A DNA stretch of 64,000 nt. Origin: Pseudanabaena sp. UWO311 (lineage in GTDB: Bacteria > Cyanobacteriota > Cyanobacteriia > Pseudanabaenales > Pseudanabaenaceae). The stretch's first letter is position 1. The number at the start of each line of letters is the position of its first letter. Shown here in pieces: positions 1 through 64,000 of the stretch. The DNA lies in the NCBI RefSeq assembly GCF_006937785.1, contig NZ_SJEE01000001.1, positions 124,001-188,000 of the forward strand, given 5' to 3'. The position numbers were made by a program, and so were the translations under genes. The notes beneath the pieces were generated by a model. It made no database searches and was not told the DNA's origin. It saw only the letters and a program-made list of their open reading frames with translations.

Positions 1-52
1 CGATCGCCTTGCATTCCTGCACAACGTACCAGTCCAAGAGGTGACCAAATGA
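1..52 (+). CDS. C-terminal end of a gene cut by the window edge
   Basis: A reading frame enters from the left edge in frame 2 and ends in TGA at 50-52. The visible tail reads DRLAFLHNVPVQEVTK. Its stop overlaps the next start in an ATGA (49-52), the junction style used through the rest of this gene chain, which supports a real co-translated gene. Too little is visible to name it. Confidence 0.45.
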   Translation, partial: DRLAFLHNVPVQEVTK

Positions 53-297
53 TTGACACACTCAAGATTGATTACCATCTCAGCTACTACAACGCCGCCG
101 CAAGTACCTTAGCTAGAGGGATTGACGACCCAAAGGAGTTTGCAAGAGTTGACACCATTCGTAAGGCTAGCTTCGTAGCGATCGCTCTAGAGATAGGGGT
201 AATAACTGCGATCGGTGCTGCCGATCTATCCCGTGAAGAGTGGGAAAGAACTATTTCTTGGATTAGTGATTACGAGAATAAGGAGATTGCAGCATGA
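49..297 (+). CDS. Small hypothetical protein of the integrated element
   Basis: An 82-residue protein with no family I recognise. It looks helical, with a moderately hydrophobic middle (SFVAIALEIGVITAIGAADL) and a charged C-terminus. The start is supported by an upstream AAGAGGTGA ribosome site and the ATGA overlap with the preceding frame. It overlaps the next gene by four bases (ATGA at 294-297), so it is the second visible member of a tightly packed unit ending in a primase-helicase. The context suggests a phage or plasmid replication module, but nothing in the sequence gives its function. Confidence 0.6.
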   Translation: MIDTLKIDYHLSYYNAAASTLARGIDDPKEFARVDTIRKASFVAIALEIGVITAIGAADLSREEWERTISWISDYENKEIAA

Positions 298-869
298 GGA
301 ACTATGAACATTACCCACAAGCGATCGAAAGACTTGTTGATTTCACTGAAAGCATGGCTACGTTCTTGGATGATCTTGTTATTTCGATGCTGGGTGAGGA
401 TGCAGCCTGGTCTAACCATGTTGGGGTGGAGAGCATCCCTCTAAAGTACGTCGAGACAGATGTTGCCACCGTTTACAACCATAAAAACAAGGTTTGGCGA
501 CTCCGTAAAGAGGCTAATTCGCTCTTACTAATCGAAACTGATCACCACGTAAAGGAATGGGCAGAGATTGTATCCGAGGTGAATGAAACCTGTAAGCAGC
601 AACGTAAACAGCTTGAGTCCCAACGGGGGACTATTGACCTAGCTCGCAAAGAAATTACACGGCTGGATAAGGTCATCACCGAAATGAAAAGTGATGTTGT
701 CAACAGGTTTCACAGCATCAATATCTTGATTGCAACTTCAATCCGCAATTGCGATATAGGTCTATCTCACTGGAAGCGAGATGAACGTCTTAAGCATTTG
801 AGAGATGTAGTACGCGACCAAATCAAGGAGGTGCAAAGCCATTGCCACTCCTACAATGACGACTTTTAA
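294..869 (+). CDS. Hypothetical coiled-coil-like protein of the integrated element
   Basis: A 191-residue, highly charged and probably mostly helical protein. The stretch from about residue 95 to 140 is rich in E, K, Q and R with heptad-like spacing, typical of a coiled coil. No enzymatic motif is visible. The start overlaps the previous stop in ATGA, and the end overlaps the next gene by 14 bases, so translational coupling is likely. It could be a structural or accessory factor of the replication module. I do not recognise the family. Confidence 0.6.
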   Translation: MRNYEHYPQAIERLVDFTESMATFLDDLVISMLGEDAAWSNHVGVESIPLKYVETDVATVYNHKNKVWRLRKEANSLLLIETDHHVKEWAEIVSEVNETCKQQRKQLESQRGTIDLARKEITRLDKVITEMKSDVVNRFHSINILIATSIRNCDIGLSHWKRDERLKHLRDVVRDQIKEVQSHCHSYNDDF

Positions 870-1158
870 CCAATTCATGCGATCGCAACTTTACCCAGTG
901 AAATTGCGATCGCTATTTTTCAACAAGTTAAAAGATATGGCAAAGAAACCACCAAAGCCGCTATCCAAAGCCCAATTACACCTTAAAGCTTGCCATCTCC
1001 TAGGCTTGCCCCCCAGTTGCATTTTAAATGTTGTCCAAAATTCGGGTAAATCAAAATACTTCATTCATTACGTGACTCTTTCTCCCAGAAAGAAAGCAAT
1101 TTACTCAACTGAGCTAGTTCCTGCCAAGGACTTAGAGAGGTCGAAACCATGCCGATGA
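856..1158 (+). CDS. Small basic hypothetical protein
   Basis: An open frame of up to 100 residues that overlaps genes on both sides (14 bases before, 10 bases after). An internal ATG at 937 gives a more compact protein starting MAKKPPKPLSKAQ, preceded by a purine-rich stretch, and may be the true start; the upstream part contains HIP1 octamers and reads less like protein. The product is basic (many K and R), compatible with nucleic acid binding, but no known domain is visible. It sits directly upstream of the HNH gene in the same unit. Confidence 0.5.
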   Translation: MTTFNQFMRSQLYPVKLRSLFFNKLKDMAKKPPKPLSKAQLHLKACHLLGLPPSCILNVVQNSGKSKYFIHYVTLSPRKKAIYSTELVPAKDLERSKPCR

Positions 1159-1448
1159 ACCGCAAACTTTATCCACCTGACTGGAATGCGATCGCTTTTG
1201 AAGTAAAGCAAAAGGCTCACTGGATTTGCCAGAAATGTGAAAAGCAATGCCTTAGACCTGATGAAGTAGCTGAAGCCCATAAAGATTGGGCTATTCATAC
1301 ACTCACAGTTCACCACATCGATCATGTGCCGATGAATTGCGATCGCAAAAATCTAATCGCACTTTGCAGCGTGTGCCACCGTCGCCAACACGCCCATGAC
1401 AAGAAATTTGGAATCACCACCCATCAACCAAGTCTTTTTCAGCTATGA
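1149..1448 (+). CDS. HNH endonuclease family protein
   Basis: A 99-residue protein with the layout of a small HNH nuclease. A first CxxC pair (CQKCEKQC, about residues 27-34) is followed by the core LTVHHIDHVPMNCDRKNLIA (about 58-77), then CSVCHRRQH (about 79-87). This gives the beta-beta-alpha metal fold with paired zinc cysteines. Such enzymes nick or cut DNA and are common beside phage packaging or replication genes. It overlaps the primase gene by ATGA (1445-1448), so the two are probably translated together. It could serve mobility, packaging or host-DNA attack; the sequence alone does not decide. Confidence 0.85.
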   Translation: MPMNRKLYPPDWNAIAFEVKQKAHWICQKCEKQCLRPDEVAEAHKDWAIHTLTVHHIDHVPMNCDRKNLIALCSVCHRRQHAHDKKFGITTHQPSLFQL

Positions 1449-4438
1449 AATTTTCCATCTTTGATCACGTTCAATTCAACAAAACAGGTAGGGCAATATG
1501 TCCATCGTGCCTACTGACAAAGGGGGAAGGATACCGCAAATACAATTTATCGGTATCACTTCAACCCGCCGATCATGGTGCATACACTTGCCATCGTGGC
1601 TGCACAACCGAGCAAATCAGAGAGTCGATCGGGGATGCAAAGCCACTTGAGAAAACTTATATCCCTACAGCCAAGCCGCCTAAGCCAGTCGAGTATAAAA
1701 GCACCCGTGAGATTGAGTCACGGGCGCAATTGCTATTTGAGACAGCAGGGTATAACGCCCCCAAGGCTCTTCAATATTTATTAGACAGGGGGATTCAATC
1801 AAGGACTTTAGAGTATTTCAAGATCGGACTTACTTACAAAAAATTTCAGTGTGGGGAAAATTGGGAAGATTATCCTTGCATCTTCATTCCCTACGAAATT
1901 GAGACGGGTAAATGGTTAGGGAAATATTTCCCTAACAAATGGCTGCCAGAATCGGAACGACCAGAACAACAAATGGCACAACCATCGGTAACCGCACGAT
2001 GGTACTTTACCTATCAACCTGATGGGAAAGAATTGTGGATTTGTGAGGGTGAATGGGATGCACTTTTATTAGGGCAAGCCCTCTATGACCAACAATTAGA
2101 GATCAGCGTCTGCACTGCAACTTGCGGCGCTGGTGGGATTCCTAAGGACTTGTCTCTCCTGATCCAATATGATCGCATCGTGATTTTTTACGATCGCGAC
2201 GATGCTGGCGAAAAAGGTTCTGAGAAACTTGCTGAAGCAATTGGCGATCGCGCCTTTGTCTCAACTATTCCCGCCCCCGTTGATCACAAAAATGGCTTTG
2301 ATATCACCGACGGCTTTAAAGAATTTGGCGATCAATACCTTGAAATGCTTATCCAAGCATCAGTTTCAGAAAATACTATTGATGTTGTTTCAGAGGAGAT
2401 TGCTGCGGATAATCCACAAATTGCTGCGGATAATCCACAAATTGCTGCGGATAATCCACAAATTGCTGCGGATAATCCACAGGCGGCGCAAAGCGCCACA
2501 GAGGAACCAGAGCAAGAAGTTATCCATCTAGACCGATACGACCCCGACGAACCGCCAATTTCTGAGCATTTCAACCAAATTGCACAGAAAAAACTATTCA
2601 GTGATAAGCACTGGGTTTGCATCAATGACACCTTGCATTATTGGACAGGCACACATTACGAAGCCAGTCCCGATCCAGTCGAAAAGCGTCGCATCAGTGA
2701 ATTTTGTAATAAATTTCTGGTCTACGATGACCGCACCAACAAGAGGACATACAAATATGCCAACGAGCAAAGCGTCAACGCTGTAATGAAATGGGTCAAA
2801 GTTGGCTTTGGTGTTGACCCTACAACCGTTAATCCCACAGGGTTAAATCTTGCTAATGGTGTATTAACTATTGAATGGGAAGGTAAAAAACCATCTTGGA
2901 AACTCAGAAATCATCACCCAAATTTGGTTTATACCTATTGCTCCAAAGTCAAACATGACCCCAAAGCCGATCATGAAACTTGCGATCGCTTATTAGTTGC
3001 GCTTGATGATGCACAGCGAGACGTATTTCTAAAAACCATAGCGGCATGTTTCGACTTGGCAAATGTGCGTAAAGTCATACCAGATCGTCTACGTGGTTTA
3101 CTTTTGCAAGGTGACGGCTCAAACGGTAAGGACACACTCAGAGAAGCGATCGCTGAAATATTTTCTCGTGGTATCACTGGTTGTTCCCTGCGAGATTTCC
3201 AACAATATGACGAGGGCAAAAAGTTCCCACTTGCCAAGCTGGAATACAGTCGCATCAATTGGGCATCAGAGAACCACTCACGCTTAAGCCTTGACAGTCT
3301 GCAATCTCTTAAAAATGTGCTTACTGGTGATCCGATTGACATCGAACGTAAAAACGTAGATGACTATGACATCAAACCCGCATGTATCGTGCTTTTGAAC
3401 TGCAACGAAGCACCGTCAATCGTTGGCGCACAAAAAGCCATTGAATCAAGATATGCGATCGTCAAGTTTGCCAAAACATTTACCAGTGACCCGCAATCAC
3501 CAGACGAACTACCCGCCGATCCACGATTCAAAAACGACCCCGAATTTCTTCAAAATCAAGTCTGTCCATCTTTACTCAATCGCTTACTAGATGCACTGGT
3601 TACTCTTATGCAAGATGGTATCGATTACAAACCTTTGGCGGGCGCAATTCAAGAAGCGAAAGAAGCAAGCTGCCATTTAATTAGATGGGCGGCTGATATC
3701 AAATTAGAACAGGGTCGTGGACGAATCAAAGTTGGCGATCTTTATGAAAGCCTTAAATCTTGGTATGTCGATCAAGGCATTGTAGAAATCGAAACTACCT
3801 ACAGAGGTACAGAGAAAAAAGAAAAATTTGATTGGCTTGACGATGGCAACCGATTCGATCCTTGGATAAAAGCATCTCGCATGATGAAACCAGCGTTAAC
3901 CAAAATCTTCCCAAGAGCAACTTTTAGCGGTCGAACTAAGCAAGGCTTCTTTGTCTATGGTATCTGCTCTGTAAATTTTGCAAATTCTAATGATTTTGAT
4001 TCATTTGATTCACCAGAGGAAGAAAATCAATATACAGAGATAGTTTTAGCCGATGAATCAAATGATGAATCAAATTATTTTGATTCGTATTTGGTGAATC
4101 AAAATAAAGCCAATCAAAATTTAAGTATTGGTGAATCAAATTTAAATGGTGAACCAAATTATTTTGGCGGTGAACAAAAAAAAGCTGACAACCACGCCAT
4201 TGGTGAAGCAAATACATCTGGTGAACCAAATCTAGGTGTCACTAATAATTACTCACAGAAAAAATCAAAAACTTTACGAGTTGGCGATCGCGTTCGTGTC
4301 AAAGCGCCGCATTTCTTAGCGGGTAAAGCAGGTGATCTGCTTTCTTGCGATCGCGACAGAACACCGCAAGCAATTGTCGGTGGCGATGGGTGGGCGGTAA
4401 CCCAGTATTTCAGTATCGATCAATTGGAGGCTTGCTAA
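1445..4438 (+). CDS. Phage/plasmid-type primase-helicase (zinc finger, Toprim, D5-like SF3 helicase)
   Basis: A 997-residue replication protein. The N-terminus has a zinc-binding layout (CPSC at residues 19-22, CHRGC near 50). A Toprim-like domain follows, with CEGEWDAL near 200 and FYDRDDAG near 248. After an Asp/Pro-rich linker holding four copies of IAADNPQ (residues ~319-346) comes a D5_N-like segment and an SF3-type ATPase with Walker A GDGSNGKDT near 557 and an Asn motif VLLNCNEAP near 655. This is the order seen in P4-alpha/D5-type initiator primases that start replication of satellites and plasmids. The last ~50 residues (RVGDRVRVK...) resemble a small KOW/SH3-like barrel, a feature shared with the next gene. 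An Asn/Glu/Ser-rich, low-complexity stretch lies at ~845-925. No integrase is visible in the window. Confidence 0.88.
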   Translation: MKFSIFDHVQFNKTGRAICPSCLLTKGEGYRKYNLSVSLQPADHGAYTCHRGCTTEQIRESIGDAKPLEKTYIPTAKPPKPVEYKSTREIESRAQLLFETAGYNAPKALQYLLDRGIQSRTLEYFKIGLTYKKFQCGENWEDYPCIFIPYEIETGKWLGKYFPNKWLPESERPEQQMAQPSVTARWYFTYQPDGKELWICEGEWDALLLGQALYDQQLEISVCTATCGAGGIPKDLSLLIQYDRIVIFYDRDDAGEKGSEKLAEAIGDRAFVSTIPAPVDHKNGFDITDGFKEFGDQYLEMLIQASVSENTIDVVSEEIAADNPQIAADNPQIAADNPQIAADNPQAAQSATEEPEQEVIHLDRYDPDEPPISEHFNQIAQKKLFSDKHWVCINDTLHYWTGTHYEASPDPVEKRRISEFCNKFLVYDDRTNKRTYKYANEQSVNAVMKWVKVGFGVDPTTVNPTGLNLANGVLTIEWEGKKPSWKLRNHHPNLVYTYCSKVKHDPKADHETCDRLLVALDDAQRDVFLKTIAACFDLANVRKVIPDRLRGLLLQGDGSNGKDTLREAIAEIFSRGITGCSLRDFQQYDEGKKFPLAKLEYSRINWASENHSRLSLDSLQSLKNVLTGDPIDIERKNVDDYDIKPACIVLLNCNEAPSIVGAQKAIESRYAIVKFAKTFTSDPQSPDELPADPRFKNDPEFLQNQVCPSLLNRLLDALVTLMQDGIDYKPLAGAIQEAKEASCHLIRWAADIKLEQGRGRIKVGDLYESLKSWYVDQGIVEIETTYRGTEKKEKFDWLDDGNRFDPWIKASRMMKPALTKIFPRATFSGRTKQGFFVYGICSVNFANSNDFDSFDSPEEENQYTEIVLADESNDESNYFDSYLVNQNKANQNLSIGESNLNGEPNYFGGEQKKADNHAIGEANTSGEPNLGVTNNYSQKKSKTLRVGDRVRVKAPHFLAGKAGDLLSCDRDRTPQAIVGGDGWAVTQYFSIDQLEAC
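2399..2482 (+). repeat. 21-bp in-frame tandem repeat, four copies
   Basis: Four head-to-tail copies of a 21-bp unit starting ATTGCTGCGG; only the last base of the fourth copy differs. The unit is a multiple of three and encodes IAADNPQ each time. It lies in the linker between the Toprim and helicase domains, so copy-number change would alter linker length without breaking the frame. Near-identity of the copies points to recent expansion. Confidence 0.95.
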
Positions 4439-4747
4439 ATGTCTGAGCTTACGGAAATTGCAGCCATAATTCTTAAGCATCTCTCGGATGCTATGCTCAG
4501 TGCTGCTTCTGAGCTATCCAAAGGCAAAAATAGCGATCCCATTATCGAAAGCTCAAAACCTGAAACAGCTATCTTAAATGTCGGCTGTCATGTCATTTTC
4601 GATCTGAAAAACGGTAAACGGTATGGCGCTATTGTAAACAAGCTTGATGGCGATCGCCTTGAAGTCGAGAATAAGGAGATAGGTAAAAGCTGGACTATAT
4701 CTATATCTGACGTGATTCAAGTTGTCAAAGGAGACTTTTATTATTGA
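4439..4747 (+). CDS. Small protein with KOW/SH3-like C-terminus, follows the primase
   Basis: A 102-residue protein whose ATG follows the primase TAA directly (TAAATG), so translation is probably coupled. The N-terminal half is helical. The C-terminal half (NVGCHVIFDLKNGKRYGAIV) looks like a small beta-barrel of the KOW/SH3 kind and is similar in style to the last 50 residues of the primase. This suggests an accessory factor touching nucleic acid or the helicase. No family name is certain. It is the last gene of the unit. Confidence 0.55.
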   Translation: MSELTEIAAIILKHLSDAMLSAASELSKGKNSDPIIESSKPETAILNVGCHVIFDLKNGKRYGAIVNKLDGDRLEVENKEIGKSWTISISDVIQVVKGDFYY

Positions 4748-4750
4748 TAA

Positions 4751-4861
4751 TTGGCTTACGAAATTGGCTAGCTTGCGTAAATATCCATTATCGTAAGCTA
4801 GGGGTTTTTAAGCAAATTCGTAAGCCAACTCTAAATAGAGATAGCTTACGAGCTGGTAGTC
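4751..4861. repeat. Cluster of related inverted and direct copies of a CTTACGA-type motif
   Basis: TTGGCTTACGAA (4751-4762) and its exact reverse complement TTCGTAAGCCAA (4817-4828) enclose a second, imperfect pair: TAGCTTGCG (4769-4777) and TCGTAAGCTA (4791-4800). Another TAGCTTACGA copy follows at 4852-4861. Five related copies in 110 bp just after the replication genes could be an iteron-like origin, a terminator region or the element boundary. Which of these is an inference. Confidence 0.6.
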
Positions 4862-4964
4862 GTTACAAAATAGCGGTAGTGATTGAGTTGTAATGGATTG
4901 CAGATTTTAGATTCATGTTTGAATAGTTCTAGAGGAAAATGGAGATAGCTTAAGGCAGAGGTAT

Positions 4965-5417
4965 ATGGCAATGGGTCTGTATGAGTCGGATTTTTATCGT
5001 TGGACAATAGAGCAATCTGAAAAATTACGATCATGTGAAGTTGATGGGCTTGACTCAAAAAATCTAGCTAAAGAGATTGAATCTTTGGGGAGGCAAGAAA
5101 GTAGAGAGTTGCGGACTCACTTTAATGTTTTGCTTGGTCATTTGCTAAAGTGGCATTTACTGCCAAAAGAGCATAGTAAAGTTTGGCAAGTGACAATTGA
5201 CAGCGAACGTCGGGAAGTTCACTGGATCTTGAGGGATAGCCCTAGCCTCAAAGATAAGCTTAGAGAAATAATTAAAGATAGTTATGAGGCGGCATTATAT
5301 ATAGTGGTGCTTGAAACTCCTCTGGGTGCTAAAAGTGTGCCTCAAGAATGTCCTTATACGATTGAACAAATTTTGGATTTAAATTTTCCTGAAGATATCG
5401 CTAAAGAGTTGGACTAA
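4965..5417 (+). CDS. DUF29 family protein
   Basis: A 150-residue protein with the typical DUF29 pattern: an N-terminal LYESDFYRWTIEQSEKLR motif, then LAKEIESLGRQESRELRTH, then a stretch with LLGHLLKWHLLPKEHS and a C-terminal EECPYT/LDLNFPED-like tail. DUF29 proteins are common and multi-copy in cyanobacteria; their function is unknown. The start at 4965 (MAMGLYESD) could equally be the ATG at 4971. It stands alone after the integrated element and is followed by a long palindrome. Confidence 0.9.
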   Translation: MAMGLYESDFYRWTIEQSEKLRSCEVDGLDSKNLAKEIESLGRQESRELRTHFNVLLGHLLKWHLLPKEHSKVWQVTIDSERREVHWILRDSPSLKDKLREIIKDSYEAALYIVVLETPLGAKSVPQECPYTIEQILDLNFPEDIAKELD

Positions 5418-5480
5418 AGTAAGTGATTTAGTTGGATTTTGGTTGTGATAGCGATCGCTCTATAAGCTTAAATTTTCCTG

Positions 5481-5539
5481 ATAGCAATAAAGATAAAAGT
5501 TGCCGTGCAAAGCACGGCAACTTTTATCTTTATTGCTAT
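5481..5539. repeat. Perfect palindrome, 28-bp arms, AAA loop
   Basis: Left arm 5481-5508 and right arm 5512-5539 are perfect reverse complements around a 3-base loop, with core GTGC-AAA-GCAC. It lies between two plus-strand genes, 63 bases after a stop codon. No clear T-run follows, so it is not a standard intrinsic terminator, although the stem could block transcription. It belongs to the window-wide GC-NNN-GC set. Confidence 0.95.
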
Positions 5540-5591
5540 AGAGTAGATAAATCGTCTTAATCTATTGGTAAACCTAGCTAGAACTAATTTT

Positions 5592-6062
5592 ATGTCGTCA
5601 AATAGTTCAACTACGCTATCTATGCAAACGGCGATCGCGAATGGAGCTTTACGAAGAGTGCATCACATTGCTCTGAATGTGCGGGACATGCAGGTTTCTT
5701 GTAATTTTTATGGCAACATTTTGGGACTGCATCAACTTGTTGGTGATGAGATTCCTAGTACTTTAGTTAATCTAGTAGCAGCAGGCAAAGTTGCGAATTT
5801 TAGAACTCCTGATGGCACTGTTCTCGATTTGTTTTGGGAACCTGAACTTACGCCGCCCGATCCTGATCCGCAGCAGCAATTTACTCGTGCTAATCATCTA
5901 GCCTTTGATATTGCTCCAGAACTTTTTGAGCAAGCGGTATCGGTATTGCGATCGCAGCAAGTCCAAATTGAGGGTGAGCCTGTTACTCGTCCTACTGGTA
6001 GAGGCATTTATTTTTATGACCCCGATGGATTTCTGATTGAAATACGCTGCGATCCTAGTTGA
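5592..6062 (+). CDS. VOC (glyoxalase/dioxygenase fold) family protein
   Basis: About 156 residues from the ATG at 5592; an upstream TTG at 5565 would add nine residues. The pattern is a single vicinal-oxygen-chelate unit: RVHHIALNVRDM at the first beta strand with the metal-ligand His, SCNFYGNILGLHQL, TPDGTVLDLFW with a mid-domain ligand region, then NHLAFDI and a final YFYDPDGFLIEIR, which carries the usual C-terminal Glu ligand. The family includes glyoxalase I, extradiol dioxygenases and fosfomycin-resistance proteins. Substrate cannot be read from the sequence. It is a lone gene between a palindrome and a convergent neighbour. Confidence 0.88.
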   Translation: MSSNSSTTLSMQTAIANGALRRVHHIALNVRDMQVSCNFYGNILGLHQLVGDEIPSTLVNLVAAGKVANFRTPDGTVLDLFWEPELTPPDPDPQQQFTRANHLAFDIAPELFEQAVSVLRSQQVQIEGEPVTRPTGRGIYFYDPDGFLIEIRCDPS

Positions 6063-6123
6063 CACAAAAGTTACGACATTTAAAAAACTAATGCTCGCGA
6101 AGTGGACAGTATCAGCTTTTGAC

Positions 6124-6675
6124 TTAAGTTAGCTTTGCATCAATAAATTTTTGCCAAGTCTCGTTGGGCAGCCAAATTTTATGTAAATCCGCGATCGCTT
6201 GTTCGCGATCGCAATTGAGATGCAAGCGACGATAGAGATAGACAAAGGCAGAAACGCGCATATTCTTAGCACAATGGACAAAAATTCTTTGCTGTTGGCG
6301 TTGTTCCATTGCTTGCAGGAATTTGTCTAAATCTGCCATCGTTGGAGTTTTCCAATTTACAGGAATGGCTATATATTCCATTCCGAAAGATTGGACTAGT
6401 TGTGCTTCATTAGCAATCGCTCCGTCAGAAGTCGGTAAAGCCAAATTAATTACTGTTTCATAACCAGCATCAGCAATTGTCCGAAACTGTTTGACAGTTG
6501 GCTGTCCTGCTGTGGCTAGGTTATCGGAAATTTGCAGAAAGTTAATAATTTCTGCTAAACGATCACTATTTTGGTTCATAAATAATTTAGTTCCCATTTC
6601 TGTCTTGGCTGAGAAAAATAGATACAGAATCAAGAATGCGATTCCTCCCAAAAGTTGAAACCAACGATTATCCAT
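6124..6675 (-). CDS. Membrane-anchored tyrosine-phosphatase-like protein with altered signature loop
   Basis: A 183-residue protein. Residues ~6-22 (FQLLGGIAFLILYLFF) form one membrane anchor. The rest resembles the DSP/PTP-like fold found in cyanobacterial 'protein tyrosine phosphatase family' proteins: ISDNLATAGQP early, then VHCAKNMRVSAF around residues 133-144. The classical loop is HCx5R. Here Arg is at C+5 and Val at C+6, with Asn where Gly is usual. This variant recurs, to my memory, in a subfamily, so it may be a changed specificity or an inactive, binding-only protein. It is divergent from the multicopper oxidase gene; the 235-bp gap between them must hold both promoters. Confidence 0.7.
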   Translation of the reverse strand: MDNRWFQLLGGIAFLILYLFFSAKTEMGTKLFMNQNSDRLAEIINFLQISDNLATAGQPTVKQFRTIADAGYETVINLALPTSDGAIANEAQLVQSFGMEYIAIPVNWKTPTMADLDKFLQAMEQRQQQRIFVHCAKNMRVSAFVYLYRRLHLNCDREQAIADLHKIWLPNETWQKFIDAKLT

Positions 6676-6910
6676 AGTTTTTTAAGGTATTTGATTTGAA
6701 AATTGATTGGTGCTTATCGAGTCTCAAAACAAGAAATGTAGTCTACTTATAGGTCTAATAGAGTGTCTCATTATATTGAGATTAGATGAAAAAAGTCGTG
6801 ATCGCAATTAGCTTGAAACTGACAATGTCATAGTGGCGTAACTTCATAAGTCAAAAGTATAGTAAAGTTCGCTAAAATAAATAGGAATTAATTGCAAGTA
6901 GATATACTTA

Positions 6911-7927
6911 ATGGATCGACAACGCAGAAAAATATTAGAGTTGGGGCTTGGGGGAATGGGATTAATCGGCGGCGCGATCGCTTGTAGTCCGATCATCTCA
7001 AATCACAATAACGATCAGGATAAATCTTCAAGCAATCCGCCGAAAAAAATTGTGATTCCATCGATGAAACTTACAGAAGCATCGCAGGAAAGAATCAAAG
7101 TAAGCGGACTCGACCCGATCGCGACTTTACGAGAATTTGATTATGGGAAAGTTACCCAAGAAAATGGTCGCACAGTACGAGAGTTTCAGCTAACGGCGCA
7201 AAGTAAGACCGTAAAGTTAGACGCGGCGACTGACTTTATTACTTGGAATGTCAATGATCGCGTGCCTGGTCCAACCCTCAGAGCAACAGAAGGCGATCGA
7301 GTGCGAATTGCTTTTGCTAATAAAGGTGGGCATTCTCATTCATTGCACTTTCACGGTGAACATGCTGCGGAAATGGATGGAGTGAAACCAATCCGTAATG
7401 GTGCTGCGACTATCTATGAGTTTGATGCAATGCCCTATGGAGTGCATCTCTATCACTGTCATATTGAGCCAGTTGCCCGTCATATCAGCAAAGGTCTATA
7501 TGGCATGTTCATCATCGATCCGCCCACACCTCGACCACCTGCGGATGAGATAGTTTTAATCATGGCTGGCTATGACACCAATGGAGATGGGCGCAATGAG
7601 ATGTATGCCTTTAATGGTCTACCTCACTTTTATATGCAGCAGCCGATCGCAGTCCAGCAAAATCAGTTATTGCGCTTATATGTCCTTAATATGATTGAGT
7701 ATGACCCAGTAGCAACATTTCATGTCCATGCCAATATGTTTCAGGTTTATCGTACTGGGCGCAGCATGTCTCCAAGTGAGGAGAGTGATGTGATCACAAT
7801 GGGGACTGCCGAGCGACATATTCTGGAGTTGACCTATCGATTTACGGGTAAATATATGTTTCATCCACACCAAGATACGATCGCTGATGCTGGCTGTATG
7901 GGTTTGTTTGATGTGGTTGCTAGTTAA
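6911..7927 (+). CDS. Two-domain multicopper oxidase, exported (probable Tat signal)
   Basis: A 338-residue cupredoxin protein. The N-terminus DRQRRKILELG followed by a Gly-rich hydrophobic stretch suggests twin-arginine export; the Cys at residue 25 (GGAIAC) may be a lipid anchor. Copper ligands are visible: HSHSLHFHGEH (~139-149), YHCHIEPVARH (~181-191), FHVHANMFQV (~274-283) and FHPHQDTIADAGCMG (~317-331). The protein is shorter than three-domain laccases. The next genes are a lipoprotein and an Ftr1 permease. In fungi and some bacteria a ferroxidase feeds Fe(III) to Ftr1, so a ferroxidase role in the periplasm is the best inference. Nitrite-reductase-like or other laccase activity is possible. 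Confidence 0.85.
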   Translation: MDRQRRKILELGLGGMGLIGGAIACSPIISNHNNDQDKSSSNPPKKIVIPSMKLTEASQERIKVSGLDPIATLREFDYGKVTQENGRTVREFQLTAQSKTVKLDAATDFITWNVNDRVPGPTLRATEGDRVRIAFANKGGHSHSLHFHGEHAAEMDGVKPIRNGAATIYEFDAMPYGVHLYHCHIEPVARHISKGLYGMFIIDPPTPRPPADEIVLIMAGYDTNGDGRNEMYAFNGLPHFYMQQPIAVQQNQLLRLYVLNMIEYDPVATFHVHANMFQVYRTGRSMSPSEESDVITMGTAERHILELTYRFTGKYMFHPHQDTIADAGCMGLFDVVAS

Positions 7928-7957
7928 AGAGCATCAGCATTTTTATTTACATAAATA

Positions 7958-7976
7958 CTTATTGATAATTATTAGC
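7958..7976 (+). promoter_or_regulatory. Candidate Fur box
   Basis: CTTATTGATAATTATTAGC matches the classical 19-base Fur consensus at 14 of 19 positions, including an intact GATAAT centre. It lies between the oxidase and the lipoprotein/Ftr1 genes. This is a by-eye match in AT-rich DNA, so chance is possible; the iron-uptake context raises its value. Confidence 0.35.
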
Positions 7977-8070
7977 AACTTTCATGTTCTAATATTTGTA
8001 GATCACTTATTGCAAATAAATGGCATTACCTAGTTTTTCAATTACCCTTTTTCACCATTTAGCTATCTTC

Positions 8071-9150
8071 ATGTCTTATCTCTTTTCTCTCGTTAAAAAA
8101 TTATTTCAAACTGTAATTAAAACCAAAGCGTTTTTAGTTCTGTTTTTACTCTCACTAGTAAGCGCGATCGCGATATCGGCATGTACTAATGAGCCTAAGG
8201 TCTCAAAACCTCCGACTACAATATCTAGTAGTGCGACAAATGAGTCCAAAGCTGAGACTCCTAAAGACTCAAAAATGGCTGGTCATAATAGCAAAGTCAA
8301 AATCAATATTAACGAAGCAATTTTATCTTCGCTAGATAAAATTGAAGCCGAGTTAGGAATTGCTGGCTTGTCTAACAAAATCCAAGCAGCCAGACCCTAC
8401 GCAAAGGTCGAAGACTTAGTTTCAAAAAAGGTGATAACTGCTGAACAATTTGAAAAGATCAAAGACATGGTTAGCATCGAAACTATTGTCTTGACAGGTG
8501 AAGCGAAGGATGTGGATTATTTGACCAAACTCGGCTTGATGAAAGGTCATATGATTGTGGCAAAAGAATTATTGGATCTTCAGAAACCAGATCAAGCTTT
8601 TCCTCACATCGAGCATCCTGTAGAAGAAATTTATGCTGATGTAGAAGCTCAACTTAAAGAGCGTAATGTCAAAGAATTTAAGCAAGTGCTAATGGATCTA
8701 CAACAGTTGGTCAAGTCTAAACCTAACGATCCAAGCATCGCAGCTAAATATCAAGAGGCAATGGCTAGCATTGATACTGCGATCGCCGCAATTCCAGAAG
8801 CTCAACGTCAATCACCAAAGTTAGCGCTACAAGTAATCAATGCAATTCTTGATACTGCTGGCACTGAATATATGGCAGCGATCGCTAATGACAAGATCAA
8901 AGAGATTATCGAATATCAAGATTCTCGCGGCTTCACGATCTATGTGGAGCAATTGTATAAGAGCATTGCCGCAACAATGGAAAAGGATCATCCTGAAACT
9001 AACAAACAATTTATAGCTAGTCTAGAAAAGCTGAAATCAGCTTATCCTAGTCCGCTTGCTCCAGAGAAACCAGTTCTATCTGTTGCTGAGATGTCGGCGC
9101 TGATCAAAACGAATGAACAAGCTGCGACTAAAGTTTACACAAAATCATAA
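8071..9150 (+). CDS. Lipoprotein with helix-hairpin-helix domain, Ftr1-associated
   Basis: About 359 residues from the ATG at 8071; an in-frame ATG at 8020 would add 17 residues and neither has a clear ribosome site. A basic/hydrophobic signal ends in AIAISAC, a lipobox-like site. A Ser/Thr/Lys linker follows, then a ComEA/PsbU-like helix-hairpin-helix segment (KININEAILSSLDKIEAELG ... AKVEDLVSKKVI). The remainder is a long all-helical domain with His/Glu-rich positions (LMKGHMIVAKELL, PHIEHPVEEIY) that could bind metal. Placement between a multicopper oxidase and an Ftr1 permease suggests a periplasmic iron-handling partner, analogous in position to EfeO. DNA binding is unlikely for a lipoprotein. 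The domain pairing is inferred by eye. Confidence 0.7.
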   Translation: MSYLFSLVKKLFQTVIKTKAFLVLFLLSLVSAIAISACTNEPKVSKPPTTISSSATNESKAETPKDSKMAGHNSKVKININEAILSSLDKIEAELGIAGLSNKIQAARPYAKVEDLVSKKVITAEQFEKIKDMVSIETIVLTGEAKDVDYLTKLGLMKGHMIVAKELLDLQKPDQAFPHIEHPVEEIYADVEAQLKERNVKEFKQVLMDLQQLVKSKPNDPSIAAKYQEAMASIDTAIAAIPEAQRQSPKLALQVINAILDTAGTEYMAAIANDKIKEIIEYQDSRGFTIYVEQLYKSIAATMEKDHPETNKQFIASLEKLKSAYPSPLAPEKPVLSVAEMSALIKTNEQAATKVYTKS

Positions 9151-9155
9151 AGATC

Positions 9156-9196
9156 TAAAAGCTATAACGTCTGCTGCGCAGGCGTTATAGCTTTTA
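9156..9196. repeat. Inverted repeat after the lipoprotein gene
   Basis: Arms TAAAAGCTATAACG (9156-9169) and CGTTATAGCTTTTA (9183-9196) surround a 13-base GC-rich centre that contains CTGCGCAG. The outer TAAAAGCTATA arm is shared with the palindrome at 10589-10630. It could act as a terminator between the lipoprotein and ftr1. Confidence 0.85.
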
Positions 9197-9237
9197 ATTT
9201 GTAAATACCCATTACTAAACATTATCTAGATAATTCC

Positions 9238-10158
9238 ATGGACTTCAGCTTAACTCTTCCAACCTTTGTCATTACCTTACGCGAAGGTGTTGAAGCCGCC
9301 TTAGTAATTGGCATTGTCATGGCATATCTCAAACGCGCCAAACGATCGCACCTTAATCGATGGGTATTTGCGGGTATTGGTGCTGGGCTCATAATTAGTG
9401 GCATAGTCGGCGTAATTTTTAATTGGTTTATGCAGAGCGTCGGTAGTAGCAATCCTTCTGTATCGCCAATTTTTGAGCCATTACTCGAAGGTGTGTTTAG
9501 TGTTGCCGCGATCGTCATGTTGACTTGGATGTTGATCTGGATGACAAAACAGAGTCGGGCTATTAAAGGAGAAATCGAAGGCTCTTTATCGAATGTGTTA
9601 GACAAAGGTAGAAAAGCTGGCTTAGGAATTTTTGGACTAATCTTATTTGCAATTTTGCGAGAAGGTTTTGAAGTCGTTTTATTTATTTCAGCAAAATTCC
9701 AAGAAGGATTTATGCCTGCACTTGGAGCCGTAACTGGAATCGCCGCTGCCACAGCGATCGCGTTCGCTTTATTTAAGTTTGGTGTTCAGATTAATATCCG
9801 TGCCTTTTTTAAAATCATGGGATTTATGCTGCTATCGATTGTTTCGGGGTTAGTAATCTCTGCTCTCGGACATTTCGACAATGCTTTACGGATTTTGTCT
9901 CAAAGCGATCGCAAGTCCGAATCAATTTGTTTCTACTACGAGCATTTTGTGCGCGAGCATTCTTGTGTCCTTGGCAATATGGTGTGGAATAGCAGCAAAG
10001 TATTACCTGCTGAGAAATTTCCTGGAGCGATCCTCAGTTCACTATTTGGCTATACTGACAAACTTTATCTAGTTCAAGCGATCGCTTATGTAATGTTTTT
10101 TGCGATCGTCGGAACAATTTATTACCGAAGTTTAGGCGATCGGCTAAAAACAAAATAA
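9238..10158 (+). CDS. Ftr1-family high-affinity iron permease
   Basis: A 306-residue polytopic membrane protein with seven or so hydrophobic helices. Both hallmark REGxE motifs are present: LREGVEAALV (residues ~14-23) in helix 1 and LREGFEVVLF (~140-149) in helix 4. These bind iron in yeast Ftr1 and bacterial EfeU. A soluble loop around residues 220-265, rich in Cys, His and Glu (SICFYYEHFVREHSC), is an unusual insertion before the last helix and may be a local metal site. It follows the oxidase and the HHH lipoprotein on the same strand, which fits an oxidase-coupled iron import cluster. Confidence 0.9.
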   Translation: MDFSLTLPTFVITLREGVEAALVIGIVMAYLKRAKRSHLNRWVFAGIGAGLIISGIVGVIFNWFMQSVGSSNPSVSPIFEPLLEGVFSVAAIVMLTWMLIWMTKQSRAIKGEIEGSLSNVLDKGRKAGLGIFGLILFAILREGFEVVLFISAKFQEGFMPALGAVTGIAAATAIAFALFKFGVQINIRAFFKIMGFMLLSIVSGLVISALGHFDNALRILSQSDRKSESICFYYEHFVREHSCVLGNMVWNSSKVLPAEKFPGAILSSLFGYTDKLYLVQAIAYVMFFAIVGTIYYRSLGDRLKTK

Positions 10159-10245
10159 AAAAGGTTAAGTTTTAACTGTTGCTTCCTATAGCAAGCAGAA
10201 CCTATGATGAGATCTAGGTGAACTCTAGTTTTTGAGGAAATTTCT

Positions 10246-10584
10246 ATGACTACTATCCGTGAAGTAACTGGCGATCCTAATGAATTTTGGAGTGAAATAG
10301 GCTGGTCAGATATGACTAGTGCAGAGCAAGCACTCTGGTCACAATTAGGTTGGAGTGAAGAAAGCTGGGAAGAGGAGGATGATTTTCCTGAATGGGACGA
10401 TTTGTCCGATGAAGATAAAAAAATGTGGGGTATCCTTGGCTGGACTCAATCTAGCTGGGAGGGAGAAGATGACATCCCTGAATCGGCAGAAAAACTCTGG
10501 GAAGACCTCACCAGTGAGGAGCAATCAGCGGCAACTCAGCTTGGCTATACCCAAGAGAAATGGGACGACGACGAGGAAGTCTAA
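10246..10584 (+). CDS. Acidic Trp-rich repeat protein
   Basis: A 112-residue, strongly acidic protein made of about three and a half tandem units of ~25-30 residues. Each unit runs L-T/S-x-E-E/D, a short helix, then a LGW/LGY motif and SW or KW followed by E/D: SQLGWSEESWEEED, GILGWTQSSWEGED and TQLGYTQEKWDDDE. I recall similar LGY-x4-WD units in other cyanobacterial and algal proteins without known function. No signal peptide or membrane segment. A good AGGAAA-like ribosome site precedes the ATG. It ends just before a perfect palindrome and the tRNA gene. Confidence 0.75.
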   Translation: MTTIREVTGDPNEFWSEIGWSDMTSAEQALWSQLGWSEESWEEEDDFPEWDDLSDEDKKMWGILGWTQSSWEGEDDIPESAEKLWEDLTSEEQSAATQLGYTQEKWDDDEEV

Positions 10585-10588
10585 GTCT

Positions 10589-10630
10589 TAAAAGCTATAG
10601 TCAGAGACTAGTCTCTGACTATAGCTTTTA
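10589..10630. repeat. Perfect 42-bp palindrome without a loop
   Basis: The 42 bases are a perfect dyad centred on ACTAGT, starting TAAAAGCTATAGTC. It begins four bases after the stop codon of the Trp-repeat gene. A likely terminator or cruciform-forming site; it shares its outer arm with the repeat at 9156-9196. Confidence 0.95.
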
Positions 10631-10700
10631 GCGATCGCAACAATTTTAAAATTTCTGATCGCAAATTCACCCATTTCGCGTTAGAATAGCAAAGCACTTT

Positions 10701-10783
10701 GGGAGTGTGGCGGAATGGTAGACGCTACGGACTTAAAATCCGTTGACTGTAAGGTCGTATGGGTTCAAGTCCCTTCACTCCCA
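10701..10783 (+). tRNA. trnL: tRNA-Leu (anticodon UAA), no intron
   Basis: A class II tRNA: acceptor GGGAGTG pairs with CACTCCC, followed by discriminator A. The anticodon stem CGGAC/ (loop TTAAAAT)/ CCG gives UAA. The variable arm is long (TTGACTGTAAGGTCG region), and the T arm is GGGTTCAAGTCCC. CCA is not encoded. Many cyanobacteria carry a group I intron inside this anticodon loop; here the gene is continuous. Confidence 0.95.
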
Positions 10784-10786
10784 CTT

Positions 10787-10827
10787 AAAAAATAGACTAC
10801 GATGCATAGCACCGTAGTCTATTTTTT
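10787..10827. terminator. Bidirectional terminator hairpin
   Basis: AAAAAATAGACTACG (10787-10801) and CGTAGTCTATTTTTT (10813-10827) form a 15-bp stem with an A-run on one side and a T-run on the other. It sits between the convergent tRNA-Leu and the ParB-like gene, so it can terminate both. Confidence 0.88.
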
Positions 10828-10842
10828 GGTTTTAGCTTATAT

Positions 10843-11775
10843 TTACCATGCATCAATTATCTTTTGCATAGTTGGTTCCTTAATACCAGAGACTTTACTT
10901 ATGACATCTTCGATAGATTGAAACTTTTGAGCATGGTGTTGCAATCTTTGCTCATGAATTGGTTTAGCAAGGCTGCGCTTACTTGGTTTCAATTGTGATA
11001 GCTTCCGTTCTAGATCGGAAAAATTCATTGTATTCAAATCATTGAGAACCTGTAAGACTTTAGGATCATTATTGTTAATAGACTTGTCTTTAGCCTTCGG
11101 TTTAGAACTCGACGTTTTAGATTTGGTGGTAGCAGCAGCTTTAGTGGTTTTAGATTTAACGGTCTTCTCAGGTGCTAATTCTGGGATTAGAGTGGTAGTT
11201 TTTGCTTGCGTCTCAAGGACTTGGCTAATAGGTACAAAGGATAATGACTGTTTGAAATCTAGTAAATGCGAGTTTAATTGCTGTGTAATTTGGTTGGCAA
11301 ATACTTGCAAACTAGCATTGATCCTTTCTTCAACTATGCGATCTATAGTGGCAGATAATTTTTTCTCTAATCGAGTAGCGATCGCATCTTCCATTTGAGC
11401 TAAGTCTTGTTTTTCAGCTTTACTAGTCTGGGAAGAAGTGATTTCAGTTGATGAGGATGAATCCAGCGATCGCAAAAAATTATATTGCTCAAGAATGGTT
11501 GACTCTAGATCCGTTGGAACAACATAAGCGCGGATTGCCGTAAATTGATCATCAATTTCCTGAGCTTTGAGCGCGGCATAATATTCAAAATATCCTTCCA
11601 GAATTTCAAATGAAATTGGCGAGACTCTACGTAATAAAATTGGCTTTACCGTTCCGCCTGCCTGTAAAAACAAATTAGCAAGATGCTCAATTTGGCTCGA
11701 TTGAAACTGAGATAGCTCTTGTGATGCTGGCGATACGATCATGTCAAGATCAATCGAAGAAGTGAGTAAACTCAT
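10843..11775 (-). CDS. ParB-like protein with degenerate ParB/sulfiredoxin domain
   Basis: A 310-residue protein. Residues ~5-95 resemble the N-terminal ParB fold: a binding-loop region (LANLFLQAGGTVKPILLRRV) followed by FEILEGYFEYYAALKAQ where canonical ParB has the GERRxRA box. The CTP-contacting Arg pair is therefore missing. No clear HTH core follows. Instead there is an amphipathic helix region, a Lys/Thr/Ser linker (~205-235) and a C-terminal helical part ending SIEDVISKVSGIKEPTMQ, which looks like a helix-hairpin-helix. The start overlaps the end of the ParA gene by ATGA (11772-11775), so it is a coupled partner. It probably binds DNA and/or the ATPase, but not as a standard CTPase clamp. 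Confidence 0.7.
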   Translation of the reverse strand: MSLLTSSIDLDMIVSPASQELSQFQSSQIEHLANLFLQAGGTVKPILLRRVSPISFEILEGYFEYYAALKAQEIDDQFTAIRAYVVPTDLESTILEQYNFLRSLDSSSSTEITSSQTSKAEKQDLAQMEDAIATRLEKKLSATIDRIVEERINASLQVFANQITQQLNSHLLDFKQSLSFVPISQVLETQAKTTTLIPELAPEKTVKSKTTKAAATTKSKTSSSKPKAKDKSINNNDPKVLQVLNDLNTMNFSDLERKLSQLKPSKRSLAKPIHEQRLQHHAQKFQSIEDVISKVSGIKEPTMQKIIDAW

Positions 11776-13190
11776 GAGCGTAGTCCTATTTTCTCAAGCA
11801 CTTCATTGGCTAACTCTTCAAACTCGGCGGCTGACATCGAATCTGGCTTAAAGTCAAAGATCGATTTAGGATCGGGGATTTGGCGATCGCCATCCATCAC
11901 AAAGTTATCAATTGCTCGTGATAAATCTTCCCGTTGAAAAATTCGGGTTTCTAATACGGAAAATCCATATCGCTCTTTGATAATCTTCTCTTGCTTTGGT
12001 AGAGTTGATTTAATATAATTCGCATTTGTCAATATTTTAGAAGGTAAAACTCCCAGAATATTGATTGAGGATCGATTGGTAAAACTGCGAAAATCATCAA
12101 TCTGTTCAATAAAGTTTTTGACATTGCGTAAACCTTCATTCGCAAAAGGTTTCAGATCAGATGGAATAATAAGGTAATCGCAGGCGATCAGGGCAATCCT
12201 TGCATAGAGATTGAGTGAGGGCGGCGTATCGATTAAGACTACATCATAGTCATCTTTCACAAGTTCCAACTTTTTAACCAGCTGAAATTTAGAACTTTCT
12301 TGGTCGATTAAAGCGTTTTCTTGCCAGATCAAATTAATATGCGCAGGAATAACATCGACTTCAGGATAGGTGAAGCTTCCCTTTAACGCGACATCATGAA
12401 TAAAGTTGGATTTAGGAAAGAAGATAATATTGTAGACGTTGCTGTCTCTAAGATTGTCTTCTTCTTCGGTGTCAAACTTCATTAAACCTGCGGCATAGGT
12501 TGTGTTTGCCTGACTATCAAGATCAATAATTAATACCTTAAAACCCTTACGACTAATAGCGGCGGCAAGATTAATTGTGGTGGTGGTTTTGCCCACACCA
12601 CCTTTGTTGTGATATATGGCGATCGTTTTCATGATTCTTGCTTGTAGAGATTCTAGAAGTGGAAGCGTATTACTCTCAGGAAATGGAAGTTTAATATCAA
12701 TTGGAACAGGTAGAGCAGTCAAAGGGATAGGTTTATTTATAGATTTATTTGTAGCAAGTCCCGCTAACTTATCCCTGCCAATAATATCGCTAATTTTCTC
12801 AATTTTGTCAGCAATTTCTATGCCTTCACATTGGAAGATTAGCTCTATTTGATCGTCAACAAGTTCATAAATCCGAAAATCTTTCCCGTTAGTTAATACC
12901 CCATATATAACTTGCAACTTAGTTAAATAACGCCTCAGCCGCCGCACATGGAAATTGAGATTTTGTTTGGGATGTTTTGCTTCCATCACCACACAGGGCT
13001 TCGGTGATGGGTCATTAATACTTGGAAAAACTGGGGAAAGCAATGCTAAAAAATCTAAACGAATACCACTCAATGCGACCTCTTGATGCCATTTGCTCGG
13101 ATCGTACCCAAGCGCTGGCAAAAGATATTGCACAATTAATTTGCTTTCGACCTCGCTTTCATTACGACAAAGTTTTGGATTAAAACTCAT
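11772..13190 (-). CDS. Fusion of HsdR-N-like (PD-(D/E)XK) nuclease domain to ParA ATPase
   Basis: About 472 residues from the ATG at 13190, chosen because it overlaps the coaX stop in ATGA; the open frame extends 21 codons further. Residues ~10-140 match the type I restriction HsdR N-terminal fold: NESEVESKLIVQYLLPALGY, IRLDFLALL, VVMEAK and VIYGVLTNGKDFRIYEL, giving an E...D...ExK nuclease site. After a Pro-rich linker (~150-185) comes a ParA/MinD-type ATPase with deviant Walker A NKGGVGKTTTT (~195) and LIDTPPSLN (~310). Downstream is a ParB-like gene, upstream coaX, all coupled. ParA ATPases move DNA or protein cargo; a nuclease-like head suggests targeting or degrading DNA, or only DNA binding. 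Function is unknown. Confidence 0.85.
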   Translation of the reverse strand: MSFNPKLCRNESEVESKLIVQYLLPALGYDPSKWHQEVALSGIRLDFLALLSPVFPSINDPSPKPCVVMEAKHPKQNLNFHVRRLRRYLTKLQVIYGVLTNGKDFRIYELVDDQIELIFQCEGIEIADKIEKISDIIGRDKLAGLATNKSINKPIPLTALPVPIDIKLPFPESNTLPLLESLQARIMKTIAIYHNKGGVGKTTTTINLAAAISRKGFKVLIIDLDSQANTTYAAGLMKFDTEEEDNLRDSNVYNIIFFPKSNFIHDVALKGSFTYPEVDVIPAHINLIWQENALIDQESSKFQLVKKLELVKDDYDVVLIDTPPSLNLYARIALIACDYLIIPSDLKPFANEGLRNVKNFIEQIDDFRSFTNRSSINILGVLPSKILTNANYIKSTLPKQEKIIKERYGFSVLETRIFQREDLSRAIDNFVMDGDRQIPDPKSIFDFKPDSMSAAEFEELANEVLEKIGLRS

Positions 13191-13891
13191 GTCAATGCCA
13201 TAATCCCCAAAAAAACTAGATTCTTTTCCATCATATCCACTTTTAAGCCCCATTTCATTAAATAATCGCTATCGCCTCCAGTAATAATCACTTGGCTCTG
13301 AGGAAACTGCGATCGCCAATCATCTATATAAGCTTGCAAGCCCGCTATTAATAGGTGCGCCACTCCACCTTGGATTGCTTCATGCGTATTCGTCGCCCAT
13401 CGTTTTGGCAAAGTTTCGGGGATTGGCAGATCTGGCAAAGCTGCTGTATTTTGATGCAAACAGGCAAACTGCGATCGCAGCCCAGCGATGATCGCTCCAC
13501 CCATCAAATTCTTATGCGCATCAATTGCAGTGATGGTAATTGCCGTCCCCGCATCAATCACCATCACTGGGTAGCCATAGTTTTCACCAGCGCCATAGGC
13601 TGCCAAGGCGCGATCGCATCCCATTGTCGAGTACAAGCCTTGCAATGGCACATCAGCAGTTGCGATCGTCTGAGTCTGTGGCAAACGATGCCAACTGGTA
13701 ATCATATCGGGAACGACTGAGGCGATCGCAATGCGTTCAAAATTTCTTGTTGCAAGTTTTGCTTCTAAGTTTGGTAATTGCTCGTGAGTATAGGCATATT
13801 CTTCAAGAATTTGTTTTTTGCTGTCAAAAATAACTGCCTTAATTCTGGTGTTGCCTATGGCGATCGCTAGTTGGATTTGGGACTTGCTCAC
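13187..13891 (-). CDS. coaX: Type III pantothenate kinase
   Basis: A 234-residue ASKHA-fold kinase that phosphorylates pantothenate in the first step of coenzyme A synthesis. Visible motifs: IAIGNTRIK near the N-terminus (phosphate 1 loop), DAGTAITI around residue 113 (second Asp/phosphate loop), GGAIIAGL, and IITGGDS near the C-terminus (adenosine motif). The length is slightly below the family norm of ~250. Its TGA overlaps the ATG of the nuclease-ParA gene, so CoA synthesis and that gene are co-transcribed and coupled. The reason for that pairing is not evident. Confidence 0.92.
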   Translation of the reverse strand: MSKSQIQLAIAIGNTRIKAVIFDSKKQILEEYAYTHEQLPNLEAKLATRNFERIAIASVVPDMITSWHRLPQTQTIATADVPLQGLYSTMGCDRALAAYGAGENYGYPVMVIDAGTAITITAIDAHKNLMGGAIIAGLRSQFACLHQNTAALPDLPIPETLPKRWATNTHEAIQGGVAHLLIAGLQAYIDDWRSQFPQSQVIITGGDSDYLMKWGLKVDMMEKNLVFLGIMALT

Positions 13892-13936
13892 AATATGCTT
13901 TTTTTCTAGAAAGATTAAGGCGGCGCATCGCGCTGT

Positions 13937-14054
13937 AGCCTTGCACTCAAGTGCAAGCTAAAAGCTCAAACCCTTTGAAACGGGTTAATGTATGAGTATT
14001 CTGTAGTCCACTTCAGTGGACTTAAGCTTTTAGCCTGCACTTGAGTGCAAGGCT
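13937..14054. repeat. Foldback repeat element, copy 1
   Basis: A 118-bp element with 30-bp terminal arms (13937-13966 and 14025-14054, one mismatch) beginning AGCCTTGCACTCAAGTGCA. Inside are two smaller hairpins: AACCC...GGGTT (about 13969-13986) and GTCCACT-TC-AGTGGAC (14006-14021). A second copy is at 26084-26244. No transposase is present. It may be a MITE-like foldback or a structured RNA. It occupies most of the 297-bp gap between coaX and the RDD gene. Confidence 0.9.
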
Positions 14055-14188
14055 TGAGTGCTTGAGTTATTGGTTTATTTGCGTAAGTACTAATATATAA
14101 GATTAAAATAAGACGAGCGATCGAGAAATACTCTCGCATTGTCGCCATATTTGCCAATTCATCACGTCTCTTCATAAAATTCCCCAAA

Positions 14189-15061
14189 ATGGACTTCGAG
14201 CCAGCATACAGCCGCTATCCTCTTGCCTCAGTCAACCAAAGACTCGGAGCGCTAATCGTAGACTTTTTAAGTTGTTGGTTTATATCAGAGCTAACTTTGT
14301 CTCTGCTATCAGTCACATCATCTAGTCCCTTACGCTTCATCACATTTTTGGTGACTTGGTTTGTCTTCCGCGTATTTATTGCAGCACGCGCTCAAGGTCA
14401 AAGCTTTGGTAGATGGCTGATGAGTATTCGGGTCATTGATGCTGAATATGGCAAAACTGCTGGATTTGGAGCATTTTTTAAGCGAGAGATTTTTGTATTT
14501 GTTTGCTCCCTATTTCTAATCGAAACGATTACCTCTACGCTGATCGTATTTGCATGGATTCCTTTTGTTGCTGATGCTGCCTTTGCGATTGTTGATAACG
14601 AGAAACGTCAAGCCTTTCACGATCGCATTAGTAGCACGATCTCGATTCAAAGTCGTAAAGGATTTGCGATCGATCAAAAATTAGGCAAACTTTTTAATCA
14701 AGCAGGACAACAAGCCACCAAGATTTATCAAAGTCGTCAAGATCGCGATCTTTATGAAGATGACTATGGCGCTCCTCGTCCTAAACCAACCCCAAAACAA
14801 AAGCGTCGTCCTCGTACAAAATCTCGTCCACCACAAGATTTTAATTTCGGCTCTAATTATGAAAGTGAATACGATCGCACCTACACAGATCCCTATGCTG
14901 AGCCGTTAGATCCGCCTAGAAATCCTTATAAAGGCGATATTAAAGATTTTGATGATTGGAATAATGATGATGATTATGGCGATCGCCCAGACTCATATCA
15001 AGAGCCATATCAAGACGAACCACCAATTAAGCGATCGGCTCGTCGTCCTCGAAGGAAATGA
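14189..15061 (+). CDS. RDD family membrane protein with charged tail
   Basis: A 290-residue protein. Residues 1-150 form the RDD domain: NQRLGALIVDFLSCWF with the conserved Arg and Asp, a middle helix ending GQSFGRWLMSIRVID, and FHDRISST near the end of the domain. There are about three membrane segments. The C-terminal ~120 residues are cytosolic, very hydrophilic and rich in D, R, K, P and Y (PKQKRRPRTKSRPPQDF; DDWNNDDDYGDRPD). RDD proteins are of unclear or transport-related function. The acidic and basic blocks in the tail could mediate protein contact; that is a guess. Confidence 0.85.
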   Translation: MDFEPAYSRYPLASVNQRLGALIVDFLSCWFISELTLSLLSVTSSSPLRFITFLVTWFVFRVFIAARAQGQSFGRWLMSIRVIDAEYGKTAGFGAFFKREIFVFVCSLFLIETITSTLIVFAWIPFVADAAFAIVDNEKRQAFHDRISSTISIQSRKGFAIDQKLGKLFNQAGQQATKIYQSRQDRDLYEDDYGAPRPKPTPKQKRRPRTKSRPPQDFNFGSNYESEYDRTYTDPYAEPLDPPRNPYKGDIKDFDDWNNDDDYGDRPDSYQEPYQDEPPIKRSARRPRRK

Positions 15062-15092
15062 TTTTGTGGCTCGGCGAAGCCGCGCCACAAAA
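15062..15092. repeat. Hairpin after the RDD gene with CGGC-GAA-GCCG core
   Basis: TTTTGTGGC (15062-15070) pairs with GCCACAAAA (15084-15092), and an inner CGGC-GAA-GCCG stem fills the centre. It starts right after the stop codon. The inner GC-GAA-GC heptamer is known to form an extremely stable DNA mini-hairpin. Confidence 0.8.
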
Positions 15093-15122
15093 CACGGGTA
15101 ATACTTTTGGAGATACTCAAAG

Positions 15123-15686
15123 ATGGTACAAGCCGCAGTTAAACCTTTCACTCTAGATGATTTTCTTGCCATGCCTGAGACTGAGCCAGAAAGTGAATAT
15201 TTTGAAAAGGAGATAATTCAGAAACCAATGCCTAAAGGAAAACATAGCGCAATTCAAACAGAGTTTGCGGCAGCGATTAATGCAAATTTGAGATCAAAGC
15301 GTATTGCCAGAGCTTTCTCAGAATTGCGCTGTACTTTTGGCGGAATATCTATTGTCCCAGATATATCAGTTTTTCGGTGGGAGCATATAGTTCGTGACTC
15401 TAATGGCGAAATCGCTAATATTTTAGACATCCCGCCCGACTGGATGATTGAAATTCTCTCGCCAGATCAGCGTCAAACTAAATTAGTCAAAAAGATTCTA
15501 TTTGCTCTGGAACATGGTACTGAGATGGCATGGTTACTAGATCCTGACGAGAAAGTAATCTTTATCTATAGGACTAATCAAGCTTTGCAAATATACGATC
15601 GCCCCGAACAAGTTATACCAATGCCAGACTTTGCTGGTGATTTACAACTTACTGTAGAAACCATTTTTAGTTGGCTCAGTGAATGA
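15123..15686 (+). CDS. Uma2 family (DUF820) PD-(D/E)XK protein
   Basis: A 187-residue Uma2 protein: FTLDDFLAMPETEPESEYF at the start, KHSAIQTEFAAAINAN, VPDISVF with the active-site Asp, and DWMIEILSPDQ carrying the catalytic Glu. The usual final Lys of the motif aligns near QTKLVKKI. Uma2 proteins are restriction-like nucleases expanded in cyanobacteria, with no agreed cellular role. It stands alone between two hairpins. A second, divergent member is at 44927-45523. Confidence 0.93.
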   Translation: MVQAAVKPFTLDDFLAMPETEPESEYFEKEIIQKPMPKGKHSAIQTEFAAAINANLRSKRIARAFSELRCTFGGISIVPDISVFRWEHIVRDSNGEIANILDIPPDWMIEILSPDQRQTKLVKKILFALEHGTEMAWLLDPDEKVIFIYRTNQALQIYDRPEQVIPMPDFAGDLQLTVETIFSWLSE

Positions 15687-15689
15687 ATT

Positions 15690-15728
15690 CTTACGAATAG
15701 ACGGCGCGTCGCGTCGTCTATTCGTAAG
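15690..15728. repeat. Palindrome after the Uma2 gene, 14-bp arms
   Basis: CTTACGAATAGACG (15690-15703) and CGTCTATTCGTAAG (15715-15728) are exact reverse complements around a GC-rich centre (GCGCGTCGCGT). It starts four bases after the stop codon. Confidence 0.9.
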
Positions 15729-15850
15729 CTTTGCGATCTTAAGAAAACAGGTTGCTTTCTGACTAAAGTTATAAACTTTCACTATTATCAACATTCATAA
15801 GTATTTATGGATGTATCCAAGGAAAAGACTTGGCATAAGGATATTAGTTG

Positions 15851-18169
15851 ATGAACAAGATTCCGATAAAAATTGCCAAGGGTAAGATTAATGAGCTTGA
15901 TACAGTTAATCTGACCAACTGCGATCGCGAACCTATTCATATTCCCAACTATATTCAACCACAAGGCTTACTGCTAGCCATAGCTGGACTAGACTTGCGA
16001 ATTACTCGAGTGAGTGAAAATGCTCCAGAAATTTTGGGAATGCCAGCGATCGAATTGCTTGATCGACCCTTAGCTGATTTTATTGGTAGCGATCGCGGTG
16101 AACTGATCGAATCAATTAGAGCCTGTCTGGATTATAGCTTTGAGCATATCAATCCTTTGAACCTGTCGATTGCTAATGCTGAAGGTTTGGTATTCTCTTT
16201 TAATGGCATTGTCCATCGCGCCCCTAGCGGTGAGATTGTACTTGAATTAGAACCAGTAAAAGCAGATTCTGAGAGTGACTTTTTTCAATTTTATCGCCAT
16301 ATTAAAGTCACTTTGGCAAAAATGCAGACGACGCAAAATCTAGCTGCATTGTGTGACTTAGTAGTTCAGGAAATGCGTGAACTGACAGGATTTGATCGGG
16401 TGATGATCTATCGCTTTAATGAGGGCGGCGATGGTACAGTGATTGCCGAATCTAAGCAGGATGATTTAGAAGCATTTTTAGGAATGCATTATCCTGATTC
16501 AGACATTCCTAAGCAGGCTAAGTATCTTTACACACTCAATTGGCTGCGGTTGATCCCAGATGTAAATTATCAGCAGATAGGGCTAGTTTCCAACGATGCT
16601 ACTACCTCGCTTCCACTAGATATGAGCTACTGTGGCTTACGAGCTGTGTCACCTCTGCATATTGAATATCTCAAAAATATGGGCGTTGTCGCCTCGATGT
16701 CAGTTTCTCTCATTCAGCAACAGAAGCTTTGGGGATTAATTTCCTGTCACCACCTCACCCCAAAACTTGTGCCCTATGAAATTCGCACCGTCTGTGAATT
16801 TTTGGGGCAGTTAATGTCAACAGAGTTATCTACTAAAGAGAATAACGAAAACCTCGACTACAAATTTCATCTGAAGATAATTCAAAGTCAATTTGTAGAA
16901 CGTTTAACTAAAGTAACCAGCTCCAATTTTGTGGAAGAGATCATCTCAGACCACGAAGCTTTGTTAAATCTGACAGGTGCTTCGGGTGTGGCTGTATGTG
17001 ATGGCGACGACATTATCTTGATTGGTCAAACCCCGAATCAAGAAGCGATGAGAACTTTGATCCCATGGTTGCGTCATCTTTTTAAGCAAGATATTTTTGT
17101 GACTGATAGTTTGTCTAGGCTCTATCCAATCGCTGAATATTACAAAAATGTCGCTAGTGGTCTGCTAGCGATGGAAATCTCCAAAACTCAGCGTCAATAT
17201 ATCCTTTGGTTTCGTCCTGAGATATTGCAGACAGTGACTTGGGCTGGCAATCCTGATAAACCCAATCAAATAGAATCAGATGGTAGTTTGACGATATTTC
17301 CGCGTAAGTCTTTTGAGGCTTGGCAACAGATAGTCAGTGGAAAGTCTAACCATTGGCTCCCATGTGAAATAGAAGCAGTGATCGAATTGCGACGAGCCAT
17401 CATCGATATCGTGTTACGTCAATCGGGTGAACTTGCCAATATCAACTTAGAACTAGAACGGATTAATAACGAACTAGATGCATTTGCTTACATCGCTTCC
17501 CATGATTTGAAAGAACCCCTACGCGGTATTCACAACTACGCTACTTTTTTGTTGGATGACTATGGCGAAATCTTGCAGGGTGAAGGCGCTGAAAAGCTGC
17601 ATACGCTCGTACGGCTGACTACCCGTATGGAATTACTCATCGAATCCTTGTTGAAATTCTCCCGCTTAGGCAGACAAGAGTTGCAAATGGACTCGATCGA
17701 CCTCAATCAATTATTGCGGAATGTGACTGAATTATTTAGCATGAATCCCCAATGGGTCAACTGCAAGATTCGCATTCCCCGATCGCTACCAACTGTATTT
17801 GGCGATCGCGTTTTGATCGAAGAAGTATTTACTAATTTAATTTCTAATGCCTTTAAGTACAATAATCAGCCTGAAAAATGGGCGGAAATTAGCTGGATTG
17901 AATCTGATGGGCAGCCCCATAACATTTTTACTTTTTATGTGCGCGACAATGGCATCGGCATTCGCGAAAAGCATCTAGAATCTGTGTTTCGCATCTTCAA
18001 GAGATTACATGCATCTAGTAAGTATGGAGGTGGCACTGGCGCAGGGCTAACCATTGTTAAAAAGATTGTCGAGCGTCATGGCGGTCAAATCCACGTAGAA
18101 TCAGCCTTCGGTAAAGGAACGACATTTTCGTTTGCGTTACCAATTCACAATATGAGTACTAATCAATGA
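15851..18169 (+). CDS. Bacteriophytochrome-type sensor histidine kinase (CphB-like)
   Basis: About 772 residues, red/far-red photoreceptor kinase. Order: PAS (~25-130), GAF (~145-325), PHY (~335-510), HisKA with IASHDLKEPL near 550, HATPase with DNGIGI and GTGAGLTIV (~700-735). The ATG at 15851 places Cys24 in NCDREPIHIPNYIQPQG, the exact position of the biliverdin-binding Cys of bacteriophytochromes. In the GAF domain, where plant-type phytochromes carry the bilin Cys, the sequence is AVSPLHIEYLKNMGV with Leu instead. The YPDSDIP motif that contacts the chromophore is intact. This points to a biliverdin-binding, CphB-type receptor. It overlaps the next gene (a response regulator, its probable partner) by ATGA. 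Confidence 0.92.
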   Translation: MNKIPIKIAKGKINELDTVNLTNCDREPIHIPNYIQPQGLLLAIAGLDLRITRVSENAPEILGMPAIELLDRPLADFIGSDRGELIESIRACLDYSFEHINPLNLSIANAEGLVFSFNGIVHRAPSGEIVLELEPVKADSESDFFQFYRHIKVTLAKMQTTQNLAALCDLVVQEMRELTGFDRVMIYRFNEGGDGTVIAESKQDDLEAFLGMHYPDSDIPKQAKYLYTLNWLRLIPDVNYQQIGLVSNDATTSLPLDMSYCGLRAVSPLHIEYLKNMGVVASMSVSLIQQQKLWGLISCHHLTPKLVPYEIRTVCEFLGQLMSTELSTKENNENLDYKFHLKIIQSQFVERLTKVTSSNFVEEIISDHEALLNLTGASGVAVCDGDDIILIGQTPNQEAMRTLIPWLRHLFKQDIFVTDSLSRLYPIAEYYKNVASGLLAMEISKTQRQYILWFRPEILQTVTWAGNPDKPNQIESDGSLTIFPRKSFEAWQQIVSGKSNHWLPCEIEAVIELRRAIIDIVLRQSGELANINLELERINNELDAFAYIASHDLKEPLRGIHNYATFLLDDYGEILQGEGAEKLHTLVRLTTRMELLIESLLKFSRLGRQELQMDSIDLNQLLRNVTELFSMNPQWVNCKIRIPRSLPTVFGDRVLIEEVFTNLISNAFKYNNQPEKWAEISWIESDGQPHNIFTFYVRDNGIGIREKHLESVFRIFKRLHASSKYGGGTGAGLTIVKKIVERHGGQIHVESAFGKGTTFSFALPIHNMSTNQ

Positions 18170-18795
18170 TTTCACCTAAAGCGAAGCCCACTCTCCCACT
18201 CTCCCACTCTCCCACTCTCCCACTCTCCCACTCTCCCACTCTCCCACTCTCCCACTCTCCCACTCTCCCACTCTCCCACTCTCCCACTATGAAACCTTAC
18301 TCACAAAGGCTATTGACCTCAGCTTGGGACGACCTCACTCATCCTGTGATTATGATTGTTGAAGATAGTGATGAAGATTTTTATACCTTTTTGCGGGTCA
18401 CTCAAAATATCGATTCATTTGTGCGATCGCAATATAAGTTTTTGCGGTTTCAGGATGGTGATGAAGCGTTAGATTACTTATTTCGTCAAGGAGATTATCA
18501 AAACCTAGATGCGCCTCTGCCAGTCGGCATCCTGCTAGATCTAAACCTTCCTGGCACTGACGGACGCGACATCATCAGAAAAGTTAAGCAAACTCCCCAT
18601 CTGCAAATGACTCCAATTATTGTTCTGTCTACTTCTAGTAGCGCTCACGATATTCAAACTTGTTACCGATATGGCGCTAATTCATACATGCTCAAGCCGA
18701 TGGGAGTTTTAGAAATGCAGCAGACTGTGCAAATCCTGTTTCAAAATTGGTTCCAATTTACGGTTTTACCTAGTTATGGACAATTCACCACCTAA
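18166..18795 (+). CDS. Single-domain response regulator (Rcp1-like), phytochrome partner
   Basis: A CheY-like receiver: VIMIVEDSDEDFYTF with the acidic pair, GILLDLNLPGTDG with the phospho-acceptor Asp, VLSTSS and MLKPMG with the conserved Thr/Ser and Lys. This is the Rcp1 type that pairs with cyanobacterial phytochromes. Two starts are possible. The ATG at 18166 overlaps the kinase stop, but makes a 41-residue N-terminus of repeating TLPLSHSP encoded by an 8-bp microsatellite. The ATG at 18289 (MKPYSQRLL) directly follows the repeat and gives a normal 168-residue receiver. The second looks more natural as a protein; the first would make expression depend on repeat number. Confidence 0.9.
   Translation: MISPKAKPTLPLSHSPTLPLSHSPTLPLSHSPTLPLSHSPTMKPYSQRLLTSAWDDLTHPVIMIVEDSDEDFYTFLRVTQNIDSFVRSQYKFLRFQDGDEALDYLFRQGDYQNLDAPLPVGILLDLNLPGTDGRDIIRKVKQTPHLQMTPIIVLSTSSSAHDIQTCYRYGANSYMLKPMGVLEMQQTVQILFQNWFQFTVLPSYGQFTT
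18187..18288 (+). repeat. 8-bp tandem repeat (CCCACTCT) x12.75 between kinase and regulator
   Basis: Twelve complete identical CCCACTCT units plus six bases run from 18187 to the base before the ATG at 18289. The unit is not a multiple of three, so any one- or two-unit change shifts the frame between the ATG at 18166 and the receiver. At the present copy number the two ATGs are in frame. The copies are identical, which indicates active slippage. Confidence 0.97.
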
Positions 18796-20980
18796 GCCTA
18801 TGAATGCTTTGCGTACTCCTACATGCACACCTCCATTGTTAAAGAAAAGCGATGTCGAGGAGCTATCTGTCCAAATTTCGCCATCAACTTCGATCAAAAC
18901 TTTAACCAGAATTTTGATTGTGGATGATTCCGATATCGATCGCGATACCTATATCCGCTATCTACAATCGGATACAGACTACACTTATGAAATTATTGAG
19001 GCGGAAAACCTAGAAGATGGGTTGGAAATGTGGCGATCGCAAAGCCCTGAGATGGTACTACTAGATGTGAAATTACCTGATGGAGATGGACTAGAGTTTC
19101 TTGAAGCTTTTAGTGAAGGGAGCAATGAACAGCGATTACCTGTGATTGTTTTGACAGGTCAAGGTGACGAACAGACTGCCGTAAGAGCAATGAAACTAGG
19201 GGCGGCTGACTATCTAGAGAAAAAAGATGTCACCGCTGTCTCGCTCTGTATCAGTGTCGGTCAAGTACGCGATCGCATTGCACTTAATCAGCAACTTACG
19301 CGATCGCAACAGCAACAACAAGAACTTCTGCAAAATCTCCAAAAATATACAAATCAACTACAAAAACGGGAAGCAGAACTCGAAAGACTATCAGAGCGAC
19401 TCACCTTGTCACTAAAATCTGGAGAGATCGGTTGTTGGGAATGGGATCTTGTCGAGAACACCATCCAATGGGATGTGCGAATGCGCGAACTATATGTGGT
19501 CACAGAAAGTTCTGACCTCGATCTCTACAATGTCTGGACAAGCGCTCTACATCCCGAAGATCGTGTTGCTGCCGAATCATCACTCCAGCAAGCCATCCTC
19601 GAAAAGGAAAAATATGAGTCTGAGTTTAGGATCATCCATCCCGATCAAAGCATCCATTTTATTCGCTCCTACGGAACCGTATTGCGAGATTCGGAAGGCT
19701 TAGCTCAAAGGATAATCGGAATTAATTTTAATGTTAGCGATCGCAAAGAAGTCGAAGAACAACTACTCCAAACCAATGAACAACTAATTAAAGCAACAAG
19801 ACTTAAGGATGAATTTCTCGCCAACATGAGCCACGAACTCCGCACGCCACTCACTGCGGTTTTGGGCATGTCAGAAATATTGCAAAAGGAAATGTTAGGC
19901 TCAATAAATGAACGTCAACAGAAAGCACTGATTGCTATTAGAAAAGGAGGGCGACATCTACTAGAACTGATTAATGACATTCTTGACCTATCAAAAATCT
20001 CATCAGGCAAAGTGGAACTTGATCTGGAATCGGTCTCAGTGCAAAATGTCTGTGATTCTAGTTTGGTTTATGTCAAGCAGCAAGCATTTCAAAATCATGT
20101 AGAAGTTTATAGCAATATCGCCCCGAATATCAGCAATATTTTGGTCGATGAGCGTCGCCTCAGACAGATTTTAATTAATCTCTTGGTCAATGCTGTAAAA
20201 TTCACACCCAAAAATGGGAAAGTCAGTCTTCTTGTTTCCGTAGGCTGTGGTGAAACATGGGAAGGTGAAGCCACTGTTCCCAATCAATTAAAGGATCAAG
20301 ATTTGCCCATGATTCTTTTTCAAGTTACTGATACAGGGATTGGCATTGCTAGTAGAGATTTACACCGACTATTTCAACCCTTTGTCCAGCTTGACAGTGG
20401 ACTAAATCGTCAATATGAAGGGACTGGATTAGGGCTAGTCATGGTCAAGCAGATTGCTGAACTCCATGATGGTCAGGTTATGGTCACAAGTGTGATCGGT
20501 CAAGGAAGCACATTTACCGTAGCTCTACCCTATCAAATGTCCGAATTTGCCACGCGATCGCCTGAGCTAATCACGCCATTCTCATTAACCACCGCCAAGT
20601 CAAAACATGCGATCGCGCCACTCATCCTACTTGTCGAAGACAATGAAGCTAATATTCAAACCTTCACGTCTTATCTAAGTGCTTATGAATATCAAGTGGT
20701 TTTAGCCAAGAATGGTGAAGAGGGAGTTGCCATGGCAAAAACTCACCAACCAGACATTATCCTGATGGATATTCAAATGCCTGTAATGGATGGACTACAG
20801 GCAACTCGACTGATTCGCGCTGAACCGAAACTCGCCACAGTGCCGATCATTGCCCTAACTGCAAGAGCTATGCAAGGCGATCAAGAACTTTGCATCAAGG
20901 CAGGCGCTAATCAATATCTTAGTAAACCCGTAGAACTTGAACAACTTGTCGGAGTGATTGGACAGTTCTTAGAAATGTAA
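18776..20980 (+). CDS. Hybrid histidine kinase: REC-PAS-HisKA-HATPase-REC
   Basis: A 734-residue cytosolic hybrid kinase; no membrane segment. First receiver at ~45-155 (ILIVDDSDIDRD, VLLDVKLPDGDG, ADYLEKKD). A Gln-rich coiled coil (~175-205) leads to a PAS_3-type fold (~210-325). HisKA carries LANMSHELRTPLTA near 345, then an HATPase (ILINLLVNAVKF, TDTGIGI, GTGLGLVMVK). Second receiver at ~617-732 (LLVEDNEANIQ, ILMDIQMPVMDG, LSKPVE). It overlaps the regulator gene by 20 bases; an ATG at 18800 just past that stop is an alternative start. With the phytochrome and Rcp1-like genes it forms one light-signalling operon, where the N-terminal receiver could accept phosphate from upstream. Confidence 0.93.
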   Translation: MDNSPPKPMNALRTPTCTPPLLKKSDVEELSVQISPSTSIKTLTRILIVDDSDIDRDTYIRYLQSDTDYTYEIIEAENLEDGLEMWRSQSPEMVLLDVKLPDGDGLEFLEAFSEGSNEQRLPVIVLTGQGDEQTAVRAMKLGAADYLEKKDVTAVSLCISVGQVRDRIALNQQLTRSQQQQQELLQNLQKYTNQLQKREAELERLSERLTLSLKSGEIGCWEWDLVENTIQWDVRMRELYVVTESSDLDLYNVWTSALHPEDRVAAESSLQQAILEKEKYESEFRIIHPDQSIHFIRSYGTVLRDSEGLAQRIIGINFNVSDRKEVEEQLLQTNEQLIKATRLKDEFLANMSHELRTPLTAVLGMSEILQKEMLGSINERQQKALIAIRKGGRHLLELINDILDLSKISSGKVELDLESVSVQNVCDSSLVYVKQQAFQNHVEVYSNIAPNISNILVDERRLRQILINLLVNAVKFTPKNGKVSLLVSVGCGETWEGEATVPNQLKDQDLPMILFQVTDTGIGIASRDLHRLFQPFVQLDSGLNRQYEGTGLGLVMVKQIAELHDGQVMVTSVIGQGSTFTVALPYQMSEFATRSPELITPFSLTTAKSKHAIAPLILLVEDNEANIQTFTSYLSAYEYQVVLAKNGEEGVAMAKTHQPDIILMDIQMPVMDGLQATRLIRAEPKLATVPIIALTARAMQGDQELCIKAGANQYLSKPVELEQLVGVIGQFLEM

Positions 20981-21121
20981 GCCCTTGCAAAATTGCTGAC
21001 AGCAAGTAATAACAATTCTCCAAAGAGCTATGATCACCATCGAAAAGAATGATGATTAAAACTTTGTAAAGTTTAGTACAATACTTAACATTCTCCTTGG
21101 TAAGTATTTAGACTTATTGAC

Positions 21122-22825
21122 ATGACACTAGACCAATTTCCTTGGCTTACCGCGATCGTCCTGCTGCCTCTCGTAGCTTCATTCCTAATCCCCATATTGC
21201 CAGACAAAGAAGGCAAAACTGTACGTTGGTATGCGTTAGGTGTAGGCATCGCTGATTTTATTTTGATGTGCTACGCCTTCTGGAAGAACTATGATCCGAG
21301 CAGCGCGACATTTCAACTCGCGGAAAAGTACACTTGGATACCCCAATTAGGTCTTAGTTGGGCAGTTTCGGTCGATGGCATCTCCGCACCTCTAGTTCTC
21401 CTGGCTGGACTTGTCACTACGCTATCAATCTTTGCAGCATGGCAAGTTAATATTAAGCCCCGTTTGTTTTACTTCCTGATGTTGGTGCTGTACGCTGCAC
21501 AGATTGGCGTATTTGTCTCCCAAGACTTACTGCTGTTCTTCATCATGTGGGAAGTTGAACTAATTCCTGTATATCTGCTCGTTTCGATCTGGGGAGGTCA
21601 GAAACGCCAATATGCAGCCACTAAATTCTTGCTTTATACCGCCGCATCATCAATTTTCATCTTAGTTGCTGGCTTAGCGATGGCTCTCTATGGCAACAAC
21701 CTCACCTTTGATATGGCTGAGCTAGCTCTCAAGGATTTCCCTCTTGCGCTAGAGCTTCCAGTTTATGCAGGTTTATTAATTGCCTTTGGCGTGAAGCTAG
21801 CGATTTTCCCTCTCCATACTTGGCTTCCTGATGCTCATGGTGAAGCTTCTTCACCTGTATCAATGGTATTAGCAGGTGTGTTGCTCAAGATGGGAGGCTA
21901 CGGATTAATTCGTATGAATATGGGACTACTCGAAAATGCCCATGTTTATTTTGCTCCAGTTTTAGCAATGCTCGGTGTGATTAATATTGTTTACGGTGCG
22001 GTGAATTCCTTTGCTCAAACCAATATGAAGCGTCGCCTTGCTTTTTCATCAGTTTCGCACATGGGATTTGTGTTGATCGGCATCGCATCTTACACTGACT
22101 TAGGTATCAGCGGTGCGATGCTACAGATGATTTCTCATGGCTTGATTGCTTCTGTCTTGTTCTTCCTAGCGGGTGTTACCTACGATCGCACCCACACGAT
22201 GTTAATGAACGAGATGGGCTATATCGGTAAAGTCATGCCCAAGGTATTTGCCTTATTTACAGTTGGAGCATTGGCATCCCTTGCTCTACCTGGAATGAGT
22301 GGTTTTGCTAGTGAAATTGCTATCTTTGTGGGTATGACATCCAGTGATATCTATAGCTCGACCTTCCGCACAGTAACGGTATTTTTAGCCGCTGTTGGTG
22401 TGATTCTCACACCGATTTATCTACTGTCAATGTTACGTCAGATTTTCTACGCTTCTGATGGCAACCCTACCTGTGATATCAATCCCTCCTGTGATATTTC
22501 TGACATTAGTCTCAAATCCCAAGGTAATCAGGAAGTAGTTTGTTTCGGTACAAGTTGCGTTTTGCCTAGCGAAGCTGATTTTAGCGATGCTAGACCTCGC
22601 GAAGTATTTATTGCAGTTTGCTTTTTAGTGCCAGTCGTTGCGATCGGGGTTTATCCCAAAATGGCAACCAATTTCTACGATGCAACGACAACAGCCATCA
22701 ATTCGCAAATGCGTCTTGCCCATGAGCAAGTTGCTTTGATAAGGAATAATGAAACTTTTGCTGTGCAATCTTCTTTCCCTAACCTTTCTGAAGTTAAGGC
22801 TAAGACAGTTCTAGCAACTAAGTAG
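21122..22825 (+). CDS. ndhD: NAD(P)H-quinone oxidoreductase subunit 4 (NDH-1 chain D1 type)
   Basis: A 567-residue, about 14-helix proton-pumping subunit of the thylakoid NDH-1 complex, which serves respiration and cyclic electron flow around photosystem I. Hallmarks: [20 protein letters not shown] with the conserved Glu, [19 protein letters not shown] with the pump Lys and His, and [13 protein letters not shown]. The length and these motifs fit the NdhD1/D2 group; the CO2-uptake types NdhD3/D4 are less likely. A Cys-rich loop near residue 445 ([17 protein letters not shown], later CFGTSC) has a short internal duplication and is not usual in my memory of the family. A long palindrome follows the stop. 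Confidence 0.95.
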
Positions 22826-22834
22826 AAATTCTCA

Positions 22835-22890
22835 CCAATGCAAAAAATAAAACAGCTCACTTATGTGAGCTGTTTTATTTTTTGCATTGG
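22835..22890. terminator. 26-bp-arm palindrome after ndhD, TTAT loop
   Basis: Left arm 22835-22860 and right arm 22865-22890 are exact reverse complements, starting CCAATGCAAAAAATAAAACA. It begins ten bases after the ndhD stop. A-rich and T-rich flanks make it a likely bidirectional terminator. Confidence 0.85.
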
Positions 22891-22918
22891 TTCGCATCGT
22901 AGATTTTATAGCTGTAAT

Positions 22919-22973
22919 CAAAATCCAAATAAGAGTTGCAGCGCTTCGCGCTGCAACTCTTATTTGGATTTTG
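22919..22973. repeat. Perfect palindrome, 26-bp arms, TTC loop
   Basis: Arms 22919-22944 and 22948-22973 with core GCGC-TTC-GCGC (GAA loop on the other strand). It is the first of two palindromes stacked between ndhD and the convergent TPR gene. Confidence 0.95.
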
Positions 22974-23059
22974 TGCCGTCGCACTTTTGTGGATTGAAAG
23001 TCAAACCCAGTAATAATAACAAAACAAACAATGGCATAGCCATTGTTTGTTTTGTTATT
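22974..23059. repeat. Composite two-hairpin repeat, copy 1
   Basis: A related arrangement recurs at 32776-32870 and 33231-33312, with a weaker one at 29855-29930. Here GTGGATTGAAAGTCAAACCC is followed by a palindrome with 21-bp arms (23015-23035 and 23039-23059) and core ATGGC-ATA-GCCAT. It overlaps the last codons of the TPR gene. Confidence 0.7.
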
Positions 23060-23951
23060 AATTGCGGCGGACTTTGGGAACTTGACGCGTAGAGAGATCG
23101 CTCTCATCTAAAATTTGCTTGACTTGAGGTTGTGACAAGACTATTTTCACGTCAGCAATTAAGCGATCGCCCCAGAGATTTTCCACAAGATAGGAGATTT
23201 TGCCATAGCGAGGATCGATTTTCATCGCTTCAACGCCTAGCTGAATTGCTTTATCGCGATCGCCTTTGCGATAAAAGGCAGTAGCAAGCGCAAGGGTTGG
23301 CTCAGCGGCGAGAAATTCGACTTTTTCAGCTTGCTTGAGAGAGCTTTGCCATTTAGCGATCGCCTGATCGACATTGCCACGCTCATACTCAACTAGACCG
23401 ATATTATTCGTTGCAGCCCAAAACTTGGTATCAAGTACTAGAACATCGTTATAGATCGTAACGGCTTCGTCGTAACGTTTAGTCAAAAAGTAAGCGTTAC
23501 CTAGGTCAAACATTGCCGTAGCAGCTTTTGGCTCAAGGGTTAAGCCCTGTTTGAGATTACTAATTGCTTCAGGATAATTTTTATTGCGGAGATAAGCTGC
23601 CCCCAAGCTGAATAAAATCGTTGGTTCGTCTTTTTTGAGTTGATGAGCCAAAGTCAACGAGGCGATCGCCTCGTCATATCGCTCTTTACGGAGATAGATA
23701 CTACCAAGAATGCCTTGAGTTTGAAATGCTTTGGGCGCTAGTTGTACAGCTAGACGAGCGCGGGGTAAAGCTAATTCGTACTGCTCAAATTGAGCAAGTT
23801 GTGCAGCTTCTCTTGCCAAATTGAGCGCTTGCTCTTCTAAATTGCCAAAATTAATCCTTGTTGTATGGGGCAGAAGAGCTTGAGCGCGTAGTGGAGAGGC
23901 TCCAACGCTAACTGATGCAAGTATTGCCAGCAACCAAATTCGATAACGCAC
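23058..23951 (-). CDS. Exported TPR-repeat protein
   Basis: About 297 residues with the GTG at 23951 as start, chosen because it gives a clean signal peptide (RYRIWLLAILASVSVGASPLRAQA) with a purine-rich AAGAG site upstream; the open frame extends to 24065 but runs into a palindrome. At least five TPR units are visible (for example AFQTQGILGSIYLRKERYDE and ATAMFDLGNAYFLTKRYDEA). It is a scaffold of the periplasm or thylakoid lumen, with a basic C-terminus. The partner is unknown. It is convergent to ndhD. Confidence 0.85.
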   Translation of the reverse strand: MRYRIWLLAILASVSVGASPLRAQALLPHTTRINFGNLEEQALNLAREAAQLAQFEQYELALPRARLAVQLAPKAFQTQGILGSIYLRKERYDEAIASLTLAHQLKKDEPTILFSLGAAYLRNKNYPEAISNLKQGLTLEPKAATAMFDLGNAYFLTKRYDEAVTIYNDVLVLDTKFWAATNNIGLVEYERGNVDQAIAKWQSSLKQAEKVEFLAAEPTLALATAFYRKGDRDKAIQLGVEAMKIDPRYGKISYLVENLWGDRLIADVKIVLSQPQVKQILDESDLSTRQVPKVRRN

Positions 23952-24037
23952 AGGTATAACTCTTACCAATTGTGAATATTGTGAATATACTTCAAATGAT
24001 AGCGCTTCTTTATAAAAACCGATTTTTGGTTTGCGCG

Positions 24038-24092
24038 AAGCCCAGAAAATTAGGGAGAGGCGCAAAGCGCCTCTCCCTAATTTTCTGGGCTT
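24038..24092. repeat. Perfect palindrome, 26-bp arms, AAA loop
   Basis: Arms 24038-24063 and 24067-24092, core GCGC-AAA-GCGC, between the divergent TPR gene and psb30. Located 5' rather than 3' of genes here, so termination is not its only possible role. Confidence 0.95.
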
Positions 24093-24174
24093 TAAAGATT
24101 TTTTGAGTAGCGATGCTTGCTAGAATATCTCTAGAATATTGTTTGATTAATAAATCATATTTAAGAAAACTGCC

Positions 24175-24306
24175 ATGGACTTCGTAACTTCCCTATTTTC
24201 CAGCATTAATTTTCAGCTGATTTTTCAATTGACCTGCTTGGCTCTGATTGTCATTTCTGGTCCTGTCATCATCTTTTTGTTATCAGCGAACAGTGGCGAT
24301 TTGTAA
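24175..24306 (+). CDS. psb30: Photosystem II protein Psb30 (Ycf12)
   Basis: A 43-residue, one-helix thylakoid protein. Read directly: MDFVTSLFSSINFQLIFQLT, then CLALIVISGPVIIFLLS and the tail ANSGDL. The pattern INF-x-x-I-x-QLT-x-x-ALI-x-x-GP-x-x-IFLL with a short polar C-terminus ending in L matches Psb30/Ycf12, which sits at the periphery of the photosystem II core near cytochrome b559. Length agrees with the family (33-46 residues). It stands alone, and its TAA overlaps the first base of a perfect palindrome. Confidence 0.85.
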   Translation: MDFVTSLFSSINFQLIFQLTCLALIVISGPVIIFLLSANSGDL

Positions 24307-24362
24307 TTAAGCAACAAAAAAGAGGACGGTGCAACGCACCGTCCTCTTTTTTGTTGCTTAAT
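24306..24362. terminator. Perfect palindrome, 27-bp arms, AAC loop, at the psb30 stop
   Basis: Arms 24306-24332 and 24336-24362, core GTGC-AAC-GCAC. The left arm starts with the last base of the psb30 stop, and T-runs occur within both strands (AAAAAAGAGG / CCTCTTTTTT), so it could terminate psb30 and the convergent GTPase gene. Confidence 0.85.
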
Positions 24363-24387
24363 GGCTAAGTCATTTTGTGTTTTGGTG

Positions 24388-25971
24388 TTATTTGGCTGTA
24401 GCTATAGTAGCCACACGGCTGGAAATACTAGTTATAAAGTCAACAAAGAAGCGATCGCCTTGTAATGCTGTAAATGTCTTTTGACATATTTGTTGAAGAG
24501 TCTTGAGCATTGCAGGATTAGCGATGATCGCAGATTTGGTTTCAGGTTGTTGCTCTAGGTACTCCACAAAGCTCATGCCACCGATATGAGTTAGATAGGC
24601 GGCAGTAACTGCTTGCATAGAGCCGCCGATCGCATAGGTGATGGCATTAACTTTAAAGAAAGAAGCGATCGCCGAAGTTGCAATTTCGATACAACCAAGT
24701 TGCATTAATTGCTGGGCTATGGTCATGGCAAATTGCTGGGCTTGTTGGAAATTTAGGGGGCGATCGTAGATTTTGGCTAGATCGATCAACATTTGTGTAT
24801 TAATTGCAGCTCCAGCTAGTAAATCGATCGCAGGAATTGGGTTAGCAAAGACCGTAGTAGCAGCAATTAATTGATAGCGATTGATGATTATGGCTGCATC
24901 TTGGCGACGTTCTTGATGAATTGTGCGATTGATTTCTTGCAACAAATTTTTGATTTGCAGATGAGTGTTGTGTATTAGCAAATCTTCCCACTCGTTAGAA
25001 AGAATTTCTTCGATACGTTCTTTCAAGGGCTTCACGTCTGGCGGTACATCTTCCCACCATTCTTGGATCGCGTCATGACGCTCAGAAGCTTCAGTATTAG
25101 CATATTGCCGCACCTTAATTGGGCTAGGTTGGGCTGCGATCGCGACAATATCCGTAGCTGCTAAAAAATGTTGTGTGCGATCTTGCAGCTTCGCTAATAC
25201 ATGTTCGCGATCGCTTGGCAAATATAAGTCCGTCTTGTTAAACGCCAGAATTACGCGCTTACCCAATCCTGCAAGACGATCAAGTTCGCAATATTCGCTA
25301 TTCGTTAAATCTCCTGCGGTCACAAAAATCATCAGATCGGCATTTTGAGCTATTTGTAGAGCTTCTAGTTCCCTTTGCTGCCCGACTGCACCCATTTCTT
25401 GCGTCCCTGATGTATCTAGCAAGGAAATTTGACGCTTTACTTTGTTTTCACTATGAATAGGCGTAATGCCAACTGGCGAAAAGCCGATAACTTGGTAAGC
25501 GTATTCTTGGCGTGTGATTGTAGTACCAATTGCTGCACTAGTTTTACCTGCCTTGCGTCCTAACAAAGCATTAATTACTGAGGTTTTGCCTGCTGACCCT
25601 GTACCAAAAACCACGATCCGAAAATGATTTTTTTGGAGATTACTGGTAATTTGTTGCGCTTGCTCATCTAAAGTTGCTCGCTTACTGATGTCAGCAATTT
25701 TGGCGATCGCCTTTTGCGCTTGCTGTAACTCTTTAAATAAGTAACTGCGATCGATTACTGTCGGCTGATCTAAATCTGAAGCAAAGCTTTTTCGCACATT
25801 CACAAACAAAAGCGTACCGCCGATCATCATCGTGGTTATGCTCAGTAAATGCCAGTCGTGCTCCAGCGCAAATAAACTATTTGCGATCGCGGCGACACTG
25901 ACAATTCCTAAACCTATCAACAAATTTTTTGGCAAACTTCTGCTAGACAAGACTGTGCGATAGTTCAGCAT
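24388..25971 (-). CDS. Membrane-associated Era-like GTPase with DUF697-type C-terminus
   Basis: A 527-residue protein. Two hydrophobic segments at the N-terminus (~13-30 and ~38-55) anchor it. The GTPase domain has G1 FGTGSAGKTSVINALLG (~121-137), G3 LLDTSGTQE (~185) and G4 FNKTDL (~235). The C-terminal half (PIPAIDLLAGAAINTQMLID and later SFFKVNAITYAIGGSMQAVTAAYL) fits the DUF697 membrane-inserting region found in cyanobacterial YcjF-like GTPases. The role is not established; membrane remodelling or complex assembly is a common suggestion. It is convergent to psb30 and its palindrome. Confidence 0.88.
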   Translation of the reverse strand: MLNYRTVLSSRSLPKNLLIGLGIVSVAAIANSLFALEHDWHLLSITTMMIGGTLLFVNVRKSFASDLDQPTVIDRSYLFKELQQAQKAIAKIADISKRATLDEQAQQITSNLQKNHFRIVVFGTGSAGKTSVINALLGRKAGKTSAAIGTTITRQEYAYQVIGFSPVGITPIHSENKVKRQISLLDTSGTQEMGAVGQQRELEALQIAQNADLMIFVTAGDLTNSEYCELDRLAGLGKRVILAFNKTDLYLPSDREHVLAKLQDRTQHFLAATDIVAIAAQPSPIKVRQYANTEASERHDAIQEWWEDVPPDVKPLKERIEEILSNEWEDLLIHNTHLQIKNLLQEINRTIHQERRQDAAIIINRYQLIAATTVFANPIPAIDLLAGAAINTQMLIDLAKIYDRPLNFQQAQQFAMTIAQQLMQLGCIEIATSAIASFFKVNAITYAIGGSMQAVTAAYLTHIGGMSFVEYLEQQPETKSAIIANPAMLKTLQQICQKTFTALQGDRFFVDFITSISSRVATIATAK

Positions 25972-26356
25972 TCACAACTTACTTTTGAAAATTTAATCTT
26001 AAATATCTTAAGCGTACAGTTTTACCATAAGCGTCAAGACAGCAATAAAAATTTTATAGCAATCTCCGACCGAAAAATCAGAAGCCCTGCACTCAAGTGC
26101 GGGCTAAGAGCTAAAACCCGTTGAAACGGGTTGATTTTGTTTAGTCAGCCTTGAGATGTAGATAGTAATGAGGTTAAAACGGGTTGATTTCGTTCAGTCA
26201 TCTTCAGATGACTTTAGCTCTTAGCCCGCACTTGAGTGCAGGGCGACTTGTCTGTGCAGGGGGACTTGTGTGTAATGCTGTGAGAATATTGCTTTAATCA
26301 CGATGGAGCGCAATACTTTGCGTTGCAACCCATCATAAATTTTTAGATACAGGCAA
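25972..26356. other. 385-bp gene-free stretch holding a foldback repeat
   Basis: This gap separates the divergent GTPase and aroK genes. The only structure I see is the foldback repeat at 26084-26244. Both promoters must lie in the flanks. No RNA gene was recognised. Confidence 0.7.
26084..26244. repeat. Foldback repeat element, copy 2
   Basis: A 161-bp element with perfect 32-bp terminal arms (26084-26115 and 26213-26244) starting GCCCTGCACTCAAGTGCGGG. It is the same family as 13937-14054. The inner hairpin is GTCATCT-TC-AGATGAC, against GTCCACT-TC-AGTGGAC in copy 1: both strands of the stem changed together. This copy also has a partial internal duplication of AACGGGTTGATTT (about 26124 and 26179). 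Confidence 0.92.
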
Positions 26357-26896
26357 ATGCTCAACGGAACGAATATTTTTTTGATTGGGATGATGGGAGC
26401 GGGTAAAAGCACCGTCGGTAAACACTTAGCCCAAAAATTAGGTTACAACTTCTTAGATACAGATCCACTCATTGAGAAATGTGCGGGGAAACCAATTCCT
26501 GAAATTTTCGCCAAAGATGGAGAAGATACATTTCGAGATCTCGAACAGCAGGTGCTTTCGCAGGTTTCCGCGTATACCCGCTTAGTTGTGGCTACAGGTG
26601 GAGGCATTGTCATGCGATCGCTTAATTGGTCGCATCTCCACGATGGCATTGTTGTTTGGATTGATGTACCGATTGAGACTTTGCACAAGCGTCTCAAAAC
26701 TGCATCTGAGCAGCGCCCTCTTTTACAGACCGCTGATCCATTGCAAACCCTCAATGATATCTATGCTCAACGGCGCGATCGCTATGCTCAAGCTGATATA
26801 TCGATCATGGTCACGGCAAATGAAACAAGCGAAGCTGTGTGCGATCGCTTGTTTGAGATGATCCAAACTCGAATTGCTCCTGATCGCCTTAAATAA
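26357..26896 (+). CDS. aroK: Shikimate kinase
   Basis: A 179-residue cytosolic P-loop kinase that phosphorylates shikimate at O3 in aromatic amino acid synthesis. Walker A is GMMGAGKSTVGKHLA (~11-25). The LDTD motif at ~33-36 binds shikimate, TFRDLE (~56-61) and ATGGGIV (~79-85) complete the substrate site, and the lid Arg is in EQRPLLQT. Length is normal. No strong ribosome site precedes the ATG. It is a lone gene, followed ten bases later by a palindrome. Confidence 0.96.
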   Translation: MLNGTNIFLIGMMGAGKSTVGKHLAQKLGYNFLDTDPLIEKCAGKPIPEIFAKDGEDTFRDLEQQVLSQVSAYTRLVVATGGGIVMRSLNWSHLHDGIVVWIDVPIETLHKRLKTASEQRPLLQTADPLQTLNDIYAQRRDRYAQADISIMVTANETSEAVCDRLFEMIQTRIAPDRLK

Positions 26897-26906
26897 ATCG
26901 AACAAT

Positions 26907-26951
26907 AAATCAACAAGGTTGCACCCCGCAGGGATGCAACCTTGTTGATTT
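26907..26951. terminator. Palindrome after aroK, 17-bp arms
   Basis: AAATCAACAAGGTTGCA (26907-26923) and its exact complement (26935-26951) flank CCCC-GCA-GGGA, so the stem extends almost to a GCA loop. The right side ends in TTTT, compatible with termination. Confidence 0.85.
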
Positions 26952-27152
26952 TGGTTTGTAGGCGGTGATTCGCACCGTCTATAGTTTCTAGGTTTGCGAT
27001 CTCAATCTTAGGAGTGCTAAGATAATTTTTTCAATTTGACAAAAATTGGCTTTGCATAAGCTAAAGAATAACTGTGCAAGTGGAACAAGAGTGATTCAAT
27101 AAGCATCAACACTCTTAAAAAGTTGGGACTAACCGAAAATTTTAGTGCTGAT

Positions 27153-29810
27153 ATGACACCATCATCCCCTTCTCGCATACCATCCATGGATACTATTTCT
27201 ACGATTGATGTAATTGCAGAGAGCGAATCTTCAAGCGAATTTCTGTCTGCTAAGCACAACAGTCCAGCCCCAGCTTTAACTGGTTTTCAAGATAGTTCTG
27301 ATAAGAGTTCCAGCGCCTTAGCGGTGACCGCAGGAGGCAGTTTTGCCTCAGTTCTTGCGCCACTTACCCCCGAAAAATTTAGTCAAGTTGTTAGCGATGT
27401 TGAGCAAAGATTGCGCATCGTCAATCAAACCCTAGGAATGCTCAACACCGACTTTGATGTGATCCTTGATGAAATGCTGCAAGCAATTCGCGGCAAAATT
27501 GGTGAACTCCTGTCAGCCGATCGCACCACAATTTTCTTGTTAGATGCCGATAAAAACCAATTATGGACAAATGTGACTGGGGAAGATGGCAAAAATATTG
27601 AAATTCGGATTTCGACCGAACCGACAAGCATTGCAGGTGAAGTTGCCACCTATGGTCATATCGTAAATATTCCCTTTGATTTTTTTGATGATCCGCGATC
27701 GACTCAAGCTAAAAAGCAATTTGAGCGGACTGGTTATCGTACCTACTCCATGCTCGCCATGCCACTTTTGAACGATGACGAACAACTAGTAGCCGTGGTG
27801 CAGTTAATCAATAAGTTAAGAGTTAATGATCCCACTATCCCGCTTGAAGATAGTGTTGATAGGATTGGTTTTACTGAAGAAGATCAAGCTCTATTTGCTC
27901 AGTTCGCCCCATCAATGCGCCTAATTTTAGAAAGCTCTCAGGCTTTTTATTCGGCAGCTCAAAAGCAACGGGCAGCTGATGCGCTGATGAAAGCAGCCAT
28001 GTCTCTCGGACAAAGTTTGGATCTAGAGGCAACCCTTAAGAAGGTGATGGATGAAGCCAAATTATTGATGAATGCCGATCGCAGTACTTTGTGGCTAATT
28101 GATCGCGATCGCAATGATCTCTGGACGCAAATTGTCGATCAATATGGATTAACCAAGGAATTGCGCGTGCCTATGGGCGTGGGATTTGCAGGGCGAGTTG
28201 CAACTACTGGTGAAGTCTTAAATATTCCCTTTGATCTTTACGAGCATCCTGATGCCGCCAACTCCAAAAAATTTGATCAAGCAAATGGTTATCGCACCTG
28301 TAGCCTACTTTGTATGCCGATTTTCAACTCTAATAAAGAGCTAATCGGGGTTACTCAATTAGTTAACAAAGTTCAGCGTGGCGATTTTCCTGAATACGAT
28401 CCCAACACTTGGCCCTCATCTCCCGATCGCTTCAAAGCTAGTTTTAATAGTAATGATGAAGATTTCATGAAAGTCTTCAACGTTCAAGCAGGTGTGGCGC
28501 TAGAAAATGCCAAGTTGTTTGCCAAGGTCAAGCAAGAACAGCAAATGCAAAAAGACATTTTGCGAAGTCTGTCTGATGGTGTGATCTCCACGGACAAACA
28601 TGGCAAAATTATTGCCGCTAACGAACGCGCTTATACTCTGCTTGGTGTTGGTGATGCTCTGCTAGAAGGGCGATCTGTATATGAACTAATTAATATTGAG
28701 AAAGCCAACTTTACCAAGTGGTTTGACAACAGTTTGACAGGTAGCGACGAAAAAAGCCGTAAGCAATATTATCCCGATCAAACTCTGCGCTCTACCGATG
28801 GCGAACAGCACAGCATCAATATTTCGATCAATACCATGTCTGAGGGTGATGAAGGCGAAGGTGTGCATGGTGCACTAGTGGTGATGGAAGACATCAGTCA
28901 AGAGAAACGCCTCAAGAGTACGATGTATCGCTACATGACCCAAGAGCTAGCCGAACAGCTTTTGGCAGGTGGTGATGCCAAGATGGGAGGCGATCGTAAG
29001 GAAGTTTCAGTTTTGTTCTCAGATATTCGCAGCTATACCACGATTACAGAATCTCTCGCCGCTGAAGATGTGGTAATGATGTTGAATGAATATTTTGAAA
29101 CGATGGTAGAGGCAGTATTTAACTACAAAGGCACTCTGGATAAATATATTGGTGATGCCATCATGGCGGTATTTGGTTCACCTTTACCAATTCCTGATCA
29201 TGCTTGGATGGCTGTCCAAACTGCGATCGATATGCGTCATCGTTTAAAAGAGTTTAATATCAAGCGCATTGAGCAACTGAAGCCCCAAAATCAACGAGAA
29301 CTCGATATGGCGACAATCAGAATCGGTATTGGGATTAACTCCGATACGGTGATTAGCGGCAATATTGGCTCTACGAGACGGATGGAATTTACGGCGATCG
29401 GTGATGGTGTGAATCTCGGTTCACGATTGGAGGGTGCAAGTAAACAATATGGAACAGATGCAATCATTAGCGAGACTACTTACAAATTTTGTCGCGATCG
29501 CATCTGGGTACGTGAACTAGATTGCATTCAAGTCAAAGGGAAAAATCAACCTGTTGGTATATATGAGTTAATTGGTTTAAAATCTGATCCACTCAGTCCA
29601 GTCCAAGCTCAAGTAATTGAGCATTACCATGCAGCTCGCGAGCATTACCTTGCACGTAAATTTAGTAAAGCCGTAGCTGAGTTTGCCGAAGTCCTAGAGC
29701 TAGATCATCAAAATAAAGCTGCAAATATTCATATCACTCGTTGTCAGCACTTCTTGCTCAATCCACCTGAAGATAGTTGGGATGGAGTATGGAGAATGAC
29801 TGAGAAATAA
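27153..29810 (+). CDS. GAF-GAF-PAS class III nucleotide cyclase (CyaB-like)
   Basis: About 885 residues from the ATG at 27153; a TTG at 27123 is also open. After a Ser/Thr-rich leader come two GAF domains (~95-250 and ~290-460), each with an NKLR/NKVQ end motif, then a PAS domain (~470-580), a class III catalytic domain (~605-800) and a short TPR-like tail. Catalytic signs: VLFSDIRSYT and KYIGDAIMAVFG supply the two metal Asp residues; EFTAIGDGVNLGSRLE holds the transition-state Asn/Arg. The substrate pair reads Lys (DKYIG) and Thr (FTAIG), as I recall for Anabaena CyaB1, which makes cAMP. The architecture matches CyaB1/CyaB2, whose GAFs bind cAMP in autoregulation. Confidence 0.92.
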   Translation: MTPSSPSRIPSMDTISTIDVIAESESSSEFLSAKHNSPAPALTGFQDSSDKSSSALAVTAGGSFASVLAPLTPEKFSQVVSDVEQRLRIVNQTLGMLNTDFDVILDEMLQAIRGKIGELLSADRTTIFLLDADKNQLWTNVTGEDGKNIEIRISTEPTSIAGEVATYGHIVNIPFDFFDDPRSTQAKKQFERTGYRTYSMLAMPLLNDDEQLVAVVQLINKLRVNDPTIPLEDSVDRIGFTEEDQALFAQFAPSMRLILESSQAFYSAAQKQRAADALMKAAMSLGQSLDLEATLKKVMDEAKLLMNADRSTLWLIDRDRNDLWTQIVDQYGLTKELRVPMGVGFAGRVATTGEVLNIPFDLYEHPDAANSKKFDQANGYRTCSLLCMPIFNSNKELIGVTQLVNKVQRGDFPEYDPNTWPSSPDRFKASFNSNDEDFMKVFNVQAGVALENAKLFAKVKQEQQMQKDILRSLSDGVISTDKHGKIIAANERAYTLLGVGDALLEGRSVYELINIEKANFTKWFDNSLTGSDEKSRKQYYPDQTLRSTDGEQHSINISINTMSEGDEGEGVHGALVVMEDISQEKRLKSTMYRYMTQELAEQLLAGGDAKMGGDRKEVSVLFSDIRSYTTITESLAAEDVVMMLNEYFETMVEAVFNYKGTLDKYIGDAIMAVFGSPLPIPDHAWMAVQTAIDMRHRLKEFNIKRIEQLKPQNQRELDMATIRIGIGINSDTVISGNIGSTRRMEFTAIGDGVNLGSRLEGASKQYGTDAIISETTYKFCRDRIWVRELDCIQVKGKNQPVGIYELIGLKSDPLSPVQAQVIEHYHAAREHYLARKFSKAVAEFAEVLELDHQNKAANIHITRCQHFLLNPPEDSWDGVWRMTEK

Positions 29811-29815
29811 AAAGT

Positions 29816-29854
29816 AAAAAAGAGAGGAGTGCTTTGCACCTCCTCTCTTTTTTT
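29816..29854. terminator. Hairpin with T-run after the cyclase gene
   Basis: AAAAAAGAGAGGAG...TGC (from 29816) pairs with GCACCTCCTCTCTTTTTTT (29836-29854) around a TTT loop, with one bulged base. It starts five bases after the stop codon and ends in seven Ts: a good intrinsic terminator. Confidence 0.88.
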
Positions 29855-30004
29855 GGTAATTAAAACCAAAATCCAGTCAGGTTTTTCAAAGCTGAAATTG
29901 GCTACGCCATTTTTAGCTTTGGGATAAATTCACTACAGGACTTGGTTTTGCTGTTACATTGTTTTCAAGTATCGTGATTATCTTGTACAGCGTTCGTAGA
30001 TTTT

Positions 30005-32734
30005 ATGGCAAAGCAAGGGCAGCAACAGCTAGATTTCGGGTTGGAGTCTAACGGGGGAAATATTATACCGACCTCATTGCATACGGAAATGCAGCGATCG
30101 TACCTAGAGTATGCGATGAGCGTCATTGTTGGTCGTGCCTTGCCCGATGCCCGTGACGGACTTAAACCTGTGCATCGCAGGATTATTTATGCCATGCATG
30201 AGCTTGGACTCGTTCCAGAGCGCCCATTTCGTAAATGCGCCCGCGTCGTTGGGGACGTATTGGGTAAATATCACCCTCATGGAGATCAATCGGTTTACGA
30301 TGCCCTAGTACGATTAGTTCAAGACTTTTCTAGTCGATACCCGCTACTGGCGGGACATGGTAACTTTGGCTCCGTGGATAATGACCCTGCGGCAGCCATG
30401 CGCTATACCGAATGTCGCTTGGCGGCGATCGGCAATGAGGCGTTGCTAAGCGAAATCGAAGAAGATGTTGTTGATTTTGTCGATAACTTTGATGGCTCCG
30501 AGCAAGAGCCAGCGGTTTTACCTGCCCAGTTGCCGATGCTATTGCTCAATGGCTCTACGGGTATCGCTGTAGGTATGGCGACCAATATTCCGCCGCATAA
30601 TTTGAGTGAGGTGGTTGATGGTGCGATCGCCTTAATCGATAATCCTAATTTATCTGATGAACAGTTATTGAGTTTAATCCCTGCACCTGACTTTCCCACT
30701 GGTGGGATCATTATGAATCAGGATGGTGTGCGAGAGGCATATCTAACGGGACGTGGAAGCGTGACGATTCGTGGTGTGGCTGGGGTTGAGCAGTTTGGAG
30801 GCAAAGGTACTGGCAAACGCCAAAAACTTGCCATCATTGTTACTGAGTTGCCTTACCAAGTAAATAAATCAGCATGGATCGAGAAAATTGCCGAATTAGT
30901 AAACAATGCCAAAATTGATGGGATTTCGGATATTCGGGATGAAAGCGATCGCGCAGGAATGCGCGTTGTCATTGAATTAAAAAAAGATATTTCACCTGAA
31001 GTAATTATCGAGCAGCTATACCGTCAAACTGCTCTGCAATCAAACTTTGGCGTAATTCTCTTAGCTCTCAAAGGTTCGCTACCAAAGCAGATGAGCTTGC
31101 GTGAGCTGTTGCAAGAATTTCTATCTTTTCGGGAAGAAACCCTTGCTAAGCGCTTTCGTTATGAACTGAAGAAAGCGGAGGAGAAATCACATCTATTAGA
31201 AGGATTAGTAATTGTTCTTCAAGATATCGATCGCTTAATCAGGATTTTACGATTTGCGAATAATAGCGCTCTTGCTAAAACTGATCTCCAAACAGAATTT
31301 GCACTATCTGAAACCCAAGCTGAAGCAATCCTCTCCATGCCTTTGCGTCGGATCACTGCTATTGAGCAACAAAAGATCCGCGAAGAATTAGAAACTTTGC
31401 AGCAACAAATTGCTCGGTTAGAGAGACTACTGGGTGATCGCCGCGAGTTGATGAAATATCTCAAAAAAGAACTACGCGATCATAAAAAAAGACATAGCGA
31501 TCAGCGACGAACTCGCCTCGCATGGGAATTGTTGGAAAACCAGCAAGTTATTAATATTTCGCCAAGTGATGATCTAGAACTGCCAAAAGAACCCGCCAAA
31601 AGAGCTAAATCCAAAAAAACTGAAGGAGAAATCCAGATTCAGCAAACCCTTGAGACTGGGACTGTAACTGAGGAAATCACCGAAAAAACAAGCGATCGCA
31701 AATCCACTAAAGCAACAACTAATAAGCGACCTAATCTTGTAGAAGTCCCTCTCATCTCGCTAACAACTGAGCTAAATATTCCCATTGCAGAACCGCAGGA
31801 TATGACCGTTCAGATCACTCATAAAGGCTATATCAAAGGCTATGAGAGTAATTCTAGAGCTGCACAATCTGCGGATTTAGGAGATGATGTCACGATCGCT
31901 TCCTATGACACCCGTAGCGATCGCGAAATGGTGGTGATGACTAGTTCAGGCAGAGTCTTTCCCCTTGCTCTTGCGAATGTGCCAATTGTCAAAGGTAAAG
32001 GACGGGCTACTCCTTTAATTACACTATTGCCCGATAGCACCGATCGCATCGTGTCGCAGTTTGTTTGGGAAAAGAATGCCGAATCGCCTGAAGGTTTAGT
32101 CTTGCTTTCTACTCAAGGCAAAATCAAGCGATCGCCGCTTTCAGAATTTGCCGACATGACTGCTAGAGGATTAATTGCCGCCAAATTTAAAGATGATGAC
32201 TCACTTTTCTGGGCAGATATTGTCGGTTTAGAGCAAGACCTCGCGATCGCGACCTCCGCAGGTCGGATTTTGCGACTCAAAGCTGATGAGACTCAAATTC
32301 CTACCGTAGGGAGAGCCGCCGCAGGAAATATTGCTTTACGTTTAGGAAGCTCAGAAACTCAAATTGGTGTATCGGTTCTAGATTTGCAAGCCAATCCTAA
32401 TTCTGAACTGATTTTAATTACTGCCGAAGGTTTTGCCAAGCGGATAGCGGCTGCAAATATTCGATCTGCGATTAGAGGTGCGATCGGTTCTCAATGCTTC
32501 AAGTTTCAATCGCGAGCCGATAAGCTAGTGAGCATGACTGCGATCGCTAAGCCTCGTCTAGATTTACCAGTCACGTTTTTGATCGGTCAAGAAGGCGACA
32601 TTGGTTTAAGAACTGTACAAATGCCTCTGGGCGCAATTCCTTTAGAATCACCCAATAGTCAAGGACGTTCGATTTTTGCTGGTGAAAGTGATTTAGTGCG
32701 ATCGGAAAAAGTAATCCGTGTAGTTGCCAAATAA
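30005..32734 (+). CDS. gyrA: Type IIA topoisomerase subunit A (GyrA/ParC-type)
   Basis: A 909-residue subunit that cuts and rejoins DNA. The winged-helix/tower part is well conserved: [33 protein letters not shown] and AMRYTECRL with the catalytic Tyr. The C-terminal beta-pinwheel is present (~600-905), but the GyrA box (QRRGGKG-like), which wraps DNA for supercoiling, is not there; its place is [15 protein letters not shown] Lys/Glu-rich linker (~520-575) precedes it. Many cyanobacteria have two GyrA-like genes, one often called ParC/topo IV. The missing box favours the decatenating type, so the gyrA symbol is provisional. The stop lies inside a perfect palindrome. Confidence 0.88.
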
Positions 32735-32778
32735 AGGAGAAAGCCTCGCGCAGCGAGGCTTTCTCCTTTATTTGGCAA
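32724..32778. repeat. Perfect palindrome, 26-bp arms, GCA loop, covering a stop codon
   Basis: Arms 32724-32749 and 32753-32778, core CTCGC-GCA-GCGAG. The left arm includes the last codons and TAA of the topoisomerase gene (TTGCCAAATAA); the right arm mirrors that coding sequence exactly. Confidence 0.96.
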
Positions 32779-32870
32779 TTCACAAAAGTGTAACAACACT
32801 TATGTGAATTGAAAACCAAATCCTGTAATGGTTTTAAGACATAAAATGGCTATGCCATTTTGTGCCTTGG
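32776..32870. repeat. Composite two-hairpin repeat, copy 2
   Basis: A first stem pairs CAATTCACAAAAGTGT (32776-32791) with ACACTTATGTGAATTG (32796-32811), one mismatch. Then GAAAACCAAATCCTGTAATGG is followed by AAAATGGC-TAT-GCCATTTT (32843-32861) and TGTGCCTTGG. It is the clearest copy of this family and lies between the convergent topoisomerase and grxC genes. Confidence 0.75.
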
Positions 32871-32881
32871 TATAAATTTAG

Positions 32882-33139
32882 CTATGCTAGCAAAGCATCA
32901 AGTTTACCTTTAGAATCTAGAGCATGGATAGCATCACAGCCACCGATATGCTGATCGTTGATAAAAATTTGTGGGACAGAACGCTTACCATCAGAGCCTC
33001 TATCTGCCATCGCTGATCGCGCTGCTTCGTCCCCATCGATCACATATTCCGTATATTCTACGTTTTTCTTATCGAGCAAATGCTTTGCCCTTATACAGAA
33101 GGGACACATGCGCCATGTATAAATCTCAACCTTTGCCAT
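32882..33139 (-). CDS. grxC: Glutaredoxin 3
   Basis: An 85-residue thioltransferase that uses glutathione to reduce disulfides. The active site CPFC is at residues 12-15 in YTWRMCPFCIRAKHLL. The cis-Pro motif SVPQIFIND (~54-62) and the glutathione-binding GGCDAIHAL (~66-74) are intact. Dithiol class, cytosolic, standard length. It lies between two copies of the composite repeat and downstream of ftsI on the same strand, 172 bp away. Confidence 0.95.
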   Translation of the reverse strand: MAKVEIYTWRMCPFCIRAKHLLDKKNVEYTEYVIDGDEAARSAMADRGSDGKRSVPQIFINDQHIGGCDAIHALDSKGKLDALLA

Positions 33140-33230
33140 AACAATTTCCTAAACTTGTTTAACCTAAGTACCTTGGCACATTTTAACAAATCTTAACGAC
33201 TGATACATGCGTCGCCATGGAAGAACCCAA

Positions 33231-33312
33231 AAAAGTGTTGCCACGCTTCTGTGAATTAAAAAACAAACCCTATAAAAGCACAAAATGGCGTAGCCATTTT
33301 GTGCTTTGGTCT
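33231..33312. repeat. Composite two-hairpin repeat, copy 3
   Basis: AAGTGTTGCCACGCTTCTGTGAATT is followed by a spacer AAACAAACCCTATAA and a stem with 15-bp perfect arms (33275-33289 and 33293-33307), core AAAATGGC-GTA-GCCATTTT, then GTGCTTTGG. It ends at the ftsI stop codon. Confidence 0.75.
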
Positions 33313-35216
33313 TAAGTGCGATCGCGAGGTGGAGTAGATGCAGGAATTGGTGAATTACTGCGATCGCGAGATGGAGTAGGTGCAGCGCTAGGAGAAGTAT
33401 TTGGGGAAGGCTTTACATCTTGAGGTGATGGTGAGGCTGATTGCTCAGGCAGAATTGGTATTTTAGATATCACTTCTTCAGGATGACTTGGCGGAATCCC
33501 TTCACTGACAATAATGTCTTCGATTACTGTCTTGACAATTGGAGCCGCAACAGTAGAACCAAATGCATCTGCTCCAACAGGTTCATCAATCACAGCCAAC
33601 ACCACATAACGAGGCTCCTTCGAGGGAAAAATACCAACAAAGCTAGTGATCTTAGCATTGATATAACCGCCACCAGTAGTTGAAGCCTTTTGAGCAGTAC
33701 CAGTTTTACCAGCAATCCGATAACCAGGAATACGTGCAGGTAAACCAGTCCCCTTCTCGACAACATTAGTCATCATTTCCACAACCCTCTGAGCTGTGGC
33801 AGGCGAAATGACTTGTCGTGGGGTTGGTAACTTCGGTTGATAATACTCTTCGCCTTCATCATTAATTAAACCTTTGACCACATGGGGCGTAAGTAACTTG
33901 CCACCACTGGCAAGAATGCCTTGCAATTGCACCATCTGAATCGGTGTGAGCGAAAATCCTTGTCCAAAAGAAGCCGTTGCTGGCTCGATCACATATTCAA
34001 TGAACTGCTCTTGAGGCTTGAGAGTACTGGAGGTTTCCGCAGGTAGATCAATGCCAGACATATCTCCCAGCCCTATACGCTCTAGCCAACCATAATAAAC
34101 CGATGGCTTCATGCGTTGGATGATATGCACCATGCCCACATTGCTCGATCGCTCTAGGATTTGGCTAATACTAAGAGAACCAACCGCACCAACTTGATCG
34201 TAGTCAAAGTTAGCCACAGGCCAGCCGCCAATAGTAAGCGCTCCTTCATCATTAAATACAGTGTCTGGCTGAATCGCTCCTGCTTCGAGTGCGATCGCAA
34301 CATTAAGAGGTTTAAATGTTGACCCTGGTTCATACAGGTCAGAAACAGCCCAATTCTTGAAGAGTTTGACATCTGACTCATAATAGCGATTTGGATCATA
34401 AGTTGGCTCAGTCACTAGTGATAGCAACCCACCATCCCTAGCATCCATAACGATCACCGAGCCACGTTTTGCGCCAAACTTGACCATCTGTTGCTTGAGG
34501 ATCTGCCGAGCGGTGCGTTGAATACGGGAATCAATCGTCATTTGTAAACTAGTGCGATCGCTTTGCAGCATTCCCGCAGGAATACGGTTAGGAATTAACT
34601 TGCCGTTACCATCTTGGGCAACTGATGGCGCTTGATCGGTACGCTCTAATAATTTTTCTTGACTAAGTTCGATTCCCGCTTGACCGCGATGATCGACATT
34701 CACATAGCCGAGTAGTTCCGCTGCGAGATCCTGCTGTGGATAAAGTCGATGCCGCTGTTGGACAAGATCTAACCCATCGAGACCCAAGCTAAAAATTAGA
34801 TCAGCTTTTTCCTCGGATAGCCAATATTCGACTTGCGTAGAAGTAGTATCACGGGTAAGAACACTGAGCAATTTATCTGCGGGTCGTCTGAGGATTGGCG
34901 CAAGTTTTTCAGCGATCTCTTCAGGTTTCTTTTTGTAAAGATGAGGATGCGCAAATAATGTGTATACAGGACGATCTAAAGCTAAAACTGCACCTTTGCG
35001 ATCGGTTATAGTGCGACGAGGAATAAATGGTCGCATGGTAAACATTTGCTGCCTTCGGGCTTTTTCGAGCAAATCAGGCGATGTGATCACCTGTAAGTAT
35101 ACTAAGCGCACAATTAAACCAACCATCGACAGCGCCAAAATCACCCAGATCATTACAGTTCGGCGTTTGAATAGATTAATTTTGGCAAGATCTTTGGGCA
35201 GAAGCGATGGGGTCAT
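33312..35216 (-). CDS. ftsI: Penicillin-binding protein 2/3 type transpeptidase (FtsI-like)
   Basis: A 634-residue class B PBP that cross-links septal peptidoglycan. One membrane anchor (~20-42), a dimerization/pedestal region with RRTITDRKGAVLAL, then the transpeptidase: PGSTFKP (~299, catalytic Ser), SSN (~358) and GKTGTAQ (~508). After the enzyme there is a Pro/Ser-rich, low-complexity tail of ~55 residues ending with a repeated RDR-x-NSPIPA/PPRDR pattern, encoded partly by HIP1 repeats. It lies 22 bp downstream of murD on the same strand, the usual division/cell-wall gene pairing. Confidence 0.94.
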   Translation of the reverse strand: MTPSLLPKDLAKINLFKRRTVMIWVILALSMVGLIVRLVYLQVITSPDLLEKARRQQMFTMRPFIPRRTITDRKGAVLALDRPVYTLFAHPHLYKKKPEEIAEKLAPILRRPADKLLSVLTRDTTSTQVEYWLSEEKADLIFSLGLDGLDLVQQRHRLYPQQDLAAELLGYVNVDHRGQAGIELSQEKLLERTDQAPSVAQDGNGKLIPNRIPAGMLQSDRTSLQMTIDSRIQRTARQILKQQMVKFGAKRGSVIVMDARDGGLLSLVTEPTYDPNRYYESDVKLFKNWAVSDLYEPGSTFKPLNVAIALEAGAIQPDTVFNDEGALTIGGWPVANFDYDQVGAVGSLSISQILERSSNVGMVHIIQRMKPSVYYGWLERIGLGDMSGIDLPAETSSTLKPQEQFIEYVIEPATASFGQGFSLTPIQMVQLQGILASGGKLLTPHVVKGLINDEGEEYYQPKLPTPRQVISPATAQRVVEMMTNVVEKGTGLPARIPGYRIAGKTGTAQKASTTGGGYINAKITSFVGIFPSKEPRYVVLAVIDEPVGADAFGSTVAAPIVKTVIEDIIVSEGIPPSHPEEVISKIPILPEQSASPSPQDVKPSPNTSPSAAPTPSRDRSNSPIPASTPPRDRT

Positions 35217-35237
35217 GACTATATTTTGGCAAAATTC

Positions 35238-36641
35238 TTAGCGAAATTCCTGACAAAGCTTTTGGCAAAGTTGGCGGAAGCGATCGCCACGCTGCTCGAA
35301 GTTAGCAAACTGGTCAAAGCTAGCACATGCAGGCGAGAATAGCACAGTTGGCAAAGGCTGGCTAGGGTGATTATGGGCACGACTGTGGGCAATATGGGAT
35401 GCTTGTTTGACCGCGTTTTCGAGATTTTCTACGATTTGATAGTTTTTAAACCCTACGTCTTTGAGCATGTCGGCAAATAAAACCGCCGCTTCACCAATCA
35501 ATAATACTGCGATCGCTCTTTGATGGATTTGCTCTAGCCATGCACTGGCATCACCTTGCTTCGGCTGACCTCCAGCAATCAATACGACAGGTGGTTTTAC
35601 CGCTCTTAGTCCCACTTCCGCTGCATCATAATTTGTAGCTTTGCTGTCATTAATAAAAGCAATGCCTTCATAAAAACAAATATGTTCAAGGCGATGTGGC
35701 ACACCTTGAAAATTGGAGATCGCCAGATCGATATGCTTAGACTCAATCCCAGCAATCCTTGCCGCCGCCACTGCCATCAATAAATTTTGACGATTGTGCT
35801 CACCCAAAAGCTGCCAATGGGCGATTGGGAAAATAGGCTCGCCACGAAACTTGACCCATCCATCAGCAATACAAGCCCCATCGGCAATCGCTTCTACCAC
35901 ATGCTCATCAATACCCGTCCAGATTGCTTTTGGCCACATCGCCGCTCCAAAATTGACTAGATATGGATCATTACCATTGAGGATTATGTTGGTAGATTGA
36001 TCGATTAAACTAGCTTTGATGTTGCGATATGCCTCAAGAGTATAGTGACGATTGAGGTGATCGGGGGTAAAGGTAGTCCAGACACCAATTTGGGGTTTGA
36101 CAGTTTGAGCTGATTCGATCTGATAGCTACTCAGTTCGGCAATAATCCAATCAGGAGTAAATTTTTGCTGTAGTACCTGTAAAGCGATTTCGCACGCGGG
36201 AAAACCAATATTGCCGCAGGCGATCGCATTTAGCCCCGCAGCTTTAAAAATTGACGCTGTCAGCGATGTGACCGTAGTCTTCCCATTAGTCCCTGTGATG
36301 CCGACCCAAGGAACATGTTTAAGATAGCGCCAAGCAAGCTCAATCTCACCGATCGTATCAATACTTAGCGATCGCGCCTGTTCAACTTCTTGCCGATCCC
36401 AAGGCACACCTGGACTAACAGCCACGAGGTCTACATTTTGCCCCGATTCAATTAATCTGGCAAAGTCAGGAAATCCTCCAAGCTCAACTGCAATTCCTTC
36501 CGACTCTAAAACTTGCTTACGTTGCTCTAAGCTGGGACTAACACTGCTATCACTAACTGTCACTTGCCAGCCATCAGCTTTAAGCAATTTTGCCGCAGAA
36601 ATTCCAGACTGTCCCAGTCCCAGTACATACGCTTGATGCAT
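35238..36641 (-). CDS. murD: UDP-N-acetylmuramoylalanine--D-glutamate ligase
   Basis: A 467-residue Mur ligase that adds D-Glu to UDP-MurNAc-Ala in the cytosol. The N-terminal Rossmann part starts AYVLGLGQSGISAAKLL. The ATP site is GITGTNGKTTVTSL (~110-123). ELSSYQIE and the FTPDHLNRH motif with the conserved His-Arg region are present, and FINDSKATN marks the C-terminal domain. Normal length. It precedes ftsI with a 21-base gap and is likely co-transcribed. Confidence 0.96.
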   Translation of the reverse strand: MHQAYVLGLGQSGISAAKLLKADGWQVTVSDSSVSPSLEQRKQVLESEGIAVELGGFPDFARLIESGQNVDLVAVSPGVPWDRQEVEQARSLSIDTIGEIELAWRYLKHVPWVGITGTNGKTTVTSLTASIFKAAGLNAIACGNIGFPACEIALQVLQQKFTPDWIIAELSSYQIESAQTVKPQIGVWTTFTPDHLNRHYTLEAYRNIKASLIDQSTNIILNGNDPYLVNFGAAMWPKAIWTGIDEHVVEAIADGACIADGWVKFRGEPIFPIAHWQLLGEHNRQNLLMAVAAARIAGIESKHIDLAISNFQGVPHRLEHICFYEGIAFINDSKATNYDAAEVGLRAVKPPVVLIAGGQPKQGDASAWLEQIHQRAIAVLLIGEAAVLFADMLKDVGFKNYQIVENLENAVKQASHIAHSRAHNHPSQPLPTVLFSPACASFDQFANFEQRGDRFRQLCQKLCQEFR

Positions 36642-37049
36642 GGCGATCGCTTGATTGATAAATTTATTAAATTAAAAAGTTAATATCCAAGGATACAGGA
36701 ACTTGCGTAAGTAATTTAGGCAAAACCTTAAAACCCATGTTGCCCGCGCAGCGGGCAACATGGGTTTTGAATCTGAGGTTTATTTATATCGAAATGTCAG
36801 AATTATTGAGTCGGGCTTTATGCTACACAATAATTTGAGCCTTAAAGTTTGAGCCTTAAAGATAGTGGGCAAGTAGTAAGCTCTCTGAGTATTATTTTTG
36901 ACATTGTTGCGAAGCACACTCAAGAGTCACAACAGGAAGCGGTATGTTGTTAATATCTTTAAAAAGACAAGCTAATTTACGGGTTACTGAGAAGCAAACC
37001 CAAAATTATCCTGTCTTTGACATTTCAAAACTGTTAAATATGTTTACGT
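36642..37049. other. 408-bp spacer between divergent murD and the chemoreceptor gene
   Basis: It contains the palindrome at 36730-36768, a 14-bp exact tandem duplication of TTTGAGCCTTAAAG (36834-36847 and 36848-36861) and a possible 38-codon frame (36944-37060). Promoters for murD and the PilJ-like gene must lie here. Nothing else was recognised. Confidence 0.65.
36730..36768. repeat. Perfect palindrome, 18-bp arms, GCA loop
   Basis: Arms 36730-36747 and 36751-36768, core GCCCGC-GCA-GCGGGC. It is 5' of both neighbouring genes, so it is not a terminator for either. Confidence 0.95.
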
Positions 37050-37060
37050 ATGGCGAATAA
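36944..37060 (+). CDS. Possible 38-codon leader frame upstream of the chemoreceptor
   Basis: ATG at 36944 follows AGGAAGCGGT, a plausible ribosome site, and the frame ends at 37060, overlapping the next ATG (37050) by 11 bases. The peptide (MLLISLKRQANLRVTEKQTQ...) has no recognised homologue. It could be a translation-coupling leader or chance. Confidence 0.3.
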   Translation: MLLISLKRQANLRVTEKQTQNYPVFDISKLLNMFTYGE

Positions 37061-38675
37061 ACCTCCCTTTTCAAGCAAAAAAGCGAATGCAAAAAGAAAG
37101 AGGAAGGCTGCCGTTGCTGCTGCCCCTATATCCAGACAAGCTTCAAACAAGAGTAGTTGGTTAAATAATTTACCGATTAGCTCCAAAATTATCTTTGCGA
37201 TCGGTTCAACTAGCTTTCTATCATTAATTGGCTTTGTGATTGCCTCTTTGTATCTAAACAGTCACCTTGCGGCGATTGTTAACCAAGAGGCACAAAGGCA
37301 ACTATCCGATGCCACATTATTTGTGTTTGGCTTAGGGACTATCTTGATTGCGGTTAGTTCATTAATTGGTTTGTTTATTGGTAATACCCTTAGCAAAAGG
37401 ATTCAGGGTCTAGAAGCGATCGCTAGACAATACTCCTCAGGCAATTTTGATACATCTGTAGAGCTTGGTGCACGGGATGAAATTGGTAAGCTAGCTGAAG
37501 TTTTTAATCAGATGACTTTTAACCTTGCGCAAAACAAGCAAGATCAATCTACTGCCAAGATTGAAGCCGAAGCCCAAAATGATATTTTCCAAGATGAGAT
37601 TTCTCACTTGTTGGATGTGGTTTCGGAGCTTGAGATGGGAGATCTAACAGCTAAGGCTGAAGTGAGTCCACATGCGACAGGTTTGATTGCAGATACGCTC
37701 AATCGTCTCTCAGAGCAGCTAGCTGAAGTACTTGCGGCAGTTTTGCAGACCGCGCAGCAAGTTACACTGCGTACCGATCGCCTTGAGAAATTAGCGATCA
37801 CGGTATCTCAGAACGCTGAGCAGCAGGAATCTTTGGTGGTGCAAGCCCGTTTAGGAATTGAAGATGTAAACCAATTGGCTCAAGAAGCAGCTCAACTAGC
37901 GATCGCGGCTAACAAAGCTGTGCAGAGGGTACGCTCAGCTGTACGACAAGGGGAGGAGCAAATTATTTACTTGACAGCATCAATTGAGTCGCTACAAGCT
38001 GCGACCGTACAGATGGTGCAAAGGATTAAAAATCTGGGCGAATTCGTGGCTCTTGCCAAACAATTTGTGTTGGATCAAAAGCGTCTTGCCTCCCTAACTC
38101 AGGTGTTGGCGACCAATGCCTCGATGGTAGCGGCACGGGCGTTAGAACAACGAGATCCTGAACAATTTGTCTCTGTGGCAAGAGAATTTGAAGCGATCGC
38201 CTCGCAGGTAAATAACTTGGCAACCCAAACCAATCAGGGGTTAGTAACTTTGCAGCAACGGACGGGATTTGTTGATGTAGTCGTGTCGGGTATTGATCAA
38301 GATGTTCGCGATGTAAATAGCCTTGTGTCCGACTTTACGAATAGTGTGAATAGTTCAGAACAGTCATTTACCAATATCGCAACTGTAACCGAAGAGTTAT
38401 CAGAAATTGGTATGGCAGTTACTGATTCTTCTCAATCAATTGCTGAAGCCGTAAAATTTAGCTTGGCATCGATTCAAGATATTGAATCGATTGCTGAACG
38501 TTCTGCTTCTCAAGCGCAGTTTACTCGTGATCAATCAGGCAAGATGGGAATGCTGGCTCGTCAGTTACTAGAAAGGGTACAGTTTTTTCGTTTGCCGCCA
38601 ATGCTGGAAACAGAGGACATGGAAATTGACGAGATGGAGACTCTTGAAATTGAGGGATTTCAGGCTGTGAGCTAA
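37050..38675 (+). CDS. PilJ-like methyl-accepting chemotaxis protein
   Basis: A 541-residue chemoreceptor. A basic cytosolic leader (KKANAKRKRK) is followed by two membrane segments (~47-70 and ~88-110) with almost no periplasmic domain between them. HAMP follows (~110-160), then a long coiled-coil signalling hairpin with the tip-type sequence LATNASMVAARALEQ (~350-365). Gaps and heptads fit the PilJ type that works with type IV pili. Lack of an external sensor domain suggests it senses internal or membrane signals, or partners. The CheA-like gene follows after 51 bp. Confidence 0.88.
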   Translation: MANKPPFSSKKANAKRKRKAAVAAAPISRQASNKSSWLNNLPISSKIIFAIGSTSFLSLIGFVIASLYLNSHLAAIVNQEAQRQLSDATLFVFGLGTILIAVSSLIGLFIGNTLSKRIQGLEAIARQYSSGNFDTSVELGARDEIGKLAEVFNQMTFNLAQNKQDQSTAKIEAEAQNDIFQDEISHLLDVVSELEMGDLTAKAEVSPHATGLIADTLNRLSEQLAEVLAAVLQTAQQVTLRTDRLEKLAITVSQNAEQQESLVVQARLGIEDVNQLAQEAAQLAIAANKAVQRVRSAVRQGEEQIIYLTASIESLQAATVQMVQRIKNLGEFVALAKQFVLDQKRLASLTQVLATNASMVAARALEQRDPEQFVSVAREFEAIASQVNNLATQTNQGLVTLQQRTGFVDVVVSGIDQDVRDVNSLVSDFTNSVNSSEQSFTNIATVTEELSEIGMAVTDSSQSIAEAVKFSLASIQDIESIAERSASQAQFTRDQSGKMGMLARQLLERVQFFRLPPMLETEDMEIDEMETLEIEGFQAVS

Positions 38676-38726
38676 TGTTCGAGCATAATCACAAATTGAT
38701 AGCGAATAGCGAAATGACAGCAAATT

Positions 38727-41381
38727 ATGGCAAATTCTGAATTTGATGATTTACAATTGCAAGAAGAACTGCGTAATCTATTTGAATTAGATACGCAGAA
38801 GTATTTGCAATTATATGTGGATACTGTACATCAGCTAAATGCTGCCAATTGGCGTGAAGATATTCAGCAGCTATATAGGTGTGTGCATACGATTAAAGGT
38901 GGTTCTGTAACTGTAGGATTTCAAGCTGTACTTCAAGTCTCCACCATATTAGAGGATTTACTTTCCGATCTTCGCTATCTCGATATTGCGCCACCTTTAG
39001 CTGACGGGGAATTAGCTAAGTCTCTGATCGAAGCTGGCGAACTGTTGATTGGCTCTGTCCAGATGGGTGAAAAAAGCGATCCTGATGCAGCGATGAAGTA
39101 TATTCAAACCTTGCGCGATCGCATTCAATCCGAATATCTTCCTGAATGGAACGAAATGCGCCAAGTTCAGCAAGAATTTGCTGATCAAGGTTTTGATTTG
39201 GTCATTCTTGAGCTAGAAATGGCAATTGAAGATTTGCCACTTACAGGGGAAGTCCCGACAGAGACTGCTGAGATCGCCAAGCAAACGGTTGCCCAGTTGC
39301 AGGAAATTGGTACAGAAATTAATTTGGCGACTACTTGGCATGATTTTTTGCAAAAGGGTAGTGAATTATGCGATCGCCTAGATTGTGAGTTATGGCATAC
39401 AGAATGGATGCCATTTCTGCAAAAGGTCAAAGAAAGCGCTCGTCAGGGAGGAATTTTTGAGGTTGAGCAAGAATCAATTATTTCATCTTCTAATATAGAA
39501 TCTGGATTAATCGCTGGCAATGATGTTTCATCTTTCATTAATTCTCAAGTTTCTCTTACGACAGATATTCAAATCCCTGTGCCACTTGATCGCCTAGAGA
39601 GATCATCTCAATATCTAGTTGAGACATTAATGGCAACTCGCGCCACGCAAGGATTTTACCAATCTGTTTATGCGAATTTATTACCATTAGTCTCACTTGC
39701 TCAAAATAGTGTGCAGTACATTACCCAACTGCGGGAAGTCCAAGATGATTACGCATTATTAGATTCTTCTGGAGAACAGGATGGTCTGAAGATTGAGCGC
39801 TATCGTCAAGGCTATACAGCAATTAACCGTTTATTGGAAATCAGTCTGCGTTTGATAGAGTTAGGCTCAGAAACAGGCGAATCGGCAAGGCGAACTGCTG
39901 ATAGCATCCAAGTTCTTGATCGCAGCTTGCGGAATCTCCAGCAAACCATCGAAGAAAGTCGTCTTATTCCATTCTCAACACTAGCTTTTAGATCGAGAGG
40001 GATTTTACGAGATCTAATGACTAGAGTTGGTAAAGTTGTTCAATTCACGATTATTGGCGAACAATTGGAACTTGATGCCGGTACACTTCGTAGTTTAGAA
40101 CCTGTGGTACTTCATTTATTGCGTAATTCCTATGATCATGGGATTGAAGATACACCGAATCGAGAGCAATCTGGCAAACCTTTACAGGGGAAAATCGAGC
40201 TGTCTCTAAAACGACGCGGTAGTATGTTTGACCTTAGCATTCGTGATGATGGCAAAGGAATTGATCCTGATCTCATTAGTCAAATTGCCAAATCCAAAGG
40301 ACTGCCACTTACCGATACCAGTACTTCTGAGCGTCTCCTCAATGTACTATGCCAATCTGGCTTTACTTCTACTACGGTCGTTAGCGATATTTCAGGTCGG
40401 GGCGTAGGGATGGATGTAGTAGCAAGCCAAGTTGCACTAATGAATGGCAAGCTCAGTCTTGTGTCCCAAATCGGTAAAGGTACAGCTTTCACAATTCAAG
40501 TCCCTGTTCCACATTTGTTTGTACGATGTATGCTCTTGCAAGCAGGCGATCGCACTTTTGCGGTTCCTACTTCCGAGATTTACACAACTACTTTGATGGA
40601 GGGTTTGCTCTGGCAAAAGACAGATCGTTCTGACTATACAATTGAAGTGCAAGAAGATTCGGGTAAAGTACCTGCGATCGATCTTTATCAATATTGGCAA
40701 GGTCAAACGGAAACCAGAACGATCCTGCCATCTGCGATCGCAGTGAGAACGAAACAATCAGGTAGCGATCGCGGTATTTGGTTGATTGCTGACACCTTGA
40801 TTGGTCAGAGTGATTTGCTGGTGAATCCAATTCCAGCGCCTTTGTTTGCGCCGATCGGCTTAATCGGGATGAGCCTGATGCCTGATGGCAAACTTATTCC
40901 TGTAATTGACGCACTTTCCTTTGTCGAAGTCTTCTTCTCCTCGGATGCTGAACGACTCACAATTTCTAGTTCTCAATCAAATGCTTCCTTCCTCGAACTA
41001 TCCAGCGATCGTCAGATTTTAGTAGTTGATGATGCGGCACTAATGCGGCGAAGAATTGAGAGCAGCTTATCACCGCAAGGATATGAAATTACAACTTGCG
41101 ATGATGGGATGGATGCTTGGCAATGGTTGCTACGGTATGGTCAACCAGCTTTGCTAATTACTGATATTGAGATGCCACGTATGGATGGATTCACGTTGAT
41201 TGATCGCTGTCGTCAAGCAGGATTGGATATGCCAATCCTTGTGATTTCATCACGTCTTGCGGAAGAATGGTCTCGCGAGACAACTCGTCTTGGTGCAACT
41301 GATTATCTCACTAAAGGTTTCTCGACATCGGAGCTAGTGAATAAAGTTAGCTCTCTACTCAAATTAATAGCTTGTGACTAA
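38727..41381 (+). CDS. CheA/PilL-like hybrid kinase (Hpt-ATPase-CheW-REC)
   Basis: An 884-residue chemotaxis kinase. Hpt at 1-105 with the phospho-His in CVHTIKGGS (His54). ATPase: HLLRNSYDHGIE, DDGKGID and SGRGVGMDVV (~455-560), followed by a CheW-like coupling domain (~595-740) and a receiver (~760-880: ILVVDDAALMRR, LLITDIEMPRMDG, YLTKGF). Only one clear Hpt is visible, fewer than in many PilL proteins. With the PilJ-like gene it forms a two-gene unit; no cheW, pilG or pilH lies next to it, so partners must be elsewhere. Probable control of type IV pilus motility or phototaxis. Confidence 0.92.
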   Translation: MANSEFDDLQLQEELRNLFELDTQKYLQLYVDTVHQLNAANWREDIQQLYRCVHTIKGGSVTVGFQAVLQVSTILEDLLSDLRYLDIAPPLADGELAKSLIEAGELLIGSVQMGEKSDPDAAMKYIQTLRDRIQSEYLPEWNEMRQVQQEFADQGFDLVILELEMAIEDLPLTGEVPTETAEIAKQTVAQLQEIGTEINLATTWHDFLQKGSELCDRLDCELWHTEWMPFLQKVKESARQGGIFEVEQESIISSSNIESGLIAGNDVSSFINSQVSLTTDIQIPVPLDRLERSSQYLVETLMATRATQGFYQSVYANLLPLVSLAQNSVQYITQLREVQDDYALLDSSGEQDGLKIERYRQGYTAINRLLEISLRLIELGSETGESARRTADSIQVLDRSLRNLQQTIEESRLIPFSTLAFRSRGILRDLMTRVGKVVQFTIIGEQLELDAGTLRSLEPVVLHLLRNSYDHGIEDTPNREQSGKPLQGKIELSLKRRGSMFDLSIRDDGKGIDPDLISQIAKSKGLPLTDTSTSERLLNVLCQSGFTSTTVVSDISGRGVGMDVVASQVALMNGKLSLVSQIGKGTAFTIQVPVPHLFVRCMLLQAGDRTFAVPTSEIYTTTLMEGLLWQKTDRSDYTIEVQEDSGKVPAIDLYQYWQGQTETRTILPSAIAVRTKQSGSDRGIWLIADTLIGQSDLLVNPIPAPLFAPIGLIGMSLMPDGKLIPVIDALSFVEVFFSSDAERLTISSSQSNASFLELSSDRQILVVDDAALMRRRIESSLSPQGYEITTCDDGMDAWQWLLRYGQPALLITDIEMPRMDGFTLIDRCRQAGLDMPILVISSRLAEEWSRETTRLGATDYLTKGFSTSELVNKVSSLLKLIACD

Positions 41382-41410
41382 TTGAGCTTTTGAATCAGGT
41401 GATGTTAGCT

Positions 41411-41467
41411 CAAAAACCAAGAATGGATTGGCTGCGCGGAGCGCAGCCAATCCATTCTTGGTTTTTG
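41411..41467. repeat. Perfect palindrome, 27-bp arms, GGA loop
   Basis: Arms 41411-41437 and 41441-41467, core GCTGCGC-GGA-GCGCAGC, 29 bp after the kinase stop. Arm sequence is closely related to those at 43181 and 57694, and it is followed by the same GATTTGTCCTAA context as 43181. Confidence 0.96.
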
Positions 41468-41601
41468 ATTTGTCCTAAGACAAGTGACATTAGCTATACA
41501 TTGCTAAGCAGTTAATCCTAAAGATTCGTACAAAGTGTGTAAAGTCTAGAAGCTAGTAGAGATGGAGGCATATCTATTTCTTTAGGGTGAAAGGATTATA
41601 A

Positions 41602-41640
41602 GCAAATATAAAGACATGCATTGCATGTCTTTATATTTGC
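41602..41640. terminator. Perfect palindrome, 18-bp arms, ATT loop
   Basis: Arms 41602-41619 and 41623-41640, core CATGC-ATT-GCATG, 18 bp beyond the stop of the convergent CNNM/CorC gene. Confidence 0.88.
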
Positions 41641-41658
41641 CGATATTGCCGATATTTT

Positions 41659-43005
41659 TTATGTTCGTTTAAAATTACTTCTTGGTTCTTCGTCAGTGGG
41701 TACTATTGGCGGCGATAAATTAACTAGTACTTTATCTACTCGGTTGCCATCCATATCCACGACTTCAAAGCGCATTCTCTCCCAAGTGAAATGTTCACCA
41801 ACCATGGGAATATGTCGAAGATAAGTCATCATCAGCCCACCAAGAGTATGGTAATTGTGTTCTTCTTCATAGGGGAGCTCTTCAACTTCGAGAATCTCTT
41901 TGAGGCGATCGCTAGAAATCATGCCATCGATTAGCCAAGAACCATCTTCTCTTTGCATAGCATCGGGATCACCTTGACGATCATTTGATGGCAGATCCCC
42001 AACGATCGCTTCGAGTAAATCTGTAAGGGTTACTAGCCCTTCAACACCACCATACTCATCGGTCACCATTGCGACGCGATCGCCAGATTGTTTAAACTGC
42101 TCCAAGACACTCAAAGCACTTGCAGTCTCGGCAACATATAGAGGAGGACTACTAGCTTTGACTAAATCGATGGGAGTACCATTGAGACTAGCGTTGAGAA
42201 ATGCTTTGATCTCAACAATACCTACACAATCATCAAGATTTTCTCTTGCAACAGGAAAGCGGGAATGCCCACTGTTTAAAACTTCGCGCTGTGTTTCTTC
42301 AAAAGGCGCATCAACATCGAGCCAGTCGATTTCTGTGCGTGGAGTCATCAGAGATTTAATGGGGCGATCACCTAAACGAAAAACACGCTCAACCATGTCA
42401 TGTTCCGCCTCCTCAAACATGCCTGATTCGGCTCCTTGAGCAATCATCACCTTAATTTCTTCTTCTGTAACTTGCGATTCTTCAGTTACCTGAATTCCTA
42501 ATAAACCAAGTAAAGCTTCTGTTGAAATACTTAGTAAATACACAACAGGAGTACCAATATTGGCAAGAAATCGCATCGGTGGCGCAACTGCACAGGCAAT
42601 CTGCTCAGCATTGCTCATCGCTAATCGCTTAGGAACAAGCTCGCCAACTACTAGAGAGAGGTAAGTGATGATACCAACCACGATCGCAAAGCTAATGGTT
42701 TTGCTATAGGGTTGTAACAAAGGGACGGTATCGAATGTCTGCTGCAAAGTTTGAGCGACGGTTGCACCACCCAATGCACCGCTTAAAATTCCGATTAAGG
42801 TAATCCCTATCTGAACGGTTGACAAGAAATTTGTGGGTGAAGCGATCAATCTTAAAGCTGCTCTGGCTTTTGCATTTCCTTCCTTTGCCCATTGCTCTAG
42901 GCGCACTTTGCGAGCAGATACGATCGCTAGCTCGGACATCGAAAAAACACCATTGACAAGAATTAGTAAAATGATGAGTAAAGCTTCAGAAGCGACGGAA
43001 GACAT
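41659..43005 (-). CDS. CNNM/CorC-type transporter (DUF21-CBS-CorC_HlyC)
   Basis: A 448-residue membrane protein. Residues 1-190 are the DUF21/CNNM domain with four membrane helices (LLIILLILVNGVFSMSELAI at the start; YLSLVVGELVPKRLAM). Two CBS domains follow (~205-335; MTPRTEIDWLD, DEYGGVEGLVTLTDLLE), then the CorC/HlyC domain (~355-435). Relatives are linked to Mg2+ or Na+/Mg2+ export and nucleotide sensing through CBS; 'hemolysin' is an old family name. Complete and typical length. Confidence 0.93.
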   Translation of the reverse strand: MSSVASEALLIILLILVNGVFSMSELAIVSARKVRLEQWAKEGNAKARAALRLIASPTNFLSTVQIGITLIGILSGALGGATVAQTLQQTFDTVPLLQPYSKTISFAIVVGIITYLSLVVGELVPKRLAMSNAEQIACAVAPPMRFLANIGTPVVYLLSISTEALLGLLGIQVTEESQVTEEEIKVMIAQGAESGMFEEAEHDMVERVFRLGDRPIKSLMTPRTEIDWLDVDAPFEETQREVLNSGHSRFPVARENLDDCVGIVEIKAFLNASLNGTPIDLVKASSPPLYVAETASALSVLEQFKQSGDRVAMVTDEYGGVEGLVTLTDLLEAIVGDLPSNDRQGDPDAMQREDGSWLIDGMISSDRLKEILEVEELPYEEEHNYHTLGGLMMTYLRHIPMVGEHFTWERMRFEVVDMDGNRVDKVLVNLSPPIVPTDEEPRSNFKRT

Positions 43006-43180
43006 TGTTTTGGGGCAGAACGACTTTATAGGAATCGTTTGTGAAATTTATTAATAGTAGATATATATTCTCATACCAAATTTTGTGTCAAGTTTCTTAA
43101 GACTAATAATAAAGGTCGCAATTATAATTTAAAACCCGATTTTGTGGTTTGTATAGCTGTCGGCAAGTTTACTAAGACAT

Positions 43181-43235
43181 AAAACCCAAGAATTGGTTGG
43201 CGGCGCGGAGCGCCGCCAACCAATTCTTGGGTTTT
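43181..43235. repeat. Perfect palindrome, 26-bp arms, GGA loop
   Basis: Arms 43181-43206 and 43210-43235, core GGCGGCGC-GGA-GCGCCGCC. It is nearly identical to 57694-57764, but a stem pair differs compensatorily (GGTTGGC/GCCAACC here, GATTGGC/GCCAATC there). Confidence 0.96.
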
Positions 43236-43245
43236 GATTTGTCCT

Positions 43246-43278
43246 AAAAAGGTGTGTCACTTTGTGACACACCTTTTT
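43246..43278. terminator. malQ terminator hairpin
   Basis: AAAAAGGTGTGTCAC (43246-43260) and GTGACACACCTTTTT (43264-43278), TTT loop, 17 bp beyond the malQ stop on the minus strand. A- and T-runs at both ends fit an intrinsic terminator. Confidence 0.9.
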
Positions 43279-43295
43279 TTATTGGGTTGAGGTAC

Positions 43296-44825
43296 TTAGC
43301 GGCTATAGAGTTGTGTAATTTCGAGTAGGCGATCGCTAAGATCTTGGTTGAGCAAATTGGGATCGCTATAGCGCCAGCCCCAATTTCCTGTCGCAGTTCC
43401 TGGTGTATTCATGCGACCACTGTTATCTAAGCCAAGGACATCTTGCAGAGGCACGATTGCAATTACCGATACTGCTGCCATCGCTATACGGATCAGCACC
43501 CAGTTAATCGGCTCACCTGCGGCAAAACCAACTATATATTTGTAAAACAATTCTTTTTCGTATCTGCTAGCTCGCTGCCACCAGCCCACAGCCGTGTCAT
43601 TGTCATGAGTTCCTGTATAAACTGCACAATTGCGGACGTAATTGTGGGGTAAATGAAAATTGTCGGAGCCACCTCCAAACGCAAACATGAGGACGCGCAT
43701 CCCAGGAAACCCAAAATCATCGCGCAACTTATCAACTTCAGGAGTGATCACGCCCAAATCTTCGGCAAGAATTGGCAACTCACCCATCACCTCATTCAGC
43801 TTTGTAAATAGCTCAGTTCCCGGGGCTGTTTCCCATTCGCCATTGATGGCTGTTTCTTCACCTGCGGGTACTTGCCAAAAAGCTTCAAAGCCTCGGAAGT
43901 GATCGATACGAATAATATCAACATACCGATTTAAAAATCTGAAGCGATCAATCCACCATGCAAAGTTAGTTTCTTGGAGATATTCCCAGTTATAGACTGG
44001 ATTGCCCCATAGTTGACCTGTGGCGCTGAAATAGTCGGGTGGGACTCCTGCCATTTGGGCGACTTCATAGGTTTCAGGATCAAGAACAAAGTTTTTGGGA
44101 TTTGCCCAGACATCAGAGCTATTGTGCGATACATAGATGGGAATATCGCCAATAATTTGAATGCTTCGCATATTGGCATATTGCTTGAGTTTCAACCATT
44201 GATCAAAAAAGATAAATTGCACAAATCTTTGAAACTCAATTTGGTCATGCAATTCTTCACGCTTTTGTTGTAATGCTTGAGCTTCCCGTCTAGCGATCGC
44301 AGGTTCCCAATTATTCCAAAGGATTTTAGGATTTTGTTCATGCAGTGCCATGAATAGCACATAGTCTTCGAGCCAATCAGCTTCTTCGTAGCAAAACTTT
44401 TTGAATTGCTCTTGGAGCAAATACAGATCGTGGTGATGTTGGAGATCTTGATCGACATATCCTTGTTTGAAGCGCTCAAAAGCAATCTCTAGCAATTTGC
44501 GTTTGTATGGCATCACTGCCTCAAAATCAACCCGATCTTGATTAAATTCAGGAATATCCGCCCAATCCTCTTCTTTAAGCAAATATTGCTTTGCTAAAAG
44601 CTCTGGGCTGATCAGATACATGCTACCTGCGATCGCGCTAAAGCTCATATAGGGAGAATTCCCATATCCTGTTGGGCCAAGGGGCAGCACTTGCCATAGC
44701 TTTTGACCACTACGCGATAAAAACTCAATAAACTGATAAGCCGTCTCTCCTAAATCCCCGATCCCAAATTTACTGGGTAGTGAGGTTGGATGTAATAAAA
44801 TTCCACTAGAGCGTTGAAAGGACAT
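43296..44825 (-). CDS. malQ: 4-alpha-glucanotransferase (amylomaltase)
   Basis: About 509 residues; GH77 disproportionating enzyme acting on glycogen-derived maltodextrins in the cytosol. Motifs: SGILLHPTSLPSKFGIGDLG at the start, GNPVYNWEYL, IIRIDHFRGFEAFW carrying the nucleophile Asp, LAEDLGVITPEV with the acid/base Glu, and YTGTHDNDTAVGWW. The ATG at 44825 is preferred over a GTG two codons upstream. Normal length. Confidence 0.96.
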   Translation of the reverse strand: MSFQRSSGILLHPTSLPSKFGIGDLGETAYQFIEFLSRSGQKLWQVLPLGPTGYGNSPYMSFSAIAGSMYLISPELLAKQYLLKEEDWADIPEFNQDRVDFEAVMPYKRKLLEIAFERFKQGYVDQDLQHHHDLYLLQEQFKKFCYEEADWLEDYVLFMALHEQNPKILWNNWEPAIARREAQALQQKREELHDQIEFQRFVQFIFFDQWLKLKQYANMRSIQIIGDIPIYVSHNSSDVWANPKNFVLDPETYEVAQMAGVPPDYFSATGQLWGNPVYNWEYLQETNFAWWIDRFRFLNRYVDIIRIDHFRGFEAFWQVPAGEETAINGEWETAPGTELFTKLNEVMGELPILAEDLGVITPEVDKLRDDFGFPGMRVLMFAFGGGSDNFHLPHNYVRNCAVYTGTHDNDTAVGWWQRASRYEKELFYKYIVGFAAGEPINWVLIRIAMAAVSVIAIVPLQDVLGLDNSGRMNTPGTATGNWGWRYSDPNLLNQDLSDRLLEITQLYSR

Positions 44826-44875
44826 AAACACAAAATAAAAGCTTTTAGTTCTGGCTTTACTTTACCGCCTTATGT

Positions 44876-44919
44876 AGAGAAGTTTGCAAATGAGCATATG
44901 CTCATTTGCAAACTTCTCT
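44876..44919. repeat. Perfect 44-bp palindrome without a loop
   Basis: A perfect dyad centred on GCATATGC, beginning AGAGAAGTTTGCAAATGAGC. It lies between malQ and Uma2, both on the minus strand, eight bases after the Uma2 stop. Confidence 0.95.
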
Positions 44920-44926
44920 GGCAAAC

Positions 44927-45523
44927 TTATTCAAAAATCTGGACTAAAGGACAAGAAAAGTCTGGTAATAATGGTGAAGTAAGAGTATCACTAACAAATA
45001 GAGTCATTTCTAATTTGAGAATTCCATTTTCTCGGCGATAAACTTGAACTTGCTTATTTCTCCAATCAGCGATCCAATATTCCAAAATTCCCCGTGATGA
45101 ATAGAGTTTCAACTTAACTTCGCGATCGCGTTTTTCGTTTTCTGTCCCTGCTGATAGTACTTCTATTACCAGATCAGGCGCACCACGAAAATGTCCAGAA
45201 TCATCAATCAATGCTGCATGTCTCTCATTGCTCAGCCACACCACATCAGGAATGACATCATCATTATCACCAAAAACCACCCCTGCGCCAATCTCGGCTT
45301 CACCTAATTTTGTAGCTACCGACCAAATATCTAAAACAGTAAAAAATCTGCCACAAGTTTTTTGATGTTTGTTGTGGGGCGCTCTAGTCACGTAAAGTTC
45401 TCCATTAATAATTTCATAACGGTTACCGTTTTCGGGTAGTAGCTCTAAGTCAGCACTTGTCCAGAGAAGTTTGTCTTCAGGGGCATTATTTGAGAGATTG
45501 GGTGGTGCGATCGCCTGAGTCAT
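44927..45523 (-). CDS. Uma2 family (DUF820) PD-(D/E)XK protein, second copy
   Basis: A 198-residue Uma2 protein: LLWTSADLELLPENGNRYEI at the start, VIPDVVWLS with the active-site Asp, PDLVIEVLSAGTENEKRDRE with Glu and following Lys/Arg, and YWIADWRNKQVQVYR at the end. It is more complete at the motif than the copy at 15123-15686 and too divergent to be a recent duplicate. It borders the accessory, decaying zone. Confidence 0.93.
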   Translation of the reverse strand: MTQAIAPPNLSNNAPEDKLLWTSADLELLPENGNRYEIINGELYVTRAPHNKHQKTCGRFFTVLDIWSVATKLGEAEIGAGVVFGDNDDVIPDVVWLSNERHAALIDDSGHFRGAPDLVIEVLSAGTENEKRDREVKLKLYSSRGILEYWIADWRNKQVQVYRRENGILKLEMTLFVSDTLTSPLLPDFSCPLVQIFE

Positions 45524-45629
45524 GATGGTTTCCTAATCGGAGCGATATGGTAATTATAGCAATCATCCCCATTTGACAGAATTTTGGATTGAGAGACATT
45601 TCGTCAGGTCAGAGCATTCCCACCATAAT

Positions 45630-45713
45630 TTATGGTTTTTCAGATTCCCTCTCTAAAGAATGGACAATGCGGTAATTGCGAAAAATTACTTCGCGAATGG
45701 ATTCGCGTCCAGT
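45630..45713 (-). pseudogene. Truncated RelE/ParE-type toxin fragment
   Basis: Directly after the antitoxin stop, in the same frame, 27 codons read TGRESIREVIFRNYRIVHSL and then ERESEKP before TAA. REVIF-x-NYRIV is the C-terminal core of ParE/RelE-like toxins (usually ...IREVIYGNYRIVYRV...). The first two-thirds of the toxin are missing and the end is divergent, so this is a remnant and not a working toxin. Confidence 0.65.
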
Positions 45714-45896
45714 TTATTTGTGCCATGTTTTTAGACTGAGCATGGCTTGTGAGTGGGTAAGCGTGTCTCCTGTCTGAATTTTTTGTAATCCTGTCTCTAA
45801 TTTGTAGAGAAAATAAAGACGCTCTAATATCTCCTCAAAGTCAACATTTTGAGGGAGTTCGGTGACTGCATTGAGAACTTTTTCTTTAATTGTCAT
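45714..45896 (-). CDS. Small antitoxin-like protein, orphaned
   Basis: About 60 residues from the ATG at 45896; a TTG ten codons upstream is also open. The pattern MTIKEKVLNAVTELPQNVDF-EEILERLYFLYKLETGLQK, ending in a short GDTLTHSQA segment, is typical of cyanobacterial antitoxins paired with RelE/ParE toxins (target: their partner toxin; they also bind their own promoter). The normal partner would start within or just after its 3' end; only a toxin fragment is left there. Confidence 0.75.
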   Translation of the reverse strand: MTIKEKVLNAVTELPQNVDFEEILERLYFLYKLETGLQKIQTGDTLTHSQAMLSLKTWHK

Positions 45897-46017
45897 CTTA
45901 TTAGATTTCTTGTTTGATGATTTCAAGTATATTGCAAAAAAATTTGATCGCCAAAGGCGAAATGGGGAAATACAAAGGGCAAGAGGGTAAAAGAGTAAAG
46001 GGTAAACTAAGTCCTCA

Positions 46018-47046
46018 CTAAGAAGAAGCGATAACTAAACGAAAACCAATTTGATCGTTCCGAAGACGCGCGATGCCAAAGTCGCGAGAGGCAGCACAAC
46101 AGATCCTAACTTTGCTGTCCCAAGAACCGCCACGGAGCAGGTAAGAATGATTGTCATTATTGTCCACATTAAAATTATCCCAAGCTTCATTACCGTTACT
46201 TTTTAATTTTTCTGGCTTGTCATCATAGCTATCGTGCCACTCATCTAAGCACCATTCCGACACATTGCCGCTCATGTCATAAATGCCAAGCTCATTAGCC
46301 TTTTTCTGCCCCACAGTATGCGTATTACTGCCAGAGTTATCGTCGTACCATCCCACTTCATCGAGATTGTTACTACCTGAATACTCATAACCTTTACTCT
46401 GATTAGCACCCCTTGCTGCATATTCCCATTCAGCTTCGGTGGGTAGTCTTACCGCTCGTCCTGTCTGTTGCGACAGCTTCTGACAAAAGGCTCTAGCCTT
46501 ATGCCAAGACTCACCAACAACAGGCTGCAAATCTCCTTGAAACTTTTTATCGCAATTTATCGATCCCTGTTTTTTCATCACAGCTTGCCATTGAGAATTA
46601 GTCACCGCATATTTGCCAATTAGAAATTCTTTTAAAGTTACCTGATGCTCACCCATAGCAAAACTTCCCGCAGGGACAAGTACTAGATCTAAGGTGATGC
46701 CATTTCCAAGGTCAATAGTTAACGGATTCGGTTCTGGTTCTTTACTTACATTGCGCTTCCCAGACTCAACAGCAGGATTAGGCGCTACTTGTGGCGATGT
46801 GCCAAGATAACGCTCCACCGCCAAACCTTCAATTTCTGCGATCGCTTCATAGTCTGTCCCATCCACCGCCAAAACCTGCATCCACAAACGTCTCGCCAGA
46901 TAAAGATTTTTGTTGCGATGTGCCTTAAAAGCATCCTTCTTAAGAGGTTCTAGATCGATCTTTTCTGCATATTTCGGCATCAAAATCAAATGTCCTTTCT
47001 CTTGTGGATCGAGCATCATGCGCGGAGTTTGTCTAGTCTTCGCCAA
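46018..47046 (-). pseudogene. C-terminal half of a frameshifted orthocaspase-FGE fusion
   Basis: 342 codons beginning with a TTG, no ATG. The first ~90 residues (QTPRMMLDPQEKGHLILMPK ... ARRLWMQVLAVDGTDYEAI) are the linker normally found behind cyanobacterial caspase domains. The rest is a formylglycine-generating-enzyme/sulfatase-modifying (SUMF1) domain: PVVGESWHKARAFCQKLSQQ, RLPTEAEWEYAARG, YDMSGNVSEWCLD and LLRGGSWDS. It reads on into HRVPEL upstream, in a different frame from the caspase gene, so both were one gene. It may still be made from the TTG. FGE domains in these fusions are often binding modules, not enzymes. Confidence 0.8.
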
Positions 47047-47047
47047 T

Positions 47048-47713
47048 TCAGGAACACGATGCTTGAGATAAGTAAGTATTCAACTTCGCCGCCGTTGCAC
47101 AACGACCTTGCAAGCCAAGCCCCTCCACCAAAGCGTAAGTAAATGCCCCATGCTGAAGATCGTCAACCTCATAGGAATATTCCGACGGACTACAAGCCGC
47201 AATACTTATCACATCCGCAATTTTGGCAACTCTCTCAGTTTCACGCCCAATTCCTTCCCCTGATCGCGTGTCACCGTTGCGCCGCACCTGATTGCGACAA
47301 GCGTCTAGCGCCAAAATTACATTACCCGCGCCACTTCCGCGCAAATTTTGGATTACTTGATTGACTGAAATTCCTGTGTCCACAACATTATCGGGATCGC
47401 CATCGCTCGGCATCAAATAATCGATCCCATCACATAAAATGCCATGCCCAGCAAAAAAGAACCAAAAGTTATCGCTTTCATGGAGAAATGGCTGAGCAAA
47501 AAGCTCCTTAAATACCTTCAGCAAATTGTTGCGAAAAGGCTTAGTCGTCTTGCCATCAAGATCTGGCGAATCATCGGAAAAATAGAAAATGCGATCAAAC
47601 TTTGCCTCATTTCCTAAAAAATCACAAATATGCAGCGCGTCATTTTTCGCATACTTCAAATGATGCAAAAACTGATATTCATTAACCCCGATCGCGATCG
47701 CCCAATTCGCCAT
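47048..47713 (-). pseudogene. Orthocaspase (peptidase C14) half of the frameshifted fusion
   Basis: 221 codons. The caspase-hemoglobinase fold is clear: WAIAIGVNEYQFLHHLKYAK at the start, WFFFAGHG with the catalytic His, VILALDACRN with the catalytic Cys, and SIAACSPSEYSYE. The catalytic pair is intact, so the p20-like part could still be active. The frame ends LNTYLSQASCS and stops, while the +1 frame reads TYLKHRVPEL and continues into the FGE half. The shift lies between 47050 and 47082. Orthocaspases cleave after Arg/Lys and are linked to cell death or conflict systems. Confidence 0.82.
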
Positions 47714-47718
47714 AAACT

Positions 47719-48092
47719 CTAATCTTCCGTCACCCGTTTAAACTTGAGCTTGATCGCACTCTTGCCGCTAGCTTTAGCACCACTGCCGATCAGCCGAATT
47801 TCGCCCTCAGCCCCAATCTCCACCGATAGCTCGATTTCGTCGAGACACATTCCCGCCGTTTCTTAGCCTCCTTCTCAGCACTACTAAAAACCCGCCCCAC
47901 CATTTGCAAAAAGCCCGACATCTTTTGTTCGAGTTCAGCAACAGTTAAGGTCTTTTCTTGCTTAATATTTTTACTTGATTGAGCCTCACCGCCCCACCCT
48001 CTGGGATGAGCAACAGAGCTACCCGTCTGAGTTTGATCTTCATAAGGCTCGACTGCGATCGTAATCATCTCGAAATCAGCATCTTGAGTCAT
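47719..48092 (-). pseudogene. Frameshifted Trypco1-like effector-associated protein
   Basis: The first ~76 codons (MTQDADFEMITIAVEPYEDQ ... VGRVFSSAEKEAKKRR) are open; the frame then degenerates and stops at 47790. In another frame from about 47860 the sequence reads CLDEIELSVEIGAEGEIRLI and SAIKLKFKRVTED to a stop at 47719. That C-terminus is typical of the trypsin-co-occurring (Trypco1/CU044_2847) family that accompanies caspase and trypsin-like effectors. A one- or two-base indel near 47845-47865 would restore a ~124-residue protein. It ends six bases before the caspase start. Confidence 0.75.
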
Positions 48093-48153
48093 GAATTTTT
48101 GCTGCGACCAAATTACTATTAAATTTATTGTGGCATTTAGAGCTTACAAAAAC

Positions 48154-49011
48154 CTATTTCTTATTTAACCAAGCTTCTAAATCAGCCAAACTCTCAAAAT
48201 CCAAAACTGCCTCAGCAAGATTTTCTAAACGAGGGACGTGCGACCTGATAATTCGCGAATGCAGCTTTGGCGGCAAAGTACCAAACTTGCGCGTAAGCTG
48301 CTTCAAAATAATAATTGTAAGCGCATTCTTCATGCCCTCTTGGCGACCCTCTTGGCGACCCTCTTGGCGACCCTCTTGGCGACCCTCTTGCAAAATTTCT
48401 TGATATGTTACAGACTCACGCATGATATCTCTCCTCAAAATTTGCTTAATGATGTTTTTATTTAAAACTAGACCCGCTAACACATAAGTTGCTGCTGCTA
48501 TAGTTTTACGAGTATTTAGTTCAGGGATTTGATCGATTTTTTGAGCGATTTCTTGGAGCAAACTTTCTTTGTTTCTGTCACTGACCAGTATAGCAAAAGG
48601 CAACATCCCCACATTCTCTAAAAATTTATCAGCAGACTGTTCCCATAATCTAATTACCTCAAATTCGTGAGAAGTTTTGCTGCCTTCAAATTTGTTCTGA
48701 TAGACTACATCCGCACTTGTTTCTTTCAGGTAAATCACAACTTGGTGGATGTTTTTATCAGGAAATCTCCTTGTTGCGCGTACCCAATAGTCCAGCATCC
48801 GAAACGGAATTTGGCGATCGGCTTTGGTTTGAAACTCTAAATGTAATAGCAGTCCTTCAGCTTCGAGCAAAATCAAACTATCTGCACGAATTGGCTCCAC
48901 TGCCAACTCTTGAGGTTGCACTTGAGTAAGCTGAATTGCTTCACCAAGCAGCCATGTGGCGATGTCAGTAGAATAGGTCTCAGCAATAAATTTGCAGATG
49001 TTATCGAACAA
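48154..49011 (-). CDS. Rpn-family (PD-(D/E)XK) nuclease/transposase-like protein with DUF4351-type tail
   Basis: A 285-residue protein of the RpnA-C/YhgA-like group, DNA nucleases that raise recombination. N-terminal half: RADSLILLEAEGLLLHLEFQ with the D...ExQ-type active site (E-x-Q in place of ExK), then PFRMLDYWVRATRRFP. The middle carries EGRQEGRQEGRQEG, encoded by a 12-bp tandem repeat. The C-terminal ~55 residues (KQLTRKFGTLPPKLHSRI ... LADLEAWL) are the DUF4351 type. Such genes are multi-copy in cyanobacteria. It looks intact, unlike its downstream neighbours. Confidence 0.88.
   Translation of the reverse strand: MFDNICKFIAETYSTDIATWLLGEAIQLTQVQPQELAVEPIRADSLILLEAEGLLLHLEFQTKADRQIPFRMLDYWVRATRRFPDKNIHQVVIYLKETSADVVYQNKFEGSKTSHEFEVIRLWEQSADKFLENVGMLPFAILVSDRNKESLLQEIAQKIDQIPELNTRKTIAAATYVLAGLVLNKNIIKQILRRDIMRESVTYQEILQEGRQEGRQEGRQEGRQEGMKNALTIIILKQLTRKFGTLPPKLHSRIIRSHVPRLENLAEAVLDFESLADLEAWLNKK
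48335..48390 (-). repeat. 12-bp in-frame tandem repeat inside the Rpn gene
   Basis: Four full copies of CCCTCTTGGCGA plus eight bases (plus-strand view), encoding EGRQ repeats. The copies are identical; unit length keeps the frame, so linker length can vary freely. Confidence 0.95.
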
Positions 49012-49131
49012 GGTTTCTGAAATTAGCTATATATGGCTATTTAGGATATAGCAAAAGTTCCAAATTGCAATACGATAATTTAAAGTATTGTGGCGAAGAT
49101 GCACCATTTAAAAGGGTTATTTTCTACATAT

Positions 49132-50391
49132 TCAAATAATCCCATCGGCTGCCATTTCTTCGCGAGTGTAGTTAATAGAAAAATCTAAGAAGAAGCCGTA
49201 AAGTTCGATCTCTGCAACCGCAGGAAAAAGACGCAAAGTACTGATGCCTAAATTTTTAGGATTATCTGCTAGCCAACCAAAAGCTTCTTTAGTATGTGCT
49301 CTCACGGTTAAGACTTCACCATCTGAGGTATGGCGAAGAGATAGCTCAGCATCCCCTGGTTTTAAGTACATTTCGCTATAAATTTGCCCTAGCATTCGCC
49401 ATTGCTGCCGCCAATAAGTCATCCCTTGCCTCTCATGCTCGATCGCATATTCAGCCAAGTTTGCAATATTCTGCCAAGTAATATCTTCTCTCTGAAAAAT
49501 TAGACGCAGCTCATTGATAGCTTGTTCGCATTCTCCTTCAAATTTAAGTAATGGGATCGGATCGGCTAAACGACGAGGTGTTTTGCCCAAAGTCATTAGT
49601 GATTGAATAACGGTTGATTCTATCTGGCTGGATAGCTGCTCCTTTGCTTTTTGAGTTTGCCAGATTACGCCTTGTTGAGTAGTGGCATACAATGCAGGCA
49701 GACGATTCAGTACATATGCACATACATCATCAGCACCAACTTTGCGCGGCAAAACATTTGCCATATGGATCAATTGATTTTTTACTTCTTGTTTTGCTAA
49801 ATCTTCTAAAACATTGATTAGGAAGTAAGAAGCTGAAAGGATATAGGAGTTAAGTTCAGGATTTGGCAGTTCAACGTTATTATGCCAATCCCGATGCTCA
49901 TGCTGATGAGCATCTTTACGATTTAAATAACCTTTAATTTCTTGCAATCGATTGCGATCATTAATGCTCAAACTTAAATATTCTGGTGTGTGACTGACTA
50001 GACTGAGTGCTTCCTGAAAAACCTGCGGTACTTGATGCCATTGCAAAGTCGGCTTGCTAAAAAGTTTTTGTAATCTGGTCAGAATATGAGCGGGTGTATC
50101 GACCTTACTAGCCTCAATTTTTGTCGATTTTCGCAAAGGATCACGCTTTACTCCCAGCAAAGCCTGCTGAACAGCACTGACTATCTGCGGCTGGAGTTCA
50201 CTATGGGCTCGTTTGCGTTGCTGTAACCATCCTCGGCTTGTACTTGCATAAAGAACAGGTAATCGATTTAGCGCAAAAGCAGCTACCTCGCTAAGGTTAA
50301 TTGCCTCGCGGGCGGTTTTGCTGAGATGGTTGAGTTGTTCTTGTACTTCGACGACAACGATTTCCTCAAGAACATTTTTGAGGCTAGTCAT
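49132..50391 (-). CDS. Protein with two tandem ComFB domains
   Basis: A 419-residue protein. Two ComFB-like units are visible: NVLEEIVVVEVQEQLNHLSK with VAAFALNRLPVLYASTSRGW (residues ~5-55) and NVLEDLAKQEVKNQLIHMAN with VCAYVLNRLPALYATTQQGV (~196-246). Both keep the helix pattern EEIV/EDLAKxEV and the ALNRLPxLYA core. Single-domain ComFB proteins are linked to competence and, in cyanobacteria, reported as cyclic-dinucleotide receptors. The last ~120 residues (RLADPIPLLKFEGECEQAIN ... IELYGFFLDFSINY) are of unknown type. It lies downstream of mutS, separated by 143 bp. Role inferred, not shown. Confidence 0.85.
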   Translation of the reverse strand: MTSLKNVLEEIVVVEVQEQLNHLSKTAREAINLSEVAAFALNRLPVLYASTSRGWLQQRKRAHSELQPQIVSAVQQALLGVKRDPLRKSTKIEASKVDTPAHILTRLQKLFSKPTLQWHQVPQVFQEALSLVSHTPEYLSLSINDRNRLQEIKGYLNRKDAHQHEHRDWHNNVELPNPELNSYILSASYFLINVLEDLAKQEVKNQLIHMANVLPRKVGADDVCAYVLNRLPALYATTQQGVIWQTQKAKEQLSSQIESTVIQSLMTLGKTPRRLADPIPLLKFEGECEQAINELRLIFQREDITWQNIANLAEYAIEHERQGMTYWRQQWRMLGQIYSEMYLKPGDAELSLRHTSDGEVLTVRAHTKEAFGWLADNPKNLGISTLRLFPAVAEIELYGFFLDFSINYTREEMAADGII

Positions 50392-50534
50392 AAGCTTTTA
50401 CTGCTAGAAATTTTACGTTTGATAACCCTTATACATATTTACTAAGCTGCCCAAAATTAAAGTAATGCATAGCAATCGTTAAAAAGCTCCAAAACTAGAG
50501 AATAGCGCATTTTGCAAGGCTCATCGTGGTTACT

Positions 50535-53210
50535 CTAGGGAGAATTAGTATCAAAAATTGTCATTTGTGCTTCATTTCGCGGCTCCTTGCTCGGTCGAGA
50601 TGCTGACTTTGCCAAGCGATCGCCTTTAGTAGCTCCACCAGACGATCGCAATCCAGTGGCAATATGACTGTTTTTTGCAATTTGTTCTAATACTTGCTTA
50701 GCACGACTGATCACACTTGCAGGCAAGCCTGCTAAACGCCCCACTTCAATCCCATAGGAACGATCAGCGCCGCCTTCTTGAACTTGATGCAAAAAGATGA
50801 TTTCATCTTCTAGTTCTTTGACAGTCACTTGGAAATTTGCCACATTGGGCAGCAAGCTCGCTAGTTCATTAAGCTCATGGTAATGGGTTGCAAAAATCCC
50901 GCGTGCTTTGATTTTATTAGCGATATACTCCGCAACTGACCATGCGATCGCCATGCCATCAAAAGTCGAAGTGCCGCGTCCAATCTCATCAAGCAGTACT
51001 AAGGAATGATCCTTAGCATGATTGAGAATATTTGCAGTTTCATTCATTTCCACCATAAACGTAGATTGACCTGTGGCGAGATCATCGACTGCGCCAACAC
51101 GGGTAAATATGCGATCGCAGATTCCCAAAGTCGCCGATTCCGCAGGAATAAAACTGCCTACTTGAGCCATCAGTTGAATTAGTCCAACTTGTCGCAAATA
51201 AATACTTTTACCGCTCATATTGGGACCAGTTAGCACGATTAAATCTGGACAATCAGGAGCTTGATCATCATGCCCTAAATAGGTGGAATTGGGAACAAAG
51301 AAACCTGCGGGGAGGGACTGCTCGACAACTGGATGACGACCATTATAAATAGCGATTGCGCGATCGTTGGTAATTTGGGGACGGCAATAGTTATAAGTAA
51401 CGGCTACTTCAGCTAGGCTACACAAGACATCGGCAGCGGCGAGGGCAGTAGCGAGGATTCGCATTGGTTCGATATGCTTAGCCGTAAGTAGCCGCAACTC
51501 CACAAATAGGTCATATTCCAACTGCTTTAATTCACTATCAGAATTGAGAATTCTTGTTTCTCGTTCCTTTAGTTCTGGTGTGATATAGCGCTCTTCATTG
51601 GTGAGAGTTTGCTTACGGATGTAATCTGCTGGAGCCTGTTCGCTTTTGCCGCGCGAGATACTGATGTAATAGCCAAAAGCCTTGTTAAACCCAACTTTGA
51701 GCGTGTTAATACCCGTGCGTTCTTTTTCCTGCTTCTCAAAAGAGGCTAGCCATTCCACATCATCACGGCTCTGTTGACGCAGACGATCGAGTTGTTCATT
51801 TACGCCCGAACGAATGATATTGCCTTCGGTAATATAAATCGGTGGTTCTTCAACGAGCGTGCGTTGTAACTGCGAACCAAGTTGCAACAGTTCCGATGGC
51901 ACTGACTGTAAAGCTTTTAAATAGCGAGAATTAGATTTGGCAACAACATCAGCAACATCGCGCATTCTTTCTAGAGACATTGCTACAGCAATTAGATCTC
52001 GTCCATTTGCTGTACCTGCTCCAATGCGACTGCATAGACGTTCGATATCATAGATTTGGCTCAAACAACTTCGCAAATTTTTGCGGAGAGAATGTTGTTT
52101 GAGCAATTCGGTAATAGTATCAAGACGTTCATGAATGGCGGCGATATCCTTGAGAGGTTGCAACAGCCAACGCCGTAAAGCACGGCTCCCCATGCCTGTT
52201 GTAGTTTTATCGAGCGCCCATAATAGCGAACTATAGTAAGTGCCATCACGCACAGTTTGGGTGATTTCTAAATTGCGGCGCGTTTGGTTATCGAGAATTA
52301 GATAATCGGCGATCGCATAGGTAGAAATTCCTTGCAATGGCATTTTTACACTTTTTTGCGTGGATTCTAAATATTCTAAAATGCCACCTGCTGCTCTAAT
52401 TGCTAAAGGTAGGGCTTTACAGCCAAAACCCTCCAGCGATCGCACTCGGAATGTATCAAGAATACGCTGCTTGGCTTCAGCTAAGGCAAAAGGAGCTTGC
52501 GATCGCGGTGTATAGCAGAAGCTTTCAGGCAAAGCGCTATAAGGCTCAGGTAAAACGGATTGTTTTTTCTGCGAAATTCCTTCCCAAAATGCTCCAGTTT
52601 TCTCAGCTTTAGAACCGCGAAACAATTGCGGATTTGGCACATCGATGGGAATCAAAACCTCGGCAGGCTGTAACCGTAATAGTTCTTGAATTAAATGCTC
52701 GGTGCTATTTAACTGCGTGACCGAAAACTCGCCTGTAGAAATATCAGTGTAAGCTAAGCCCCAATTCTCGCCGCCATTTGCGATCGCTACCAAAAAATTA
52801 TTTTTCTTAGCCGCCAGCATTCCCTCTTCGATCACTGTGCCTGGGGTAATTACTCTGGTAACTTCGCGGCGAACTAGTCCCTGAGCTTCGGAGGCTGCTT
52901 CCATTTGATCGCAAACAGCGATCGAGTAGCCCTTTTCAACTAATTGATTGGCATAGCGATCGAGGGCATGGTGAGGAATCCCTGCCATGGCAATACGTCC
53001 AATCGTTTTGCCCCCATCACGACCTGTTAGCACCAATTCCAATTCCCGTGAAATCAGCTCGGCATCTTCAAAAAACGCCTCAAAAAAATCCCCCAACCGA
53101 TACAACATCACCGCATGAGGATACTGCTCTTTCATCTCAATATAGTGCTGCATCATCGGTGTGAGCGCATCTCGATTAACTAGAGCCGACGATAGAGCTA
53201 ATTCAGCCAT
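50535..53210 (-). CDS. mutS: DNA mismatch repair protein MutS
   Basis: An 891-residue mismatch-binding ATPase. N-terminal reader domain: [20 protein letters not shown] followed by [11 protein letters not shown] with the Phe-x-Glu mismatch wedge. ATPase: [17 protein letters not shown] (~657-673), [29 protein letters not shown] and [10 protein letters not shown]. The C-terminus includes a Ser/Lys-rich tail. Length is typical. A lone gene whose start is followed upstream by a two-palindrome spacer. Confidence 0.97.
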
Positions 53211-53307
53211 TCAAATTTTGGTCATAAAACAATGTTATCCAACCATTGTAAATGGCATTTTGACTCTATTACATAGCAATTACAACGCTTTGCTCTCAAA
53301 CCCAAAC

Positions 53308-53358
53308 CAAGAAACTTTTTGAAAGCGTTGCTTCGCAACGCTTTCAAAAAGTTTCTTG
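53308..53358. repeat. Perfect palindrome, 24-bp arms, TTC loop
   Basis: Arms 53308-53331 and 53335-53358, core GCGTTGC-TTC-GCAACGC. It is preceded by ACAACGCTTTGCTCTCAAACCC, a lead-in also seen before the palindromes at 55348 and 63912. Confidence 0.96.
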
Positions 53359-53375
53359 TGGATTGCTATAGCGTT

Positions 53376-53398
53376 GATGTGGCGCGAAGCGCCACATC
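53376..53398. repeat. Perfect hairpin, 10-bp arms, GAA loop
   Basis: GATGTGGCGC (53376-53385) and GCGCCACATC (53389-53398), core GCGC-GAA-GCGC, 67 bp before the metallophosphoesterase start. It may form a hairpin in that mRNA leader. Confidence 0.9.
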
Positions 53399-53464
53399 TC
53401 ATTTTGGGGTTTTACCTAGCTATAGCCTATAATCAAAAGGTAATTATTCATGGTTTGGATCTAG

Positions 53465-54547
53465 GTGGCACTTAAGTTTAAATTTGCGATCGCCTCCGAT
53501 TTGCATATCGCATTGCCCCACACGATTTGGCAGCATCCTTCGCGATTTCACCTCGTTGAGTATAGTATCCCCGCATTTAAAGAGGTGCTGTTGCAACTGG
53601 CTAACCTAGATTTAGACTTTCTGCTTTTGCCTGGAGATCTCACTCAACATGGTGAACCAGAAAACCATCAATGGCTATCGGATTGCCTCGCCCAACTTCC
53701 CTATCCAGTCTATGTGATTGCAGGAAACCATGACGTACCAAGAATAGAAACTTTTGATCAGTTTGCTCCTCACTATACTAAGTTTGGGTTTGAGGATGGT
53801 CTGAGCAAACCAAATAAACTCTATTATGAGTGCGAAGTACTGCCTAATGTCCGCCTAATTGGATTGAATTCTAATCAATTTGATGAAAATGGACAACAAA
53901 TTGGTTGGATTGACGAAGAGCAGTTAGATTGGTTGCAATCGGTTCTAGAAAATCAAGACTATGAATTGAATCTAGTAACCATTCATCATAATGTGTTGGA
54001 GCATATGCACGATCAGTCATGCAATGCACTTGGTAAACGCTATATGCTTGGTAACACTGAGCGCTTGTGCAAAATTTTACATCAAGCAAATGTGAAGCTT
54101 GTTTTTACTGGACATCTGCATGTGCAGGATATTGCCTATAGCGATCGCTACAATCTTTATGACATCACCACAGGCTCTTTGGTCAGCTATCCTCATCCAT
54201 ATCGCGTTCTCAGTTACATTTCCGATGCATCAGGCGATCGACTAGAGATTGAATCTTTTCGAGTCAAATCAATTCCTGAGCAAGCTGATTTATTACAATT
54301 CTCGCGGGAATGGATGGGGGATCATTCACATCCATTTGTTCTAAGATTATTGACGCATCCCCCTCTTAATTTACCTCTAGAACTTGCCGAGACTCTCACT
54401 CCTGAACTTCGCTATTTTTGGGCTTATATTGCTGATGGTGATGCTAAGTTTGAGTTTCCCAATTTCCCTACAGTAGCGAAGGAATACTTTGAAGCATTTA
54501 GTGATATTCCTCCCAAGGATAATAATATTACGCTAGTTCTCAAATAG
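53465..54547 (+). CDS. Metallophosphoesterase (Icc/CpdA-like fold)
   Basis: A 360-residue calcineurin-like phosphoesterase with a GTG start at 53465. Metal-binding motifs in order: IASDLHI (D-x-H), LLPGDLTQHG (GDxx), VIAGNHD (GNHD) and FTGHLHV (GHxH). The N-terminal ~270 residues form the enzyme; the last ~80 are an extra domain of unknown type. It could hydrolyse cyclic nucleotides or other phosphodiesters; the substrate is not decided. Its TAG lies inside a hairpin whose right arm mirrors the stop region. Confidence 0.88.
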   Translation: MALKFKFAIASDLHIALPHTIWQHPSRFHLVEYSIPAFKEVLLQLANLDLDFLLLPGDLTQHGEPENHQWLSDCLAQLPYPVYVIAGNHDVPRIETFDQFAPHYTKFGFEDGLSKPNKLYYECEVLPNVRLIGLNSNQFDENGQQIGWIDEEQLDWLQSVLENQDYELNLVTIHHNVLEHMHDQSCNALGKRYMLGNTERLCKILHQANVKLVFTGHLHVQDIAYSDRYNLYDITTGSLVSYPHPYRVLSYISDASGDRLEIESFRVKSIPEQADLLQFSREWMGDHSHPFVLRLLTHPPLNLPLELAETLTPELRYFWAYIADGDAKFEFPNFPTVAKEYFEAFSDIPPKDNNITLVLK

Positions 54548-54593
54548 ACCGAAAAAAGGTGTCACTTTGTGACACCTTTTTTTCGGTCTATTT
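54542..54593. terminator. Hairpin over the phosphoesterase stop codon
   Basis: AAATAGACCG...GTGTCAC (54542-54565) and GTGACACC...CGGTCTATTT (54569-54593) are complementary with one extra T on the right. The left arm contains the last codon and stop. The T7 run in the right arm supports termination. Confidence 0.9.
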
Positions 54594-54671
54594 CAGGATT
54601 TAAGAAAAATTTATTGATTAGATAAACTAGGCTTAACCCGATAGTGTCGAGAAACACATAGGATAGCGAAT

Positions 54672-54692
54672 ATGTACCTCATGCTTTTATGA
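54672..54692 (+). CDS. Possible six-codon leader peptide before the Crp/Fnr gene
   Basis: ATG TAC CTC ATG CTT TTA TGA: the stop overlaps the Crp/Fnr start as ATGA (54689-54692). It could couple translation, or be chance; no regulatory stem was seen. Confidence 0.25.
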   Translation: MYLMLL

Positions 54693-55318
54693 CATATACG
54701 TTCTCAAGTTTCAACCTTAACTCCACAACTTCGGTATCTGACTGGCGGCGATCGCTCGAAGAGATTTATCGCGGCCGCACCATGCATACCTACAAAAGTG
54801 GACAAATCGTTCCCATGTATCCCCATGAAGTATGGGTCGTTTGTCGCGGAGTAGTGCAACTTAATACTTTGCACCCTTCAGGCGATGAAGTTTTGGTTGG
54901 CTTTGCGGTGCAAGCAATGCCCTTTGGCTTACCCCTAACAAACCTTGATCCATATCAAGCGATCGCCTTATCAGATATTGACTTGATGCGCTTCACTTTG
55001 CTCGAACTAGAGAATTCTCCGCTACTTTATCAAGGAATTTTGCAACACCTCAATCGTCGCCTTCAGCAAACAGAATCTCTGTTAGCGCTAGTTAGCAACA
55101 AGCGAGTTGAAGAACGCCTCCGACAAATTTTGCTTTTGCTTAAGCAAGAAGTAGGCATTCCTGTTGAAGATGGTACTCGTCTAACCGTGCGCCTTACACA
55201 TCAACACCTTGCCAGCGCCATTAGCAGTACTCGTGTCACTGTGACTAGAGCAATGAAGCTATTGCAAGATGAAGGATGGCTAAAGGTTGATCGAGATCGG
55301 CATATAGTTCTTGTGTAG
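54689..55318 (+). CDS. Crp/Fnr-family transcription regulator
   Basis: A 209-residue regulator. The N-terminal ~125 residues form a cNMP-binding-type beta barrel (YKSGQIVPMYPHEVWVVCRG). The C-terminal winged helix carries LTHQHLASAISSTRVTVTRA (~174-193), whose recognition helix resembles that of NtcA and Crp. The phosphate-binding cassette of true cAMP receptors (GE-x-ALF ... RSA) is not seen: the matching segment is PFGLPLTNLDPYQAIALS. It therefore probably senses something other than cAMP. It differs clearly from NtcA in length and sequence. Confidence 0.9.
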   Translation: MTYTFSSFNLNSTTSVSDWRRSLEEIYRGRTMHTYKSGQIVPMYPHEVWVVCRGVVQLNTLHPSGDEVLVGFAVQAMPFGLPLTNLDPYQAIALSDIDLMRFTLLELENSPLLYQGILQHLNRRLQQTESLLALVSNKRVEERLRQILLLLKQEVGIPVEDGTRLTVRLTHQHLASAISSTRVTVTRAMKLLQDEGWLKVDRDRHIVLV

Positions 55319-55347
55319 ACTTACGGCGCTTTGCGCCCAAACCCAAA

Positions 55348-55398
55348 CAAGAAATTTTTTAAATGTCTTGCTTAGCAAGACATTTAAAAAATTTCTTG
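55348..55398. repeat. Perfect palindrome, 24-bp arms, TTA loop
   Basis: Arms 55348-55371 and 55375-55398, core GTCTTGC-TTA-GCAAGAC, 30 bp after the Crp/Fnr stop; same lead-in type (GCGCTTTGCGCCCAAACCC) as 53308. Confidence 0.96.
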
Positions 55399-55407
55399 TT
55401 GCTGTAA

Positions 55408-55446
55408 TAAAAAGGGTTGTGACGCAAAGCGTCACAACCCTTTTTA
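55408..55446. terminator. Palindrome, 18-bp arms, AAA loop, with T-run
   Basis: TAAAAAGGGTTGTGACGC (55408-55425) and its exact complement (55429-55446). A- and T-runs at the ends suit bidirectional termination of the Crp/Fnr gene and convergent rplY. A weaker hairpin (AAGAAAGGG/CCCTTTCTT) follows at about 55452-55479. Confidence 0.9.
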
Positions 55447-55477
55447 AATATAAGAAAGGGTGCTTAGCGCCCTTTCT

Positions 55478-56029
55478 TTATTTCTTGAGAATGGTAATAA
55501 CAAGAGCAGTGGTTTCAGTTACGGGCTTAACACCTTCAGGATAGGCGATTTCGCTAACATGGACACCCTTGCCGATATCAAGATTAGTAATATCGATTTC
55601 AAAGCTTTCAGGGATATTGTTAGGAGCACAAGCTACACGTACATAGTTCTTGATGGTGTCAATAGAGCCACCGCCAACTTTTACACCTACTGGAACACCA
55701 ACAAAGTGCAATGGAATGTCAACTTCGATCTTCGACTGAGACTCGATCGCAAAAAAGCTGAGGTGATAAATAGCAGGTTTGTAAGGATGATTTTGAACTT
55801 CACGCAACAGTGTTTTGCCTTTGAAGTCGCCATCAGTTACATTTACTTCGATCATTGTGTTATTGATCGTTGCCTCACGCAATAAAGTAGTTGCTTCTTT
55901 AGCATCTAAAGTAATGGAGATTGACTCAGATCCTTTGTGTCCATAAACAGTCGCAGGAATTTGACCATTACGACGGAGGGCGCGATTGTTTGCTGGAGGA
56001 CGAGTAGTAGCGTTTATTTGTAGTTGCAT
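55478..56029 (-). CDS. rplY: 50S ribosomal protein L25 (general stress protein Ctc type)
   Basis: A 183-residue 5S rRNA-binding protein with the longer two-domain TL5/Ctc form. L25 part: RALRRNGQIPATVYGHKGSE, then the TL5 C-domain with VDIPLHFVGVPVGVKVGG and CAPNNIPESFEIDITNLDIG. Typical length for cyanobacteria. Located downstream of purA on the same strand (73-bp gap). Confidence 0.96.
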   Translation of the reverse strand: MQLQINATTRPPANNRALRRNGQIPATVYGHKGSESISITLDAKEATTLLREATINNTMIEVNVTDGDFKGKTLLREVQNHPYKPAIYHLSFFAIESQSKIEVDIPLHFVGVPVGVKVGGGSIDTIKNYVRVACAPNNIPESFEIDITNLDIGKGVHVSEIAYPEGVKPVTETTALVITILKK

Positions 56030-56064
56030 TTTGGTAATTTAGTGATTGGTGATATGGTGATTAA

Positions 56065-56100
56065 TTTTTAATTTTGTTTTTATAAAAATAAAATTAAAAA
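56065..56100. repeat. AT-only 36-bp near-perfect palindrome
   Basis: TTTTTAATTTTGTTTTTA and TAAAAATAAAATTAAAAA, one mismatched pair, just past the purA stop. Compositionally unlike the GC-cored palindromes; possibly a terminator or a DNA-melting site. Confidence 0.7.
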
Positions 56101-56102
56101 AT

Positions 56103-57422
<1,320 letters not shown>

Positions 57423-57518
57423 TTATGCTCAATCAATAAAATCTCACAATCATCAATCATCTCAAAGGATTGTATTGATTGTCAATCACTTTCTTTAAAA
57501 ATCAGAAATTTTAATTAT

Positions 57519-57575
57519 AAAATCGATTTTGGGTTTTCTAGCGCCGCAGGCGCTAGAAAACCCAAAATCGATTTT
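57519..57575. repeat. Perfect palindrome, 27-bp arms, GCA loop
   Basis: Arms 57519-57545 and 57549-57575, core TAGCGCC-GCA-GGCGCTA, upstream of purA. Its outer arm carries nested AATCGATT. Confidence 0.95.
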
Positions 57576-57693
57576 TTGAAAGTCAGCCGCAGGCTAACTT
57601 TTTATTTTTTCTTACGCTCTTGGTAATCAACCAAAGTTGCTAGCTATAGTAACAAGCAAAAAATGCTTCTATAGTTGCAGTCACTCGTCTTAG

Positions 57694-57764
57694 GCCAAAT
57701 CAAAACCCAAGAATTGATTGGCGGCGCGAAGCGCCGCCAATCAATTCTTGGGTTTTGATTTGGC
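57694..57764. repeat. Perfect palindrome, 34-bp arms, GAA loop (longest in the window)
   Basis: Arms 57694-57727 and 57731-57764, core GGCGGCGC-GAA-GCGCCGCC. Its inner 26 bp per arm are almost the same as 43181-43235 with paired substitutions. Confidence 0.97.
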
Positions 57765-57787
57765 GACAGCTATAAAAAAATAACGAC

Positions 57788-57991
57788 ATGCTTCGAGTGA
57801 AAAATCATAAAGGTGATACCCAGCAACTTCGCGTCTGTGACAATATCCGCATTCCAAGGTCAAAAATCACAGAAGATTCGCGTGATACCCAAGTGCGAAG
57901 CGATATTGTCGATATTGCTGAGGCTTTTAATTCTTCAAACCTAGTCTCAGATTTTCTTTTGCTTTTGCCTATTTCGTTGAACTCACGTTAA
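57788..57991 (+). CDS. Doubtful 67-codon frame
   Basis: An ATG-started frame (MLRVKNHKGDTQQLRVCDNI...) that ends five bases before a strong terminator hairpin. No ribosome site or family match was seen. It contains two partly matching segments beginning GTGATACCCA. It could be a small gene or a remnant. Confidence 0.25.
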   Translation: MLRVKNHKGDTQQLRVCDNIRIPRSKITEDSRDTQVRSDIVDIAEAFNSSNLVSDFLLLLPISLNSR

Positions 57992-57995
57992 TTAC

Positions 57996-58024
57996 AAAAT
58001 GGGCGGGCTTTGCCCGCCCATTTT
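57996..58024. terminator. Terminator hairpin, 13-bp arms, TTT loop
   Basis: AAAATGGGCGGGC (57996-58008) and GCCCGCCCATTTT (58012-58024). GC-rich stem with A- and T-runs, just past the HD-gene stop. Confidence 0.9.
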
Positions 58025-58027
58025 TGT

Positions 58028-59251
58028 TTATGGATGTACTAGCCATGCCCTCTGAATTGGCTGAACGATCGCTTGTACTAGTGAAGATAATCGCGCAATA
58101 TCCTGTAGACCTTGCTCTGTCTGGACATTAATCCCTTGCTTATAAATGCTATAGCCTTTAGTCCGTGACACTCTTATGCCACAGTAGTATTTAGGTTCTA
58201 GTCCTTGAGAAATCAATTTCTCTCGCCAACTATCGAGATTCTCTTGTTGCTGAATGTCGTCTAAATGCGAAATATCCGTAGCACGCAATAAATCGCGATC
58301 TAGAAAGCGGCGACACAAATCCGCAAGAGTGCGATCGCTACTATCACGCCATCGATGGATGTGATAAGCAAAAACTATGTCATCGGAAGCAAAATATTCT
58401 TCACAAGTCAGAGATTGAGGCTCTTTGGTTAGCCAAGCCATCATCGTGCGATCGCTGTATATTTGCTCTTCGTCATTCGTCCCGATTAAGACTTTGGCTC
58501 TGCGAAAAATTCTCTCTAATAAAAATCTTGCCGCCAAATTTTTGGGATGGTTATAGACCTGCAGATACATAAAATAACGCACCGTCAAATAATGCTCGAT
58601 TGCCACCATTCCCTTGCGACCAATTACTAAGTTTTGAGAAATCGGATCAAAACGCAGAGCCAGTAAAATCCGATCAAGATCCAACTGCCCATACTTAGCA
58701 CCAGTGAAATAACTATCTCGTTCTAAATAATCAAGACGATCGCAATCGATTTGACTAGAAATTAGCTGATAAATAAATGGCACGGCATATTTTTTCGTAA
58801 AGACTTTTTCTAAATCCGCAATTAATTCGGTCGAGTAACTATTCAGAACCTCAGCAATTTTGCTGAACTTCAGCAATCTCAGAGTCCATATTTCATGATT
58901 GCTCCCAAAAACTTCTTCCGATGCATGACTATAGGGCCCATGCCCAAGATCATGGAGCAGAGCAGCTACTAATACCAATGTCCGATGGATTGCTAGATAT
59001 GGATATTTGGTGGCGATCACATCGAAAGCACGACGTGTCAGAGCCATTACACCCAAAGAATGCGTGAAACGAGAACCCTCAGCCCCATGAAAGGTAAAAT
59101 AAGCAATATCTAGTTGACGAATTCGTCTCAATCGCTGAAATTCAGGTGTGTCAATCAATTGAATCAATAAAGCTTCAGAGCGATCGCTACTATCAAGAGT
59201 GATCGCGCCGTGAATCGGATCGTTATAAGTACGTGACTTGCCAAAGTGCAT
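58028..59251 (-). CDS. HD-domain phosphohydrolase
   Basis: About 407 residues from the ATG at 59251; a GTG 12 codons upstream is also open. Typical start YNDPIHGAITLDSSDRSEAL and FQRLRRIRQLDIAYFTFHGA, then SRFTHSLGVMALTRRA with the first His, and VAALLHDLGHGPYSHASE with the HD pair. Further metal ligands are in SSQIDCDRLDYLERDS. This is the dGTPase-like HD family found widely in bacteria; the true substrate (dNTP or other) cannot be read from sequence. Confidence 0.9.
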   Translation of the reverse strand: MHFGKSRTYNDPIHGAITLDSSDRSEALLIQLIDTPEFQRLRRIRQLDIAYFTFHGAEGSRFTHSLGVMALTRRAFDVIATKYPYLAIHRTLVLVAALLHDLGHGPYSHASEEVFGSNHEIWTLRLLKFSKIAEVLNSYSTELIADLEKVFTKKYAVPFIYQLISSQIDCDRLDYLERDSYFTGAKYGQLDLDRILLALRFDPISQNLVIGRKGMVAIEHYLTVRYFMYLQVYNHPKNLAARFLLERIFRRAKVLIGTNDEEQIYSDRTMMAWLTKEPQSLTCEEYFASDDIVFAYHIHRWRDSSDRTLADLCRRFLDRDLLRATDISHLDDIQQQENLDSWREKLISQGLEPKYYCGIRVSRTKGYSIYKQGINVQTEQGLQDIARLSSLVQAIVQPIQRAWLVHP

Positions 59252-59535
59252 AAAATTAAATGGGCTGTGATACAAATCACATTGCACAGACTACGGATAT
59301 CATAAGTTAGTAAGTATAAATATGATTCTTGACTGCTCTTTTTTGACAATATCCAAAGGTATTCCAAAGATATTCCAATAAAGAGTTAAATATCTAATAC
59401 AGATTACAAGTCTAATTATCTGCTCTATGGGCTTAGCAGTTACTGATTTCTCACATTAAGAAATTGGTATGGAAATAAAAATAAATAGTTGCTACTCAAT
59501 GCTTATTTGGACGAGCTAGGTAGTATAAAAATACG

Positions 59536-60348
59536 ATGAATTACGGTAGTTTTGTTTCTATTGCACAGTTAACAGATATTCATTTGTTTGAAGATATCGA
59601 AAGTTCTTTGGTGGGTATTCAGACTGAGGCTTCTTTTCAAGAAGTTTTAACTGATATAAAAAGAACTTTACCACAGACTGATTTATTGCTTTTGACGGGG
59701 GATTTAACTCAAGATGGTTCTGCTGCATCCTACAATCGTTTGCGCCGATCACTTGATAAGTTTGGTATTCATTCCTATTGTTTAGCAGGTAATCATGATG
59801 ATTTGCTTTTAATGCAAAGTCAATTACCCAGCGAATACGTTCATCTAAGTCGATCTCTAGATGTCGGGAAATGGAGGATTTTGTTACTTAGCTCCGTCGT
59901 CGTTGGCGCAGTACATGGATACTTAGCAGATTCAGAATTAGCATGGCTAGAAGATAATCTGTATGCTTATCCTGATCGTCCGACCTTAATTGCTTTTCAT
60001 CATCCTGCTGTACCACTAGGCTCTCAATGGATCGATGGAATTTGTTTAGAAAATCAAGATCAGTTTTGGGAAATATGCGATCGCCATCCCCAAGTTGAAG
60101 TTGTCTTGAATGGACATGCTCATCAAGACTTCGACCAAATTTATGAAACACCCCATAATTCAGTCCGTTGTCTGGTGACACCTTCGACTTGTATTCAATT
60201 TCAGCCTCAAAACCACAAGTTCCAGATCGATAGTCAGCCACCTGGATTTCGTCATCTAAGGCTTTATCCTAATGGAGTAATGGAAACAGAAGTGCATCGA
60301 CTCAAGGTTGGCAGCTTCCATCCTGATCTTGCTGCGAGCGGTTATTAA
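59536..60348 (+). CDS. CpdA-like 3',5'-cyclic-nucleotide phosphodiesterase (metallophosphoesterase)
   Basis: A 270-residue single-domain metallophosphoesterase. Motifs: IAQLTDIHLF (D-x-H), LLLTGDLTQDGS, CLAGNHDD, FHHPAVPLGS and LNGHAHQDF (GHxH). Size and motif spacing match CpdA/Icc enzymes that hydrolyse cAMP. It lies in the same window as a nucleotide cyclase, which makes cAMP turnover plausible. The 248-bp upstream gap shows no clear structure. Confidence 0.88.
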   Translation: MNYGSFVSIAQLTDIHLFEDIESSLVGIQTEASFQEVLTDIKRTLPQTDLLLLTGDLTQDGSAASYNRLRRSLDKFGIHSYCLAGNHDDLLLMQSQLPSEYVHLSRSLDVGKWRILLLSSVVVGAVHGYLADSELAWLEDNLYAYPDRPTLIAFHHPAVPLGSQWIDGICLENQDQFWEICDRHPQVEVVLNGHAHQDFDQIYETPHNSVRCLVTPSTCIQFQPQNHKFQIDSQPPGFRHLRLYPNGVMETEVHRLKVGSFHPDLAASGY

Positions 60349-60416
60349 AACGTCGAGAGTGTTGCTTTGCAATATTCTCGACCAAAATATTGAGTTTTAT
60401 TTCAGCACAAAGCGCT

Positions 60417-60450
60417 GTAGGATAAAAAATCGCTAGATTTTTTATCCTAC
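60417..60450. repeat. Hairpin just before proB, 15-bp arms
   Basis: GTAGGATAAAAAATC (60417-60431) and GATTTTTTATCCTAC (60436-60450), loop GCTA, ending nine bases before the proB start. It may terminate the upstream gene or fold in the proB leader. Confidence 0.88.
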
Positions 60451-60459
60451 CCTTTACAA

Positions 60460-61608
60460 ATGCAACCGCTACAAATGCAACCGCAGATCATTGTTATTAA
60501 AATTGGCACATCTAGTCTTAGTCATCCCGAATCAGGAGATTTGCAACTAGCGACGATCGCCAAATTAGTTGAAGCGATTGTGCATTTGCGGCGGGAGGGG
60601 CATAGTGTTGTTTTAGTTTCTTCGGGAGCTGTAGGAATTGGTTGCGGAAGGCTCGGACTGAAACAACGTCCGCGCAAAATTTCTAAAAAGCAAGCCGTGG
60701 CTGCCGTAGGTCAAGGTCGTTTAATTAGGATTTATGATGACTTTTTTGGTTCACTACAGCAGCCTGTCGCTCAAGTGTTATTAACAAGAGGAAATCTGAT
60801 CCAGCGTCAACATTACATGAATGTCCATGCAACTTTCCATGAGTTGTTGGAGATGGGGGTTGTCCCAATAGTAAATGAGAATGATACGGTTGCAGTAGAT
60901 GAGCTGAAGTTTGGCGATAATGATACGCTTTCAGCATTGGTAGCAAGTTTGGTCGAGGCTGACTGGTTATTTCTATTGACCGATGTTGATCGCTTATATA
61001 CTGATGACCCACGTCAAAATCCTGAAGCAAAGCCAATTGAATTTGTAGAATATTCAGAACTACAAGAACTTAGGCAAGCGATCGGTGAGAAGCAGGCACT
61101 AGGAGCACAAGGTGGCGGTACTCAATGGGGAACTGGCGGTATGACTACAAAGCTTGATGCGGCACGAATTGCTTCAGCAGCAGGAGTTCGCACAGTAATT
61201 ACGCGAGGGGCTTTCCCCGATCGCCTGTCTGCGATTCTCCGTGGCGAGAACTTTGGTACACAATTTGCTGCTCAACCCAAAACTGTTAATGCGCGTAAAC
61301 GTTGGATTGCCTATGGCATGGTTCCTCTCGGCAAGCTGTTTTTAGATGATGGAGCTGTGACTGCGGTTATTCGCAAAGGGCGATCGCTATTACCTGCGGG
61401 AATCACCCAAGTAGATGGTAAGTTTGAAGCAAATGAGTCTGTGAGTCTGTGCGATCGTGATGGTAATGAAATTGCCAGAGGCATCTCAAATTACAGTAGT
61501 AGTGACATTCTTCGCATTCTCGGTTCTCAGTCAGAAGATATCCCTAAATTACTAGGCTTTGACGGCGAAGAAACCGTAATTCATCGTGATAATTTAGTCA
61601 GTCTTTAA
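60460..61608 (+). CDS. proB: Glutamate 5-kinase
   Basis: A 382-residue kinase for the first step of proline synthesis. Amino acid kinase domain: [48 protein letters not shown] and the [14 protein letters not shown] loop, with [19 protein letters not shown] domain forms the C-terminal ~100 residues ([20 protein letters not shown] ... [10 protein letters not shown]). The start has a near-duplicate: ATGCAACCG occurs at 60460 and again at 60475, so the N-terminus may begin at either. Confidence 0.96.
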
Positions 61609-61650
61609 AATCAAAAGAGATTGCCCAAAAGGGGCAATCTCTTTTGATTT
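61608..61650. terminator. Hairpin at the proB stop, 19-bp arms
   Basis: AAATCAAAAGAGATTGCCC (61608-61626) and its exact complement (61632-61650), loop AAAAG. It starts at the last base of the proB stop and lies ten bases past the convergent bioY stop. Confidence 0.9.
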
Positions 61651-61659
61651 GTTATTGTT

Positions 61660-62229
61660 TTAGTAAAACAATAATTTCCGAGAAATTGTGGCGATCACAA
61701 TAGTGGCGCATACAACTAAAAACTGCCCTGATAAAACTTGGACAGAATATTGCCAAAATGAAGTTTGAATCGCCGTAAAGTTTGGCATTTGAATTGCAAT
61801 TAAATAGATTATGCCGATCGCATGAATGGCGATTAATCCACCAAAACAGCTGATTGCCATCTGCGCTAAACTTGGTGGTCGCAAAAAAGCTAGAAATCCA
61901 CAAAGCCATCCACCAAATACAAATCCAAGTAAATATCCAAAAGCGGGAGATTTAAGGTAGCTTAAGCCACCACCTTGATAAAATACGCCAAATCCGCTTA
62001 AGCCCAAAGTAATATAAGTGATTTGCGACAAGAGCGCCGCGTAACGTCCACCAAGACAACCTGTGAGGAGAACAGCACCAATTTGCATAGTCACACTAAT
62101 CGATTCGATCGCAACATTATTTCCCTGACCCGCAAGGGTCGGTAGGAGCATAGATGGTTGAACGAAGGTACTAGCAATTGTCAGCAACAGTCCAGACAAT
62201 GCCCACATTAGCTGTAGCGGTTTTGGCAC
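61660..62229 (-). CDS. bioY: BioY biotin transporter S-component
   Basis: A 189-residue membrane protein with five to six helices. The BioY pattern is clear: SVTMQIGAVLLTGCLGGRYA, followed by ITYITLGLSGFGVFYQGGGL and SPAFGYLLGFVFGGWLCGFL. It binds biotin with high affinity and may work alone or with an ECF energy module; none is adjacent. Cyanobacterial bioY genes are common. Confidence 0.95.
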   Translation of the reverse strand: MPKPLQLMWALSGLLLTIASTFVQPSMLLPTLAGQGNNVAIESISVTMQIGAVLLTGCLGGRYAALLSQITYITLGLSGFGVFYQGGGLSYLKSPAFGYLLGFVFGGWLCGFLAFLRPPSLAQMAISCFGGLIAIHAIGIIYLIAIQMPNFTAIQTSFWQYSVQVLSGQFLVVCATIVIATISRKLLFY

Positions 62230-62318
62230 AGGTGTCTCAGTCAGAAAAATAGATGCAATATAGAATCGTACATGAATTATGACTCAAAAATTGAGATGCA
62301 GCGCTTTGCGCCGCATCT

Positions 62319-62379
62319 CAATCACATCTTAATTAGGGTTGCACGGCTTCACCGCGTAACCCTAATTAAGATGTGATTG
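62319..62379. repeat. Palindrome overlapping the end of the VOC gene, 22-bp outer arms
   Basis: CAATCACATCTTAATTAGGGTT (62319-62340) mirrors 62358-62379. The right arm encodes the last residues (QSHLN) and stop of the VOC gene on the minus strand. The 17-base centre has only a partial GC stem. A smaller adjoining hairpin (TTGAGATGCAGCGC-TTT-GCGCCGCATCTCAA, one mismatch) precedes it at about 62291-62321. Confidence 0.92.
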
Positions 62380-62754
62380 GACAATTTCGAGCATATTGCC
62401 ATCAGGATCGCTTAAAAATAAAATTCTTTGTCCCCAAGGCATCAAAGTTGGCGGAGAAATCATATCTACGACAATATTTGTCTGCTGATCGCATATTTCC
62501 TGATAAACCTGATCGAGATTATCAACGGTCATTGATAGCAAAAATGGATTGCCACTGATAATCTGCTTACCGCGATCGCCAAATAATTTTGGCAACCAAC
62601 TGCGATCGTAAATCCCAATTTTTAGTTTGCCGCTATATCCTTCTGCGCCATCAGGTTTAGCAGGTTTTTCAAATATAAAGCCCAAAACATCACGATAAAA
62701 AATCAGCGATCGCGCTACATCGGAAACAAATAGAGCAATGTAATCGATTTCCAT
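62362..62754 (-). CDS. VOC (glyoxalase/bleomycin-resistance fold) family protein
   Basis: About 130 residues from the ATG at 62754; the longer open frame runs into a palindrome. Single VOC domain: MEIDYIALFVSDVARSLIFY, then RDVLGF, PFLLSMTVDNLDQVYQEICD and RILFLSDPDGNMLEIVQ with the terminal Glu ligand. The first-strand His is replaced by Tyr/Ile (IDYIAL), so metal binding may differ from the VOC gene at 5592. Substrate unknown. Confidence 0.88.
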   Translation of the reverse strand: MEIDYIALFVSDVARSLIFYRDVLGFIFEKPAKPDGAEGYSGKLKIGIYDRSWLPKLFGDRGKQIISGNPFLLSMTVDNLDQVYQEICDQQTNIVVDMISPPTLMPWGQRILFLSDPDGNMLEIVQSHLN

Positions 62755-62762
62755 AAATTTAA

Positions 62763-62801
62763 AATAATAATTGGTGGCGCTTCGCGCCGCCAATTATTAT
62801 T
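62763..62801. repeat. Near-perfect palindrome, 18-bp arms, TTC loop
   Basis: Arms 62763-62780 and 62784-62801, one mismatch, core GGCGC-TTC-GCGCC. It fills the 49-bp gap between trpD and the VOC gene (both minus). Confidence 0.92.
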
Positions 62802-62803
62802 TG

Positions 62804-63850
62804 CTATTGCAAGAATTTTACCAATGCTTCTGCTTTTGACCATGCTGCACCACTTTTAAGGATTTCTGAGGCAAGGATCACACCTTCTGCCCAAGTACTC
62901 GCAGCACCACCAATTCGTAATGCTAAGCCACTATTGAGGGCGACACAATCAGCTTGAGCTTGGCTGCCTTTACCTTGCAAAACTGCACGTAAAATATCCG
63001 CATTTTCCTGAATATTGCCTCCCTTTAGACTCTCAAGCGGTGCAGAAGTTAATCCTAATTCTTGAGGTGCGATCGCCTCTTCAGTTACGATACCGTTGCG
63101 CAAAAATGAAATGTCAGTAAGATCGCCCAAGCCTGCTTCATCCATGCCTTCGCGACTATGTAAAACTACAGCTTGCTGGCGATCAAGTAACCGTAGAGAT
63201 TCAGCGACAGTATGCGTTAAGGACTTACTATAAACTCCTAAAACTTGAGCTGTAGGATGAAGAGGATTCACCAGAGGTCCAATCAAGTTAAATACAGTAC
63301 GCACACCTAAGCTACGACGGATTGCTCCAACTGCTTTCATCGCAGGATGCCAACTCGGGGCAAATAGAAAGGTGATTCCCACCGCAGGCAAAGCTTCATA
63401 AATCTTTTCTGTGGACGTACTCAGGTGAATACCGATCGCTTCTAAAACATCCGCCGAGCCAGAGCGACTAGAAACCGCCCGATTTCCATGTTTCGCCACA
63501 GGAATTCCCGCTGCTGCCACCACAAAAGCTACAGAAGTAGAAATATTAAAAGTCGAAGCACCATCGCCACCAGTGCCACAGGTGTCAATCAAAGGTTTTG
63601 ATCGATCAACAATATGACCAAATTGATCTTTAAGCTTTTGCCCTTCACTTTGAGATTGCAACACATTTGCCATGGCAGCTAATTCAGAAGCTTCGATCCC
63701 TTTAAATTGCAGAGCGGTCAAGATCGCCCCCGACAACTCAGGTGCGATCGCTCCTTCTAACCAACCCTGCATCAGCGCCGTAGCCTGTTCGCTCAATAAG
63801 GTCTGTCTATCCATAAGCTGCTTTAGCAGTTGAGACCAATTATGTTCCAT
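62804..63850 (-). CDS. trpD: Anthranilate phosphoribosyltransferase
   Basis: About 348 residues from the ATG at 63850 (MEHNWSQLL), which fits family length better than the 19-codon longer frame. It joins anthranilate to PRPP in tryptophan synthesis. Motifs: [17 protein letters not shown] (PRPP site), [19 protein letters not shown]-type segment, and [20 protein letters not shown]. No other trp gene is next to it. Confidence 0.96.
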
Positions 63851-63911
63851 AATCTCTTCTATATGACACTGTGTATTGCTTACAAGAATACAATGCTTTG
63901 CGTTCAAACCC

Positions 63912-63963
63912 GAATCAAAAAAATAAAAGTGTTGCGAAGCAACACTTTTATTTTTTTTGATTC
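63912..63963. repeat. Palindrome upstream of trpD, ~24-bp arms, GAA loop
   Basis: Left arm 63912-63935 and right arm 63939-63963 differ by one A/T in a homopolymer; core AGTGTTGC-GAA-GCAACACT. Lead-in AATGCTTTGCGTTCAAACCC matches those at 53308 and 55348. Confidence 0.93.
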
Positions 63964-64000
63964 TTTATAATGAAAATCGCTAATACGTTACACTGCCTTA

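Follow-up and report, generated by a model that had tools for sequence, protein, structure and literature searches.

Organization of the locus

The locus lies within a 64,000-nucleotide stretch of a Pseudanabaena sp. UWO311 contig (hereafter, the window) and consists of a gene that fuses an HsdR-N-like nuclease domain to a ParA ATPase, followed by a gene for a ParB-like partner (Table 1). The coordinates given for the fusion gene in the initial annotation, 11772–13190, are correct, and the gene is located on the minus strand. ORF calling preferred an earlier ATG at 13253; the starts of homologues correspond instead to 13190, from which the encoded N-terminus matches theirs (MxFNPELCRNESEVESKL). 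An annotation artefact or frame error was ruled out, as the same fusion occurs in more than 100 loci. The overlapping coaX gene probably lies outside the system because it is the upstream gene of the Pseudanabaena loci.

Three divergent clades of the fusion (A, B and C) were found in cyanobacterial chromosomes, with the partner nearly always next to it. In 136 of the 138 clade A/B loci, the partner is directly 3' of the fusion, in keeping with the downstream coupling noted initially, and the recurrence of this two-gene arrangement indicates that the pairing is more than chance.

Table 1. Features of the nuclease–ParA locus in window coordinates.
Feature	Position	Strand	Basis or remark
Hairpin with A/T-rich ends, probable terminator	10787..10827		just past the partner stop
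Partner gene, 310 aa	10843..11775	minus	start overlaps fusion stop by 4 nt
C-terminal helix-hairpin-helix (HhH)-like domain, partner residues 238–310	10846..11064	minus	model and weak matches
Long helix, probable coiled coil, partner residues 125–179	11239..11403	minus	model
ParB-N/sulfiredoxin-fold domain, partner residues 1–106	11458..11775	minus	fold, Foldseek, PF02195
Nuclease–ParA fusion gene, 472 aa	11772..13190	minus	ATG at 13190, stop at 11772
ParA ATPase domain, residues 187–472	11775..12632	minus	AAA_31 E=1e-53 (Pfam scan), Soj-like fold
Deviant Walker A (NKGGVGKTT), residues 195–203	12608-12582	minus	
Conserved internal start codon, Met187, of predicted short ParA	12630..12632	minus	clade A conservation
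Variable, disordered linker, residues 148–186	12633..12749	minus	pLDDT, identity, omega
HSDR_N-type PD-(D/E)XK domain, residues 1–147	12750..13190	minus	Pfam, conservation, model
Fusion residues E11, E15, D46, E70, K72	13160-13158, 13148-13146, 13055-13053, 12983-12981, 12977-12975	minus	
coaX (type III pantothenate kinase)	13187..13891	minus	4-nt overlap with fusion start

Domain structure of the fusion protein

In Pfam scans, residues 1–147 matched HSDR_N above the family cut-off (E=9e-6) and HSDR_N_2 just below it (E=4e-5); when N-domains were scanned alone, 48 of 49 family members matched HSDR_N_2 at E<0.01. The AlphaFold2 model of the fusion, built with 94 homologues, had a pLDDT of 89. 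Within it, residues 11–147 follow the alpha-beta-beta-beta-alpha-beta order of the PD-(D/E)XK fold (helix 11–26, strands 34–40, 43–49 and 64–71, helix 78–92, and strand 94–100), and the active-site motifs occupy the expected places, with D46 in IRLDFLALL, E70-x-K72 in VVMEAK and T100-N101-G102 in LTNGKDFRIYEL. Sequence searches for solved relatives of the N-domain returned spurious-looking matches only, the best being a repeat protein, and Foldseek gave one viral HSDR_N-type match. By its predicted fold order, active-site residues and Pfam matches, the N-domain qualifies as a PD-(D/E)XK domain of the HSDR_N type; the fold assignment is based on topology and Pfam, as the whole-model fold search lists ParA folds.

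Residues 150–183 of the linker are disordered in the model (pLDDT <50). The ParA domain superposes onto the Soj model entry 9a6n with a Z-score of 35 and an rmsd of 1.8 over 253 residues, and K196–T203, D223/D225 of Walker A' and D321 of Walker B are all invariant, which places the domain among the deviant-Walker ATPases of the ParA/Soj type.

Conservation of the nuclease active site

E70 and K72 are invariant (124/124 in clade A, 14/14 in clade B), D46 is kept in 123/124 and 14/14 proteins, respectively (137/138 overall), and E11 and E15 are present in nearly all complete N-termini of these two clades. The clade C counterparts are E24 and E85, found in 30/30 proteins, and D60 and K87, found in 29/30. 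The N-domain is better conserved than ParA (mean pairwise identity 66% versus 60%), and the linker far less so (17%). Omega between Pseudanabaena relatives was low in the N-domain (0.10) and in ParA (0.05) and much higher in the linker (0.80); with dS near 1, these are rough values.

With an omega of 0.10, purifying selection on the nuclease domain is strong. Together with the conservation, this is strong evidence of a selected function, and the DNA-cutting domain appears intact, with its active site kept. Two doubts raised in the initial annotation, that the first 150 residues might lack a PD-(D/E)XK fold or be a common inactive ParA extension, were thus dispelled: the fold is present in the model, and an inactive extension was ruled out because the ExK motif is invariant in all 138 clade A/B proteins and omega is 0.10.

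A conserved start codon at the ParA domain

A start codon is found exactly at the beginning of ParA among the 124 clade A genes, as ATG in 122 and GTG in two, so that both valines at this place are encoded by GTG. Within the preceding 36 residues, which belong to a poorly conserved linker, methionine occupies six of 2412 positions (0.25%). At the corresponding place, methionine is present in 13 of 14 clade B proteins, none of 33 clade C proteins and none of six long plasmid ParA/RepA proteins; an IncC gene has it.

A Shine–Dalgarno (SD)-like sequence precedes the internal start in 43 of 67 non-redundant clade A genes, compared with an average of 10.8 and at most 20 in 500 synonymous-codon recodings. 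Arginine at the linker end is encoded by AGG in 29 of 38 cases versus 12% elsewhere (p=1.7e-18, for related and thus non-independent sequences). The signal is mostly confined to Nostocales (Nostocaceae 17/17, family f7 8/9, Pseudanabaenaceae 0/6), and none was found in the window's own genus. For this reason, the internal start in that genus is argued from the conserved ATG and from a further locus of the genus (L083), where most of the nuclease part is deleted and out of frame and exactly the Met187-type start is retained.

The clade A gene therefore probably makes both the nuclease–ParA protein and, from Met187, ParA alone; for Nostocales the short form is likely, and for the window's organism it is plausible. 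Since clade C seems to manage with the full-length protein only, two products are not required by every member.

Nuclease-less relatives

In the ParA tree, a quick tree with many open forks, nuclease-less ParA genes with an intact partner (G111/G123 and G011/G213) fall inside clade A, as does a second, nuclease-less copy in G019; this placement implies at least three losses of the nuclease, with L083 as a further case. Frameshifted forms, which may be pseudogenes or sequence errors, were found in G286, G300, G013 and G121. The ParA–partner couple evidently persists without its nuclease and, since the losses leave it intact, is regarded as the core of the system, with the nuclease as an accessory.

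In G019, the fusion gene adjoins the nuclease-less copy, whose ParA belongs to the same clade (L013:577-3208). In G121, a clade A ParA stands in frame behind a nuclease-like and SF1 helicase ORF, with the usual partner downstream (L178:774-4004); the helicase part contains a single in-frame TAG, and the locus is either a nuclease–helicase–ParA variant or its remnant.

The partner protein

The N-domain of the partner matched Myxococcus xanthus ParB (7bnk) with a Z-score of 12.7 over 93 residues and also resembles Noc (Foldseek E 4e-5), KorB and PadC (Z 10.9). PF02195 was detected at E 1e-3 in the window's partner and at 4.5e-9 in that of L093. Together with the Pfam matches and AlphaFold2 fold of the fusion, this upholds the original reading of the pair as an HsdR-N-like nuclease, a ParA and a ParB-like partner. 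The C-terminal domain resembles the HhH N-domain of TEFM (Z 9.3) and gave a weak comE match; HHH_6 was matched in L130.

In ParB, the GERR motif contacts CTP. At that place in the alignment, the partners carry the consensus GxxEYYAA or GxFEYYAA, and a CTP-clamp mechanism may therefore not apply to them; Gln97, which lies close to where ParB has its third motif, does not vary. The helix-turn-helix (HTH) that reads parS is absent from the partner model, and Pfam scans returned no HTH family. Several clade B partners show a C-terminal Rho_N/SAP match in Pfam instead of HhH, and the tails of clade C partners are mostly SAP-like, as read from sequence. Judging by these family names, the tail appears to have been exchanged between clades while remaining of a kind that binds DNA, with no evident sequence specificity.

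A search for parS-like repeats across positions 10500–14200 yielded only three inverted repeats, two terminator-like and one inside coaX, none of them convincing. A perfect 42-bp palindrome without a spacer, possibly a terminator, lies between two convergent genes at 10589-10630 of the window. Seemingly two tandem partners, of clade A and clade B type, stand behind one fusion in L044 and L049 (f11 genomes) and in L056/L193 (G195).

Distribution and genomic context

The fusion family is large and widespread among cyanobacteria. With the N-domain as the query, clade A or B was found in 64 of 386 cyanobacterial genomes, and the partner was found in 56. Clade C was present in 37 of 292 genomes, more than half of which also hold A or B when the genome lists are compared. 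Of the 38 genomes in the window's family, 29 carry a clade A ParA, each in a single copy. A close-range scan of genome contigs retained 80 loci, all cyanobacterial by title. In genome G042, a clade A fusion coexists with three separate fusions of clade C-like type.

The other neighbours are housekeeping genes that differ between lineages. Defence genes showed no visible excess in the flanks (115 flank proteins against 112 random ones, which are coarse counts), no signs of an integrated element were seen adjoining the locus, and the flanks revealed no mobile-element or defence link that would name a substrate. No plasmid record spans both domains, and the phage collection likewise lacks the fusion; on plasmids and phages, the N-domain sits in proteins of the restriction-modification type. 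A plasmid or phage origin was rejected, given the lack of a plasmid record with both domains and a single predicted viral contig, of clade C. This 58-kb IMG/VR contig carries a clade C fusion whose partner has a SAP-like tail (L204:5785-7808) near genes that, by eye, are HTH/ImmA-type and Rad52-like, and it was the starting point from which chromosomal clade C was found in cyanobacteria.

Comparison with known systems

In agreement with the initial annotation, no description of this pairing was found in the literature searched, which covered few subscription journals. ParABS systems (Soj–Spo0J, type I par loci) share the Soj-like ParA, the ParB-N partner fold and the ParA-then-partner order. 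Unlike them, the cyanobacterial pair adds a PD-(D/E)XK N-domain, its partner ends in an HhH or SAP/Rho_N tail and lacks two defining features, the HTH and GERR, and the locus lacks an evident parS-like repeat. Cargo positioners such as McdA–McdB and PadC–ParA likewise pair a ParA with an adaptor, which is either non-ParB or of ParB fold. The cyanobacterial McdA is a relative by fold (Z 29), and PadC shares the ParB-N fold with the partner. Those systems, however, lack a nuclease and have a known cargo.

For the predicted two-start design, the closest known counterpart is IncC1/IncC2–KorB of RK2, where an extended ParA with a second, in-frame start at the ParA domain is followed by a ParB-fold partner. 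The IncC extension, by contrast, contains no nuclease and is at most marginally HTH-like, KorB acts as a sequence-specific repressor/ParB, and IncC–KorB is plasmid-borne, whereas the fusion pair is chromosomal. The IncC second start was called unique to date in 2009 (PMC2666795), and the present family would be a second case of the arrangement.

Proposed mechanism and alternatives

Beyond the initial annotation, the analysis yielded a probable internal start, natural nuclease-less relatives and a large cyanobacterial family. We tentatively favour, at a little under an even chance, a general scheme in which the pair is a chromosomal DNA-handling module with the layout of a partition cassette and an accessory nuclease. 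The partner would sit on DNA through its tail and stimulate or recruit nucleoid-bound ParA-ATP, and mixed ParA dimers would carry nuclease heads, in limited number, to the partner-marked DNA, with ATP turnover limiting the timing of cutting. The ParA–partner couple would be able to work alone, and the likeliest use of cutting would be the clearance of partner-marked foreign, surplus or damaged DNA. A more specific version, an undescribed ParA-driven DNA surveillance in which the adaptor marks DNA by structure rather than sequence, the internal start determines what fraction of ParA bears the nuclease, and cutting is ATP-controlled and dose-limited, is conceivable but rather doubtful.

To our knowledge, ParA ATPases are known as positioners and not as nuclease carriers. 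A widespread fusion of this kind, combining ParA with a conserved nuclease site, an adaptor other than ParB and probably a second product, would connect DNA positioning with DNA cutting. Natural experiments are available in related genomes that differ in the presence of the nuclease domain, and in clades that differ in the presence of the internal start. Polyploidy occurs in many cyanobacteria, whose DNA segregation is poorly understood, and a knockout of the pair would therefore be directly informative.

The initial annotation had suggested a chromosomal anti-plasmid or anti-phage device, or the segregation system of an integrated element. As stated, neither was borne out: the flanks lack a visible defence-gene excess over random regions, no integrated-element signs lie adjacent, and the partner lacks a parS-binding HTH. 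Anti-plasmid or anti-phage defence, with the partner recognising invading DNA, the nuclease–ParA complex destroying it and nuclease loss leaving decoys or remnants, is unlikely. It would fit the conserved nuclease site, the patchy occurrence in the phylum sample and the family, the copy on the predicted viral contig, and the scatter of Pseudanabaena and Nostoc members across the gene tree, suggestive of horizontal transfer or of hidden paralogy. Wadjet and Lamassu also couple a nuclease to a DNA-acting ATPase aimed at plasmids or phages (PMC10586767), although their motors are of the SMC type rather than ParA and the likeness is by analogy only. However, the only PADLOC match was to PDC-M28B over P-loop residues 186–230, the flanks are of housekeeping type, and the retention of nuclease-less forms with intact ParA and partner is odd for an effector.

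Such retention, the par-like operon layout and the predicted IncC-like isoform pair would suit pure partition or positioning of chromosomes or other large cargo in polyploid cells, where the nuclease-fold domain would only bind DNA or regulate, as in long ParAs; the N-terminal domain of IncC1 modulates polymerisation and DNA binding (PMC2666795). We nevertheless consider this quite unlikely, since the full E-D-ExK set, unneeded for binding alone, is kept over three clades, and the locus offers neither an HTH nor an evident parS-like repeat. Repair and recombination proteins commonly have HhH or SAP tails, and the chromosomal, housekeeping-like neighbourhoods and the helicase-linked ParA of G121 would also agree with a system that repairs or processes the cell's own DNA, with the partner recognising ends or branched DNA and ParA spreading the nuclease over the nucleoid. 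This is improbable for a pair that is missing from most sampled cyanobacteria and has no constant repair neighbour, and the helicase fusion is interrupted by its TAG. The HSDR_N match and the shared motif order E...D...ExK...LTNG recall the N-terminal domain of type I HsdR (HSDR_N, HSDR_N_2). Yet ParA stands in place of the helicase/translocase motor, and the two-gene operon and the commonest flank families contain no HsdR motor, HsdM methylase or HsdS specificity subunit, which contradicts a role in type I restriction-modification and leaves it a negligible probability.

Two loci of genus g29, family f6 (L183 and L184), encode proteins of approximately 380 aa with the same HSDR_N-type domain and without ParA, and a putative endonuclease of the Uma2 family is encoded close to the locus, at 15123-15686 of the window.
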